Positions 1-47,941 of a stretch of 47,941 bases of DNA are shown one piece after another. Under the pieces are notes generated by a model. The model had not been told where the DNA came from, searched no databases, and saw only the letters and a list, made by a program, of their open reading frames with translations. The stretch comes from Nitrospira sp. (GTDB taxonomy: Bacteria > Nitrospirota > Nitrospiria > Nitrospirales > Nitrospiraceae), in contig JABFSU010000048.1 of the NCBI GenBank assembly GCA_013140455.1, forward strand, positions 1 through 47,941, given 5' to 3'. Every line of letters starts with the position of its first letter. The stretch's first letter is position 1. Both the position numbers and the translations under genes were made by a program.

Positions 1-451
1 GCAACAGGCAGAGGGCGCCGAGCGTGTAGGCCCCGAGGTCCCACCAGGAGATCGGCCAGAGCGGCGTGTGATGGCGATAGAGCAACACGATGACGAAACC
101 ATGGATCGCCATCAGGAACAGTGTGCCGACGACCGGCTGGCTCGTGAGCGCGCCGAGTCCCAGGCTGAGAAATACCAGGGTCAAGACCCAGGATGCGCGA
201 TGGTCCCGGTGATGCGGTTGGCCCAGGAGCGACACCCCGGCGGCGAGCGGCAGCAGAACGAGCAGGAGCAGGCCTTCGGGCGGAGTCGTCAGATAGCCGG
301 CGAATCCCACGACGGTCGCCAGACTGGCGGCGCAGACGCCGACCGACCAGGCCATGAGCCGGTGGGGGTGGGTCCACAACGCCGGGCTCAATGCCGCGCC
401 CAGCAGGGGAACACCCGCGAGGAGCCAGGGGATGAGGGTTGCGTCGATCAT
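1..451 (-). CDS. Hydrophobic membrane protein, probable proton-channel-type subunit (3' end outside window)
   Basis: The reading frame is open from ATG at 451 to the window edge, giving 150 residues that begin MIDATLIPWLLAGVPLLG. The visible part is almost entirely hydrophobic, with about four to five membrane segments separated by short His/Arg-rich loops. Its ATG overlaps the stop of the upstream NuoL/DabB-like gene as ATGA (448-451), so translation is probably coupled and the two products probably belong together. The sequence looks like the N-terminus of a NuoL/NuoM/NuoN-type antiporter subunit, but the diagnostic central motifs lie outside the window. It does not look like the soluble DUF2309 (DabA/MpsB) partner. 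Membrane nature is certain; family is inferred. Confidence 0.6.
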   Translation of the reverse strand, partial: MIDATLIPWLLAGVPLLGAALSPALWTHPHRLMAWSVGVCAASLATVVGFAGYLTTPPEGLLLLVLLPLAAGVSLLGQPHHRDHRASWVLTLVFLSLGLGALTSQPVVGTLFLMAIHGFVIVLLYRHHTPLWPISWWDLGAYTLGALCLL

Positions 452-2166
452 CGCGACCATCCGCGTTCCCGTTTGTCGAAGCGATGGACGATGCGCATGA
501 CCGTCCGGCCGAACTGTTGATAGAATTCGTCGGCGTACAAGCGGTTCATGAACAAGACATACAACCCGTTTCGTCCGCTCTCGATCCAGCGCGCGGCCCA
601 TTTCGGCAGCCGGATCGTTCGGCCGTGGGCATGCATGTAGAGATAGCACCAGCTGAGGACCGTCATGATCGTGGCCATGAGGACGATGCTATCGAACATC
701 CAGTTGGGAAGATCCGCGGCTTGAAAGTACGAGGCCACTTCTACGGGATTTGGATACAGGAAGGCCGTGAACGATTCGACGGCGAACAAGTAGATGAAGA
801 CGACGAAGAGCAGCGTCAGGAGCATCGCAGACGACACTTTCCAGGAGGCGATCGCGCGTAACCGCGTGAGCGTCAAAATAGCCTGTGACGACGTCAGCCA
901 GATAAAGAAGAGAAAGATGACGGCCCCCTGCGATTCGAGCAGCGGGATGCGCAGAACTCCGTGAGTGACAAGTAGGATGACCAGGGGAATCACGAGCGTC
1001 GTCACGAATCCGGTCGACCAAGTGAGCGGGGAGAAGCTTTCTTCCTCTTCTTGCTGATCAGCATGGGGAACGTGCGGTTCCTGTCGGGCTTTATGAATGA
1101 CGTTCCCGCAGTTCAAGAAGACGGTGGCCTTAAAGAGCCCGTGCGCGATCAGATGAAACACGGCGAGGGAGAACGCGCCCAGGCCGCACTCCATGATCAT
1201 GTAGCCCATCTGACCGATGGTCGAGAAGCCGAGCGTTTTCTTGATGTCGTTTTGCGCCAGCATCATGGTGGCGCCCAGCACAGCCGTCAGGGTTCCCACG
1301 ACGAAGGCGACGTGCAGGGTCGTTGAGCTGAGCCCGAAGAGCGGCGCCAACCGGTTGATCAGGAAGCCGCCCGCATTGATAATCCCGGCGTGGAGCAAGG
1401 CATGCACGGGCGTCGGCGCATAGAGCGACCGGGGCAACCAGAAGTGGAGCGGAAACTGCGCGGACTTGCTCATCCCGCCGATGAACAGGAGCAGCGTCAC
1501 GGCTGTCGGGCCGCTGATTTCCCATCCCGGCAGGGGCGACAGGGTCACGGACGATTCGGCCGCCCTGGCGAAGAGGTCTTGGAACTCCAGCGTGCCGTAG
1601 AGGGAATGGGCCAGGATGACCCCCGCCAGAAATGCGACATCCCCGATCCGCAAGACGGTAAACGTTCTGAACGCGCCGTGCAGCGTCGCGGCATGGCTGT
1701 GATTGTGGGCCAGGAGGTACAGGAGATAGCTCAGGAGCTGCCAGAAGAGAAACAGCATCATGAGATTCGCACTGGAGACCAGACTGAGCAGCACGAACGT
1801 CGCAACCCCGATGAGGGACAGATACCGCGGCTCGTGAGGATCCTGGTACATGTACCCGACGGAATAGGCATAGATGACCGTGCCGACGCCCGAGATCAGC
1901 ACCATCATGACGGCGCTGAGCCGGTCGATATAGAAGCCGATCGGAAAGGTGAGCGACACAATCGACGTCGGATCGTAGAAGCGAATGCTGATCGGTCCCT
2001 GCGTGGCCACGACATAGAGCGTGGCAATCGCGCCACAGAACGCTGTCCCGATCGGGAAGGCGGCAAGCTGCGTGCGTGTCCGCCGCGACGCATCGTCACC
2101 CACGGCGACCATGAGGGCCGTCAGAAGGGGGAGGAGCGGGACTAGCAACACGAGGTACACAAGCAC
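448..2166 (-). CDS. NuoL-like proton-conducting subunit, DabB/MpsA type (copy 2)
   Basis: This 572-residue polytopic membrane protein belongs to the NuoL/MrpA family (proton_antipo_M). The core motif runs GGMSKSAQFPLHFWLP, then APTPVHALLHAG and NAGGFLINRLAPLF, with the conserved Lys and the His-Ala-Gly stretch used for ion translocation in this family. NAGGFL after ALLHAG is, as I recall, typical of the DabB/MpsA branch (bicarbonate or Na+ accumulation with DabA/MpsB) rather than of complex I NuoL. Length is close to DabB and shorter than NuoL. The start is GTG 2166 behind GGAGTGA; GTG 2160 is an alternative. It follows a close paralogue on the same strand after a 212-bp gap and is coupled by ATGA to the next membrane gene. 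The DabB-versus-complex-I assignment is inference. Confidence 0.8.
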   Translation of the reverse strand: MLVYLVLLVPLLPLLTALMVAVGDDASRRTRTQLAAFPIGTAFCGAIATLYVVATQGPISIRFYDPTSIVSLTFPIGFYIDRLSAVMMVLISGVGTVIYAYSVGYMYQDPHEPRYLSLIGVATFVLLSLVSSANLMMLFLFWQLLSYLLYLLAHNHSHAATLHGAFRTFTVLRIGDVAFLAGVILAHSLYGTLEFQDLFARAAESSVTLSPLPGWEISGPTAVTLLLFIGGMSKSAQFPLHFWLPRSLYAPTPVHALLHAGIINAGGFLINRLAPLFGLSSTTLHVAFVVGTLTAVLGATMMLAQNDIKKTLGFSTIGQMGYMIMECGLGAFSLAVFHLIAHGLFKATVFLNCGNVIHKARQEPHVPHADQQEEEESFSPLTWSTGFVTTLVIPLVILLVTHGVLRIPLLESQGAVIFLFFIWLTSSQAILTLTRLRAIASWKVSSAMLLTLLFVVFIYLFAVESFTAFLYPNPVEVASYFQAADLPNWMFDSIVLMATIMTVLSWCYLYMHAHGRTIRLPKWAARWIESGRNGLYVLFMNRLYADEFYQQFGRTVMRIVHRFDKRERGWSR

Positions 2167-2378
2167 CAGATCACTCCGGAATGGTGTGAAACCGCTTCAG
2201 GCCCCTCAGGGACCGGGCGTCCGTCGATTGCCGACCGCTTCAGATGCGTTCGGAGGGTCCATCATTAGTACGTTGTCTAGACCATCGTCAAGCATGGAGC
2301 CGACCGGAATATTCTCGGAAGACCGGTCGTAGCCGGAAAACGTTCTCTCCATAACAGAAGTTTTAGAAATCGAGCGCA

Positions 2379-4067
2379 TCATCGCGCCGGGGGTTTATCC
2401 AGACGGTGGGCCATCCGCATGAAAGCCCGGCCGATTCGATCATAGAGTTTGTCCACATAGAGCCGATTCATGAACAGGACGTACAGTCGGATCCGCAGGC
2501 CTTCGACCCAGGGCGGCATCCACACGGTTCGGCCATGGGCGCGCAGATAGAGATAGCACCAGCTGAGGACGGTCATGATTGTGGCCAGCAGGATCATGAG
2601 GTCAAAGAGCCCGCGGGGAAGCGCGGCGGCTTTGAAATACGCCGCGACTTCGTTCGGATCGGGATACAAAAAAGCCGTGAAGGATTCGACGGCAAAGAGA
2701 TACATGAACACCACAAAGAGGAGTGTGACCAGCATGGCGGCCGACACTTCCCAGGAAGGCACCGTGCGCAGGCGGGTGAGCGTCAAGATGGCTTGTGACG
2801 ACGTGATCCAAATGAAAAAGAGGAAAATCACAGTCCCTTGGGATTCCAGTAAGGGGATGTGCAGCGCGCCGTGGGTGACCAACAAGATTAGCAGGGGAAT
2901 CATCAAGGTGGTCAGAAATCCGGTCGACCAGGTGAGCGGGGAAAACGTCTGTTCTTCCTCCTCCTGGTCGGCATGGGGGACGTGCGCTTCCTGCCGGGCC
3001 TTATGAATCACATTGCCGCTGTTCAGGAAGACCGTGGCTTTAAAGAGTCCGTGCGCGATCAGATGAAACACGGCGAGGGAGAACGCGCCCAGGCCGCACT
3101 CCATGATCATGTAGCCCATCTGACCGACCGTCGAGAAGCCCAGGGTCTTCTTGATGTCGTTCTGCGCCAGCATCATCGTGGCGCCCAGCACGGCGGTCAG
3201 CGTCCCCACCACAAAAGCCACATGCAACGTCGTTGAGCTGAGCCCGAAGAGCGGCGCCAACCGGTTGATCAGGAAGCCGCCCGCATTGATGATGCCGGCA
3301 TGGAGCAACGCCGTCGCGGGCGTCGGGGCATAGAGATAGTGAGGGAGCCAGATGTGGAACGGGAACTGCGCGGACTTGCTCATCCCGCCGATGAACAGGA
3401 GCAATGTCACGGCCGTGGCGCCACTGATGTCGAGGCCCGGCAGCGGGGAGAGCGTCACAGACGATTCGGCCGCCTTGGCAAACAACGCCGGAAACTCCAG
3501 GGTTCCGTAGAGGGCGTGGGCCAGGACGATTCCCGCAAGAAACGCGATGTCTCCGACCCGCAACAGCGTGAACGTCTTGAAGGCTCCTTCCAGCGTGCCC
3601 GCATGGGTATGGTTATGGGCCAGGAGATACAGCAGATAACTTAGGAGTTGCCAGAAGAGAAACAGCATCATGAGGTTCGCACTGGAGACCAGGCAGAGCA
3701 GGACGAAGAGCGCCAGGCCGATGAGAGCCAGGTAACGCGGTTCGTGAGGGTCCTGGTACATGTAGTCGATGGAATAGGCGTAGATGACGGTGCCGACACC
3801 TGAGATCAGCACCATCATGACGGCGCTGAGCCGGTCGATATAGAAGCCGATCGGAAAGGTGAGCGAGGCCGCCGAGGCCGGGTCGTAGAAGCGAACGCTG
3901 ATCGGCCCCTGCGTGGCCACAACATAGAGAATGGCGACCGCGCCGCAGAACGCCGCTCCGATCGGGAAGGCGGCGAGCTGTATGCGGGCGCGGCGTGAGC
4001 GGTCGTCGCCGACGGCGACCATGAGCGTCGTCAAGAGCGGGAGCAGCGGAAGCAGGATGGCGTACAC
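2379..4067 (-). CDS. NuoL-like proton-conducting subunit, DabB/MpsA type (copy 1)
   Basis: This 562-residue paralogue of the neighbouring gene has the same domain plan: about 14 membrane segments and the core GGMSKSAQFPFHIWLP, APTPATALLHAG, NAGGFLINRLAPLF. PTPVHALLHAG in copy 2 is PTPATALLHAG here, a change next to the ion path. The start is GTG 4067 with GGGAGG 5 nt upstream, which aligns its N-terminus with copy 2. An in-frame extension to 4175 is possible but lacks an SD. It is first in a minus-strand block, divergent from the DUF2294/MpsC gene. Blocks of its DNA are identical to copy 2 over 60 bp or more while others differ clearly. A role in inorganic carbon or cation accumulation is inferred from family and context. 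Confidence 0.8.
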   Translation of the reverse strand: MYAILLPLLPLLTTLMVAVGDDRSRRARIQLAAFPIGAAFCGAVAILYVVATQGPISVRFYDPASAASLTFPIGFYIDRLSAVMMVLISGVGTVIYAYSIDYMYQDPHEPRYLALIGLALFVLLCLVSSANLMMLFLFWQLLSYLLYLLAHNHTHAGTLEGAFKTFTLLRVGDIAFLAGIVLAHALYGTLEFPALFAKAAESSVTLSPLPGLDISGATAVTLLLFIGGMSKSAQFPFHIWLPHYLYAPTPATALLHAGIINAGGFLINRLAPLFGLSSTTLHVAFVVGTLTAVLGATMMLAQNDIKKTLGFSTVGQMGYMIMECGLGAFSLAVFHLIAHGLFKATVFLNSGNVIHKARQEAHVPHADQEEEEQTFSPLTWSTGFLTTLMIPLLILLVTHGALHIPLLESQGTVIFLFFIWITSSQAILTLTRLRTVPSWEVSAAMLVTLLFVVFMYLFAVESFTAFLYPDPNEVAAYFKAAALPRGLFDLMILLATIMTVLSWCYLYLRAHGRTVWMPPWVEGLRIRLYVLFMNRLYVDKLYDRIGRAFMRMAHRLDKPPAR

Positions 4068-4090
4068 GGGCACCTCCCGGTTTCGGAAAA

Positions 4091-4142
4091 CAAAAAAGCC
4101 AACGGGGCTACGCGACGACATGTCCACGCACCACAGTTGGCT
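4091..4142 (-). promoter_or_regulatory. Terminator-like hairpin (candidate attenuator) in the leader of the DabB/MpsA-like operon
   Basis: Read on the minus strand, AGCCAAC (4142-4136) pairs perfectly with GTTGGCT (4103-4097), and six T residues follow directly (4096-4091). The loop is long (32 nt) and GC-rich. A shorter alternative, AGCC-CCGTT-GGCT, uses the same right arm. The T-run ends about 24 nt before the GTG start at 4067, so any termination here would act in the leader of the operon. The structure is visible in sequence; regulation is inferred. Confidence 0.35.
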
Positions 4143-4379
4143 TGTACTGCAACCGGCCCGAAACGTGCCGGTCACCCTACCGCCTCTGAATGTGATTCAG
4201 CCCGATGGTCCTGCTGTCCCGTGTGATCGTGGAGGATAGCAAACACCATGAGCTGAATACTGATGCCTCTTATCCGGTATCGGTCTCGGGGTAGTCAAGA
4301 GTGCAGGTACAATGCCCGGAGCTATCTAGGCCTTCGGGCCCTCCCCCATCTCTTTCGGCCCAACGGGGCGGCTTTGTCC

Positions 4380-4409
4380 TTGTGACCTCCTCAGCGGCAC
4401 CTCTATAAT
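4380..4409 (+). promoter_or_regulatory. Sigma-70-like promoter for the MpsC-like gene and selO
   Basis: A perfect -10 hexamer TATAAT (4404-4409) has an 18-nt spacer to TTGTGA (4380-4385), a 4-of-6 match to the -35 consensus. Transcription would start near 4416, giving a leader of roughly 27 nt that carries the SD GGAAGGG (4429-4435). No other promoter of this quality was seen before selO, so the two genes probably share it. Confidence 0.6.
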
Positions 4410-4442
4410 CGGTTTCTACCATCCGGCTGGAAGGGCTATGTG

Positions 4443-4802
4443 ATGACCAAAGGTGAAATCGAATCGGCGATTCGTAACGCCATCATCAAGTTCGAACAGG
4501 AATTCATGGGCCGGGGCCCGGAAGATGTGCGGGCCTATATCGTGCGGGATCTCGTCGTCGTTCGCCTGAAGGGCGTCCTGACGCCGGCCGAGCGGCAACT
4601 GGCCAAGACCGCCGAAGGCGTCGACATGGTCAAACGAATCAGACAAACCCTCATCGCCCAGGGGCGCGAGCGGCTCTTCGAGCAGGTGAACGACATCACC
4701 GGAGCCAAGGCGCTGGCGCTCTATACCGATATCAATGCTCAGATCGGCGAGAAGGTGCTGGTCTTTACGGTGGATCGTGACCTGGAAGGGCCTGGCCGGT
4801 AA
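4443..4802 (+). CDS. DUF2294 / MpsC family protein
   Basis: A small soluble protein of 119 residues matching the DUF2294 family from memory: an N-terminal KGEIESAI stretch, then FEQEFMGRGPEDVRAYI, VVVRLKGVLTPAERQLAKT and a C-terminal ITGAKALALYTDIN. In Staphylococcus a DUF2294 protein (MpsC) is encoded with MpsA (NuoL-like) and MpsB (DUF2309), a membrane-potential and bicarbonate system. Its position divergent from two MpsA/DabB-like genes fits that association. ATG 4443 is chosen, 7 nt from GGAAGGG; GTG 4440 is the alternative. Its stop overlaps the selO start as TAATG, so the two are translationally coupled. Biochemical function is unknown to me. Confidence 0.8.
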   Translation: MTKGEIESAIRNAIIKFEQEFMGRGPEDVRAYIVRDLVVVRLKGVLTPAERQLAKTAEGVDMVKRIRQTLIAQGRERLFEQVNDITGAKALALYTDINAQIGEKVLVFTVDRDLEGPGR

Positions 4803-6277
4803 TGGCCGGGCGCGCATTGGAAACCCTGTCGTTCGATAACTCTTATGCGCGTCTGCCCGAATCATTCCATGCCAAACTGAATCCCACGCCATTCTCATCG
4901 GCTCCTTATCTCATTAGCTTCAATCGTGCGGCGGCGGAACTGATCGACCTGGATCCGGCGGAAGCGGCGCGTCCGGAATTCGCCGGCGTCTTCGGCGGGA
5001 GTCTGCTCGTGCCGGGCATGGAACCGTTGGCGATGCTCTATTCCGGCCATCAATTCGGCACCTATGTCCCGCAGCTCGGCGACGGCCGCGCGATCCTGTT
5101 GGGCGAAGTGCGGAACGACCGGGGCGACAAATGGGATCTGCAACTCAAGGGCGCGGGCATGACGCCCTTCTCGCGCGACGGCGATGGCCGCGCCGTGCTG
5201 CGCTCGACGATTCGCGAGTACCTCTGCAGCGAAGCCATGCATGGCTTGGGCATTCCGACGACGAGGGCGCTGTGCATCGTCGGCAGCGATCATCAAGTCT
5301 ATCGTGAACAGGTGGAGACGGGCGCCATCGTGCTGCGCATGGCGCCGACGCATGTCCGCTTCGGATCCTTCGAAGTCTTCTACTATCGCAAGCAGCATGA
5401 ACAGCTGAAAGTCCTGGCCGATTATGTCATCACGCAGCACTATCCCCATCTGGTCGACGTCTCCGACAAGTACGCGCGGTTCTTCACTGAGGTGGTCGAG
5501 CGGACAGCGAAGCTGATCGCCCAGTGGCAGGCGGTCGGGTGGGCTCATGGCGTGATGAACACCGACAATATGTCGATTCTCGGGATCACGCTCGACTACG
5601 GACCCTTCGGATTCATCGACGACTACGATCCCGGCTTCATCTGCAACCATTCCGACCACAACGGACGTTATGCCTTCAATCAGCAGCCCTACATCGGGCT
5701 GTGGAATCTGAGCTGTCTGGCGCAGACGTTGCTGCCATTGGCCGAAAAGGACGCGCTGAAAGCAGCTCTGGATTCCTATACGCCGCTCTGTGAGCGCCGC
5801 TATATGGAACTGATGCAGGCCAAGGCCGGGTTGAGCCAGGAGCAGGAAGACGATGCGGTGTTGATTCAGGATCTGCTGGGCCTCATGCAGCAGAGTCACG
5901 TTGATTACACCAACTGCTTCCGCACTTTGGGAGCATTTTCATCAGTGGAGGGCTCGCTCAACGAATCGCTCCGCGACCATTTTCTCGACCGTGAGGCGTT
6001 CAGTGCCTGGGCCCAGCGGTATGCCGGGCGGTTGCGCAGGGAACAGAGCCGCGACGAGGAACGGCGCACGCGCATGAACCGGGTCAATCCCAAATATGTC
6101 CTGCGCAACTATCTTGCCCAGACCGCTATCGAGAAGGCGCAGCAGAAGGACTATTCAGAAGTCGATCGCTTGCTGACGCTGTTGCAAGATCCCTACAGCG
6201 AACAGCTTGGCATGGACGCCTATGCCGCCGCGCCCCCCAACTGGGGCAAGCATTTATCGGTGAGTTGCTCGTCCTGA
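4802..6277 (+). CDS. selO: Protein adenylyltransferase SelO (YdiU/UPF0061)
   Basis: This 491-residue pseudokinase-fold enzyme transfers AMP from ATP to Ser/Thr/Tyr of target proteins, and in E. coli it is linked to oxidative-stress signalling. Family motifs are intact: YSGHQFGTYVPQLGDGRA, LQLKGAGMTPFSRDGDGRA with Lys116, STIREYL with Glu139, HGVMNTDNMS with Asn253 and Asp255, and DYGPFGFIDDY. It ends in SCSS; the eukaryotic homologue carries selenocysteine near this end, while bacteria usually have Cys. Length is normal. The start overlaps the DUF2294 stop (TAATG). A weak 6-bp inverted repeat follows at 6285-6302 without a T-run. The last ~55 codons recur as a decayed copy at about 7938-8104. 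Confidence 0.95.
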   Translation: MAGRALETLSFDNSYARLPESFHAKLNPTPFSSAPYLISFNRAAAELIDLDPAEAARPEFAGVFGGSLLVPGMEPLAMLYSGHQFGTYVPQLGDGRAILLGEVRNDRGDKWDLQLKGAGMTPFSRDGDGRAVLRSTIREYLCSEAMHGLGIPTTRALCIVGSDHQVYREQVETGAIVLRMAPTHVRFGSFEVFYYRKQHEQLKVLADYVITQHYPHLVDVSDKYARFFTEVVERTAKLIAQWQAVGWAHGVMNTDNMSILGITLDYGPFGFIDDYDPGFICNHSDHNGRYAFNQQPYIGLWNLSCLAQTLLPLAEKDALKAALDSYTPLCERRYMELMQAKAGLSQEQEDDAVLIQDLLGLMQQSHVDYTNCFRTLGAFSSVEGSLNESLRDHFLDREAFSAWAQRYAGRLRREQSRDEERRTRMNRVNPKYVLRNYLAQTAIEKAQQKDYSEVDRLLTLLQDPYSEQLGMDAYAAAPPNWGKHLSVSCSS

Positions 6278-6416
6278 TTCCCACCACTCTTCGTGGAGAG
6301 TGATCTGTACATCTTAAGAGGGGTTGCTGGACTTAGTAGGCAATGACTACTGTGTCAACCAGATCCGGATCAGAACGTTTGCTGTTTTCAGTGAAGAACT
6401 TAGAGGAAGATGCAGA

Positions 6417-7916
6417 ATGAACGAATTAGTGAGATGTGCAGCGACGGTTCTTGCCAGTTTCGCATTGAGTGCCCTCCTTCTTTCGTGTACGAGCGGGGGG
6501 AGTTCAGAAAGTGGGGGAGGAGGGGGGAGTCAATCTCCCGCAGGCAGCTGTGTTCCGGCAGGGTCCGGTCAATTAACGATCTGTACGCCAACTCAAAATG
6601 CAATTGTTTCGGCCGGTCCGGTCGCCGTGAATTTTCTGGTGCAGGGCTTCACCATTGGCCTGCCCGGTCAGTCCCATCTTCACTTCTATATGGATAACGA
6701 TCCCGAGCCACATCACTTCTATGATGGACCAGGGATCACTTCCGACAACGGGGTGCTGTATAAGGGTTTTCATACCCATTCGGTGCATTGGACCGGTCCG
6801 AGGTCATTCGATTTATTCGGCCTGGCCGCCGGACTTCATCAGGTTCGATTGGTTCTGGCCGACGCCTTGGATGCCGATGTTGGAGGAACAAGTTCCGCTC
6901 TGCAGTTTACCGTCAGCGCTCCCGCCGCCGGGACATTCGGCTTGCAAAGGGTCATCACTGGCTTGGACATGTCATTGGGCATGGCCATGGCACCGGCACC
7001 TGATGGACGCATCTTCTTCACCGAGTTTCTGTCCGGGAACATTCGGATCATCAATCCGGGCTGGCAGTTAAGCCCGGCCGCGTTTGCGACTCTGCCGATC
7101 GGCACGAACGGGCCTGAGCAGGGGCTCATCGGAATTACACTTGACCCTGACTTTTCCACCAATCATTACGTCTACGTGTTCCACACCATTGAGGACTCCA
7201 CAAAGAACCGGGTGGTTCGATTCACGGAGGTGAACGGCGTCGGGACGAATCTGACGATCATACTTGATAACTTACCGGCCTATGACTTCCATAACGGTGG
7301 CAACTTGCATTTCGGGCCGGACGGTAAGCTCTATGTCACGATCGGGGATGCCAATAAGCCGGCTCTGGCACAGGATCTCGGATCCTTGAACGGGAAGCTT
7401 CTGCGAATCAATGCGGATGGTTCTATCCCTGGCGACAACCCGGTTCCGGGATCGCCGGTGTATGCTCACGGGCTGCGTAACAGCTTCGACTTCACATTTC
7501 ATCCGCACACGGGCGATCTCTGGGCCACTGAAAACAGCGACGATAGCAACGACGAAATCAATCGTATTGTAGGCGGTGGCAATTACGGATGGCCCTTGTA
7601 CGTAGGCATTGCCAATGACCCTCCATTCAGGGATCCGATCCTGATCTTCACGCCGACGATTGCCCCTACGGCGATCCTGACGATTCCGGAAGGCTCTGCC
7701 TATCCGGCGCAATATCACAACAATTTGCTCTTTGGGGATGCCAATACTGGTCGACTTTACCTAATCCAACTCGCCGGTGCGGATCTGAGAGAACTCGGAT
7801 CGTGGAGTGAGGCTTACCCTGGAGGAGAGGGAGCGCTTGTCGGTATGTTCTATGGACTCGATGGCTATATTTACGTCACCAACTTCGGTTCGATCTTCCG
7901 CGTGGTCGTGAATTAG
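6417..7916 (+). CDS. PQQ-dependent sugar dehydrogenase-like lipoprotein
   Basis: This 499-residue lipoprotein starts at ATG 6417 behind AGAGGAAG, with a signal peptide ending LLLSC (Cys24) and a Gly/Ser linker. Residues ~55-200 form an extra domain rich in His (87, 89, 99, 100, 119, 121, 124, 141). Residues ~205-498 are a GSDH/sorbosone-dehydrogenase beta-propeller with EQGLIGITLDPDF, HNGGNLHFGPDGKLYVTIGD, GKLLRINADGSIPGDNP, YAHGLRNSFD and DEINRIVGGGNYGWP. The family oxidises sugars with PQQ and passes electrons to an acceptor; substrate here is unknown. The gene sits exactly between intact selO and a decayed duplicate of the selO 3' end, which points to insertion or recombination. Confidence 0.85.
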   Translation: MNELVRCAATVLASFALSALLLSCTSGGSSESGGGGGSQSPAGSCVPAGSGQLTICTPTQNAIVSAGPVAVNFLVQGFTIGLPGQSHLHFYMDNDPEPHHFYDGPGITSDNGVLYKGFHTHSVHWTGPRSFDLFGLAAGLHQVRLVLADALDADVGGTSSALQFTVSAPAAGTFGLQRVITGLDMSLGMAMAPAPDGRIFFTEFLSGNIRIINPGWQLSPAAFATLPIGTNGPEQGLIGITLDPDFSTNHYVYVFHTIEDSTKNRVVRFTEVNGVGTNLTIILDNLPAYDFHNGGNLHFGPDGKLYVTIGDANKPALAQDLGSLNGKLLRINADGSIPGDNPVPGSPVYAHGLRNSFDFTFHPHTGDLWATENSDDSNDEINRIVGGGNYGWPLYVGIANDPPFRDPILIFTPTIAPTAILTIPEGSAYPAQYHNNLLFGDANTGRLYLIQLAGADLRELGSWSEAYPGGEGALVGMFYGLDGYIYVTNFGSIFRVVVN

Positions 7917-7937
7917 CCATAGTGAAGCGCCTCCTCA

Positions 7938-8104
7938 TTCGGCCCAGACCATCACCGAAGAAAGCGCAACAGTAAGACTATTCGGAAGTCGACCGGCTGT
8001 TGGCGCTGTTGCAAGATTCCTACAGCGACCAGCCGGGTCTGGACGCCTACGCCGCCGTGTCCCCCAACAGGGGTGAGCATTTGGCGGTCAGCTGCAGTTC
8101 CTAG
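7938..8104 (+). pseudogene. Decayed second copy of the selO 3' end
   Basis: From 7977 to 8104 the frame reads like the SelO C-terminus: YSEVDRLLALLQDSYSDQ, then DAYAAV, ending HLAVSCSS and TAG. I count 31 of 41 residues identical to the intact SelO end at 6152-6277. Just upstream the match continues (GCCCAGACC and AAAGCGCAACAG) but with a 1-nt indel, and the SelO Lys codon before Asp-Tyr is replaced by TAA. No start or RBS serves it. It lies immediately after the sugar dehydrogenase stop codon and is best read as the remnant of a duplicated or replaced selO. Confidence 0.85.
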
Positions 8105-8204
8105 CAGCGCCCTCACGGTTGTCCCGCGCCGCACGGGACCTTGCGATTCCTCTCGTTGTTTGTTGTACAGTAGCTCAATTGTTCCGTCTTGAGGAGTCCG
8201 ACCT

Positions 8205-11200
8205 GTGGCAAAATCTCGCGGCGATTCGAAGCTGGCGGTGGCGGGCGCGTTGACGCTCGTGTTGGCCATTGCCGGTGTGCTGCTGGTGAAAGAACCGCTG
8301 CGCAGTTCGCGGCCGGTCGGCACCGGGTTGGAGATGAAACAGAGCACAGGCGAGCAGTTGGTCCGTGCGCGGCTCTGGGAAGATCCGGTGGCGGCAGTGG
8401 AGCGGGCGATCCGGGAGAAGGGATCCCCCAACGCAGCGTCCCTTCCAGAATCACCGTTGGCCCGACGGCTCAGGCCCCTCCGGCAGGCCATCGTCGAACG
8501 GGTCAAGAACGGGCAGCGCCTCACCGTCCTGCTGACGACCACGAGCGGAGGCCCGTATGTAGAAAGCACGGAGTCGCGGCTTCGCGACCGGTATGCGATC
8601 GGTACGGCGCTCGGCGTGGCCTGTTATGCTCCGGAAGACGAAAGCCATCTCTCCTTTATCGATTGGGAACGGCGAGGCCCTGTTCAGGGGGTGCCATATG
8701 AATGGTATCGCCTCAGGAAGACCCGTAGCTGTGGGGAGGCAGGGTCGCGTGCGGATAGTGTGCTCGTCATCTGGTTGCCGGATGAAGCTCTCAGCCGCGG
8801 ATTCCTGGCCACATTGACGTCACTGTCTCAAGGGCTTGTTTGTCAGGAGACGGGCAAGGGCGAGTGCGTGATCGCTGCCGGCACACGCAAGCTGGTGCGG
8901 CTGAATGCATCCTTGCAGCAGGCGGTCACGTTCAAAATCATCGGCCCCCGCAGTTCCTCGGCCTATCGCGCGCTGTTGGACGAGGCAGGGGCGCTGTACG
9001 GCAATCCGCATGACGGGCTCGGGGTCTGGCCGAACGCCGACGGGTCGATCGAGCTCTACTCGCCCTGGGCCAGTGCCATGAAAGGGCTGCTGGCCTATGG
9101 ACTCAAGGCGGAGTCCGGCAAAGGGGCGGCCTGTGCCGTCTATGCAGATTGCGAACATGAGTTTTATCGGCGGCTGGCCGACGCGAACATGCGGCTGGTC
9201 TCCGATGTCGGCTCGGACGAGCAACGGTTCGAATCGCTGATCGCGGAACTGGAACGGCGGCAAGTCCGGCTCGGCTGGGATGCCGTGATTCTCATCGGCG
9301 AGTGGGACTCCTTTTACGGGCGAGCCCTGCCGATCGAGTTCCGTGCGGCCGCCTGTGCCAAGGTGGCGACCTTCACGGAAGAGGATCTCAAGCAGATCCA
9401 GGTGCCGGTGGATATCAAGCGCTGGTGCCCGACCATTCCGCAGGCCGTCGATCTGCAAATCCAGCGGCCCGCCGACTACGAATCGCTCGCCCTCAATGTC
9501 TTTCGCTACAGCTATCTCGGTGGTCTGGACGGAGAAGTGCCGGGCGACGACGCGGCGAGAGCCGCCCGGGCTGCCAAAGCCGCGGCTGCCAATCAGGCCG
9601 TCGACGCGACGCGGGACCGCCCGGAAGGCACCAGCCAGCTCGATTATGTGCGTGCGCTGGTCGCGCGCATTCAGGAGGAGGGGGAGGGTGCCAGAGCGAT
9701 CGGAATTCTGGGGACGGATCCCTACGATGCCTTGCTCATCATCAAGGCGCTCAGGCCCGCGTTTCCCTATGCGATCTTCTTCACCGTGGATCTCGACGCG
9801 CGTCATCTTCATCCAAGCGAATACAAGTCGACGCGCAATATGGTGATCGCCTCGCCGTTCGGGTTGCAGCTGGATGGAAGTCTCCAGCGCGACGTGCCGC
9901 CGTTCCGCAGCAGCTATCAGACCTCGGCCTACTTTGCCGCGCTGCAGGCCCTGCAGCACGTCGTCTGCCGGCCGGCCGGGCAGGAGCGCAGCGCACCGGG
10001 GGGCTGCGCGGCGGGTTACCATGTGTCGATGACGCCGGAGGATCGCACCTACGACGCCGGGCCCCATCCGAGACTCTTTGAAGTGGGCCGGAACGGCGCG
10101 GTGGATCTGAGTGTAGTTGCTCAGGAGGGGGTGCGAACCATCCATCCGCTGCGGCCGGACCTTGACTATACCGATCAGTATGAACAGCTGAAGCAAGGGG
10201 TCGGGTTCAACAATACGGCTATTGCGGCCGGTGTCGTCTTCGTACTTTTGATCGGCACGATCGTGGCCTGGAGCAATCAACGACTCTGGCTCTGGGTCGC
10301 GGGGCATCCAAAAATATTGGGAACGCTGGTGATCATCCTCCTGGCCTCCTTCTCGGCCTTCGTGGCCTTCGGCGGCGCGACGGCGTTGCTCGCCGGTCAT
10401 GACGAAGGCGAGCCGTTTTCCTGGACCGCCGGCATCAGCATCTGGCCGAGCGAATTGCTTCGTCTCCTGGTGGTGCTGCTGTGTCTTGTTCTGCTGGCGA
10501 AAGGTATGCGGGATCTCACCAAGAACAGCGACCTGATCGGCCAGGATTTTCTGTTTCAGGATGAGTCCGGCAGCAAGCGGTTTTCACCCGGGACTTTCTG
10601 GACCAACCTCAAGCGGGTGTTCCATCCGGCCGAGACGATGACGGCGACGACGGTGGATCAGACCTGGTCCTGGTATCGCGAGGCCGGTCAGCCTGCGCAG
10701 CGTGCGGCGCGAACCATACTCCTGTTTCTGCTGTATCTCGCAGTCATGGGGCTGTTGAAAAATTGGGTGTTGGACGAGGAGATGATCCATCCCTGCCGGG
10801 GGCACCTGAGCTGCACGGTCGATTGGGTTCTGACACTTGGCAGCGTGGCGCTCGTGGGTCTGCTCAATCTGGCGGTCTTCGACGCGGTGATGCTCTGCCG
10901 GCGGTGGATCGGCTGGCTGACTGCCTCGACCGGCGGCTGGTCCGATCAGGTGCAGGAGGAATATCTCCGGGACTACGGCCTGGGCCAGGCTCAGAAGGCG
11001 GAGTTTGAGAAATTGAAGTACCTGGCGGTGGTCGATCTGATCGGGCAGCGGACCGAGGTGGTGAATCGCCTGATTCGCTATCCGTTCTTCGCGCTGCTGA
11101 TCATGATCGCTGCCCGGAGCGACTACTTCGATATCTGGAACTACCCGCTTCTCCTCCTGTGCTTCTGGGCGCTGAACGTGCTGCTGGCGTTGCTGGCGGC

Positions 11201-11444
11201 GCTCCTCCTCTACCGGGCGGCGAGCAGGGCGAAAGCCGCCATGCTGACCGGGCTGAGCCGGCAGATGGTCCAGGCCCTGGGGATCGGACAGGATCGTGAT
11301 GTCCGGATGAAGCAGGTCCAGTTCATCACCGACGAAGTCGAAGCGAACGAGCAGGGCGCCTTCGTCCCGCTCTACCAGCAGCCGGTGATCGAATCATCGC
11401 TCTATGGCATCGTCGCATTGTTGCAATATTTGTATATGAGGTAA
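8205..11444 (+). CDS. Large membrane protein of unrecognised family, long extracytoplasmic domain
   Basis: 1079 residues from GTG 8205, with GAGGAG 8 nt upstream. Layout: short basic N-terminus, one membrane segment (~10-28), a ~640-residue hydrophilic region, then about seven membrane segments (~671-691, 704-732, 751-768, 837-856, 873-898, 958-975, 980-1005) and a hydrophilic tail. The large domain has alternating hydrophobic strands such as DSVLVIWLPDEA, WDAVILIGEWDSFYGRALP, AIGILGTDPYDALLIIKALRP and YAIFFTVDLDARHLHPSEY. These suggest one or two Rossmann-like or periplasmic-binding-like lobes. I do not recognise the family. It may sense or bind something outside the cytoplasm, which is speculation. 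The 10-bp gap to the esterase gene suggests an operon. Confidence 0.85.
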   Translation: MAKSRGDSKLAVAGALTLVLAIAGVLLVKEPLRSSRPVGTGLEMKQSTGEQLVRARLWEDPVAAVERAIREKGSPNAASLPESPLARRLRPLRQAIVERVKNGQRLTVLLTTTSGGPYVESTESRLRDRYAIGTALGVACYAPEDESHLSFIDWERRGPVQGVPYEWYRLRKTRSCGEAGSRADSVLVIWLPDEALSRGFLATLTSLSQGLVCQETGKGECVIAAGTRKLVRLNASLQQAVTFKIIGPRSSSAYRALLDEAGALYGNPHDGLGVWPNADGSIELYSPWASAMKGLLAYGLKAESGKGAACAVYADCEHEFYRRLADANMRLVSDVGSDEQRFESLIAELERRQVRLGWDAVILIGEWDSFYGRALPIEFRAAACAKVATFTEEDLKQIQVPVDIKRWCPTIPQAVDLQIQRPADYESLALNVFRYSYLGGLDGEVPGDDAARAARAAKAAAANQAVDATRDRPEGTSQLDYVRALVARIQEEGEGARAIGILGTDPYDALLIIKALRPAFPYAIFFTVDLDARHLHPSEYKSTRNMVIASPFGLQLDGSLQRDVPPFRSSYQTSAYFAALQALQHVVCRPAGQERSAPGGCAAGYHVSMTPEDRTYDAGPHPRLFEVGRNGAVDLSVVAQEGVRTIHPLRPDLDYTDQYEQLKQGVGFNNTAIAAGVVFVLLIGTIVAWSNQRLWLWVAGHPKILGTLVIILLASFSAFVAFGGATALLAGHDEGEPFSWTAGISIWPSELLRLLVVLLCLVLLAKGMRDLTKNSDLIGQDFLFQDESGSKRFSPGTFWTNLKRVFHPAETMTATTVDQTWSWYREAGQPAQRAARTILLFLLYLAVMGLLKNWVLDEEMIHPCRGHLSCTVDWVLTLGSVALVGLLNLAVFDAVMLCRRWIGWLTASTGGWSDQVQEEYLRDYGLGQAQKAEFEKLKYLAVVDLIGQRTEVVNRLIRYPFFALLIMIAARSDYFDIWNYPLLLLCFWALNVLLALLAALLLYRAASRAKAAMLTGLSRQMVQALGIGQDRDVRMKQVQFITDEVEANEQGAFVPLYQQPVIESSLYGIVALLQYLYMR

Positions 11445-11454
11445 CGGATCACTC

Positions 11455-12174
11455 ATGCGCGAAGAACAGATCGGCGGATTGCGGACGCGAATGACGGGCG
11501 GCACGGACGGCAAGGGTGGAGGTCGCGGGCCTCTCGTCCTGCTGCTCCATGGCTTCGGGGCGCCGGGCGACGATCTTGTGCCGCTGGCCGATGCCCTGAA
11601 CGTGCCGGCCGGTACGAGGTTTGTGTTTCCCGAAGGCCCGCTCTCGTTGAGCTTCGGACCTGGCGATGCGCGGGCCTGGTGGCTCATCGACATGGCACGT
11701 ATTGCCCAGGATCGAGCCGCCGGAAGGGTGCGTGATTTATCGCAGGACATTCCCAAGGGTCTTGCGCCGGTACGTGAGACGATGCTGAGTTTCTTGAAAG
11801 AAATCGAGCAGAAGTTCGGCGTCGATCCGAAGAAGACCGTGCTCGGCGGATTCTCCCAGGGCGCGATGCTCTCCTGCGACCTGATGCTGCGAACGACACA
11901 GCCGTATGCCGGGTTGGTTCAACTGTCCGGAACGCTCCTTGCCGCGCAGGAATGGGGTCCGCTGCTCCAGAAGCGCAAAGGCCTGCCGGTCTTTCAAAGT
12001 CACGGGGTGCAGGACGAGATCCTGCCCTACGTCGGGGCGGAACGGTTGCGGGATACGCTGGTCCATGCGGGGCTGTCCGTTGAATGGCACAATTTCCGCG
12101 GGGGCCACGAGATTCCGCGAGTGGTGCTGCAACGGCTGGGGCTGTTCATCACCAAGGCGGTCACTTCTACATGA
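11455..12174 (+). CDS. Phospholipase/carboxylesterase family alpha/beta hydrolase
   Basis: A 239-residue serine hydrolase of the phospholipase/carboxylesterase (acyl-protein thioesterase-like) family. Visible motifs are LLLHGFGAPGDD (oxyanion region), the nucleophile elbow GGFSQGAML, the acid in GVQDEILPY and the catalytic His in GGHEIP. No signal peptide, so cytoplasmic. The start ATG 11455 follows the stop of the large membrane protein by 10 bp, and its stop overlaps the next hydrolase start as ATGA. Substrate cannot be deduced; small esters or acyl thioesters are usual for the family. Confidence 0.85.
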   Translation: MREEQIGGLRTRMTGGTDGKGGGRGPLVLLLHGFGAPGDDLVPLADALNVPAGTRFVFPEGPLSLSFGPGDARAWWLIDMARIAQDRAAGRVRDLSQDIPKGLAPVRETMLSFLKEIEQKFGVDPKKTVLGGFSQGAMLSCDLMLRTTQPYAGLVQLSGTLLAAQEWGPLLQKRKGLPVFQSHGVQDEILPYVGAERLRDTLVHAGLSVEWHNFRGGHEIPRVVLQRLGLFITKAVTST

Positions 12175-12926
12175 GCGACCTACACTCATTCGAACGTGCA
12201 GCCGCTGACGGCAAGCTGATTCGCGGCGATCGCGCGATGGGGAAGGATCGCCAGGTTCTTTTCATCACCGGCTTTCTCTCCAAGCGCTGGGGAAACAAGA
12301 GCAAGGCCTTGGCGCAGTGGTGCCAGGAACAGGGGTGGGGATTCTGTTGCTATGACGTGCGCGGGTTCGGCGATTCGGAGGGCAAATTCACCGATTACAC
12401 ATTGTCCGAGTGGATCGCCGATGCGCGCTCCGTCTTGGGGACGTTGAAGGGTGGTCCGCCACTGACGATCGTCGGCAATTCCCTGGGAAGCTGGATCGCC
12501 TGGTTGATTGCGCAAGAGTTCGAACTCGTCGACCGGCTCATTCTCATCGCCCCGGCGTTCAATATGATGGGCGTTCGCGCAACTCAGATTTCGCCGGAGC
12601 GCCGGCAGGCTTGGCAGAGCTGTGGCCGGATGCCCTGGGATGACGATCCGTTGCACAAGGATTGGCCGTTGTCATGGAAGTGGGTCGAGGAAAGCGAGGC
12701 CTGCTGGCAGACGACATTCGACCGGCTCAGGCCGGTGCGGACGACTATTCTGCATGGATTGCAGGATACGGTGATCCTTCCCGAGGGGAGCCGGGAATTT
12801 GTCCGGCTGCTGCTGGATAAAGTGCCGACGTTCCCGATCGATCTGAACCTGATTCCCGGCGACCATCGACTCAGCAGCCCGGAGCATGTCGAGCGATTTC
12901 ATAAGCTGGTGCTGGGACAACCATAA
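12171..12926 (+). CDS. Alpha/beta hydrolase
   Basis: A 251-residue hydrolase starting at ATG 12171, which overlaps the previous stop by 4 bp. Motifs: FITGFLSKRWG (oxyanion loop), YDVRGFGDSEG, nucleophile elbow VGNSLGSW, acid in GLQDTVILPEGS and catalytic His in GDHRLSSPE. It resembles short serine esterases of the ABHD10/YqiA-like type more than lipases, and has no signal peptide. It is the second of two coupled hydrolases from different subfamilies, which suggests sequential or related substrates. A small Cys-rich gene follows after 9 bp. Confidence 0.85.
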   Translation: MSDLHSFERAAADGKLIRGDRAMGKDRQVLFITGFLSKRWGNKSKALAQWCQEQGWGFCCYDVRGFGDSEGKFTDYTLSEWIADARSVLGTLKGGPPLTIVGNSLGSWIAWLIAQEFELVDRLILIAPAFNMMGVRATQISPERRQAWQSCGRMPWDDDPLHKDWPLSWKWVEESEACWQTTFDRLRPVRTTILHGLQDTVILPEGSREFVRLLLDKVPTFPIDLNLIPGDHRLSSPEHVERFHKLVLGQP

Positions 12927-12935
12927 GGAGCCACA

Positions 12936-13103
12936 ATGCTGACTCTCATTCATAAAGAGTGCGGCGGACCGGCGCTGGATGAATCACCCGTCGGCGAAGT
13001 CTGCGCGATCCCGGTCAATCAGTTCCCCTTTCCCTGCTTCACCTGCCTGGAAGAGATCGTCGACGAATCGGAGGTCAGGCTGTCGCAGGAAATGGGCTTC
13101 TAA
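12936..13103 (+). CDS. Small cysteine-rich protein (55 aa), possible zinc ribbon
   Basis: A short gene with AAGGAG just upstream of ATG 12936, beginning 9 bp after the hydrolase stop. It encodes 55 residues with ECGGPALDE near the start, a further Cys at 23 and CFTC (Cys34, Cys37) in a hydrophobic/aromatic stretch, ending EMGF. Four Cys spaced this way could hold one zinc ion. Good SD, tight spacing and a compositional pattern unlike a random frame support it as a real gene. The family is not recognised. Confidence 0.65.
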   Translation: MLTLIHKECGGPALDESPVGEVCAIPVNQFPFPCFTCLEEIVDESEVRLSQEMGF

Positions 13104-13229
13104 TAGGCTAGTCCGATCATGGCTTTGGTTGGGCAGAGGGCAGCAGGGGTTGAGTTGTGCGGGAATGAGGCGGTCTGCTAAGTTGTGCGGCTCAAGAGCA
13201 TGAATTATTAGCGGAGGATTTCAGGAATC

Positions 13230-14915
13230 ATGGCCACGACTAACGACAAGCAAGTCATTTTCTCCCTCGTCAATGTCGGCAAGGTGTTCCCGCCGAAGAA
13301 GCAGGTGTTGCGCGAGATCTACCTCGGGTTTTACTACGGCGCGAAGATCGGTGTGCTCGGTTTGAACGGATCGGGCAAGAGCTCGCTGCTCAAGATCATT
13401 GCCGGCGTGGATCCCAATTACACCGGCGAGATTACCCGCTCGAAAGGCTACAGCATCGGGTTGCTCGAACAGGAACCGCAGCTCGACCCGAATAAGACGG
13501 TCAAGGAAGTCGTCGAAGAGGGGAAGGCCGAACTGGTGGCGCTGCTCCATGAATATGAAGCGGTAAGCAACAAGATCGGCGAAGTGGGCCCCGATGAGAT
13601 GGAAAAGTTGATCGACAAGCAGGCGCAGATCCAGGAAAAGATCGAAGCGGCGAACGGCTGGGAACTGGAAAACGAACTTGAGGTCGCCATGGACGCGCTC
13701 CGCTGTCCGCCGGCGGATGCGAAGGTCGGGGTGCTCTCCGGCGGTGAAAAACGCCGCGTGGCGCTCTGCCGCCTGATGATTCAGGAGCCGGATATTCTGT
13801 TGCTCGACGAGCCGACGAACCACCTCGATGCCGAATCCGTGCAATGGCTGGAGCAACATCTGCAGCAGTATAAGGGCACGGTCATCGCGGTGACGCACGA
13901 TCGCTACTTCCTCGACAATGTGGCCGGCTGGATTCTGGAACTCGATCGCGGTCACGGGATTCCCTTCCAGGGCAATTACACCTCCTGGCTGGAGCAGAAG
14001 AAGGATCGGCTGGAAAAGGAAGAGAAAGCCGAATCGAAGCGGAAGAAAACGCTCGAACACGAGCTGGAATGGATCCGCATGTCGCCCAAGGCGCGGCAGT
14101 CGAAGGGTAAGGCGCGCTTGAACCGGTATGAGGAACTCGTCAATCAAAAGCAGGACCAGGTCGCGGACGATCTCGAAATCTATATTCCGCCGGGACCGCG
14201 CCTGGGCGATGTAGTCATCGAAGCCAACGGGATCAGCAAGGCATTCGGCGACAAGGTGCTCTATGAGAATGTGAATTTCAGTCTGCCCAAGGGCGGCATT
14301 GTCGGCGTGATCGGCCCGAACGGCGCCGGCAAGACGACTATGTTTAAGATGATTCTCGGGAAAGAGAAGCCGGATTCCGGCACGATCAAGATCGGCGACA
14401 CGGTGAAGCTCGGTTACGTGGATCAGGATCGCAGCCTCGACGGCAACAAGACTGTGTACGAAATCATCTCCGACGGCCAGGACACGATCAAGCTCGGAAA
14501 GGTCGAAGTGAATGCCCGGGGCTATTGCGGACGATTCAACTTTGCCGGGACCGATCAGCAAAAGAAAGTGAAGGAGCTGTCCGGTGGCGAGCGCAATCGG
14601 GTGCATCTGGCCCGCATGCTGAAAGAAGGGGCCAATCTCATCATCCTCGACGAGCCGACGAACGATCTCGATGTAAATACCTTGCGCGCGCTCGAAGAGG
14701 GGTTGGAGAGTTTCGCCGGCTGCGCGGTCGTCAGCAGTCACGACCGGTGGTTCCTCGACCGTCTGGCAACGCATATCCTGGCCTTCGAGGGCGACAGCAA
14801 GGTCGTATGGTTCGAGGGCAACTACAGCGACTACGAAGCGGACCGCAAGCGGCGGCTGGGCAAGGAAGCCGATCAGCCGCACCGGATAAGGTATCGCAAG
14901 CTGACGCGCAACTAG
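13230..14915 (+). CDS. ettA: Energy-dependent translational throttle protein EttA (ABC-F ATPase)
   Basis: A 561-residue ABC-F protein, close to the 555 of E. coli EttA. It binds the ribosomal E site and gates entry into elongation according to the ATP/ADP ratio. The first ATPase domain has [23 protein letters not shown] and [15 protein letters not shown]. The linker carries the basic [21 protein letters not shown] typical of EttA. The second domain has [23 protein letters not shown] and [13 protein letters not shown]. The N-terminal [17 protein letters not shown] matches the subfamily. The SD is GGAGG before ATG 13230. Transcribed alone; a repeat element begins at its stop codon. Confidence 0.95.
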
Positions 14916-15030
14916 CAGGCTGTTGATAAAGGCCGCTAGCGGCGTTCTCGCGGCGCTCAGAGGCTCAACGTACGGCACTCAGTACGTCTTCGCCTCGTCG
15001 CTTGCTGGACGGCCTTTCTGAACCGCCTGC
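14915..15030. repeat. Small terminal-inverted-repeat element (MITE/REP-like)
   Basis: A ~116-bp palindromic unit. The 21-nt ends 14915-14935 and 15010-15030 are inverted copies with three mismatches; the inner core of the right arm reads CGGCCTTTCTGAAC. Inside are a perfect 12-bp palindrome GCCGCTAGCGGC (14932-14943) and ACGTAC/GTACGT (14968-14973 and 14982-14987). It begins at the last base of the ettA TAG. It has no coding capacity and resembles intergenic repeats I recall as numerous in Nitrospira genomes. As RNA it could fold into a long hairpin and act as a terminator or mRNA stabiliser for ettA. Confidence 0.75.
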
Positions 15031-15094
15031 GCAGCCATCCGAAACCGTGGCAATTCCGTAGTGGTTGGAGGATGGGACGCTTAGCTCTTCAACA

Positions 15095-16348
15095 ATGCCT
15101 TCTGTAGTCGTCCGGCTCATGAGTGCCCGCTCGATCATCCTGACGTTGGTGTTACTCGGGGTCGGCGGCTGTGCCACGGCCCTGCCGCAGCCGGCGGCTC
15201 CGCCCGTTTCTGCTTCAACCCACGCCAATCAAACGGTCGATCAAGACATCCAACGCGATGGCCGTTTCATCGGCCTGGCTATCTCCGGCGGGGGCAGCCG
15301 GGCCGCCGTGTTTGGCGGGGCGATGCTTCGGGAATTGCACCGATTCGGATTGTTGCAACAGGTCGACGTGATCTCCGCCGTCTCCGGCGGGGCGTTGCCC
15401 GCGGCCTACTACGCGCTCGACGGTTATCGCAGCGTCGATTTTTCCAACGGCTTTTTGAAACGGATGGGGCACGACTTTCAGAGCGATATGCGCGGCCGTT
15501 TCTTGTCGCCCAGTAACCTGCTCACATACTGGTTCACTGATGCGACAAAGTCGGACACCGTCGTGCAAGTGCTGGACGAGCAGCTCTTCCACAACGCGAC
15601 CTTTGCCGACTTGAATCCTGACCGGCCGAAACTCCTGTTGAATGCCACCGACGCCCTCACGGGCGAGCCCTTTGTGATTTCCGATGAGAGCTTTGCCGGG
15701 CTTGTCTTGCCGTTGCCGTCCTTCAGCGTGGCTCGAGCGGTGTATATGTCGGCCGCCTATCCTGGGGTGTTCAATCCGGTCCCCTTATATGGCGGCGCAT
15801 CCTCTTCCGGCTCGACCAGGCGTCCCGCCGTCTTAGCATATGACGGAGGTCCGGTTGATAATCTGGGCGTGAAAACGCTGGTGAATCTTCTGCGAAGCGC
15901 CGATCGGAGCGTACCGGTTGCCACACGATTTCCTGAGGGCTGTCTGATCATTTCCATGGATGCTACGCCGCGCATCGCCGGCGAGCAGGATCAACCCTTG
16001 TCCGCTTCTACCGTCTTGTTGAAAAGTCAGCGCCGTGAAGTGTTAGACGGCGTCGGGATCATCGCAGATCAACAGGACCACAGGATGTTCAGTACGTTTC
16101 CCGTGAACGGAAGCCAGAGCGCCTGCACGTTCTGGCATCTTGCGCTGCGGCAGTTGCCGGATGACGATCCGCTGGGCGCCCGGGTGACCAGGATCAAAAC
16201 AAGTTTTGGATTGGAGGCGTCGGATCAAGACGCTTTAATCCGTGCTGCCCATCAGCTGATCGAGCAGGGAATCAAGATCTCCAGGGAGACGGAGATCAGT
16301 CCTGCGTTCTTGCGTGAGGTTGGTAGTCCGGCAAACACGAGTAGGTGA
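15095..16348 (+). CDS. Patatin-like phospholipase lipoprotein
   Basis: About 417 residues. An N-terminal signal ends in VGGC, a lipobox, so it is probably anchored in the outer or inner membrane. The patatin catalytic set is complete: oxyanion GGGSRAA, nucleophile GXSXG-like element in SAVSGGALPAAYY, and the dyad Asp in YDGGPVDNLG. The family hydrolyses acyl ester bonds of phospholipids; the bacterial substrate here is unknown. Start is uncertain: ATG 15095 and ATG 15119 both give plausible lipoprotein signals and neither has a good SD, though TTGGAGG lies at 15065-15071. It follows the repeat element directly. Confidence 0.85.
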   Translation: MPSVVVRLMSARSIILTLVLLGVGGCATALPQPAAPPVSASTHANQTVDQDIQRDGRFIGLAISGGGSRAAVFGGAMLRELHRFGLLQQVDVISAVSGGALPAAYYALDGYRSVDFSNGFLKRMGHDFQSDMRGRFLSPSNLLTYWFTDATKSDTVVQVLDEQLFHNATFADLNPDRPKLLLNATDALTGEPFVISDESFAGLVLPLPSFSVARAVYMSAAYPGVFNPVPLYGGASSSGSTRRPAVLAYDGGPVDNLGVKTLVNLLRSADRSVPVATRFPEGCLIISMDATPRIAGEQDQPLSASTVLLKSQRREVLDGVGIIADQQDHRMFSTFPVNGSQSACTFWHLALRQLPDDDPLGARVTRIKTSFGLEASDQDALIRAAHQLIEQGIKISRETEISPAFLREVGSPANTSR

Positions 16349-16354
16349 CGGAGA

Positions 16355-16468
16355 ATGGTGTCGCGTCACATCGTCGTGATCGGGAGCACAGAGTATCTGG
16401 GGTATCGGCTCATGGAGACGATTCCATCTGCGCATGACGCAGCACGTCGATTGGGAGGTGCTCAATGA
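16355..16468 (+). CDS. Possible 37-aa coupled small ORF upstream of the SDR gene
   Basis: ATG 16355 opens a 37-codon frame beginning MVSRHIVVIGSTEY and ending at a TGA that overlaps the SDR start as ATGA (16465-16468). The start follows GGAG too closely for a good SD; GTG 16358 would be better placed. It could be a translational coupling leader or a degraded gene remnant. The peptide has no recognised family. Confidence 0.3.
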   Translation: MVSRHIVVIGSTEYLGYRLMETIPSAHDAARRLGGAQ

Positions 16469-17340
16469 AGCCGGTCGCATGGATCACCGGCGCGGGAGGT
16501 TTGGTCGGGAGCTACCTCGTGCGGACCGCATCGCGCTGGGCGCCGGCCTGGGATGTGCGCGGCCTGACCAGGCAGGATGTGGATCTCACGGACGAGGCGG
16601 CGGTTCGCCGCCTCTGGCAGGAGCATCAGCCGGCAGCAGTGATCCACTGCGCTGCGATCAGCCGCCCTGCCGTTTGTGAACAGAATCCCGAGCTGGCCAG
16701 GCAGGTGAACGTCGAGGCCACGACGCACCTCGCCTTGCTTGCGAGCGAGGTGCCGTTGTTGTTCTTTTCGAGCGATCAAGTCTTCGACGGTCGGCAAGGC
16801 CGGTATGTCGAAACGGACCGGATCAATCCAATCAACCGGTATGGTGAAACCAAAGCGGTCGCTGAGGAGTTTGTCTTGAGCAATCCCCGGCACACGGTGA
16901 TCCGTCTGGCCTTGACGGCCGGGACCTCAGCGACCGGCGACCGGAGTTTCGTGGAAGACATGCGGCGAAGCGTCGCCGCAAATCTAGGTCTCATACTCTT
17001 CACCGATGAGTTTCGCAGTCCGGTGCCGGCCGGTGTCGTGGCGCGCGCGGTGTGGGAATTGATCGCCCAGAAGCACTCCGGTTTGTACCATCTGGGAGGG
17101 ACCGAACGGCTGTCCCGAATGGAGATCGGTGAGGCGCTGGCGACATGGTATCCTGAGCTGGCGTCACGCCTTCAGCCGGGCTTAGTGGCCGCCTATCCCG
17201 GGCCGCCACGGCCGCCGGATCTGTCGATGCGTTGCGAGAAGCTCCAACGGCTTCTCCCCTTTCCGATTCCCGGATTCCGTTCATGGTTGATGAATCGTAC
17301 GACCGTCGGTATCGACGTGTGGGACTATCCGCTGACATAG
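16465..17340 (+). CDS. SDR-family NAD(P)-dependent reductase, dTDP-4-dehydrorhamnose reductase-like
   Basis: 291 residues with the extended-SDR/RmlD plan. A Rossmann motif ITGAGGLVGSYL sits at residues ~7-18, VIHCAAIS follows the fourth strand, SSDQVFDG is typical of RmlD-like proteins, and the catalytic Tyr-Lys is in RYGETKAVAEE. The C-terminal half looks like a substrate-binding domain. RmlD itself makes dTDP-L-rhamnose, but no other rml gene is nearby, so substrate is open. The SD is GGGAGG before ATG 16465. It is followed after 25 bp by the DUF1295 gene, probably in the same transcript. Confidence 0.8.
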   Translation: MKPVAWITGAGGLVGSYLVRTASRWAPAWDVRGLTRQDVDLTDEAAVRRLWQEHQPAAVIHCAAISRPAVCEQNPELARQVNVEATTHLALLASEVPLLFFSSDQVFDGRQGRYVETDRINPINRYGETKAVAEEFVLSNPRHTVIRLALTAGTSATGDRSFVEDMRRSVAANLGLILFTDEFRSPVPAGVVARAVWELIAQKHSGLYHLGGTERLSRMEIGEALATWYPELASRLQPGLVAAYPGPPRPPDLSMRCEKLQRLLPFPIPGFRSWLMNRTTVGIDVWDYPLT

Positions 17341-17365
17341 TCCGGTATTGTTGTGTGAGGCCTCG

Positions 17366-18157
17366 ATGTCTTCTGATCCGCTCACGCTGCTCCTTTGGGC
17401 CTGGATCGCGATGGCGGGCTGGATGGCTCTGTTGTGGCTGGTCGAGCTGGTCCGGCGCAATGTCTCGCTTGTCGATGTGGGCTGGTGCGTCGGGCTCGTC
17501 GCTGTCGTGGCGGGTTATGCTTGGTTTGCGACCGGTGAAGGGGAACGGAAACTTCTCCTGGTCGTTATGGTGTCGGTTTATGGTCTGCGCCTGGGCGGAT
17601 ACATCCTCCTCAATCGGGTGCTCGGCAAGACCGAAGACCAGCGGTATCAGCGGTTGCGGCGCTTGTGGCGATTGGACGAGCCGCTCAGAATGTTCGGGTA
17701 CTTTCAGTTGCAAGCCGCCGCCGTCGTGCTCTTCTCCCTTCCCTTTCTTGCCGTCATGCAGAATCCGCGACCGCCGTTCAGCTTGTGGGAGTTGGCCGGC
17801 GTGCTCGTCTGGATGATCGGCATCGCCGGCGAGTCGCTCGCGGACCGGCAGCTGGCCCGGTTTCGCGCGAAGCCCTGGAACCATGACCGGGTCTGTCGCG
17901 AGGGACTCTGGTTCTTCTCACGCCATCCAAATTACTTTTTCGAATGGGTTCACTGGTGGGCCTATGTGGTGATGGCGATCGGCAGCCCGGGTTGGTGGCT
18001 GACGTGGATCGGTCCGGTGGTGATGGGAGTGGCGTTAGTCAGGATCACCGGCATTCCCTGGGCGGAGGAACAGGCCATTCGAACTCGCGGCGACGACTAT
18101 CGTCGCTATCAGGAAACTACGAACGCCTTCATTCCCTGGTGGCCGAAGGCAGGTTAG
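17366..18157 (+). CDS. DUF1295 (steroid 5-alpha-reductase-like) membrane protein
   Basis: 263 residues with about seven membrane segments. The C-terminal signature of the family is clear: GLWFFSRHPNYFFEWVHWW, then TGIPWAEEQ, RGDDYRRYQ and NAFIPWWP. Homologues are related to steroid/isoprenylcysteine reductases and methyltransferases, but bacterial function is generally unknown. ATG 17366 has GTGAGG upstream. Its TAG stop overlaps the TAA of the convergent PilZ gene within TTAG (18154-18157). Confidence 0.85.
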   Translation: MSSDPLTLLLWAWIAMAGWMALLWLVELVRRNVSLVDVGWCVGLVAVVAGYAWFATGEGERKLLLVVMVSVYGLRLGGYILLNRVLGKTEDQRYQRLRRLWRLDEPLRMFGYFQLQAAAVVLFSLPFLAVMQNPRPPFSLWELAGVLVWMIGIAGESLADRQLARFRAKPWNHDRVCREGLWFFSRHPNYFFEWVHWWAYVVMAIGSPGWWLTWIGPVVMGVALVRITGIPWAEEQAIRTRGDDYRRYQETTNAFIPWWPKAG

Positions 18158-18483
18158 TCCTCCTCTGCGCCATTCAAATACTGATCGAGCCGGCTCTTGG
18201 CCGACTCGTCCATGTGCGACACCTTCCATCCGGCCATATTTCCATCCGACCAGCACACCGTCGCCATGTTCACGATCATGTATTTGTAGACATCATGATC
18301 CGGCAGGGCCAGGTAGACCGTCGTTTCTGATCCGGCGGGAAGGGGATGTTTCATGCTGGTCCGCCACCCTGTTTCTGAGAGATCCCAGACCTTGCCCTGT
18401 TCGAGCGTGCCGTTCCAAAAATATAGAAATGTGCATTGAGTCGGAACGCGGGTCGCGCTACGGACACTGTACGTCTTGACCAT
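18154..18483 (-). CDS. PilZ domain protein (c-di-GMP binding)
   Basis: A 109-residue single-domain protein. The PilZ signature is present: RSATR (RxxxR) near residue 10 and DLSETG (DxSxxG) near residue 35, so c-di-GMP binding is expected. The start is ATG 18483 with AAGGAGG 6 nt upstream. It stands alone among envelope genes, with no diguanylate cyclase nearby, so its target is unknown. Its stop overlaps that of the convergent DUF1295 gene. Confidence 0.8.
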   Translation of the reverse strand: MVKTYSVRSATRVPTQCTFLYFWNGTLEQGKVWDLSETGWRTSMKHPLPAGSETTVYLALPDHDVYKYMIVNMATVCWSDGNMAGWKVSHMDESAKSRLDQYLNGAEED

Positions 18484-18617
18484 GAATGCCTCCTTACCGG
18501 GGTGAATGCGGTTCTGAATCATGGTCTGAGTGTACGCGCAGAACGGCGATTCGGCGTGCCTCGAAAGAGGGGGAGCGGGAGCCTCTGAAGGGGGGAAAGG
18601 ATTGGAGGCCGGATCGG

Positions 18618-18842
18618 TTATGGGCTGGTATTCAATTGAGCCAGACGGGCACGGGCGATTTCTGCCTGCTTGCTTGAGGGGTAGAGGCGGATCACGTCGT
18701 CGTAGAGCTGCTTGGCGTGCGGCAGGTTCATCTGCCGTTCCTCAAACTCGGCGGTTTCCAGCAGCTCTTTAGCCTTGTCGCCGGAGCATCCCAGCAGAAG
18801 ACTGCAATACAGGGCACAGAGCAGGAAGCGTGGTACCGTCAT
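18618..18842 (-). CDS. Small TPR-like lipoprotein
   Basis: 74 residues. A signal peptide ends LLLGC, followed by a short helical region (EFEERQMNLPHAKQLYDDVI, then YPSSKQAEIA) that reads as about one and a half tetratricopeptide repeats, like a minimal BamD/YbgF-type unit. ATG 18842 has AAAGGA 5 nt upstream; ATG 18845 is too close to it. Probably periplasmic and membrane anchored. The partner is not evident. Confidence 0.7.
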   Translation of the reverse strand: MTVPRFLLCALYCSLLLGCSGDKAKELLETAEFEERQMNLPHAKQLYDDVIRLYPSSKQAEIARARLAQLNTSP

Positions 18843-18868
18843 CATAGTCCTTTCGTGTCGCACTCTAA

Positions 18869-19210
18869 TTAAGTTGCGGTGCGGTTGTCTTTCCGGCCTG
18901 AAGGTGGTCCTACGAGATCGATGCCGTAACGCGGCGCGGCGATATCTTCACTGTGGCATTGGGGGCAGCGACTGGGCCTGGTCAGCCGCCTGCGGTCATG
19001 AAAGACGAACTCGCAATCCTGACAGCGTGACGGTTCCAGGATGAAGCAGCGGGTCTTGTCATGGCCGATGGATTTGACGACGTGCTTGAGATGATCCTCA
19101 ACCTGCCGCTCGGGAATGCCGAGCATTTGGGCCAGCTGGTGCGTGGCCAGACGCGTGCCGATCAGCAATTCGATCATGCGCTGGCGCGGCGTGCGTGCGG
19201 GAGTGAGCAT
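18869..19210 (-). CDS. HTH / zinc-ribbon predicted transcriptional regulator (COG3357-like)
   Basis: 113 residues. An N-terminal helix-turn-helix region (RMIELLIGTRLATHQLAQML, then PERQVEDHL) is followed by a zinc ribbon with CQDC and CPQC. This combination matches COG3357, a regulator family I recall as common in archaea and in some bacteria including Nitrospirota. No SD is visible before ATG 19210. It lies 26 bp upstream of the small lipoprotein on the same strand. Target unknown. Confidence 0.7.
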   Translation of the reverse strand: MLTPARTPRQRMIELLIGTRLATHQLAQMLGIPERQVEDHLKHVVKSIGHDKTRCFILEPSRCQDCEFVFHDRRRLTRPSRCPQCHSEDIAAPRYGIDLVGPPSGRKDNRTAT

Positions 19211-19339
19211 GGGATTATCGTAGGCGAGTCGGCGATAGAGATAAAGCGGAATCTTGCCGATGCGAACCTCTTCTGAAATGCGGTTGCGGCCTTCATGGAT
19301 GGAGGCGTAGAATCCAGCCGTCTAGCAGGAGAAGGGGTT

Positions 19340-20059
19340 ATGCGATTTCTCGTCGTCTTGGCGTGTATTCTCTGCCTGCCCATGTCCGTCTCCGCCGGTA
19401 ATATCAAAGATACCGATCTCATCGCCAGCAATACGTTCTTCCTGCCTCCCAGCACGAACAACACCGTCTTCGTTCAGGCCCGTAACTCATCCGACAATCA
19501 AGGGGTCTCATTTCATGACCTGGTATCGCGGTTAACGGCGAAAGGATATGAGGTGGTGCAGGATCACAGCGCCGCACACTACGTCGTGCTGGCGAATATC
19601 GTCTATTGCAACATTACGAAACCAGAGATGCCGGTGGAAGCGATGGTCGCGGGCGGTTATGGGTCCGGATTCGGCTCCAAGATGATGTCCGGCCTGCAAG
19701 GCCTGTCCGGCATGGCCAGCATGGCAGGGCCGCAGGGCGCCATGGCCGGGGCCGCGGCGTCTATGGGGCTGAATGCCATTGAAGGTATCGGCAGTGCGGT
19801 CGGGAGTTTGTTCAGTTCGTCCTCCTCCTCTCCTAAGATGCCGGACGATGTGAATTACGCCTGCATTGCCGATATCCAGATTACCGAGCAAGGTACGACC
19901 GCTTCTGCTCCGGTCCCGGCAAAATCCGGAGCGGGGCAACAGCCCGGCGTGTATCAAACCCGGCTCGCGGCTGATGTGCACCAGAAGAAGCTGGATGAGG
20001 CGGAAGCGACTCCACTGTTACAACAGAAGCTGAGCGCCGCCGTGGCGGGGAATTTTTAA
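19340..20059 (+). CDS. TraT-family protein without lipobox
   Basis: 239 residues with a Sec signal ending VSA-GN and no cysteine at the cleavage site. The body follows TraT: NTVFVQARNSSDNQ, LTAKGYEVVQD, HYVVLANIVYC, a Gly/Ala/Met-rich central hydrophobic segment (~100-150), DDVNYACIADIQITEQ and YQTRLAADVHQKKLDEAEA. TraT proteins are surface lipoproteins giving surface exclusion and serum resistance on F-like plasmids; chromosomal homologues are of unclear role. SD is AGGAGAAGG before ATG 19340. It is coupled to the next TraT paralogue by TAATG. Confidence 0.8.
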   Translation: MRFLVVLACILCLPMSVSAGNIKDTDLIASNTFFLPPSTNNTVFVQARNSSDNQGVSFHDLVSRLTAKGYEVVQDHSAAHYVVLANIVYCNITKPEMPVEAMVAGGYGSGFGSKMMSGLQGLSGMASMAGPQGAMAGAAASMGLNAIEGIGSAVGSLFSSSSSSPKMPDDVNYACIADIQITEQGTTASAPVPAKSGAGQQPGVYQTRLAADVHQKKLDEAEATPLLQQKLSAAVAGNF

Positions 20060-20805
20060 TGCGCTGTTTGTCCGATCGCCTCACGCCTTCCGTTTCACGC
20101 CTGACGGCGATCCTGGTTCTTCTCGTACTGTCGACCGGCTGTTCCAACATCATCCGTTCCGGTCTCATGAACAGCAACACCATTTTCCTGGATCCGAACA
20201 CCAACCGGACGGTCTACACGCAGCTCCGCAACGCGTCAGAAAATCAGCAGGTGACGCTGAAGGAGCTGAACGCCAAGCTGACGGCAAAGGGTTATCAACT
20301 GGTCAAGGATCCGGAGCAGGCGAACTATTGGATCCAGGCTAAGATCATTTACTGCCACAAGGCGGCAGACGGTGTCACACCGGAAAGTGTGGCCAAAGCC
20401 GGGGCTGGCGCCGGTATCAGCAGCGGCGGTACGACGATGGCCTCTGCCAGTGATATGTCAGGGGGTGGAATGGGCGGGGGCATGATGGGCATGGGTGGAG
20501 GAATGCCGGACATCAACGCCATGATGAGGCAAGCCATGGCCGGGGGAGGAGGCTTTCCCGGCATGCAGATGCAACAGGCTCCGAAAGAAGATGGCGTGAC
20601 GTATTTGTGTGTCACCGATGTGCAGATCACTGATCGCAAGCTTGGCAAGACGATCGGTCAACCAGTCTCAGGGCAAGCAACGAGCAGTCCGAAGGTGCAG
20701 CAGATGCGCATGGTCGGCCATGTACGACAAAAAGACATCGACGTTCATGAAGCCACGCCGATCATTCAGGATAAGGTCAGCACCGGTATTGCCGGACTGT
20801 TCTAG
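20059..20805 (+). CDS. TraT-family lipoprotein
   Basis: 248 residues with lipobox LSTGC and classic TraT features: NSNTIFLDPNTNRTVYTQLR, NASENQ, LTAKGYQLVKDPEQANYWIQ, VTYLCVTDVQITDR and HEATPIIQDKVSTGIAGLF. The central hydrophobic hairpin of TraT is replaced by a Met/Gly-rich stretch (~135-175) containing GGGMGGGMMGMGGGMPD, which is unusual and could bind soft metals or be flexible. The start overlaps the upstream paralogue's stop (TAATG). Probably an outer-membrane protein forming a hetero- or homo-oligomer. Confidence 0.85.
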   Translation: MRCLSDRLTPSVSRLTAILVLLVLSTGCSNIIRSGLMNSNTIFLDPNTNRTVYTQLRNASENQQVTLKELNAKLTAKGYQLVKDPEQANYWIQAKIIYCHKAADGVTPESVAKAGAGAGISSGGTTMASASDMSGGGMGGGMMGMGGGMPDINAMMRQAMAGGGGFPGMQMQQAPKEDGVTYLCVTDVQITDRKLGKTIGQPVSGQATSSPKVQQMRMVGHVRQKDIDVHEATPIIQDKVSTGIAGLF

Positions 20806-20910
20806 CAGGTCATCGCGCACGTCCCTTCTGATCCTCTGCGTAGGCTCCTCTGATCCTGTTATACTGACCTCATTCGAGATTCGCTCACTCCTCTCAAAGG
20901 CGGTCACGCG

Positions 20911-22368
20911 ATGAGCGCTCCCACGTGGGATGATTTCGTTGAGCTCGCGCTGAAGCGCATCACGTCATCAGGCGCCGAATACGGCGACATCCGCATCGTT
21001 CACAGCACGACGCAAACGATCAGAGGTGAGGACCGCCGCATCGCGTCGATTCGGGATACCGACGACGTCGGGTTCGGCGTGCGTGTCCTCTATCATGGCG
21101 GCTGGGGTTTCGCCGCCAGTTCGATCCTTTCCCTCGAGGAAGTACCGCGTGTCACTGACCTGGCCGTCGAAATTGCCAGAGGATCTGCTTCGGTCGCGAT
21201 CGAGAAAGTTCGCCTGGCGGCTGAGCCGGTCCATCGGGATCGGATCACGACAGCGGTTCGGGTCGATCCGTTCACCGTTCCGCTCGGGAAGAAAGCCGAT
21301 CTGCTCTTGGCGACAATGGAATCGCTGCAGTCCCAATCCGGAGTCGTGCGTAGCAGTGCGGAGCTCTGGGCGCGCCGGGACCGCAAACTCTTTGCGTCAA
21401 CTGAAGGAACGCGATTGGAGTTTGATCTGATTGCATCGAGTGGCGACTGTGCGGCCACGGCTCTTCACGACGGGCGATTCGCGAGTCGGTCTTTTAATAC
21501 GCCGCAGTTGCGGCGTGGCTATGAGTTGATCGAAGAGGCTGACTTCCTTGGGCAAGCGCCGCGCGTTGCGCGCGAGGCGATCGAGAAGGTACACGCGCCT
21601 GCCGTAGATGCGGGTTCATACGATCTCGTGCTGGACCCGGAACACCTCTCATTGACCATGCATGAGTCCTGCGGCCATCCCACCGAGCTGGATCGGGCAC
21701 TCGGGTACGAAGCCAACTATGCCGGTACCAGTTTTCTGACGACGGATAAGCTGGGCAGGTTTCGGTATGGGTCTTCGCATGTCAGTCTGGTGGCGGACAA
21801 CACCGAGCCTGAGACCTTGGCGGCCACTGGGTACGATGATGACGGCGTAGCCTGCCAAAAATGGGACATTGTGCGCGAGGGACTCTTCGTTGGCTACTGC
21901 ACGAATCGGGAAGTCGCGCCGAAAATTGGCGAAGCACGCTCGCGCGGGTCGAATCGCGCCGATAGCTGGGGGACCGTCCCGATCGTGCGCATTGCCAATA
22001 TCGGACTGGAGCCGGGCCGGTCGACCGTCGATCAGCTCATTGCGGAGGTAAAGCGCGGGATCTACATCGAAGGCCACGGCTCCTACAGCATCGATCAGCG
22101 GCGCTACAATTTTCAGTTCGGCGGGGATGCGTTCTGGCTGATCGAGAATGGCAAGAAGACCCGCATGCTGCGCGACGTGATCTACCACGGCATCACACCG
22201 GAATTTTGGAACAGTTGCGACGGAGTGGCCGACCGGTCGCATCGTCAACGGTATGGCTTTATTACGTGCGGCAAGGGCCAGCCCGGCCAGTCCGGTTGGA
22301 TGACGCATGCCGCATCGCATGCGCGTTTCCGCAACATTCAAGTCATTCGAGGCGAGGGGCGATCATGA
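20911..22368 (+). CDS. tldD: Metallopeptidase subunit TldD
   Basis: 485 residues, the catalytic half of the TldD/TldE (PmbA) protease, which unfolds and cleaves small peptides and matures RiPPs such as microcin B17 in E. coli. The zinc motif HESCGH is at residues 251-256 and the third ligand is Cys453 in FITCGKG, close to E. coli Cys454. The expected C-terminal signature YGFITCGKGQPGQ is present. Gene start ATG 20911; a possible -10 TATACT lies at 20870-20875. It overlaps pmbA by ATGA. No RiPP precursor was recognised nearby. Confidence 0.92.
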   Translation: MSAPTWDDFVELALKRITSSGAEYGDIRIVHSTTQTIRGEDRRIASIRDTDDVGFGVRVLYHGGWGFAASSILSLEEVPRVTDLAVEIARGSASVAIEKVRLAAEPVHRDRITTAVRVDPFTVPLGKKADLLLATMESLQSQSGVVRSSAELWARRDRKLFASTEGTRLEFDLIASSGDCAATALHDGRFASRSFNTPQLRRGYELIEEADFLGQAPRVAREAIEKVHAPAVDAGSYDLVLDPEHLSLTMHESCGHPTELDRALGYEANYAGTSFLTTDKLGRFRYGSSHVSLVADNTEPETLAATGYDDDGVACQKWDIVREGLFVGYCTNREVAPKIGEARSRGSNRADSWGTVPIVRIANIGLEPGRSTVDQLIAEVKRGIYIEGHGSYSIDQRRYNFQFGGDAFWLIENGKKTRMLRDVIYHGITPEFWNSCDGVADRSHRQRYGFITCGKGQPGQSGWMTHAASHARFRNIQVIRGEGRS

Positions 22369-23708
22369 CCGTCACCGGCGCCAAGCCTTGGCCGAAGATG
22401 ACCAGCCGCGAAGAATTTCAATTTCTTGCCGAGCTAGTCATGAAATGTTCGACGGCGGACCATACGCAGGTGACGCTGCATGATCAGGATGGCGGCACGA
22501 CGCGATTTGCCAATAACCAGATTATCCAAAATGTGAATGCCCGACGGGGGACCGTGGTGGTGACCGTGGCGTTCGGCGCCAGGCAGGGTGCGGCAGCGAC
22601 GACGGATTTCACGGCCGGTTCGCTGCGCGAGACCGTCAAACGGGCTGAGGCAATCGCACGCGTGTCTCCCGAAGACCCGGAGTACCTGCCGCCGGTCGGA
22701 CCGCAGGCATTTGTGGCCTGTCCCACGTCGCGAAGCGAGACGCTCAAAGCCGGACCGACTGTGCGGTTGGAATATGCGAACGAAGCGATCAGTCAATGCC
22801 GTATGGAGAACATGTCGGCTGCGGGCATTGTCTCCTCATCCCACGCGTCGGTCGGCGTAGCGGCTGGCACCGGGCTCCTTGCGTTTGAAGAGCGTACGGA
22901 AGCGCGATTCAGCATTACCGTGCAAGCCGGTGACGCGACCGGGTGGGCTTCGGCGGCACATCGTTCCATCGACCGGTTGAAAGTGCAGGAACGCACGCTG
23001 TCGGCGATCCATAAGGCGACCTTGGGGGCTGAGCCGCAGGAACTGTCTCCCGGCCGTTATCGAGTCATCCTCGAACCGGCGGCGGTGGCCGGCTTGTGGT
23101 CGTGGATCATCTGGATGTTGGATGCCAAGTCGTACCTGAAAGGCACAAGTCCTTTTGCCGGCAAGCTGAAGAAACGGATCCTGGATAAATGTCTCTCGTT
23201 GGAGAATCGTCCGGAGCATGCCGATCTGCTGGGTGTTGGCTTTACTGCCGAAGGGCTACCGTCCACGGCGTCGGCATGGATTCATCACGGACTCCTGCAG
23301 CAATTGCTCTACGACCGGTTTACGGCACAGGCGCAACAGATCACGCCAATCCCGACGATCGAGGCGCCGCGCCTCTCGATCGAGGGGGCGTCGGCCAGTT
23401 CGTTGGCACAACTCATCAAATCGACCGACCGGGCGATCCTTGTGACGAACTTCTGGTACTTGCGGACCGTGAATCCGACTGATCTAACCTTGACCGGCAT
23501 GACGCGGGATGGAACGTTTTTGGTAGAGAAGGGGGAGATCGTGTCTGCAGTGAAGAATTTTCGCTTTCATGAGAGCCCGCTACGGGCGTTCCAACACGTC
23601 GAAGCCTGGACGGCACCGATGGAAGCGGTGACCTCTGAAACGGGAAAGATGCTCGTGCCCGCCGTGGTTCTGCCGGAGTTCCATTTCTCCAGCGTCACGA
23701 GATTCTAG
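22365..23708 (+). CDS. pmbA: TldE/PmbA family metallopeptidase partner
   Basis: 447 residues, the non-catalytic partner of TldD. It shares the TldD/PmbA fold, with GGTTRFANNQIIQNV at the N-terminus and NFWYLRTVNPTDLTLTGMTR plus GTFLVEKGEIVSAVKNFRF at the C-terminus, and lacks the HExxxH motif as expected. ATG 22365 overlaps the tldD stop by 4 bp and has GAGGGG upstream. The tight pairing implies heterodimer formation. Confidence 0.92.
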   Translation: MTVTGAKPWPKMTSREEFQFLAELVMKCSTADHTQVTLHDQDGGTTRFANNQIIQNVNARRGTVVVTVAFGARQGAAATTDFTAGSLRETVKRAEAIARVSPEDPEYLPPVGPQAFVACPTSRSETLKAGPTVRLEYANEAISQCRMENMSAAGIVSSSHASVGVAAGTGLLAFEERTEARFSITVQAGDATGWASAAHRSIDRLKVQERTLSAIHKATLGAEPQELSPGRYRVILEPAAVAGLWSWIIWMLDAKSYLKGTSPFAGKLKKRILDKCLSLENRPEHADLLGVGFTAEGLPSTASAWIHHGLLQQLLYDRFTAQAQQITPIPTIEAPRLSIEGASASSLAQLIKSTDRAILVTNFWYLRTVNPTDLTLTGMTRDGTFLVEKGEIVSAVKNFRFHESPLRAFQHVEAWTAPMEAVTSETGKMLVPAVVLPEFHFSSVTRF

Positions 23709-23928
23709 GCCTCAGTCGCTCTGATTGTGATGCGACCTCGCGCACCTTGTTTGGGAAAATGATTGACTCACCCTCATGGTCGGAGTAGACAAGTACGTAG
23801 TGGCTCGGAGAGAGGGCCTGTCCTTGTTCGAGCCGGCACGATGTTCAAATCCCTCCAGTCAGATCGTCGCAACCCGCTCCACGATGTTCTGCGGTCTGGA
23901 TGGTGAAGTTGATAGAGGAGGTTCCGTC

Positions 23929-24630
23929 ATGTCCCGTCGATATAGCGACCAGCCCATTAATCTGATTGCGCGCATTCCTTCTCCTGAGCAAATGTCCGCG
24001 GCCCGCCCGAAGCAGCGGTCCTTCATCCAACTGGTCCTGGAGTCCGGAGCAACGTGCGCGCGCGGAATTGCGGACATGCTGGCACAGCTTCACCGGTTGG
24101 GTCGATCGATCGGCGCACCGATGAAGGACCGGCCGGCCGGGAGTGTCTCCCTTGATCAATCTGGCGGACCAGTGGTTGCGAAGCCTCAGCCTGCGACGGG
24201 GACGGTGTATCTGTCCGATGATCGCTTGGCCAGATGGAATGCCCTTCTCGATGCGACGGTCCCGCACATTGAATCGGATGAACAAAGTCGGGAGCCCATT
24301 CATGCATCGGCCGCTCGGCCAATGGCACGCGTTGCTGAGTCAGCACCCCTTGATGAAGTGGTCGCATTGCGCGTGGAGTTGTTGGCCCATCAGCAAGAGG
24401 TGGCCCGTCTGTCGGTACAGTTACAAGAATTGAAATCGATGGTGGGTTCACAACAGCAGGTCTTGGTCTATTTGGGGCAAGAATTGGAGGCGCAGCAGCA
24501 GCCGATGGCCATGGCTGCGGCGCAGGCCGCTCCGTCTGCGAAGAAAGCCCGGGTGATGCGGGTGAAGTCCGTCGGAAAGGAACTGTCTGCTTCACGGAAA
24601 GTATCCCGCGAGCCGTCTCTCAATTTGTAA
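23929..24630 (+). CDS. Unrecognised protein with C-terminal coiled coil
   Basis: 233 residues from ATG 23929 behind GAGGAGG. The N-terminal ~100 residues are basic and polar, with no signal peptide or membrane segment. Residues ~145-190 form a heptad-rich helix containing VVALRVELLAHQQEVARLSV, then a Gln/Ala-rich stretch and a Lys/Arg-rich tail. This suggests a cytoplasmic oligomeric or scaffold protein, possibly nucleic-acid binding through its basic tail. No family is recognised. It precedes the lipoprotein gene by 21 bp. Confidence 0.6.
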   Translation: MSRRYSDQPINLIARIPSPEQMSAARPKQRSFIQLVLESGATCARGIADMLAQLHRLGRSIGAPMKDRPAGSVSLDQSGGPVVAKPQPATGTVYLSDDRLARWNALLDATVPHIESDEQSREPIHASAARPMARVAESAPLDEVVALRVELLAHQQEVARLSVQLQELKSMVGSQQQVLVYLGQELEAQQQPMAMAAAQAAPSAKKARVMRVKSVGKELSASRKVSREPSLNL

Positions 24631-24651
24631 AATGTTTTATGAGGTGGCTCC

Positions 24652-25008
24652 GTGCGTAGAGCGGTGATCCTGAGCGGACTATTTTGTATGCTGACCGGCT
24701 GCCTTTCAACCGCGGGTACTCACGAAGAGTCCCTCGGGATCGGTATTGTCCGGGGAACGTTGGGCGTTCAGTCCGAGGGCCAGATACGGCTCGCGCAGCC
24801 GGCGGGTACGTCCCTGCAGGGGTCTGTACTGTTGCTGGAAGGCGGTGCGTATGTCCTTCGCCTTCCGGATGGCTCGGAGCGCCGTGTGGCGTTGGATGAA
24901 AATACCCGCATCGACCGGCCTGCGCATGTCGGCGACAGAGTCGAGGCATTTTTGGATGACAGCGGACGTGCAGTTCTTATTCGCAACATTGACCACCGCA
25001 CAGACTAG
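24652..25008 (+). CDS. Small lipoprotein
   Basis: 118 residues from GTG 24652 with GAGGT upstream. The signal ends LTGC (lipobox). The mature part has a beta-rich pattern: GQIRLAQPAG, GSVLLLEGGAYVLRLPDGSE, then VGDRVEAFLDDSGRAVLIRN, like a small OB- or SH3-type barrel. The family is not recognised. It sits between the coiled-coil protein and the TPR protein, probably in one transcript. Confidence 0.65.
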   Translation: MRRAVILSGLFCMLTGCLSTAGTHEESLGIGIVRGTLGVQSEGQIRLAQPAGTSLQGSVLLLEGGAYVLRLPDGSERRVALDENTRIDRPAHVGDRVEAFLDDSGRAVLIRNIDHRTD

Positions 25009-25054
25009 CCCTCAACAGCGTGCAGCCGGAGCTGTCACTCGTTCTTGCCGTTCG

Positions 25055-26680
25055 GTGAGTCGGCTGAGTCGTGCTGCCTTTGTGGGCCTCGCACTCCTGC
25101 TGTCGGGGGGAGGCGTCGCTGAGGCCACGGAATCCGTCCCGCTGTTCACCGATCTCGGAACCCTTCGTCATCCGATCACCACCACGTCCGAACAGGCGCA
25201 GCACTATTTCGATCAGGGCTTGCGCCTGATCTACGCGTTTAATCACGAAGAGGCGATTCGCTCGTTCGAGGAAGCGGCCCGGCTCGACCCGACTGCCGCG
25301 ATGGCCTATTGGGGGATTGCGCTGGCCTTGGGGCCGAATATCAATGCGCCGATGGCCAAGGCCGATGAACGGCGGGCCGGGGAGGCGCTGCAGAAAGCCC
25401 GGGCACAGGCCGGCCGCGTCAGTCCCGCCGAGCAACGATACATTGAGGCGCTTGGTAAACGATACAGTGCCAAGGGCGGTTCCCGTGTCGTGCTCGATAA
25501 GGCCTATGCCGCGGCGATGCGGACCGTCTGGCAGCAGTCGCCGGATGATCCGGATGCCGGGGTCCTCTTTACCGAAGCGTTGATGGATGTGCGGCCGTGG
25601 GATTTCTGGACGTCCGACGGACGTCCGCATCCGGGGACCGACGAGATGGTGTCGACGCTCGAAGCGGTCCTCGCCAGATATCCCGATCACCCGGGTGCCT
25701 GTCACTACTACATCCATGTCGTCGAAGCGTCGCCGAAGCCGGAGCGGGCGCTGGCCTGTGCTGAACGGTTACCCGGCCTCATGCCGGGGGCCGGGCATCT
25801 GGTGCACATGCCGGCGCATATCTATCTTCGCCTCGGCAAGTATCACGAGGCGGCAGAGGGCAATGCCCACGCGGTTCATGTCGACAAAGAGTACCTGGCG
25901 GGCCGGGCGCTGAGCGGGGACTACGCGGATGGGTACTTCACGCACAATCTGCATTTTCTCTGGGCGTCGCTGATGATGGAAGGGCGACAAGCAGAGGCAC
26001 TGAAGATTGCGCGAGAATTGACGGGGACCATCACCGAAGCGGAAGCGCGAAAGGAGAAGTGGAAAGAGTTTTATCTTCCGGCGCCGTTGTTTTCGATGAT
26101 CCGTTTCGGCCGGTGGGATGATCTGCTCCACGAGCCGGTCCCACCGAAGAGACTACGGGTGCACGAAGGTATGTGGCGGCTGGGGCGGGGACTTGCATCG
26201 GCGGCAATGGGCCGGATTCCGGGAGCCGAGGGCGAGCATTTTGTTCTGACGGGCCTGGTGAAACAGTTCCGCCGTGACCGGAGTCCCGAAGACAAGACTG
26301 CGCGGACCATGTTAAAAATCGCAGAGCGGTTGCTGGCGGGAGACATTGCTGCACGCCGCCAGAAGTATGACGAGGCCATCAGGATTCTGCGTGAAGGGGT
26401 GACCCTGGAAGAATCTCTACCCTACACGGAGCCTCCCTATTGGCCGATTCCCGTGCGCCACTATCTGGGGGCGACGTTGCTGACGGCCGGCCGGCCAACA
26501 GAGGCCGAACAAGTCTACCGCGAGGATCTTCGGCGTAATCCGCAGAATGGATGGAGTCTCCGGGGATTGGCCCAGAGCCTGCGCGCTCAGCATAAAGAGG
26601 GCGAAGCGGATACGATCGACGGGCAGTTCAAGTCGGCCTGGACCTACGCCGATGTCACACTGACGGCATCACGATTTTAA
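25055..26680 (+). CDS. Secreted tetratricopeptide-repeat protein
   Basis: About 541 residues from GTG 25055, which gives a clean signal peptide ending VAEA-TES. No SD supports this start, and TTG 24989, overlapping the upstream gene, is the alternative. Helical repeats begin with QAQHYFDQGLRLIYAFNHEE and include SFEEAARLDPTAAMAYWGIA. The conserved block YPDHPGACHYYIHVVEAS and HLVHMPAHIYLRLGKYHEAA characterises a family of periplasmic TPR proteins; its His/Tyr-rich pocket could bind a ligand or metal. The last ~60 bp are duplicated downstream (26725-26802). Confidence 0.8.
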   Translation: MSRLSRAAFVGLALLLSGGGVAEATESVPLFTDLGTLRHPITTTSEQAQHYFDQGLRLIYAFNHEEAIRSFEEAARLDPTAAMAYWGIALALGPNINAPMAKADERRAGEALQKARAQAGRVSPAEQRYIEALGKRYSAKGGSRVVLDKAYAAAMRTVWQQSPDDPDAGVLFTEALMDVRPWDFWTSDGRPHPGTDEMVSTLEAVLARYPDHPGACHYYIHVVEASPKPERALACAERLPGLMPGAGHLVHMPAHIYLRLGKYHEAAEGNAHAVHVDKEYLAGRALSGDYADGYFTHNLHFLWASLMMEGRQAEALKIARELTGTITEAEARKEKWKEFYLPAPLFSMIRFGRWDDLLHEPVPPKRLRVHEGMWRLGRGLASAAMGRIPGAEGEHFVLTGLVKQFRRDRSPEDKTARTMLKIAERLLAGDIAARRQKYDEAIRILREGVTLEESLPYTEPPYWPIPVRHYLGATLLTAGRPTEAEQVYREDLRRNPQNGWSLRGLAQSLRAQHKEGEADTIDGQFKSAWTYADVTLTASRF

Positions 26681-26848
26681 TTGAGCGGTCCGAGTGGAGG
26701 AGTGATGCGATTTATTGTGGGCGTACGATCGACGGGCAGGTCAAGTCGGCCTGGACCCATTGGATCTCCGCCGATGTCACACTGACAGTATCACGCGTTT
26801 AATCGAGGCAGACGGGAGCGGAGGAACGATGCGATTCATAGTGGGCGT
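26612..26848 (+). repeat. Imperfect tandem duplication spanning a gene boundary
   Basis: Copy A (26612-26724) and copy B (26725-26848) are direct tandem repeats. Each starts with ACGATCGACGGGCAG and ends with GTGGGCGT. Each contains the 3' end of the TPR gene followed by an SD and the first codons of the LOG-like gene (ATG CGA TTT/TTC AT...). Copy B has ~10 extra bases (near 26758-26768) and scattered substitutions. At the junction the start of the downstream gene (26705, with GGAGGAG) is fused to the duplicated TPR tail, creating a 26-codon chimeric frame that stops at TGA. Confidence 0.85.
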
Positions 26849-27371
26849 GATGGGGCCGGCCAAGGCTAAGAAGAAAGATTTGGACAACGCGCGGGTACTC
26901 GGCGAGTTCATTGCGCGGCGCGGATGGGTGGTCTTGACCGGTGGACGCGATCTGGGTGTCATGGATGCCGCCTGCGAAGGGGCCAAGCGGGTGGGAGGGA
27001 GTCTGACCGTTGGGATCATGCCGACAGCCAAGGATAAGGTGTCGCGTCATGTGGATGTGCCGATCATCACGGAGATGGGCAGTGGCCGCAACAACATCAA
27101 CGTGCTTACGAGTGATGTGGTGGTGGCGTGTGGACTGGGTGGGTCAGGAACGGTGTCCGAGGTGGCGCTCGCGGTGAAAGCCGGAAAGCCAGTCATTCTT
27201 GTCGATGCGTCTCCGGCCGATGTGGCGTTCTTCCGCAAGCTTGGCAAGCGATTGGTGTCCGCCGCGTCGTCGCCTGAAGAGGCGATCGAGCTCATCATGA
27301 AGCAGATGGGGGGCGGAAAACGACGGGCTCATCAGGAAGAACCGACGGAGTATGGCGATCTGGCGTTGTGA
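26829..27371 (+). CDS. LOG/TIGR00725-family protein (SLOG fold)
   Basis: 180 residues from ATG 26829, with GGAGGA upstream. Rossmann-like features: VGVMGPAKAKKKD, VVLTGGRDLGVMDAACEGAK, MGSGRNNINVLTSDVVVACG and GLGGSGTVSEVALAVKAGKPVILV. The family (TIGR00725, YvdD/LOG relatives) belongs to the SLOG superfamily of nucleotide-binding or phosphoribohydrolase proteins; the activity of this branch is not established. The upstream region is the tandem duplication that also holds a second, non-productive copy of its RBS and start. Confidence 0.8.
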   Translation: MRFIVGVMGPAKAKKKDLDNARVLGEFIARRGWVVLTGGRDLGVMDAACEGAKRVGGSLTVGIMPTAKDKVSRHVDVPIITEMGSGRNNINVLTSDVVVACGLGGSGTVSEVALAVKAGKPVILVDASPADVAFFRKLGKRLVSAASSPEEAIELIMKQMGGGKRRAHQEEPTEYGDLAL

Positions 27372-27378
27372 GAGTCGG

Positions 27379-27849
27379 CTAGGGAGCGAGAATGCCGGAG
27401 AGCTCGCCTTTTTCCACCAGCACCCCGCTATTTTCGAAAGGGAGCCGGCCATCTTTCAGATACAGCACGCCGCTGATCTCGTAACTCAGGGCCTGGATTT
27501 TTCGTAAACCGAGAACCTGTCGTACCACATCCAGGGTAGATGTCGTCGTTTCAATCGTCACGACGCTGTCGCTCAAACGCGGGACGGCGAATGCCTGGTT
27601 CCCGAGGCCGCGGGCCAGCCGTTTTCCATTCAAATCCAATCTCATGTCCATGCCGGTCACCTGTAGCTCGTAGTCGTTCGGATTCCGGACGCGGAGATCG
27701 ATCTTGAGCCGCTGCTCGAATGGAGTGCTATCCAGCGGGGTGATATTTGTGACCAGCACGTCCGGTATTTCTCCCTTCGCAAACCAAGAGGCGCAACCGG
27801 ACAAGGTGACGAAGGTAGCTATGATGAGCAGAAGTTTCGAGAGACGCAT
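27379..27849 (-). CDS. LEA14-type (water stress/hypersensitive response domain) lipoprotein
   Basis: 156 residues from ATG 27849; the signal ends TLSGC (lipobox). The mature part has the LEA type 2 beta-sandwich pattern: ITPLDSTPFEQRLKIDLRVR, NPNDYELQVTGMDMRLDLNG, LARGLGNQAFAVPRLSDSVV and ISGVLYLKDGRLPFENSG. Such proteins are found in many bacterial envelopes; role unclear. The SD is weak. Convergent with the LOG-like gene with a gap of 7 bp. Confidence 0.8.
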   Translation of the reverse strand: MRLSKLLLIIATFVTLSGCASWFAKGEIPDVLVTNITPLDSTPFEQRLKIDLRVRNPNDYELQVTGMDMRLDLNGKRLARGLGNQAFAVPRLSDSVVTIETTTSTLDVVRQVLGLRKIQALSYEISGVLYLKDGRLPFENSGVLVEKGELSGILAP

Positions 27850-27948
27850 GCGGACATCATACCCGAAAATCCATCGGAAGCCGAGCGCCGTAGTAGACTG
27901 TAAGAGTTTCGTGTCAGCCTCGACTGACCACAGAGGAGGGCCTTTGCT

Positions 27949-28572
27949 ATGACAAGACGGAATTTCGGACGAACAGCATTGGCAGGGATAGTTCTCGTCG
28001 TAGGATTGAGCGTTAGCCTGTTCCAACCGGAGCGCTCGACCGCGACCGCATCAGCCAAGGCTTATTTTGCCGGCGGGTGTTTCTGGTGCATGGAGGAAGC
28101 TTTTGAGAAGGTCGAGGGTGTGGTGATGGCGGTCTCCGGCTATATGGATGGGACGGTGGCCAATCCGACGTATGAGCAGGTGTCAGCGGGCGGGACCGGG
28201 CATGCGGAGTCGGTTGAGGTGACCTACGATCCTGCCAAAGTGAGTTACGAGAAGCTCTTGGATGCGTTCTGGCGCAATGTGGATCCGCTGACCCCGAACG
28301 CGCAATTCTGTGACCATGGCAATCAGTATCGGGCCGCGATATTTCCCTCGACTCCCGAGGAGCAGAAACTGGCAGAGGCCTCGCGAAAGCGTCTTGAAGA
28401 GTCGAAACAATTTCACCGCCCGATCGTGACGCAAATTGTGGCGGCCACGGTATTTTACCCGGCCGAAGAATATCACCAGGATTTCTATAAAAAGAATCCG
28501 GTGCGCTACAAGTTCTACAAATTCAATTGCGGCCGGACCCAACGGTTAGAAGAAGTGTGGGGGAAGCCGTAA
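27949..28572 (+). CDS. msrA: Peptide-methionine (S)-S-oxide reductase MsrA, exported form
   Basis: 207 residues. The MsrA core repairs methionine S-sulfoxide using Cys44 in GCFWCME, with recycling Cys candidates at Cys47 and in FNCGRT near the C-terminus. Further motifs: SGYMDGTVANPTYEQVSAGGTGHAE (split by normal residues) and YRAAIF. An N-terminal basic-hydrophobic segment (residues 1-35) predicts export, so it would protect envelope proteins. The SD GAGGAGG lies 11 nt before ATG 27949. No msrB is adjacent. Confidence 0.93.
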   Translation: MTRRNFGRTALAGIVLVVGLSVSLFQPERSTATASAKAYFAGGCFWCMEEAFEKVEGVVMAVSGYMDGTVANPTYEQVSAGGTGHAESVEVTYDPAKVSYEKLLDAFWRNVDPLTPNAQFCDHGNQYRAAIFPSTPEEQKLAEASRKRLEESKQFHRPIVTQIVAATVFYPAEEYHQDFYKKNPVRYKFYKFNCGRTQRLEEVWGKP

Positions 28573-28764
28573 CGCGTGCTGGTGGGCAATTTTTGAGGTC
28601 ATTCACTTGCCAAAAAGTGGCCGTCCCCGTCCAAAGTGGGCATCGTTGTCAGAATCACACCGCGTGCCAGCCACAGTTCTGAGATTCATCAGCGAGTTGC
28701 GAGATCATCTGGACGGCACGGCTCTTGAGGAGAGACTTCGGTAACCCGGGTCCACCCCTGCTGA

Positions 28765-29382
28765 ATGGGTCGACCAGGTTACTGCGTGACTACCCCAATC
28801 ACCATACAACGGTTTCGCCCCTCCGTTGCGTTTCTGCGTAGCGTAGGGATTCTGATGTTGGCCATGGCTATGGTCGGGGCGATCCCCGTTCCCACGAAGT
28901 CGGATTTCGACGGTCGTCCTCGATACGACACACAAGAAATCCTTCGGGCGATCGCGTTCTACGCCAAGCGGTATCGACTCGATCCGGCGCTCTTGCGTGC
29001 GGTCATCAAGACGGAGTCTGACTTTCGCCCTGACGCGGTTTCTCGGAAGGGAGCAGTCGGGCTGATGCAATTAACTCCCGAGACGGCTGCGACCTTGCGT
29101 GTGGGAGACCTCCACGATCCCATCCAGAATATCGGGGGTGGCGCGAAGCAGCTGCGGCATCTTCTGAATCTCTATGACGGGGATCTTTCGCTGACGCTGG
29201 CAGCCTACAATGCCGGGGTGCATCGGGTGAAAGGCGGCCGGATTCCACGCATTCGCGAAACCCGACGCTATGTGCGCAAGGTGCTCAAGTATTATGAAAG
29301 GTATCAATCCACAAGTCTCAAGTCGCCGCCGCCGGCCCATTCAGCCAAGTCCCCTCCAGCGTGGCTGTCCTCTGTATCATAG
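28765..29382 (+). CDS. Lytic murein transglycosylase (SLT domain)
   Basis: About 205 residues. A hydrophobic N-terminal segment (LRSVGILMLAMAMVGA) acts as signal or anchor. The SLT domain follows: YRLDPALLRAVIKTESDFRP with the catalytic Glu, SRKGAVGLMQLTPETA, DPIQNIGGGAKQLRHLL and LAAYNAGVHRV, then RETRRYVRKVLKYYERY. It cleaves peptidoglycan glycan strands. The start is uncertain: ATG 28765 or GTG 28786, neither with a good SD. The C-terminus is a Pro/Ser-rich tail. Confidence 0.88.
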   Translation: MGRPGYCVTTPITIQRFRPSVAFLRSVGILMLAMAMVGAIPVPTKSDFDGRPRYDTQEILRAIAFYAKRYRLDPALLRAVIKTESDFRPDAVSRKGAVGLMQLTPETAATLRVGDLHDPIQNIGGGAKQLRHLLNLYDGDLSLTLAAYNAGVHRVKGGRIPRIRETRRYVRKVLKYYERYQSTSLKSPPPAHSAKSPPAWLSSVS

Positions 29383-29487
29383 GAGGCGGTTCGGAAATCG
29401 GGGAAAGGGAATTGCGGGGCTCCGAGTGATCGGACGCACGAGAAACCGACGAAAGTGGATCCCCAACAGAGGAATGTCAGCGGGGTG

Positions 29488-29856
29488 CTATCGTGCTTTG
29501 ATCACCAAAGTACGCAACCGCTCACGCTGGGCCATGGTAATGTCGGTGAACTCCAGCCCGAACTCCTTGCGGTCGATCCAGCGAACGAGGGCCTGATTGA
29601 TGCGGAGCGGCCATTGATGATCGGGCAGGAAAAGAGACAGTCGCAGGATCATCCCGATCTCGAGTGAAATTGACGAACTCGCGCGACAGCCGCTTGCGGA
29701 AATATCCAGTAACGTGGCTTCACCCTCGAAGTCGTCTTCGCCGAAGAAGAACAGGCGGCAGGAGAGCAGCATCCGTCTTCCTCGTCGATCCTTGTGGTGA
29801 TCGCTTGCCGGGTCCTGGTTCGCGGGCGGTTGTGGTCGTGCTTCCATAACCCTCAT
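29488..29856 (-). CDS. PilZ domain protein (second in window)
   Basis: 122 residues, single PilZ domain. RRGRR (RxxxR) near residue 26 and DISASG (DxSxxG) near residue 52 are both present, so c-di-GMP binding is expected. The remainder follows the PilZ barrel (MILRLSLFLP, ALVRWIDRKEFGLEF). ATG 29856 has GAGAGGAC upstream; ATG 29847 is possible. Not adjacent to any GGDEF/EAL gene. Confidence 0.8.
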   Translation of the reverse strand: MRVMEARPQPPANQDPASDHHKDRRGRRMLLSCRLFFFGEDDFEGEATLLDISASGCRASSSISLEIGMILRLSLFLPDHQWPLRINQALVRWIDRKEFGLEFTDITMAQRERLRTLVIKAR

Positions 29857-30031
29857 GTCCTCTCAGATATTCCTCACGCCTAGACTGTACCGCATATTCT
29901 CTCTTTTCGCCTTCCTCAGATGGTGTAGTTCGGATGGGGGGCAGCAACGCTTTACGAAAGACCACTGAGATTATGGAGAATGTGTATCAGAAGACTTGTT
30001 GAATGCAAGTACAAACAACTAAGAAAGAAAT

Positions 30032-30118
30032 ATGTCTCCATCAAACATGAAGGTGCGGCGGGATCTTGTCAAGGAGTTGACCTTCGCCGAGCTCTCTGCG
30101 AAAAAGGTCGGATTATGA
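30032..30118 (+). CDS. Possible 28-aa small ORF
   Basis: ATG 30032, after the purine run AAGAAAGAAAT, opens a 28-codon frame beginning MSPSNMKVRRDLVKELTFAEL and ending at TGA 30118. It sits in a relatively AT-rich gap just ahead of the aminotransferase. The charged, helical composition looks protein-like, but there is no other support. Confidence 0.25.
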   Translation: MSPSNMKVRRDLVKELTFAELSAKKVGL

Positions 30119-30139
30119 TGTGCGGGAGGAGGAGCCGTG

Positions 30140-31300
30140 ATGAAGCGAACAGGGAATCGCAGGATGGCGCAGCTCGGACTGTCTGAAATCCGAGCCATGA
30201 CGCAGGCCTGTGTGAAAGCCAGGGGGGTGAACATGGCCCAAGGGGTCTGTGACACACCCGTTCCTCTGCCGGTCTTGGAGGGTGCCAAGCGCGCCATGGA
30301 CCAGGGGTTCAATACCTATACGCGATTCGACGGACTGGCGGAATTACGGCAGGCGCTGGCCAAGAAGCTGGCTCGCTACAATGGTCTTCAGGCCGATCCT
30401 GAGAGCCACATCACGGTGAGCGCCGGAGCCACGGGATCGTTTCATTGCGCCTGCGCCGCTCTTTTGAACCCCGGTGATGAAGTCATTCTCTTCGAACCCT
30501 ATTACCAGTACCATGCGACGGCGTTGAAATCGGTCGATACCGTTCCTGTGCCGGTGCGGATGCAACCGCCTGATTGGACCTTCTCGCTCGCCGAGGTGGA
30601 ACGAGCCGTTACGAACCGCACCAGAGCGATTGTGGTCAATAGCCCAGGCAATCCATCCGGAAAAGTCTTTTCGCGTGCAGAACTTGAAGGGATTGCCGCG
30701 ATCGCGACCCGCCACGATCTGTTCGTGTTTACCGATGAAATTTATGAATACGTGCTGTATGACGGCCGACAGCACGTCAGCCTCGCGACCTTGCCAGGCA
30801 TGGCCGAACGGACGATCACGATCGGAGGTTACTCCAAGACATTCAGTATTACCGGGTGGCGCATCGGCTACAGCGTAGCGGCGGAGGGATGGGCGCATCT
30901 CATCGGAGCGATGAACGATCTGTTGTATGTCTGTGCGCCTGCGCCGTTGCAAATGGGTGTGGCGGCCGGCATTCACGAGCTGCCGGATTCCTTCTATCAG
31001 GAAATGGCTCGGGAGTACCAACGGAAGCGGGATCGTTTTTGCGAGGCTCTCTCGCGGGCAGGGCTCCCGCCGTCGATTCCCCAGGGCGCGTACTACGTGC
31101 TGGCGGATGCGAGCCGGCTTCCAGGGAGCACGGGCAAGGCTCGCGCGATGGCGCTGCTGGAGATGGCTGGTGTGGCTGCCGTTCCAGGGGAAGCCTTCTT
31201 CTCGGGGCCGGAAGGCGCACGGTTTGTGCGTTTCAGCTATGCGAAAACCGAGTCTGATTTCGACGAGGCGTGCCGGCGTTTAGCGATGCTCCATCTATAA
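30140..31300 (+). CDS. Class I/II PLP-dependent aminotransferase
   Basis: 386 residues of fold-type I aminotransferase. Motifs: YTRFDGLAELRQALAKKL, SAGATGSFHCACAALLNPGD, NSPGNPSGKVFSRAEL, FTDEIYEYVLYDG, GGYSKTFSITGWRIGY with the PLP Lys at residue 233, and the C-terminal substrate Arg in VRFSYAKTESDFDEA. It resembles aspartate/methionine (YbdL-like) aminotransferases; the amino-acid specificity is not deducible. ATG 30140 has GGAGGAGG; GTG 30137 is the in-frame alternative. Confidence 0.9.
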   Translation: MKRTGNRRMAQLGLSEIRAMTQACVKARGVNMAQGVCDTPVPLPVLEGAKRAMDQGFNTYTRFDGLAELRQALAKKLARYNGLQADPESHITVSAGATGSFHCACAALLNPGDEVILFEPYYQYHATALKSVDTVPVPVRMQPPDWTFSLAEVERAVTNRTRAIVVNSPGNPSGKVFSRAELEGIAAIATRHDLFVFTDEIYEYVLYDGRQHVSLATLPGMAERTITIGGYSKTFSITGWRIGYSVAAEGWAHLIGAMNDLLYVCAPAPLQMGVAAGIHELPDSFYQEMAREYQRKRDRFCEALSRAGLPPSIPQGAYYVLADASRLPGSTGKARAMALLEMAGVAAVPGEAFFSGPEGARFVRFSYAKTESDFDEACRRLAMLHL

Positions 31301-31388
31301 GGCGGAGAGGCTCTGATTTTATCGAAGCGCTTGTCCCTCACGCCGCTGCATGGTAGATAGAGAAAATCATTGTGGAGCCTGTCGATTC

Positions 31389-31859
31389 ATGCCCCCTGTG
31401 CCGTTTCAGATGTGCGCGCTGATCGTAATGTCGCTGCTGCTGACAGCGTGTAGCGGTCTGCAATCTTCACACCTTATTACGAGCTCGTCGATTGTCGAAT
31501 CGGTCACTCGTGATTCGGGCGATCGCCGCGTGCTTGCCGGCGAATGGGATTATGAAGAGCTGGCGGTGGTGCTGCTCACGCTCGATGAGTCAGGGAACGG
31601 GACGTACGGGTGGAAGAAGGGGCAGCTTCGAACCGTTGCTTTCAGTGGCTTGCACTGGGAGGGCACCTGGCTACAGGAAGAGAATGATCGAGAGGGTAAC
31701 TTTGTCGTGGAATTGAGTCCGGATCTTTCCGAAGGCAATGGCCGATGGTGGTACACACGTATCGGCGATGATCGAGCCCCGACGGCGAAAGGGGGGACCT
31801 TCCATCTCTCGCGGAAGACATCCAGTGTAGCTGCCAGCGATACGCCACCCGCTCCTTAA
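31389..31859 (+). CDS. Small lipoprotein of unknown function
   Basis: About 156 residues; the signal ends LLTAC (lipobox). The mature part is a beta-rich domain with VLAGEWDYEELAVVLLTLDE, GNGTYGWKKGQLRT, LHWEGTWLQEENDREG and GRWWYTRIGDDR, a pattern seen in small lipocalin- or META-like envelope proteins. The start may instead be ATG 31350 or 31410; 31389 has GGAG 13 nt upstream. Its TAA overlaps the stop of the convergent dehydrogenase gene (31856-31859). Confidence 0.65.
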   Translation: MPPVPFQMCALIVMSLLLTACSGLQSSHLITSSSIVESVTRDSGDRRVLAGEWDYEELAVVLLTLDESGNGTYGWKKGQLRTVAFSGLHWEGTWLQEENDREGNFVVELSPDLSEGNGRWWYTRIGDDRAPTAKGGTFHLSRKTSSVAASDTPPAP

Positions 31860-32719
31860 TCTCTCAGGTGAATCGATTCAAACAGCGCCGAATAGTCCGC
31901 ATCCCGGTATCCCTCCTGGATGGCTTGCTCGAGGAGCGCGCGCACACCTACTAGGCCGGCCACGTTCAGTCCCTGATGCCGCGCTGCATCGGCAAACAGG
32001 TTCACGTCTTTGAGCAGATGGCTGGTCGGAAAGTTCGGCTTGTCGTACTGGCGTGTCAGCAGCCGGGGAAGCTTTTTCTCGAAGGCCGGCGCAAACAGCG
32101 CACTTGATTTGAGAATGGCCATGAACTGGTCGACGGAAATGCCGGCTCGTTGGATAAGCCCCAGGCTCAGGGCGAAAGCGGACAGTTCTGCAGCGATCAA
32201 ATGATTCAGCGCCAGTTTAAGCGCGGCGGCCTGTCCGACCGGCCCGATGTGGGATGGCGCCGGCGTTAGTGATGAGAACACCGGATCCCAGCGACGGAGC
32301 TGGTCCACTGTGCCTCCGCCCATAATGATCAACGTGCCAGCCTTGGCTTCGGCGAGGCTGCCGAGGACAGGCGCTTCGAAATAGTCTCCTCCGCCATCGG
32401 ACACCGAGCGTTGGAATGCACGGCTTTCATCCGGGCTGATGGTACCCATTTGGATAATAGTTCGACCGCGGAGATTCACCGGCGCGGTGGGCGGGAACAG
32501 CACAGAGCGAATCGCGGCCGCATCGGTCAAGAAGAGTAGCGTACAGTCCGTGGATGCCACTGCGTCATCAGCTGTCGCGGCTACCGTGATGCCGTTGGTG
32601 CGGAGGGGATCGGTTTTGGAAACCGTGCGATTGTAGACGGTGACGGCATGTCCCGATTCGTGCAGCCGCTCTGCAACGGCTCGTCCGAGTAAGCCAATCC
32701 CTACAATTGCTACGCGCAT
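31856..32719 (-). CDS. NAD(P)-dependent beta-hydroxyacid dehydrogenase (HIBADH/GLYR family)
   Basis: 287 residues. N-terminal Rossmann motif VAIVGIGLLGRAVA, then YNRTVSKTDPL (suggesting NADP preference through Arg/Thr), the GTISPDES and EAPVLGSLAEAKAGTLIIMGG loops typical of the family, and the catalytic Lys in AALKLALNHLI. It would reduce or oxidise small beta-hydroxy acids or succinic semialdehyde-type substrates. It lies 21 bp downstream of cysQ on the same strand, so they are probably co-transcribed. Confidence 0.88.
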   Translation of the reverse strand: MRVAIVGIGLLGRAVAERLHESGHAVTVYNRTVSKTDPLRTNGITVAATADDAVASTDCTLLFLTDAAAIRSVLFPPTAPVNLRGRTIIQMGTISPDESRAFQRSVSDGGGDYFEAPVLGSLAEAKAGTLIIMGGGTVDQLRRWDPVFSSLTPAPSHIGPVGQAAALKLALNHLIAAELSAFALSLGLIQRAGISVDQFMAILKSSALFAPAFEKKLPRLLTRQYDKPNFPTSHLLKDVNLFADAARHQGLNVAGLVGVRALLEQAIQEGYRDADYSALFESIHLRD

Positions 32720-32740
32720 GAGACCGCCGTCTTTCCTGTG

Positions 32741-33535
32741 TCAGTGGGCTGATCTCGGGAGTTGTCGTATCTGCGATGTGAGGTGATCGGGAAATCCCTG
32801 CACGGTTGCGATGAATCCCCTAAAACGGGGACGCGGTTGATTGTATCGGAGCGGCTGTCCCGCGCCATCGCGCGCCGATCCGCCGGCTTCTTCGAGCAAG
32901 AGCGTTCCGGCTGCCACATCCCACTCATTTTCCGGCTCGAACGTGATGACGCCGTGAATCGTCCCGCGGGCTGCCAGCGCCAACGCCCAGGCGATGGAGC
33001 GCATCGGGCGACTCGTCATATGCGGCTCGATCGATCTGAAGCGTCCGACATGGAGCTCCCACGGACTGAGCGCGATCGTCGGCAGTTGGTCGGCTTCCGA
33101 CCCGTGGCGTGGCGCCGGTGCGCCGTTCAGATGGAGACCCTGGCCGCGGATTGCGGTATAGAGTTCGTCGGTCGACGGATTGAAGATCGCCGCCAAAATC
33201 GGCTGCGTGCCTTCAAGCAGCGCCACGGAGATACAATATTCCGGTTCGTGCCGGATGAAGGCTTTGGTCCCGTCGATGGGATCGATGACCCAGACGCGTG
33301 GTTTGGTCAGCCGGGCATCGGTATCGGGGGTTTCTTCAGACAGCCATCCGTCATGCGGGAACTGTCCGAGCAGACGATCCAGGAGGATGTCATTGACGGC
33401 ATGGTCGGCCGAGGTGACCGGAGAATCGTCCGGTTTTGTATAGATCTGAAATCCCTCTGTGGCCAGCCGCAAGGCTTCGGCGCCGGCTTCGCGTATCGCA
33501 GCGGTGAGGGCATGATATTCCTGTTCCCAAGCCAT
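32741..33535 (-). CDS. cysQ: 3'(2'),5'-bisphosphate nucleotidase / inositol monophosphatase family (CysQ-like)
   Basis: 264 residues. Mg2+-dependent phosphatase motifs: SEETPD, WVIDPIDGTKAF and WDVAAGTLLLEEAGG. CysQ recycles 3'-phosphoadenosine 5'-phosphate from sulfate assimilation; this assignment over generic inositol monophosphatase rests on IDGTKAFI and overall layout and is moderate. ATG 33535 gives a family-like N-terminus (MAWEQEYHALTAAI) but has no SD; longer in-frame starts exist. Divergent from corA. Confidence 0.8.
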   Translation of the reverse strand: MAWEQEYHALTAAIREAGAEALRLATEGFQIYTKPDDSPVTSADHAVNDILLDRLLGQFPHDGWLSEETPDTDARLTKPRVWVIDPIDGTKAFIRHEPEYCISVALLEGTQPILAAIFNPSTDELYTAIRGQGLHLNGAPAPRHGSEADQLPTIALSPWELHVGRFRSIEPHMTSRPMRSIAWALALAARGTIHGVITFEPENEWDVAAGTLLLEEAGGSARDGAGQPLRYNQPRPRFRGFIATVQGFPDHLTSQIRQLPRSAH

Positions 33536-33626
33536 AGTGCAGGGTAGCAAGGTCGAGCTGAGATTGAAAGCCGGCTCTTTCGATCGCTTGACCTCCCGAG
33601 AGAATCTGCGTACAAGCAGAGTACCT

Positions 33627-34682
33627 ATGAAACTTGTCCAAAAGCGCTCGAAGAAAACCGGGTTGCCGCCGGGGACGCTAGTCCACATCGGTGAGAAAAA
33701 AGCCGAGACGGTGACCATGACGGTCTTCGATTATGCCGGGGCGCGCTGCGATGAGCGGACCGTGACCAATCCGGAAGAGTTACAGCCACCCGCCGATGAG
33801 TCCGTCACATGGGTCGATATCGGCGGGGTCCACAAGCTCGACCTGCTCGAAACCTTCGGAGAACAATTCTCACTCCATCCCCTGCTGCTTGAAGATATTG
33901 CCAACACCGATCAACGCCCGAAGCTCGATGACTATGAGTCCTACCTGTTTCTGGTCATGAAGGTTCTGTCAGTCACGGAGAAGCAGGATCTGCTGGTTGA
34001 GCAGGTGAGTTTCGTCCTCGGGCGGAACTTCGTTCTATCGTTTCAGGAGAATGGCACCGACGTCTTTAAGCCGGTACGGGAGCGGTTGCGGGGCGGCAAG
34101 GGGCGTCTGCGGCAGAGCGGCGCTGATTACCTGCTGTATGCGCTGGTAGACGCGATCGTGGACCAATACTTTCTGGTTCTTGAATCACTGGGCGAGAAGA
34201 TCGAGCTCCTACAAGAGAAGGTCGTAGCCGATCCGAAGCCGGATACGCTCAGGGAAGTCCATGCGCTCAAACGCCAACTGCTTTTCCTCCGTCGGGCAGT
34301 GTGGCCCCTTCGTGAAGCCACGAACAGCTTCTCCCGTTCCGATTGCCCCTTCCTGCATGAACCGACCAAAGTCTTCTTCAGGGATGTGTACGATCACGTC
34401 GTGCAGATCGTCGATACCATCGAAACGCTACGAGAAATGGTGTCGGCCAGCCTCGATATTTACCTGTCCAGCGTCAGTTACCGCCTCAATACGGTGATGC
34501 GGGTCTTGACGGTCATCACGACGATTTTCATGCCGTTGAGCTTTATCGCGAGCATCTATGGCATGAACTTCGAACACATGCCCGAGTTGAAATCAGAGTG
34601 GGGCTATCCCGCGGTGTTGGGTGCGATGGGGCTGATTGCTGTAGGGATGCTCACGGCCTTCAGGCAACGGCGCTGGCTCTAG
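33627..34682 (+). CDS. corA: Magnesium/cobalt transporter CorA
   Basis: 351 residues of the CorA channel family. A cytoplasmic alpha/beta funnel is followed by long helices (ESLGEKIELLQEKVV, REVHALKRQLLFLRRAVWPLREA) and two C-terminal membrane segments. The signature GMN is at residues 312-314 in IYGMNFEHMPEL. N-terminal blocks ITWVDIGG-like VTWVDIGGVHKLD and LLLEDIANTDQRPKLDDY match the family. ATG 33627 has only a weak SD. Confidence 0.93.
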   Translation: MKLVQKRSKKTGLPPGTLVHIGEKKAETVTMTVFDYAGARCDERTVTNPEELQPPADESVTWVDIGGVHKLDLLETFGEQFSLHPLLLEDIANTDQRPKLDDYESYLFLVMKVLSVTEKQDLLVEQVSFVLGRNFVLSFQENGTDVFKPVRERLRGGKGRLRQSGADYLLYALVDAIVDQYFLVLESLGEKIELLQEKVVADPKPDTLREVHALKRQLLFLRRAVWPLREATNSFSRSDCPFLHEPTKVFFRDVYDHVVQIVDTIETLREMVSASLDIYLSSVSYRLNTVMRVLTVITTIFMPLSFIASIYGMNFEHMPELKSEWGYPAVLGAMGLIAVGMLTAFRQRRWL

Positions 34683-34696
34683 CAGGCCGCTCCTGT

Positions 34697-35053
34697 CTAT
34701 TCCTGGATCTCCACCCGATCCACAAAATAGTCGGTTTCTCCGAAGCAGGTCGTGGGGAGGTAGCGGTATTCCTTGTAGTGCAGGATCACTCGCTTGCCCA
34801 TAACTTTTGACAGATCATCGGCCACGCGCTTATCCCACACGCTAAATCCCCACAATACCGGGGCAACACCGGGAACCGTGGTCATCGCGAGTTCGCCTTC
34901 ATAGGTTTTGCAGATCCATCCCTTTTGAGAGAATTTCTGAATATAGCCGGCTCGACTCCCGTCGGAGTAACTCAGGTTGAAGGCGATGAGGAGATAGGCC
35001 GCACCTAGAAAGAGGAATATGATCAGCAGGAATCTGGGACGCAAGAATTTCAT
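34697..35053 (-). CDS. Small single-span membrane protein
   Basis: 118 residues with one N-terminal membrane segment (FLLIIFLFLGAAYLLIAF) and an extracytoplasmic beta-rich part with two Cys: AGYIQKFSQKGWICKTYEGE, WGFSVWDKRVADDL and VILHYKEYRYLPTTCFGETDYFVDRVE. I have seen this type in databases under misleading names; its function is unknown. It starts 16 bp after leuD and is probably the last gene of that operon. Confidence 0.75.
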   Translation of the reverse strand: MKFLRPRFLLIIFLFLGAAYLLIAFNLSYSDGSRAGYIQKFSQKGWICKTYEGELAMTTVPGVAPVLWGFSVWDKRVADDLSKVMGKRVILHYKEYRYLPTTCFGETDYFVDRVEIQE

Positions 35054-35069
35054 GGGACAGGTCCTCAGT

Positions 35070-35693
35070 TCATGACGGAATATCGGTGAACAGCCATGGG
35101 GCTTCGGCTTTCCGTTTCTTTTCGTAGACGGAAATGGCGGACTCGTGTTGCAGCGTCAGGCCGATCGAATCGAGCCCGCGATACAAACAATCTTTGCGGA
35201 ACGGATCAATCGTGAATGTGCAGATCTTGCCGCCCGGCGTGGTGACGGTTTGCTTGCCGAGATCCACCGTCAGCTGGTAACCCGGTGTGGCCAGCACTTC
35301 ATGCATCATCGCCAGGACCTCGTCGGCTGTGAGGACCACAGGCAGGATGCCGTTTTGAAAACAATTATTGTAGAAAATGTCGGCAAAGCTCGGGGCGATC
35401 ACGCAGCGAAATCCCTGATCGAGCAGAGCCCAGGGGGCATGTTCACGGGACGAGCCGCAGCCGAAGTTGTCGCGGGTCAATAGAATCGTGGCGCCTTGGT
35501 AGCGGGCTTGGTTCAGGAAGAACTGTGGATCCGGCGACCCGTCTTTCTGCTTCTTCCAGTCGAAGAACAATCCCTCGCGCAGTCCCGTGCGTTTGATCGT
35601 CTTCAAGTACTGCTTCGGAATGATCTGGTCCGTATCGACGTTGACCCGGTCCAAGGGGGCGACTAAGCCGGTGAGTGTAGTAAAGGCTTGCAT
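35070..35693 (-). CDS. leuD: 3-isopropylmalate dehydratase small subunit
   Basis: 207 residues. The swivelling domain of isopropylmalate isomerase (leucine biosynthesis). Motifs: [33 protein letters not shown] and [18 protein letters not shown]. The ATG 35693 has GAGGAC upstream and lies 8 bp after the leuC stop, so the two subunits are coupled. The length suits the ~200-residue bacterial LeuD. Confidence 0.96.
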
Positions 35694-35701
35694 GGCGTCC
35701 T

Positions 35702-37105
35702 CTAACTCCAATGACGAATATCAATAAAGTGTCCCTCGACGGCGGCCGCGACGGCCATGGCCGGGGATACCAGGTGTGTGCGTCCGCCCGCTCCCTGTCG
35801 CCCTTCGAAATTGCGATTGCTGGTCGAGGCGCAGCGCTCGCCCGGTTTCAGCACATCAGCGTTCATCGCGAGGCACATACTGCAGCCGGCCTCCCGCCAT
35901 TCAAACCCGGCTTCGCGGAAAATCTTGTCGAGGCCTTCCTGTTCGGCCTGTTGTTTGACGAGACCGGAGCCAGGGACCACCATTGCATGCACGGTTTTGG
36001 AGACATGTTTGCCCTTGGCCAATGACGCGGCGAGACGCAAGTCTTCAATGCGTGAATTCGTGCAGGACCCGATAAAGACCTTGTCGATCCTGATGTCCGC
36101 AATCCGCATGTTGGCGGCAAGCCCCATGTATTCCAGCGCGCGCTCGGTGGCCTTGCGGGTATTATCGTCGGTCATCGTGGCCGGGTCCGGAACCCGCTGA
36201 TCCACTCCGAGCACCATACCGGGACTGGTTCCCCAGCTGACTTGCGGGGCGATATCTTCGGCGCGCATGACCAGCGTGGCATCGTACTTGGCATCGGGAT
36301 CCGTCTTCAATTGTTCCCATGCCCGAACGGCCTGCTCGAACAGCGCGTCCTTCGGGGCCAAGGGACGTCCCTTAATATAGGCTGTCGTCTTTTCATCCGG
36401 AGCGACCATGCCGGCGCGGGCGCCGCCCTCGATCGACATGTTGCACAGCGTCATACGGCCTTCCATGCTCAAGGCGCGAATGGCCGATCCCGTATATTCG
36501 ATGACATACCCGGTCCCACCGGCCGTGCCGATCTTGCCGATGATGGCGAGAATGATGTCTTTGGCAGAGCAGCGATCTGAGAGGACGCCGTCGACGCGGA
36601 TCTCCATCGTCTTGGGCCGTTTCTGAACCAGGCACTGTGTCGCCAGCACATGCTCGACTTCGCTGGTGCCAATGCCGAAGGCCAGTGCGCCGAACGCGCC
36701 GTGTGTGGAAGTGTGGGAATCGCCGCAGACGATCGTCGTGCCGGGGAGCGTAAATCCTTGCTCCGGGCCGATGACGTGGACGACACCCTGGCGGATGTCG
36801 TTCATGCCGAACAGTGTAATACTGAAATCCCGGCAGTTGTCTTCCAGTGTCTGGATTTGTTTGGCGCTGATGGCATCGGCAATACCGAGACGGCGGTCCG
36901 TCGTCGGGACATTGTGGTCCGGGACCGCGAGCGTCGCAGCCGGACGGCGCGGACGGCGCCCGGCCAGTTTTAACCCTTCGAAGGCCTGCGGCGAAGTGAC
37001 TTCATGGACCAGCTGCCGGTCGATATACAAGAGTGTCGTCCCGTCCGGTTCCTCCCGTACGAAATGCGTGTCCCAAATTTTGTCGAATAATGTCTTGCCT
37101 GCCAT
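35702..37105 (-). CDS. leuC: 3-isopropylmalate dehydratase large subunit
   Basis: 467 residues, the aconitase-type [4Fe-4S] subunit. Cluster cysteines are in [10 protein letters not shown] and CSMCLAMN. Also [32 protein letters not shown] (shown in part), QTLPGTT-like [11 protein letters not shown] and [13 protein letters not shown] 37105 has TGAGGAG upstream; an in-frame start at 37153 lacks one. With LeuD it interconverts 2- and 3-isopropylmalate. No leuA or leuB is in the window. Confidence 0.96.
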
Positions 37106-37242
37106 GACGTGCTCCTCACGAACCGGTACCAGTGGAGTGTAAGGGAGTGACATTATACATAGGGCTCAGGCGGCATGCCAGGGAGGGGCTGCATGATATG
37201 GGGAGACTTCAGAATTTTCCCGGACTGCCGATAGGGAATATA

Positions 37243-37455
37243 ATGGACGATCACACACTCAATCCTGATCATCTTTCTATCCCCCGCTGGACCATTGCCC
37301 GGGATACCCGCTCGCTGGGCTGTGTGTTCTGCCACTCCATCATTGTGCGTATAACGACTGACACCCGACAGGTGGCGTTCTGTAGCTGTCGGCTCGTCGA
37401 ATACCGTCTGCTCCCTAAACCGACCTCCCGCAAGGCCAATACCGCCAAGCCCTGA
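37243..37455 (+). CDS. Small CxxC-containing protein (70 aa), uncertain
   Basis: ATG 37243 opens a 70-codon frame with IPRWTIARDTRSLGCVFCHS, a CxxC knuckle, then VAFCSCRLVEYRLLPKP with a second Cys pair. Four Cys could bind zinc. No good SD is seen, and earlier in-frame ATGs at 37198 and 37132 exist. It lies divergent from leuC. Protein-like composition is the only argument. Confidence 0.4.
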   Translation: MDDHTLNPDHLSIPRWTIARDTRSLGCVFCHSIIVRITTDTRQVAFCSCRLVEYRLLPKPTSRKANTAKP

Positions 37456-37499
37456 TTCCCTCGCTTGTCTTGCCCTTTCAGACGTGATAGCAGCATGGC

Positions 37500-37970
37500 A
37501 TGTCGACCGATGCTGTACCCCACCACTGTATGACCACGTGGTCACAGCTTCTTCTGGATAGCTTTCGGCGCTGGACCGGGCGGGACTTGCTGATCCGAAC
37601 TGGCACCCCGGAAGTACAGGCGGAAGCTCTCTTTGCCGCGCCCTTCGTGGTGGTGTCGCACGGCACAGAGGCCGATCCAATTTTGAATTATGGCAACCAG
37701 CGGGCTCTCGACTTGTGGGAGCTGTCGTGGGCGCAATTGACGAGTACGCCGTCTCGCCTCACCGCGGAACCCATGAACCGCGATGAACGCGCCCGCATGT
37801 TGGCGGCGGCTGAGAAGCAGGGATATTATTCCGGCTATCGGGGAATCAGGATCTCTTCCACGGGTAAGCGGTTTCTGGTCGAAGATGCCACGGTGTGGAA
37901 TGTCGTTGATGGCCAGGGTATTCGGGTGGGCCAGGCCGCCACATTTGCTCGCTGGGCTATGGTGGAGTAG
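37500..37970 (+). CDS. MEKHLA domain protein
   Basis: 156 residues matching the MEKHLA (PAS-related) family from memory: NYGNQRALDLWELSWAQLT, PSRLTAEPMNRDERARML, YRGIRISSTGKRFLVEDATV and GQAATF. In plants this domain ends HD-ZIP III regulators; stand-alone bacterial versions may bind a small ligand or redox group. No signal peptide. The SD is poor; ATG 37530 is an alternative start. Confidence 0.85.
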   Translation: MSTDAVPHHCMTTWSQLLLDSFRRWTGRDLLIRTGTPEVQAEALFAAPFVVVSHGTEADPILNYGNQRALDLWELSWAQLTSTPSRLTAEPMNRDERARMLAAAEKQGYYSGYRGIRISSTGKRFLVEDATVWNVVDGQGIRVGQAATFARWAMVE

Positions 37971-37982
37971 CGTGCCTCGAGG

Positions 37983-38597
37983 CTAGGTCCAGAGCTCTAT
38001 GGGGCCGTGGTTGGCCAGACCGCGGAGCAAGTCCTGCTTGGAGATAATGCCGATCGGCTGCCGATTGGCATCGAGGATCGGCAATGCCCCGATCCGCTCG
38101 TCCATCATGACCCGAGCGATTTCCCGAATGTCGGTCGTGGGTGCCGCTGAAAGTACGCGAGGGCTCATGATCTCTGCCAACCGTCGCTGGGCCGCGGTGC
38201 TCTGAATGCCGGCAATGACGAGATCGGGGGCGTGGCGGATCAGATCCCGGTCCGAGACCATTCCAACCAGTGTGCCATGGACTGAGGAAATCGGCAGATG
38301 GCGGAATGATCGGCGCGTCATCAAGGTCCAAGCCTCGACAAGGGTCGCGTCGGAGGGCAAGGTGATGACCGGGGTTGTCATCAAATCTCTGGCCAGGATG
38401 GCCGGCTTTGGAGGCCGCGTCTGCTTGGTCTGTTCTTGATAGGCCTGTTGTGCCACCAACTTCGTTCGATCCCCGGCCGGGTGGCGGTGATCTTGGCCGG
38501 CCTGGCTATCGACGGCGTCGATCAGCGGCGTTCCGGGCGTCACGGGTCTGACCGGATAGGTTTCGGCAACTCCAGTGATGGCTTGGACCACTGCCAT
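37983..38597 (-). CDS. Two-CBS-domain protein
   Basis: 204 residues. The first ~70 are polar and probably disordered. Two CBS motifs follow: DLMTTPVITLPSDATLVEAW to MVSDRDLIRH, and EIMSPRVLSAAPTTDIREIA to IISKQDLLRGL. CBS pairs bind adenine nucleotides and act as energy or ligand sensors. ATG 38597 has GGAGAG 6 nt upstream. No catalytic domain is attached, so a partner is expected. Confidence 0.88.
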   Translation of the reverse strand: MAVVQAITGVAETYPVRPVTPGTPLIDAVDSQAGQDHRHPAGDRTKLVAQQAYQEQTKQTRPPKPAILARDLMTTPVITLPSDATLVEAWTLMTRRSFRHLPISSVHGTLVGMVSDRDLIRHAPDLVIAGIQSTAAQRRLAEIMSPRVLSAAPTTDIREIARVMMDERIGALPILDANRQPIGIISKQDLLRGLANHGPIELWT

Positions 38598-38690
38598 GGA
38601 AGTCTCTCCTCGCTCGTGGTATCGGTGGACTGCGGGAAATACTTAAGCTGAGAAAGCTGAATAGCTGAGGATAGGGGAGGAACTAGGGGG

Positions 38691-38921
38691 TTAGGCCTTG
38701 GGTGGAATGGGGCATTCCGCCACGAATTGGAAACGGGGTTGCGGTCGACCCTCGACCACCACGGTGTCAAGAAACATGGCAAGCGGTCTCACCCAGAGCC
38801 CATTTTCGCCATAGAGCGCTCGGTAGACGACGACCTCTTCTTCCGTTTCGGAGTGTTTTGCCACGCCGATGACTTCGTAGTCGTTCCCCTTGTAGTGTCG
38901 ATAGCGGCCTGGTTGGATCAT
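38691..38921 (-). CDS. DUF1653 protein
   Basis: 76 residues, a small all-beta domain: PGRYRHYKGNDYEVIGVAKH, SETEEEVVVYRALYGENGLW, VRPLAMFLDTVVVEG. This matches the DUF1653 family, common and uncharacterised. ATG 38921 has AAAGGAT upstream. Upstream of the CBS gene, with a ~93-bp gap that holds three AGCTGA repeats. Confidence 0.85.
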   Translation of the reverse strand: MIQPGRYRHYKGNDYEVIGVAKHSETEEEVVVYRALYGENGLWVRPLAMFLDTVVVEGRPQPRFQFVAECPIPPKA

Positions 38922-38960
38922 GGTGTATCCTTTCTTGCCTCGACTATAAATGGAAGGTGT

Positions 38961-40352
38961 ATGACAACTCAACGGACACATGACGTGGTTGTGATCGGCG
39001 GCGGCTCAGCTGGCTATGCGGCGGCACGGACAGCCCGTGAGGCGGGAGCGGACGTGGCGATCGTTGATCAGGGCCCGCTCGGCGGACTCTGCATTCTGCG
39101 GGGCTGCATGCCGACCAAGGCCATCTTGCGATCGGCTGAGATTGCGGCTGTGATGCGGCGGGCTCCTGAATTCGGTCTGTCGCCGGTCGAGGTACGCGCC
39201 AGCCTCCCGACAATTGTCGATCGAAAGAATCGCTTGGTTCGGGAGTTCGCCGAGTACCGGATTCAGCAATTGCGCGATCCGGCCTTTGCGCTCTACGAAG
39301 CGCCAGCGACCTTTCTTTCCCCCTATCGGTTGCAGGTCGGTTCGACTTGTCTGTCCGCGAAATCCTTTATCATTGCCACCGGCTCGGTTCCGCGCGAGGT
39401 GGCGATTCCAGGTCTGGCGGAGGCGGGCTGTGTCACCAGCGACAGTGTGCTGGACCGACGGGAGCAACCGGAGTCGCTTATCGTGTTGGGGGCCGGACCC
39501 GTCGGATTGGAGTTTGCCCAGTTCTTCGCGCGGATCGGTACGCAGGTCACTCTCGTGCAGCGGGCGCCTCATGTCCTGTCCCATCTTGATGCCGATGTCG
39601 GGGTCGCACTCGGTCAGGCACTCGCCGCCGAAGGCCTTCGTGTCATGACCGACACGCAGGCGCTCCGTGTACAGAGAGACGGGAACAAGATGGCGGTGTC
39701 TGTCCTGCATAAAGGGGAGGAAAAGGTCCTGGCCGGCGATCTGGTGCTCAACGCGCTTGGCCGGGTTCCGAACATCGCCGGTCTGAATCTTGCGGCGGCT
39801 CAGGTGACGGTGGATGCCGGTCGTGTGGTTGTGGATGACGGAATGAGGACATCGCAATCCCATATCTTTGCCGTCGGGGATGTCACGGATCTCTACGATG
39901 TTGTGCACATTGCCATCCAACAGGGTGAGCTGGCCGGGTGGAATGCGTGCCATCCGGGCGATCCTCCCAGACGTTTCGACGATCGGCTGGTGGCGGAAGT
40001 CATCTTTACCGAGCCCCAAGTTGCTGCGGTGGGCCTGACGGAAAAAGCCTGCCGTGTTCGCGGCCTCTCGTATCTCACCGGGACCTATCCGTTTGCCGAC
40101 CATGGAAAGGCCATGTGTCTCGGGAGCACGCAAGGGTTTGTCAAATTGGTGGCAGACCGCACAAACGGGACGGTACTGGGTGCCGAGATTGTCGGGCCAG
40201 AATCCGGGGAGCTGATTCATGAGCTGATTACGGTGATGTACTACCACGGGACAGTGCACGATCTTCTTCGAATCCCGCACTACCATCCGACGCTGGCCGA
40301 GATCGTGACCTATCCGGCCGAATCCATTGTTGAGCAGATGCGAAGATCATGA
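38961..40352 (+). CDS. Flavoprotein disulfide reductase (dihydrolipoyl dehydrogenase / mercuric reductase type)
   Basis: 463 residues from ATG 38961 behind GGAAGG. FAD-binding VVVIGGGSAGYAAA, redox-active Cys44/Cys49 in GGLCILRGCMPTK, NAD(P)-binding VLGAGPVGLEFA, second FAD motif IFAVGDVTD, and the C-terminal His-Glu motif HYHPTLAEI. The redox loop CILRGC replaces the usual CLNVGC, so it is not a standard lipoamide dehydrogenase; substrate unknown. No lipoyl or E1/E2 genes are close. It overlaps the TPR lipoprotein gene by ATGA. Confidence 0.88.
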   Translation: MTTQRTHDVVVIGGGSAGYAAARTAREAGADVAIVDQGPLGGLCILRGCMPTKAILRSAEIAAVMRRAPEFGLSPVEVRASLPTIVDRKNRLVREFAEYRIQQLRDPAFALYEAPATFLSPYRLQVGSTCLSAKSFIIATGSVPREVAIPGLAEAGCVTSDSVLDRREQPESLIVLGAGPVGLEFAQFFARIGTQVTLVQRAPHVLSHLDADVGVALGQALAAEGLRVMTDTQALRVQRDGNKMAVSVLHKGEEKVLAGDLVLNALGRVPNIAGLNLAAAQVTVDAGRVVVDDGMRTSQSHIFAVGDVTDLYDVVHIAIQQGELAGWNACHPGDPPRRFDDRLVAEVIFTEPQVAAVGLTEKACRVRGLSYLTGTYPFADHGKAMCLGSTQGFVKLVADRTNGTVLGAEIVGPESGELIHELITVMYYHGTVHDLLRIPHYHPTLAEIVTYPAESIVEQMRRS

Positions 40353-41038
40353 TTCGTCGATTCTCAATAAGCGCCTGCCTGCTGGCCCTTGCGCTGGCCT
40401 TGATGAACTCCTGCGAACAGCAAACCTGGGAGTCGGCAATGGCGGCCGGGCAGCGAGCGTTGCAGAAAGGGGCCTACTCCGAGGCGGAGCAGATCTTTGC
40501 CGCGGCCGTGAAAAAAGCCGAGTCTCAGTATGGGCCAATCGATAGGCATGTGGCCGTCGCGCTGTCGAGTGAGGCGCAAGCCTTCACGGCGCAGGGCAAG
40601 TATGTGGAAGCGGAGCCGGCCTATCTTCAGGCCTTGAAGATTTATCAGGAGGCGCATGGAGAGAATCATGTCGATGTGGCGGCGACGCTGAATAACCTTG
40701 GTGTTCTGCATCGGATGCATGGGCAATATACTCAGGCGGAACCATTGCTCATGCGGGCGCTCGCGATCAAAGAGCGTCTCCATGGTCCGGACCATCCGGA
40801 TGTGGCCCTCACTCTGCACAACCTGGGGCTGGTCTATGCGACACAAGGGGTTTTCGATAAGGCGGAACCGCTCTATCGGCGCGCGTTGGCTATTCGGGAG
40901 AAGGCGCTTGGAGAGACGCACCGGGATGTCGAGAAGAGTCTGGGCGAGCTCGTCGGCCTCTTGCAGAAATTGCATCGCGACGCCGACGCGGCGCCGTTGG
41001 AGGAACGGCTGTCGGCGATCAAGCACCGGCGGAGTTGA
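40349..41038 (+). CDS. TPR lipoprotein (kinesin-light-chain-type repeats)
   Basis: 229 residues; the signal ends LMNSC (lipobox). At least four 42-residue TPR repeats of the kinesin-light-chain type: AEPAYLQALKIYQEAHGENH, ATLNNLGVLHRMHGQYTQAE, LTLHNLGLVYATQGVFDKAE and LYRRALAIREKALGETHRDV. Such repeats mediate protein-protein contacts. The start overlaps the flavoprotein stop (ATGA), an unusual coupling of a cytoplasmic enzyme with a secreted lipoprotein. Confidence 0.88.
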   Translation: MIRRFSISACLLALALALMNSCEQQTWESAMAAGQRALQKGAYSEAEQIFAAAVKKAESQYGPIDRHVAVALSSEAQAFTAQGKYVEAEPAYLQALKIYQEAHGENHVDVAATLNNLGVLHRMHGQYTQAEPLLMRALAIKERLHGPDHPDVALTLHNLGLVYATQGVFDKAEPLYRRALAIREKALGETHRDVEKSLGELVGLLQKLHRDADAAPLEERLSAIKHRRS

Positions 41039-41073
41039 AGTCGTCTTCCCCTCCAGTGTAGCGTATACCCAGG

Positions 41074-41307
41074 ATGGAGCAGGTACACAAGACGGAGATC
41101 AATTGGCGGATGCAGGGCATGATCGCCCGAGCGGTCGGCATCGTGGCGATTGCCCTTGGATTTGTGTTTGGTATGCACGGACTCGACGATCCCGCTTCCC
41201 ATTGGCTGCACACGGCGTTGGGCCTCCTCACCACCGGCATGCTGGCGCAGGGCTATGCCCTCTACTGCTGGATCAAACGCATGCAGCAACTGAATTCCCA
41301 ATCATGA
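41074..41307 (+). CDS. Small two-span membrane protein
   Basis: 77 residues with two membrane segments (ARAVGIVAIALGFVFGM and TALGLLTTGMLAQGYALYCW) separated by a short HGLDDPASHW loop. No SD is evident before ATG 41074. Its stop overlaps the next start as ATGA, which supports it as a real gene. The family is not recognised. Confidence 0.65.
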   Translation: MEQVHKTEINWRMQGMIARAVGIVAIALGFVFGMHGLDDPASHWLHTALGLLTTGMLAQGYALYCWIKRMQQLNSQS

Positions 41308-41735
41308 TTCGTTACATCCCAGCCTTCCGTGCGACTGTCTGTGGGCTTGTCATCGCCTTGGCGATGCTGGTTGCAGCTTGCGGCGGTCCCTGGCGTGACA
41401 CCTACTTCAAGAAGGGTGTGGATCGACTGACGCAGGAGGATGTTCGCGAGAAGTTGGGTATCCCACATACGGCCAAAACGCCGGCGTTGGGAGGAGACAG
41501 TGTCTGGACGTACCGGGTTCCAATGGGAGATAAAGAGCTGGAGTCCATCGCCTCTCCCGGTCTCAGCGGTGCGGGCGAATCGGTCGGCGCACTCCTGGGA
41601 AAACCGGGAGAGGGGCCGAAACCGACGCTGTATTGTTTTCGGTATACACTGACGTTCAATGAGCAGAAAGTCTTAAAATCCTGGAAGCGTGAAGAGTGCG
41701 TGCCAGGGACTCGCGAAACGCTGATGGCGCAATAA
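41304..41735 (+). CDS. Small lipoprotein (SmpA/OmlA-like N-terminal features)
   Basis: 143 residues from ATG 41304, overlapping the upstream stop by 4 bp; lipobox MLVAAC. The mature N-terminus YFKKGVDRLTQEDVREKLGIP, then SVWTYRVPMG and FRYTLTFNEQKVLKSW, recalls the BamE/SmpA pattern of two helices and a sheet (GxxxxxVxxxLGxP). That resemblance is by eye only. Two further Cys lie in LYCFRY and REECVPG. Confidence 0.7.
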   Translation: MIRYIPAFRATVCGLVIALAMLVAACGGPWRDTYFKKGVDRLTQEDVREKLGIPHTAKTPALGGDSVWTYRVPMGDKELESIASPGLSGAGESVGALLGKPGEGPKPTLYCFRYTLTFNEQKVLKSWKREECVPGTRETLMAQ

Positions 41736-41757
41736 CCATTTGGGTTGGCGCCACGGA

Positions 41758-43305
41758 CTAGAGTATTCCCGCCAGTCGATTGATACTCAGCGTCGTCTGG
41801 CCGAAGAACAGCTGAAAGGCGTGGTAGTCCTTTTGCTGCACCTGTCGGGGGAGTGGGCCGTTGTCGCAATACAGCATGCCGATAGGCCGGGTTCCGACTC
41901 GGAGAGGCGCGATGATGGCCGACCCGGGGTTCCACGTCCGGAGAAATTTTGGATTGATGGGGTCGCCTAGAGGGACGGTGAAATCCTCGATCCAGACGGC
42001 ATCCGACCGCTTCATAAGTTGCAAGAAGTGCGGATGCTCCTTGGTCAGCGAGCCGGACAAGCTGTCGATATATGGAGCCGGCTCCCCCACTCCGAGTAAC
42101 AGGCGCCCCACCAAATGATCGGTATTGTTCGGGTTCAGCAAGGCCAGGGAAACCCGGGCAAAGCCGCCGTCCCGGTGTAGGGCGTGCACGAGCGTGCTCA
42201 AGAGCGTGTTGATATCTTTGGCTTCGCGCAACGCGGTTTGCAACATTTGCAGCGTCTCGAGAGGATTCGTCTCAATCGCACTGGGCCCGTGTTTCTGAGG
42301 CCTCACCGTGATGGTGGGAACTTTCACCGGAGGCGGCGCGGGAATCGGACAGCTGGCTTCATGTCCGACGGGATCTTCCCAGAGATCGAACGACAGGCCG
42401 GCCGAATGGACCAATTGCTTACCTCGATCCAGTGCGCGCACAAGGATGTCGCCGAACAGGTGTGACGGCAGGCCACTCCCTGTGAGGAGCCCACGCTTGG
42501 CGGCCTCCATGGTGGCCGGGGAGGGAGGGCCGGTCATGGCATCGACCAATGAAGAGCAGCCGATGACGAGGCCCTTGAACATCTCCTGACCGGAGCCCCA
42601 CCGCTCCTGGCTCTGATGCCCGTCGATGGAAAACAACTCCACGACAAAGGGTGGCAGCGCCCACATCTGCCCGAGGGCTTGGGCAATCCGGAGACGGGGG
42701 ACTCCATAGAGCTGTGTTTCCTCGATGATGCGTGCCGCGGGCGTCTTGGCAGTCAGGGGGATTCTACGGTACGAGACGTAGAGATCCTGAGCTTGACTGG
42801 CGATGGCGAGGTCCCCGATGGAATAGAGCAAGGTGGCACTAAAGAGCTGGCCCAACGATGGATACTCGAGTGCCATGCCCAGTTCATTGGCATGCGCCGC
42901 TGCGACCAGGGCCCGGGCAATGACCCCGCTGACGATTTTCTGCTGATTCGGCCATTGACTGAGTTGTTCGACAAGTTGAGAGGCGGTGACAATGGAGCGG
43001 ACCGTATCCAGCCCGAGCCAACTGACAGCATGGGGGATCGAGGTGATGACTTGTTGCGGACTGTAGGCAATACTGTTCGAGATTTGGAGGACCCGGCAGG
43101 ACAGGGCCGGATCACGACTGATGATTTGAGCGAGGCGATCGGCTCCGGTGAGTCCTCCGGTCAGACTGAGAATTTTCTGGCAGGTTTTCTCCAGGGCTGG
43201 TAAGCAGGGACTAGCCTGATTGAGGAGTGGCTGCAACGTACTGTGCAGACGGGGACGAATGGATTCGGCAAGAGCCGATTCTGACGATGTGGACGACGAT
43301 GACAT
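41758..43305 (-). CDS. HDOD domain protein with C-terminal GAF-like domain
   Basis: 515 residues from ATG 43305 with GGAAGGAG upstream. Residues ~40-245 are an HDOD domain: IISRDPALSCRVLQISNS, SIPHAVSWLGLDTVRSIV, ALVAAAHANELG and LLYSIGDLAIAS. A Pro-rich linker (~315-335) leads to a GAF-like domain with EAKDINTLLSTLVHALHRDG and PLRVGTRPIGMLYCDNG. HDOD proteins take part in c-di-GMP and stress signalling without known catalysis. It is convergent with the lipoprotein gene by 22 bp. It may work with the two PilZ proteins, which is speculation. Confidence 0.88.
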   Translation of the reverse strand: MSSSSTSSESALAESIRPRLHSTLQPLLNQASPCLPALEKTCQKILSLTGGLTGADRLAQIISRDPALSCRVLQISNSIAYSPQQVITSIPHAVSWLGLDTVRSIVTASQLVEQLSQWPNQQKIVSGVIARALVAAAHANELGMALEYPSLGQLFSATLLYSIGDLAIASQAQDLYVSYRRIPLTAKTPAARIIEETQLYGVPRLRIAQALGQMWALPPFVVELFSIDGHQSQERWGSGQEMFKGLVIGCSSLVDAMTGPPSPATMEAAKRGLLTGSGLPSHLFGDILVRALDRGKQLVHSAGLSFDLWEDPVGHEASCPIPAPPPVKVPTITVRPQKHGPSAIETNPLETLQMLQTALREAKDINTLLSTLVHALHRDGGFARVSLALLNPNNTDHLVGRLLLGVGEPAPYIDSLSGSLTKEHPHFLQLMKRSDAVWIEDFTVPLGDPINPKFLRTWNPGSAIIAPLRVGTRPIGMLYCDNGPLPRQVQQKDYHAFQLFFGQTTLSINRLAGIL

Positions 43306-43386
43306 GGGGCTCCTTCCCAAAAATCCCACAAGTTGTATCGGATGAATGGCAATGAATCTTAACCAGCACAGAAGAAAAGACTGAGG

Positions 43387-44223
43387 ATGACTGGTATGCA
43401 GTTCGGCTGGATGACTGTTGATAGCTCCGTCTTCTTAGATGGGCTCAAGTCATTGATTCTGCTGGTGTCGATCATTCTGATCCGGACGTTGGTCGTGCGG
43501 GGAATCTCGCGCAACCATACTTTGTCGATGGAGGACAAGCGTCGCTGGGTCGTGACGACCAGAAACTCCATGGTCTTTGTCATCCTGATCGGCTTCGTCG
43601 TCATCTGGGCGCATGAACTCGAGGCTTTTGCCGTCTCGATCGTCGCATTGGCGGCCGCGCTGGTCTTGGCGACGAAGGAGTTGATTCTCTGCTTGAGCGG
43701 GGCGGCATTGCGCGTGGGTGGTAAGGTGTACGGCGTTGGTGACCGCATTCAAATTGCCGGACATCGAGGGGTGGTGCTGGACCACGATATGTTTGCCACG
43801 AAATTGTTGGAGATCGGTCCTGGCCAGTCGTCGCATTTGTATACCGGACGAGTAACGGTGTTTCCGAATAGTCTTTTGTTTACCAACGCACTCGTCAAAG
43901 AAAATCCGGGGCAGGAATTTGGCCTCTACACATTAGTCGTACCCTTGAGATCGGAGGGAGAATGGCAGCGAGCCGAGCAGGCGCTGCTGGCTTCCGCCAA
44001 GGCCGAGTGTGGCCCGTTTATGGAAGAAGCCGCGCGACAAATGAAATTGCTGGAACAAGCCAATCTCCTGGAAGCTCCCTCACCGGAACCCCGTATCACC
44101 ATTCAGCTTCCCGAGCCGGGGAAGATTCAGTTGGTGCTTCGATTCCCGGCTCCTGATCGGGGTCGCTCGCGGGTGGAGCAAGCTATTCTCCGCCGATATC
44201 TGGTCGAGATGACTCAGGTCTGA
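43387..44223 (+). CDS. MscS-family mechanosensitive channel-like protein
   Basis: 278 residues with three membrane segments (~19-36, 58-75, 79-105). The pore-lining helix VSIVALAAALVLATKELILC is followed by the MscS beta domain: KVYGVGDRIQIAGHRGVVLD, TGRVTVFPNSLLFTNALV. The C-terminal part is longer and more helical than in E. coli MscS. It would release solutes on osmotic downshock or act as a related channel. The terminator at 44235-44269 follows. Confidence 0.85.
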   Translation: MTGMQFGWMTVDSSVFLDGLKSLILLVSIILIRTLVVRGISRNHTLSMEDKRRWVVTTRNSMVFVILIGFVVIWAHELEAFAVSIVALAAALVLATKELILCLSGAALRVGGKVYGVGDRIQIAGHRGVVLDHDMFATKLLEIGPGQSSHLYTGRVTVFPNSLLFTNALVKENPGQEFGLYTLVVPLRSEGEWQRAEQALLASAKAECGPFMEEAARQMKLLEQANLLEAPSPEPRITIQLPEPGKIQLVLRFPAPDRGRSRVEQAILRRYLVEMTQV

Positions 44224-44234
44224 CTCGAAAACAG

Positions 44235-44269
44235 CAAGGGCCTCACGACTGTTCATCGTGAGGCCCTTG
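44235..44269. terminator. Bidirectional intrinsic terminator between mscS-like and peroxidase genes
   Basis: A perfect 14-bp stem: CAAGGGCCTCACGA (44235-44248) and TCGTGAGGCCCTTG (44256-44269), loop CTGTTCA. It lies 12 bp after the stop of the plus-strand channel gene and 30 bp from the stop of the minus-strand peroxidase gene. No long T-run, but the stem is strong. It serves both convergent genes. Confidence 0.85.
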
Positions 44270-44299
44270 TGGGTCAGCAACTCCCCCTTGGCCTATGAG

Positions 44300-45367
44300 T
44301 TACTTGGGAAACGTCTTCGGGGCCATCACCTGCTGCCAGCCTTCCCCGTTCAGCGATTTCAATAGGGCGACGACATCCTGTTGCTCCTGTTCAGTCAGTT
44401 CAAGAGGAATGATGGTGTTGTCCTGATGCGGGTTCTTGATGCCACCCTGGTTATAAAATTTGACCACTTCCTCCAGTGTCTTGAACCGCCCATCGTGCAT
44501 GTAGGGTGCTGTGCGGGCGATCTCCCGCAAGGTCGGGGTCTTGAACGCGCCAATGTCTTCCGGGCTCTTCGTCACCATGTAGCGACCGAGGTCCACTGTG
44601 TTGGTATCCCAGCCGATACCAAGATTGTGGAATTTCTCGTCTGTGAAGTTGAAGCCCGAATGACACCGCGTGCAGCGGGCTTTCCCGCGGAACAGCTCTA
44701 GCCCGCGCTTCGCCGATTCCGACAAGGCGTTCTCATCACCGCCAAGATCGAATTGGTCGACGGGACTGTTGCCGGAGAGAATGGTCCGCTGAAAGCTCGC
44801 GATAGCTTTCCCTACATCCTCGATGACGATCTCGCGTCCGAAGACTTCCTGAAAGAGCTTCCGGTATCCCGGCATCTTCCTCATCTTCGCGACCATCTCA
44901 TCGTGATTGATGAATCCATGTTCGACCGGGTTCACGAACGGCCCGATCGATTGATCTTCCAATGTGTCGGCCCGTCCGTCCCAGAATTGTCCCTTGCTGA
45001 ACACACGATTGACGGATGCCGGCGCGCTGCGGCCGCCTTTGAGCTTGTTGATGCCGGTTGAGACCGGCATTCCGTCCGTAAAGCCTTTCGCGGGAAGGTG
45101 GCAGCTTACGCAGGCGATGGTGTCGTTTTTCGAGAGGCGCTTGTCGAAAAAGAGCAGTCGGCCGAGTTCGACCTTCTTGGCGGTCAGCGGATTGTCTCCC
45201 GGCACGAAGGTGTTGGGATCCTCCAACCCTTGGATCGAAGGAAGTTTGTACTCCGAAACGGAACCTACTCCCGGGTCGCCCTGAGCGAGAGGTATCGTGT
45301 TCACCCACCCGACGAGTATGAAGAAGGAAACAACGGACATACGGAGCAACCAACCGTGTGTGACCAT
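44300..45367 (-). CDS. Di-haem cytochrome c peroxidase (CcpA/MauG family)
   Basis: 355 residues from ATG 45367 behind AAAGGAG. A Sec signal ends near LAQG, so periplasmic. Two c-type haem sites: CVSCH (Cys86, Cys89, His90) and CTRCH (Cys232, Cys235, His236). A Met ligand is likely in APYMHDGRF. Family motifs LGRLLFFDKRLS and GRSAPASVNRVF are present. The enzyme reduces H2O2 with electrons from cytochrome c. Divergent from oxyR across a 119-bp region with a LysR-type site, so OxyR is the probable regulator. Confidence 0.93.
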   Translation of the reverse strand: MVTHGWLLRMSVVSFFILVGWVNTIPLAQGDPGVGSVSEYKLPSIQGLEDPNTFVPGDNPLTAKKVELGRLLFFDKRLSKNDTIACVSCHLPAKGFTDGMPVSTGINKLKGGRSAPASVNRVFSKGQFWDGRADTLEDQSIGPFVNPVEHGFINHDEMVAKMRKMPGYRKLFQEVFGREIVIEDVGKAIASFQRTILSGNSPVDQFDLGGDENALSESAKRGLELFRGKARCTRCHSGFNFTDEKFHNLGIGWDTNTVDLGRYMVTKSPEDIGAFKTPTLREIARTAPYMHDGRFKTLEEVVKFYNQGGIKNPHQDNTIIPLELTEQEQQDVVALLKSLNGEGWQQVMAPKTFPK

Positions 45368-45432
45368 GAGCCGACTCCTTTCTTGAATGAGCTTCCGATG
45401 AAATGGTAGGGCGTGACGAAAAATTAGTCCAA

Positions 45433-45462
45433 TTGATTGTATTGTGAACATCGATTTATAAT
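45433..45462 (+). promoter_or_regulatory. Sigma-70-like promoter for oxyR
   Basis: TTGATT (45433-45438), an 18-nt spacer and a perfect TATAAT (45457-45462). Transcription would start near 45469, leaving a leader of about 18 nt. The -10 box lies inside the LysR-type site, which predicts autorepression. Confidence 0.6.
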
Positions 45463-45472
45463 ACTTATCGAT
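45450..45472. promoter_or_regulatory. LysR-type binding site (ATCGAT-N11-ATCGAT) between oxyR and the peroxidase gene
   Basis: ATCGAT (45450-45455) and ATCGAT (45467-45472) are separated by 11 bp, a perfect palindrome with the T-N11-A arrangement of LysR-family operators. The arms resemble the ATAG/CTAT quarter sites of OxyR only loosely. Its position between divergent oxyR and peroxidase genes, overlapping the oxyR -10 box, supports an OxyR operator. Binding is inferred. Confidence 0.6.
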
Positions 45473-45486
45473 AGAGGAACTCAGAA

Positions 45487-46407
45487 ATGACTATTACCGA
45501 GCTGCGGTATCTCGTCGCCTTAGCCCAGGATCGGCATTTTGGCCGGGCCTCCGAGCGATGCTGTGTGAGTCAACCGGCTTTGAGCTTAGCGATTCAGAAG
45601 CTGGAGGATGAGCTCGGGACAATGATCTTCGAACGACGCAAGCATCACATCACGGTGACGGCGCTCGGAGAACAAATTGTCCAGCAAGCGCAACGCGTCT
45701 TGGAGGAAGCCGATCAGATTCGAGTGATTGCGGCCCAGGGCAAGGATCAGCTGGTCGGACCGCTCCGTTTCGGGGCGATTGCAACCGTGGGGCCGTATAT
45801 TTTGCCGGATCTTGTTCCTCTCCTGAACCAACGCGCTCCATTGATGCCCTTGGAGATCGAAGAGAATTTGACGCTCCATCTGGTGGCCATGCTGAAGAGC
45901 GGAAAACTAGATGTGATCATGATCGCATTGCCGTTGGAAGAGCCGGGAATTGTCACGAGGGCGTTGTATGATGAACCGTTCAAAGCGCTTGTCCCGGTTG
46001 GACATCCCTGGCAAAAAAAGAAATCGATCGATTCGCGCCAGCTCGGGTCGGAGAAAGTCCTCTTGCCGCATGCGGGACATTGCTTCCGGCAGCAGGTGCT
46101 GGATACCTGTCCCGAGTTGAGCCGATCCGATGCCGAAGGTTGGCAAGGGAACTCATTGGAGACGATTCGCCAAATGGTGGCCTCAGGGCTGGGTATCACC
46201 GTTTTGCCCTGCAGCGCGCTGACGTCCAAACATGAGAACAAACGGCTGGTTGCGATTGATTTGGCCAAGCCGGTTCCTGGACGCCGGATCGGACTGGCCT
46301 GGCGGCGGGGATTTACCCGCCCCCAAGTGGTTGATGCCATTTCCGACGCTGTGCAGGCGCTGAAGATTCCAGGTCTGAAGCAGATTGCTGCTGAGCAGCG
46401 TCGATAG
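45487..46407 (+). CDS. oxyR: Hydrogen peroxide sensor OxyR (LysR family)
   Basis: 306 residues. N-terminal winged HTH (TELRYLVALAQDRHFGRASE, CVSQPALSLAIQKLEDELG) and a periplasmic-binding-like sensor domain. The two redox cysteines of OxyR fall at exactly Cys199 and Cys208 in GHCFRQQVLDTC, as in E. coli, and this separates it from other LysR proteins. Peroxide would oxidise Cys199 and form the disulfide that activates transcription. It faces the peroxidase gene. Confidence 0.92.
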   Translation: MTITELRYLVALAQDRHFGRASERCCVSQPALSLAIQKLEDELGTMIFERRKHHITVTALGEQIVQQAQRVLEEADQIRVIAAQGKDQLVGPLRFGAIATVGPYILPDLVPLLNQRAPLMPLEIEENLTLHLVAMLKSGKLDVIMIALPLEEPGIVTRALYDEPFKALVPVGHPWQKKKSIDSRQLGSEKVLLPHAGHCFRQQVLDTCPELSRSDAEGWQGNSLETIRQMVASGLGITVLPCSALTSKHENKRLVAIDLAKPVPGRRIGLAWRRGFTRPQVVDAISDAVQALKIPGLKQIAAEQRR

Positions 46408-46547
46408 GGCTTCTGTTGAAAGATCGACCGGGTGCGGGTAGCCACGCATCCTCGTTTGACACCCGTTTCATTCCAGGGCAGGATATAAAAAGCCTCGCCT
46501 AGGGAATTCCCCTTTATTCACATGATCGAACATGCAGGAGGAACGTG

Positions 46548-46961
46548 ATGCGAAACATAGTAGTGGCGGCAATTGCGGCAGCGTATCTGATCGGTGCTGG
46601 TTCGTTGGTGCTGGCTGACGATGCGATGAAGAATGAACTGGGAGCGATGAAGGACCAGATGAAAGCCGACGTGAAGGCGGCTCCTGAAAAAATGAAGGCC
46701 GACAAGGATCAGATGAAAGCTGATATGAAGGCCAAAAAAGAGGACATGAAGAGCAAGATGAAGGCGCATCGTGAAGAGGCCAAGGCCAAGCGAGCAGCCA
46801 TGAAAGATAAAATGAAGGCGAAGCACGAAGAAGTAAAAGGTCAAGGCGATGCAGTGAAAGTCCAAGCGCAGGAGATGAACGCTGCCGGACAGCAAATGGG
46901 TAGCCATGCCAAAGCTGCCGGGCAGGAGATGAAGGACGTCGTCGGTGCGATGGGGAAATAG
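46548..46961 (+). CDS. Secreted Lys/Met/Ala-rich helical protein
   Basis: 137 residues from ATG 46548 with GGAGG upstream. A signal peptide ends VLA-DD. The mature protein is low-complexity: short units such as KADKDQMKAD, MKAKKEDMKSKMKAHREE and AKRAAMKDKMKAKHEEVKG, rich in Lys, Met, Ala, Glu and Asp, predicting one long amphipathic helix or coiled coil. It ends AGQEMKDVVGAMGK. About 18 Met residues make metal binding or oxidant scavenging possible. The family is not recognised. It follows oxyR by 140 bp and ends at a strong terminator. Confidence 0.75.
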   Translation: MRNIVVAAIAAAYLIGAGSLVLADDAMKNELGAMKDQMKADVKAAPEKMKADKDQMKADMKAKKEDMKSKMKAHREEAKAKRAAMKDKMKAKHEEVKGQGDAVKVQAQEMNAAGQQMGSHAKAAGQEMKDVVGAMGK

Positions 46962-46987
46962 CCCTCGATGAAAGATTCATGACCATG

Positions 46988-47018
46988 ACGGCCCCTGGCA
47001 GTTGTCAGGGGCCGTTTT
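46988..47018 (+). terminator. Rho-independent terminator
   Basis: ACGGCCCCTG (46988-46997), loop GCAGTTGT, then CAGGGGCCGT (47006-47015) and a T-run TTT continuing to 47018. It lies 27 bp after the stop of the Lys/Met-rich protein. Confidence 0.88.
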
Positions 47019-47148
47019 CGTTCCAGCCTCTCAATCATTCATTGACTCCCCGGATGATGAACGCCCGCGTTCTGTGATTTAGAATAGGGCCCGCTTGTTC
47101 CAGACCCCTGCTTCTGCTAGCATCCCCGCCGGTCAATCGACCCATATT

Positions 47149-47922
47149 ATGAAAATCGCAACGTTCAACGTGAACTCTCTCCGAAAACGGCTGCCGATCG
47201 TGCTGGAGTGGCTTGCACAGCAGAAGCCCGACGTGTTGTGTTTACAAGAAACCAAAGTACAGGATAGCGAATTTCCACTGTTGGCTCTGGCCCCCTCTGG
47301 TTATCACATCACGTTTCGCGGGATGAAATCTTATAACGGCGTGGCCATTTTGAGCCGGAAGGAGCCGGAAGCGGTGTTCCACGGATTCGATGATGGGGGG
47401 GAATCGGAGGATGCCCGGCTGCTCAGAGTTGTCATCGACGGGATCCCTATCGTCAACACCTATGTCCCGCAGGGTTTTGAAATCGATTCCCCCAAGTATC
47501 AGTACAAGCTGGGGTGGTATGAGCGGCTCAGAAAGTATTTCGAGAAACATCTATCTCCCGGCAAGCCGGCCATCTGGTGTGGCGACATGAACGTAGCGCC
47601 GCGTCCCATGGATGTGCATAGTCCGGACAAGCACCTTAAGCATGTCTGTTATCACGAGGATGCGCGGAAGGCTTACGAGAGAACACTGGCGTGGGGATTT
47701 CAGGATGTGTTTGTGAAGCTCTATCCGGATCGGCAGCAATATACGTTTTGGGATTACCGGGCGCCGAGTTCGTTAGAGGCGAATAAGGGCTGGCGCATCG
47801 ATCATATTCTGGCGACGGCATCGTTGGCGGAGAAATGTAAGAGGGTTGACGTGGACGTCGAGCCGCGGCGAGCGAAAGACCCATCAGATCATACGTTTCT
47901 CTGGGCAGAGTTTTCGGTCTAA
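47149..47922 (+). CDS. xth: Exodeoxyribonuclease III
   Basis: 257 residues of the ExoIII AP-endonuclease family, acting in base-excision repair. MKIATFNVNSLRKRLPIVLEWL, catalytic QETK with Glu34, GDMNVAPRPMDVHSP, GWRIDHILAT and DPSDHTFLWAEF are all present. ATG 47149 gives the standard N-terminus; longer in-frame starts exist and no SD is visible. A further ATG at 47927 may open the next gene, which is cut by the window end. Confidence 0.95.
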   Translation: MKIATFNVNSLRKRLPIVLEWLAQQKPDVLCLQETKVQDSEFPLLALAPSGYHITFRGMKSYNGVAILSRKEPEAVFHGFDDGGESEDARLLRVVIDGIPIVNTYVPQGFEIDSPKYQYKLGWYERLRKYFEKHLSPGKPAIWCGDMNVAPRPMDVHSPDKHLKHVCYHEDARKAYERTLAWGFQDVFVKLYPDRQQYTFWDYRAPSSLEANKGWRIDHILATASLAEKCKRVDVDVEPRRAKDPSDHTFLWAEFSV

Positions 47923-47941
47923 CCACATGCGCGACGTCCAC

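Follow-up and report, generated by a model that had tools for sequence, protein, structure and literature searches.

A conserved two-box operator between oxyR and a divergent gene for a MauG/BthA-like di-haem enzyme in Nitrospira: a probable OxyR-controlled peroxide defence

In a 47,941-nucleotide stretch of Nitrospira sp. DNA (the whole of which we call the window), oxyR and the gene of an apparently exported di-haem enzyme stand back to back on either side of a two-box operator. We propose, at a probability of roughly 0.78, that they form an OxyR-controlled peroxide defence, in which the boxes serve to repress both genes and oxidised OxyR activates an exported enzyme that reduces H2O2. The conservation of both operator and pairing strongly favours OxyR control of the di-haem gene, and the enzyme is probably part of a peroxide-induced defence, since no catalase was recognised in the assembly, oxyR lies directly opposite and the switch is conserved in relatives. 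The features of the region are the following.

44235 to 44269, minus strand: terminator-like hairpin of 15 pairs after the di-haem gene (4 such sites in the region scanned, 3.4 expected)
44300 to 45367, minus strand: gene of a di-haem protein of the CCP_MauG family, 355 amino acids, predicted to be exported, Tyr305 at the sixth-ligand position
45403 to 45432, minus strand: predicted weak promoter of the di-haem gene, TTGGAC (in box 1), 18 bp, TACCAT, with conserved positions
45423 to 45437: operator box 1, ATTAGTCCAATTGAT, T-N11-A, mean pairwise identity 0.888
45433 to 45462, plus strand: predicted oxyR promoter, TTGATT, 18 bp, TATAAT (-10 in box 2), 10 of 12 consensus matches
45450 to 45472: palindrome ATCGAT-N11-ATCGAT, centred on box 2, single occurrence in the window
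45454 to 45468: operator box 2, ATTTATAATACTTAT, T-N11-A, its centre 31 bp from that of box 1, identity 0.628
45487 to 46407, plus strand: oxyR, LysR-type peroxide sensor, 306 amino acids, Cys199 and Cys208

OxyR is a cytoplasmic DNA-binding protein that forms a Cys199-Cys208 disulphide upon exposure to H2O2, and because of its location the unit would answer H2O2 that gets into the cytoplasm; the protein encoded here presumably undergoes the same switch. In its reduced form, OxyR bound to the two T-N11-A boxes would mask two promoter elements, in box 1 the -35 predicted for the di-haem gene and in box 2 the -10 of oxyR, so that both genes would be held down. Oxidation of OxyR would move these contacts and lead to activation of the di-haem gene, as at the E. 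coli oxyR-oxyS region. The product would be exported, gain two c-type haems and most likely reduce periplasmic H2O2, the cytochrome c pool supplying the electrons. Its second haem has predicted Tyr/His ligation where canonical cytochrome c peroxidases have Met/His, and for this reason the enzyme may store oxidising equivalents as MauG and BthA do.

A preliminary description of this DNA had named an OxyR with Cys199 and Cys208, and a check of the sequence places both redox cysteines at residues 199 and 208 of the window protein itself. The pair is kept in 38/38 Nitrospira-group relatives covered (two had gaps) and in all 40 proteobacterial relatives. The top NCBIfam model was OxyR (NF008361, 251.3 bits, E 1.2e-74), a score under the equivalog cut-off of 329 bits that does not allow the protein to be named as an equivalog; despite this, the other OxyR features tested hold. 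The second-ranked model was another OxyR model, the LysR HTH (63.3 bits) and LysR substrate-binding (159.5 bits) domains of Pfam both exceeded their cut-offs, and the top solved-structure match was an OxyR at 317 bits.

Across 41 sequences, box 1 stands out against the spacer (mean pairwise identity 0.291) and the flank (0.300). The T and A of the T-N11-A of box 2 are invariant in 41/41 sequences, and those of box 1 are present in 40/41 at each of the two positions. The core of box 1 was found at no more than one mismatch in 39/41 sequences, a level that single-base shuffles equalled in 6 of 8,200 cases. Relative to the predicted transcription start of the di-haem gene near 45396, the boxes are centred at -34 and -65, and the IR3 and IR1 sites of E. 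coli oxyR-oxyS are placed at -35 and -66 in a passage of PMC5002191. Those are likewise 15-bp T-N11-A sites, and subtracting their published positions gives the outer boxes a spacing of 31 bp; a paired T-N11-A operator with this outer spacing beside a divergent target is the arrangement expected of OxyR. A counterpart of the middle site, IR2, was not made out between box 1 and box 2, the box sequences differ from the ATAG-N7-CTAT of E. coli oxyR-oxyS, and the target there is a small RNA where here it is an enzyme gene.

The two genes diverge across 119 bp (45368-45486), as had been described. The di-haem start at 45367 is preceded by AAAGGAG and coincides with where the closest named relative begins (L038, query residue 1), making the gap exactly 119 bp; a mechanically assigned open reading frame start at 45451 would fall inside the palindrome, and 45367 was preferred. 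The palindrome, reported earlier as overlapping the oxyR promoter, is indeed present, and its centre (45461) falls within the -10 hexamer TATAAT (45457-45462). It is not statistically notable by itself, as the window holds 15 inverted repeats of this form (six-base arms, 11-base gap) against 11.7 expected. Conservation of the palindrome had been proposed as a check, and the outcome was mixed: the inner AT of each arm is its sole invariant part, and the remaining bases agree in only A 11, T 12, C 23 and G 30 (left arm) and C 22, G 21, A 20 and T 20 (right arm) of the 41 sequences. The number of such repeats and the poor conservation of the outer arms would suit a functionless chance repeat, but this is barely credible given that the palindrome is centred on box 2, whose T-N11-A is invariant and whose distance from box 1 is always 31 bp. 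On this alignment, what goes beyond chance is the palindrome's place at the centre of a conserved two-box operator, not the palindrome itself. As the proposed OxyR site it thus marked box 2, while the better-conserved box 1 had been overlooked.

The oxyR promoter was the sole sigma-70-like promoter found by a scan of 43300-47100, and since shuffled sequences yield a mean of 1.8, this match alone is not beyond chance. The putative di-haem promoter is a weak consensus match that was absent from the output of the consensus scan, with its first T conserved in 34, its second A in 33 and its sixth T in 36 of the 41 sequences.

In 59 Nitrospira genomes the two-box operator precedes 29 of the 30 full-length oxyR genes, and a di-haem gene is divergent within 5 kb of 26 of these 30. 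We call an oxyR full-length when the match covers about 297 or more of the 306 residues (30 genomes), counting three genomes (G021, G014 and G057) with one stop flagged inside the matched stretch; three further genomes have partial OxyR matches only, and one intact oxyR (G003, contig C46) has neither operator nor di-haem partner. The adjacency counts used 59/67 di-haem rows and 19/27 catalase rows, and the rows left out were second copies, fragments or weak matches whose coordinates do not change any count. In 38 of 40 Nitrospira-group loci, drawn from the best 80 of 254, the di-haem gene also stands upstream and on the other strand; as these loci are mutually related and were retrieved through their OxyR similarity, they do not count as independent observations. 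Of the 52 Nitrospira genomes with a di-haem match, 22 showed no detected OxyR, two of these 22 having matches of just 47-62% identity. The two genes are therefore often but not always paired, and the di-haem gene, judged by gene content, is not everywhere OxyR-dependent. The earlier claim of an OxyR-controlled di-haem unit is thus favoured by operator and pairing, but not as a fixed association.

The two-box pattern matched 48 times in the 59 genomes, 29 times at full-length oxyR and 19 times elsewhere, and its reversed control matched in 2/59 genomes. The surroundings of 8 of the 19 were examined, the remaining 11 all being at three mismatches. Six extra operators with no more than one mismatch (G050 C103 twice, G057, G058 C184, G003 C127 and G054) precede a small exported protein, followed at two of them by catalase. 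The family of these small exported proteins was not recognised, and many carry 'ERIGxGGSxY'-like segments; none is adjacent to the window's own unit. Two operators with three mismatches lie between an OxyR-like fragment and catalase-Dps (G003 C100) and between a broken oxyR and a di-haem gene (G031 C156), and in some Nitrospira Dps and/or catalase genes accompany the di-haem unit.

These data bear on whether the operator could serve oxyR autoregulation alone, with the di-haem gene an unregulated neighbour. Box 2 does overlap the oxyR -10, and the 22 genomes with a di-haem match and no detected oxyR would fit, but we consider this quite improbable: the better-conserved box 1 is on the di-haem side, the pairing is kept at 26/30 full-length oxyR genes, operators away from oxyR stand before a catalase operon in two genomes, and the partners vary yet remain peroxide genes.

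The operator extends to proteobacterial relatives, where the operator model scored above the 99% level of single-base shuffles (-3.9) in 24/40 loci and above the highest of 1,000 shuffles (12.4) in 20/40. In the flanks of 23 of the 24 operator-bearing loci, tblastn matched rubrerythrin, KatA, KatG, AhpC, a peroxiredoxin or Dps, using nine query representatives identified by Pfam, against 0/16 of the other loci, six of which have short flanks of 129 to 3,356 bases. Gallionellaceae and relatives (L055, L061, L062 and L076) share the same two-box operator and divergent oxyR layout with rubrerythrin as the partner in place of the di-haem protein, and at other proteobacterial loci the partner is catalase, KatG, AhpC, a peroxiredoxin or Dps. 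One operator found with rubrerythrin, catalase, KatG, AhpC or Dps elsewhere suggests a peroxide switch whose partner enzyme has been exchanged.

The di-haem protein has CxxCH motifs at 86-90 and 232-236 and scored 193 bits with Pfam CCP_MauG (PF03150) against a cut-off of 25.6, which places it in the superfamily. With canonical cytochrome c peroxidases (1iqc, 3o5c, 2c1u and 1nml) it shares the two CxxCH motifs, a QFWDGR segment and the conserved Glu region. A canonical bacterial cytochrome c peroxidase is defined, in an excerpt of PMC7567364, by Met (or His) as the sixth ligand of the electron-transfer haem; in our alignment Tyr305 occupies the Met column of the four solved peroxidases, and we reject a canonical identity on this ground. 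Tyr305 aligns gap-free with Tyr294 of MauG (chain residue 294) and also with the BthA tyrosine, and Tyr was found at this position in 38/38 sequences covered, window included, with one further sequence truncated. From this substitution the enzyme is, by alignment, a MauG/BthA-like variant, and the periplasmic di-haem peroxidase of the preliminary description holds for the two CxxCH motifs and apparent export but becomes non-canonical. A structure model (28-sequence alignment, mean pLDDT 54.3, pTM 0.53) was too poor to judge the haem ligand.

The best NCBIfam scores were for the MbnH family (TIGR04039, 253.9 bits) and TTQ_mauG (250.6 bits), far under their cut-offs of 362.85 and 443.85, and true MbnH and true MauG were both rejected; no mau genes were present among the window ORFs scanned. 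BthA of Burkholderia thailandensis (PDB 6e1c), which has Tyr at the same ligand position, was the best solved-chain match of the C-terminal part at 66 bits. Both have the acid-base Glu, E149 lying 20 residues after W129 here and Glu277 likewise after Ser257 in BthA, and by this equal spacing the serine of BthA is replaced by W129. The first haem His is residue 90 here and 192 in BthA, and as the four haem cysteines are the only cysteines of the protein, it lacks the C-terminal disulphide ascribed to BthA in part of PMC6405878. The same source, in a further passage, places the BthA gene next to a putative phosphatase gene, not oxyR.

It is possible that the enzyme is mainly a modifier that, like MauG or MbnH, uses H2O2 to oxidise or cross-link a periplasmic partner, the modification being induced by OxyR. 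The alignment of Tyr305, the two top NCBIfam families and the small exported proteins after the same operator in several relatives (including all six extra operators at no more than one mismatch) are consistent with this, but we regard it as unlikely: both scores miss their cut-offs widely, the scanned ORFs hold no mau genes, the other partners of the operator are straightforward H2O2 defence genes, no small exported protein adjoins the window's unit, and the Tyr-ligated BthA itself reduces H2O2 via an external donor, as an extract of PMC6405878 describes. A very improbable form of the idea is that H2O2 removal is not the main task of this Tyr/His enzyme, and that in catalase-poor Nitrospira it converts periplasmic H2O2 to a bis-Fe(IV) state, kept as an oxidant for modifying or cross-linking proteins of the envelope, with the small exported proteins behind the operators of related genomes possibly as substrates. 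This would amount to a peroxide-induced envelope protein-modification response, of which we found no description in the portions of the literature searched.

We favour reduction of H2O2 as defence. Periplasmic cytochrome c peroxidases under OxyR control have already been described, in sections of the published accounts, namely E. coli ccp (yhjA; PMC8115020) and S. oneidensis ccpA (PMC6416212), contrary to the novelty implied for such a pairing by the preliminary description. As far as those sections go, both are periplasmic haem peroxidases of the CCP_MauG superfamily that are OxyR-induced, as predicted here. In these species the OxyR targets also include catalase and/or KatG, AhpCF and Dps; in the present genome the peroxidase gene and oxyR stand on opposite sides of the operator, a second close operator was not found, no Pfam catalase or KatG match is present and the haem-ligand position is Tyr. 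The enzyme could instead hand respiratory electrons to H2O2, used as terminal acceptor under low oxygen, and not act mainly in defence, as the OxyR-induced Ccp of E. coli does according to part of PMC8115020 and as is suggested where cytochrome c peroxidase is discussed for Nitrospira in a passage of PMC9239080. We find H2O2 respiration doubtful though not far-fetched, as the Tyr ligand is unlike that of the canonical enzymes and the association with Dps and catalase genes speaks for defence.

In wastewater treatment Nitrospira are dominant among nitrite oxidisers, and ahpCF and grxA are the regulated genes named where Nitrospira OxyR is discussed, both in excerpts of PMC5596200; 'Ca. N. defluvii' is reported without catalase and superoxide dismutase in a passage of PMC3578206. 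Our data point instead to one concrete target and operator for Nitrospira OxyR, and the motif would allow its regulon to be traced throughout the genus. With its Tyr ligand, the enzyme is a likely natural example of a non-canonical di-haem protein recruited by OxyR.

No Pfam match to catalase or KatG was found in the window's own assembly. There are eleven AhpC/TSA-fold matches, proteins that could likewise consume H2O2, not necessarily under OxyR control, and the only other PF03150 matches are in one 730-aa frame on C37. At up to three mismatches the two-box pattern gave the window site (0 mismatches) and five sites at three, which we take as noise (reversed pattern, 1), leaving no second close two-box operator. 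Box 1 alone matched 42 times at up to three mismatches, once exactly, against 14 for the reversed pattern, and from this excess weaker OxyR sites in the genome are possible; in 15 of the 42 read by eye over 80 bases, a second box was seen only at the window site. The window also holds the SelO (4802-6277) and the putatively exported MsrA (27949-28572, hydrophobic N-terminus) mentioned earlier among its oxidant-handling genes.

The oxyR gene of the window and the divergent gene next to it probably form, as judged from sequence comparison, a unit regulated by OxyR in which the partner enzyme is unusual. The unit and its neighbours comprise:

43387-44223, convergent with the di-haem gene: ORF of 278 aa, no Pfam match
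44235-44269, minus strand: terminator-like hairpin 3′ of the di-haem gene
44300-45367, minus strand: di-haem protein gene, encoding a hydrophobic N-terminal stretch, two CxxCH motifs and a CCP_MauG domain
45487-46407, plus strand: oxyR, with cysteines at residues 199 and 208 of its own numbering
46548-46961, downstream of oxyR: exported Lys/Met-rich protein

The preliminary description had placed the OxyR cysteines at exactly these residues and the two genes 119 bp apart, and both statements proved correct. Cys199 and Cys208 are kept in each of the 38 Nitrospira-group relatives that the alignment covers (two gaps) and in 40/40 proteobacterial relatives. Because the terminator-like hairpin comes after the di-haem gene, this gene seems to be transcribed alone. 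The 278-aa ORF has matches in 18 of 40 Nitrospira-group loci and the Lys/Met-rich protein in just two (L003 and L038), the latter protein giving a weak apolipoprotein-like Pfam match under the cut-off. The window had also been called rich in oxidant handling; SelO is present at 4802-6277 (PF02696, 501.8 bits), as is MsrA at 27949-28572 (PF01625, 212.6 bits), with the claimed export of MsrA resting on a hydrophobic N-terminus. The window lies on contig C56 of a 3.79 Mb assembly (95.5% complete) with only two LysR-type HTH matches at E 0.001, oxyR among them, and a two-box scan of the window found no operator besides the one at oxyR. The closest named relatives are records of Nitrospira, so the sequence is treated here as belonging to that genus.

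The ATCGAT-N11-ATCGAT palindrome reported at the oxyR promoter is real, though with 15 six-base inverted repeats with an 11-base gap in the window against 11.7 expected, its meaning comes from comparison with relatives. We compared the window with 40 Nitrospira-group loci (L001-L039 and L079, 41 sequences in all) drawn from the 80 best among 254 confirmed loci, with record titles of Nitrospira, Nitrospirae or Nitrospiraceae and, for L016, Nitrosospira. Two boxes stand at constant spacing upstream of oxyR across the 41 sequences, in the window at 45423-45437 (box 1, centre 45430) and 45454-45468 (box 2, centre 45461), 31 bp between centres. The 12-base core of box 1 is exact in 28 sequences; 11 have one mismatch, one has two and one has three. 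Box 2, on which the palindrome is centred, keeps its LysR T-N11-A in 41/41 sequences. Mean pairwise identity is 0.628 in box 2 and 0.888 in box 1. Outside the boxes, identity is 0.291 for the spacer and 0.300 for the far flank; it is 0.353 directly after box 2, 0.384 at the −10 predicted for the di-haem gene, and 0.407 from that −10 to box 1; these values come from inside the same sequences, which controls for relatedness.

Box 2 overlaps the oxyR −10, an arrangement that fits self-repression of oxyR. Box 1 contains the −35 of a predicted di-haem promoter:

minus strand, TTGGAC inside box 1, 18 bp, TACCAT: predicted di-haem promoter, predicted start 45396

As a promoter match it is weak, and the consensus scan for promoters did not report it; support comes from conservation of its −10 on the opposite strand (first T in 34, second A in 33 and sixth T in 36 of 41). 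E. coli oxyR-oxyS has three 15-bp sites, with centres at −66, −44 and −35 relative to the start of oxyS, and reduced and oxidised OxyR touch different groove sets (PMC5002191). The outer two sites are 31 bp apart, the same spacing as the window's boxes, which would lie at −34 and −65, a coincidence of position that depends on the predicted start of the di-haem gene.

Tyr305 of the di-haem protein falls in the column where four solved cytochrome c peroxidases have Met, and its alignment with MauG residue 294 and with the 'IYSEGG' tyrosine of BthA is gap-free. Tyr294 is the MauG ligand and the criterion separating MauG from peroxidase in the portions available of PMC7567364 and PMC6405878. From alignment we infer that Tyr305 binds haem. 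Tyr305 is found in 38/38 sequences covered and W129, Q139 and E149 in 39/39, window included in both. The protein falls under the NCBIfam cut-offs of MauG and MbnH alike and differs from BthA in having W129 and no extra cysteines. Given Tyr305, these scores and these differences, it is best regarded, on sequence, as a separate Tyr-type member of the CCP_MauG proteins. Peroxidase activity is its likeliest function, since BthA, also with Tyr, is described as still reducing H2O2 with an external donor (PMC6405878, in part).

In 9/40 Nitrospira-group loci oxyR and the di-haem gene have a Dps-like protein between them or, in the L006 sequence examined, such a protein replaces the di-haem gene, with catalase in addition in L002 and L006; L033, the other locus without a di-haem gene, is covered for only 490 bp upstream. 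Scored with the operator model, 24 of 40 proteobacterial relatives exceeded the 99% level set by 1,000 shuffles (20 beat every shuffle). Matches to rubrerythrin, KatA, KatG, AhpC, peroxiredoxin or Dps were found in the examined flank of 23 of these 24 (3.1 kb off in L042), the exception, L080, also having the weakest score, and in 0/16 sub-threshold loci, some with short flanks. Nine query representatives were checked with Pfam. In Nitrospira genomes G050 and G057, extra operators away from oxyR stand before catalase operons. Judged from these partner matches and extra operators, the operator marks peroxide-defence genes, with the di-haem gene its usual partner in Nitrospira. In Gallionellaceae and their relatives, oxyR and a divergent rubrerythrin gene flank the same two-box operator; the examined flank has a rubrerythrin match in 17/40 proteobacterial loci, three only 38-39% identical to the query. 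The N. defluvii group has a small lipoprotein-like ORF between operator and di-haem gene, ending in TTLRFR, TTLMFR or similar; that of L024 had no match in a Pfam search.

L055, L060, L061, L062, L064-L067, L072, L074-L076 and others: rubrerythrin gene, divergent from oxyR
L024:4662-4868, equivalents in L020, L021, L027, L028, L031, L032, L034, L035, L079: lipoprotein-like ORF

Across 59 Nitrospira genomes, including the window's own, the two-box pattern (≤3 mismatches) has matches in 36 and the reversed pattern in two. Full-length OxyR matches occur in 30, with the operator directly upstream of oxyR in 29 and a divergent di-haem gene within 5 kb in 26, other genes intervening in some. Four genomes remain: the di-haem gene is on a different contig in G031 and G028, and G020 (assembly 67% complete) has no di-haem match. 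In the fourth, G003, contig C46 (L124) has an intact oxyR that lacks both operator and partner, and C100 (L122) carries the di-haem gene as well as an OxyR-like fragment and operator adjoining catalase and Dps, an arrangement that looks like relocation or duplication. Three further genomes have partial OxyR matches only, that of G019 adjoining the di-haem gene. Among the 52 genomes that have a di-haem match, 22 gave no OxyR match at E 1e-60, which counts against a strict link between the two genes. Catalase matches occur in 20/59 genomes (19 above cut-off); in eight genomes a catalase is no more than 4 kb from the di-haem gene, one of these being a contig-end fragment. Of the 33 genomes that have an OxyR match of whatever length, 22 lack a catalase match.

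Periplasmic peroxidases under the control of OxyR are already known from E. coli (PMC8115020) and Shewanella (PMC6416212). In the parts of these papers available, PMC9239080 records cytochrome c peroxidase in 70/75 Nitrospira reference genomes and considers it as a route of H2O2 respiration, and PMC5596200, in listing Nitrospira OxyR, gives ahpCF and grxA as genes that it regulates. Among the open-licence papers listed for Nitrospira, none was seen to describe the oxyR-ccp pairing, the operator or the Tyr ligand in this genus. The kind of system is known; as far as we have seen, the variant, the operator and the near single-target layout, the last in a genome where no catalase match was found, have not been described, and all three can be tested directly.

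Away from oxyR there are six extra operators that have no more than one mismatch (two in G050, one each in G057, G058, G003 and G054). All of them are followed by a gene for a small exported protein, these proteins forming one loose family, with catalase next in two. For six family members, four from these sites, NCBIfam gave no match at E ≤ 1 and Pfam none above cut-off, and no such gene lies beside the window's oxyR/di-haem unit. Members of this family come after OxyR-type operators in several Nitrospira genomes, at times immediately ahead of catalase, and many carry repeated 'ERIGxGGSxY'-like segments. Small exported proteins were located at:

L115:2708-3007
L121:2729-3133
L120:2183-2536
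L113:1533-2030 and 3842-4285
L123, about 2,700-2,920
L002:4556-4852
L006:4488-4901
L037:3580-3933
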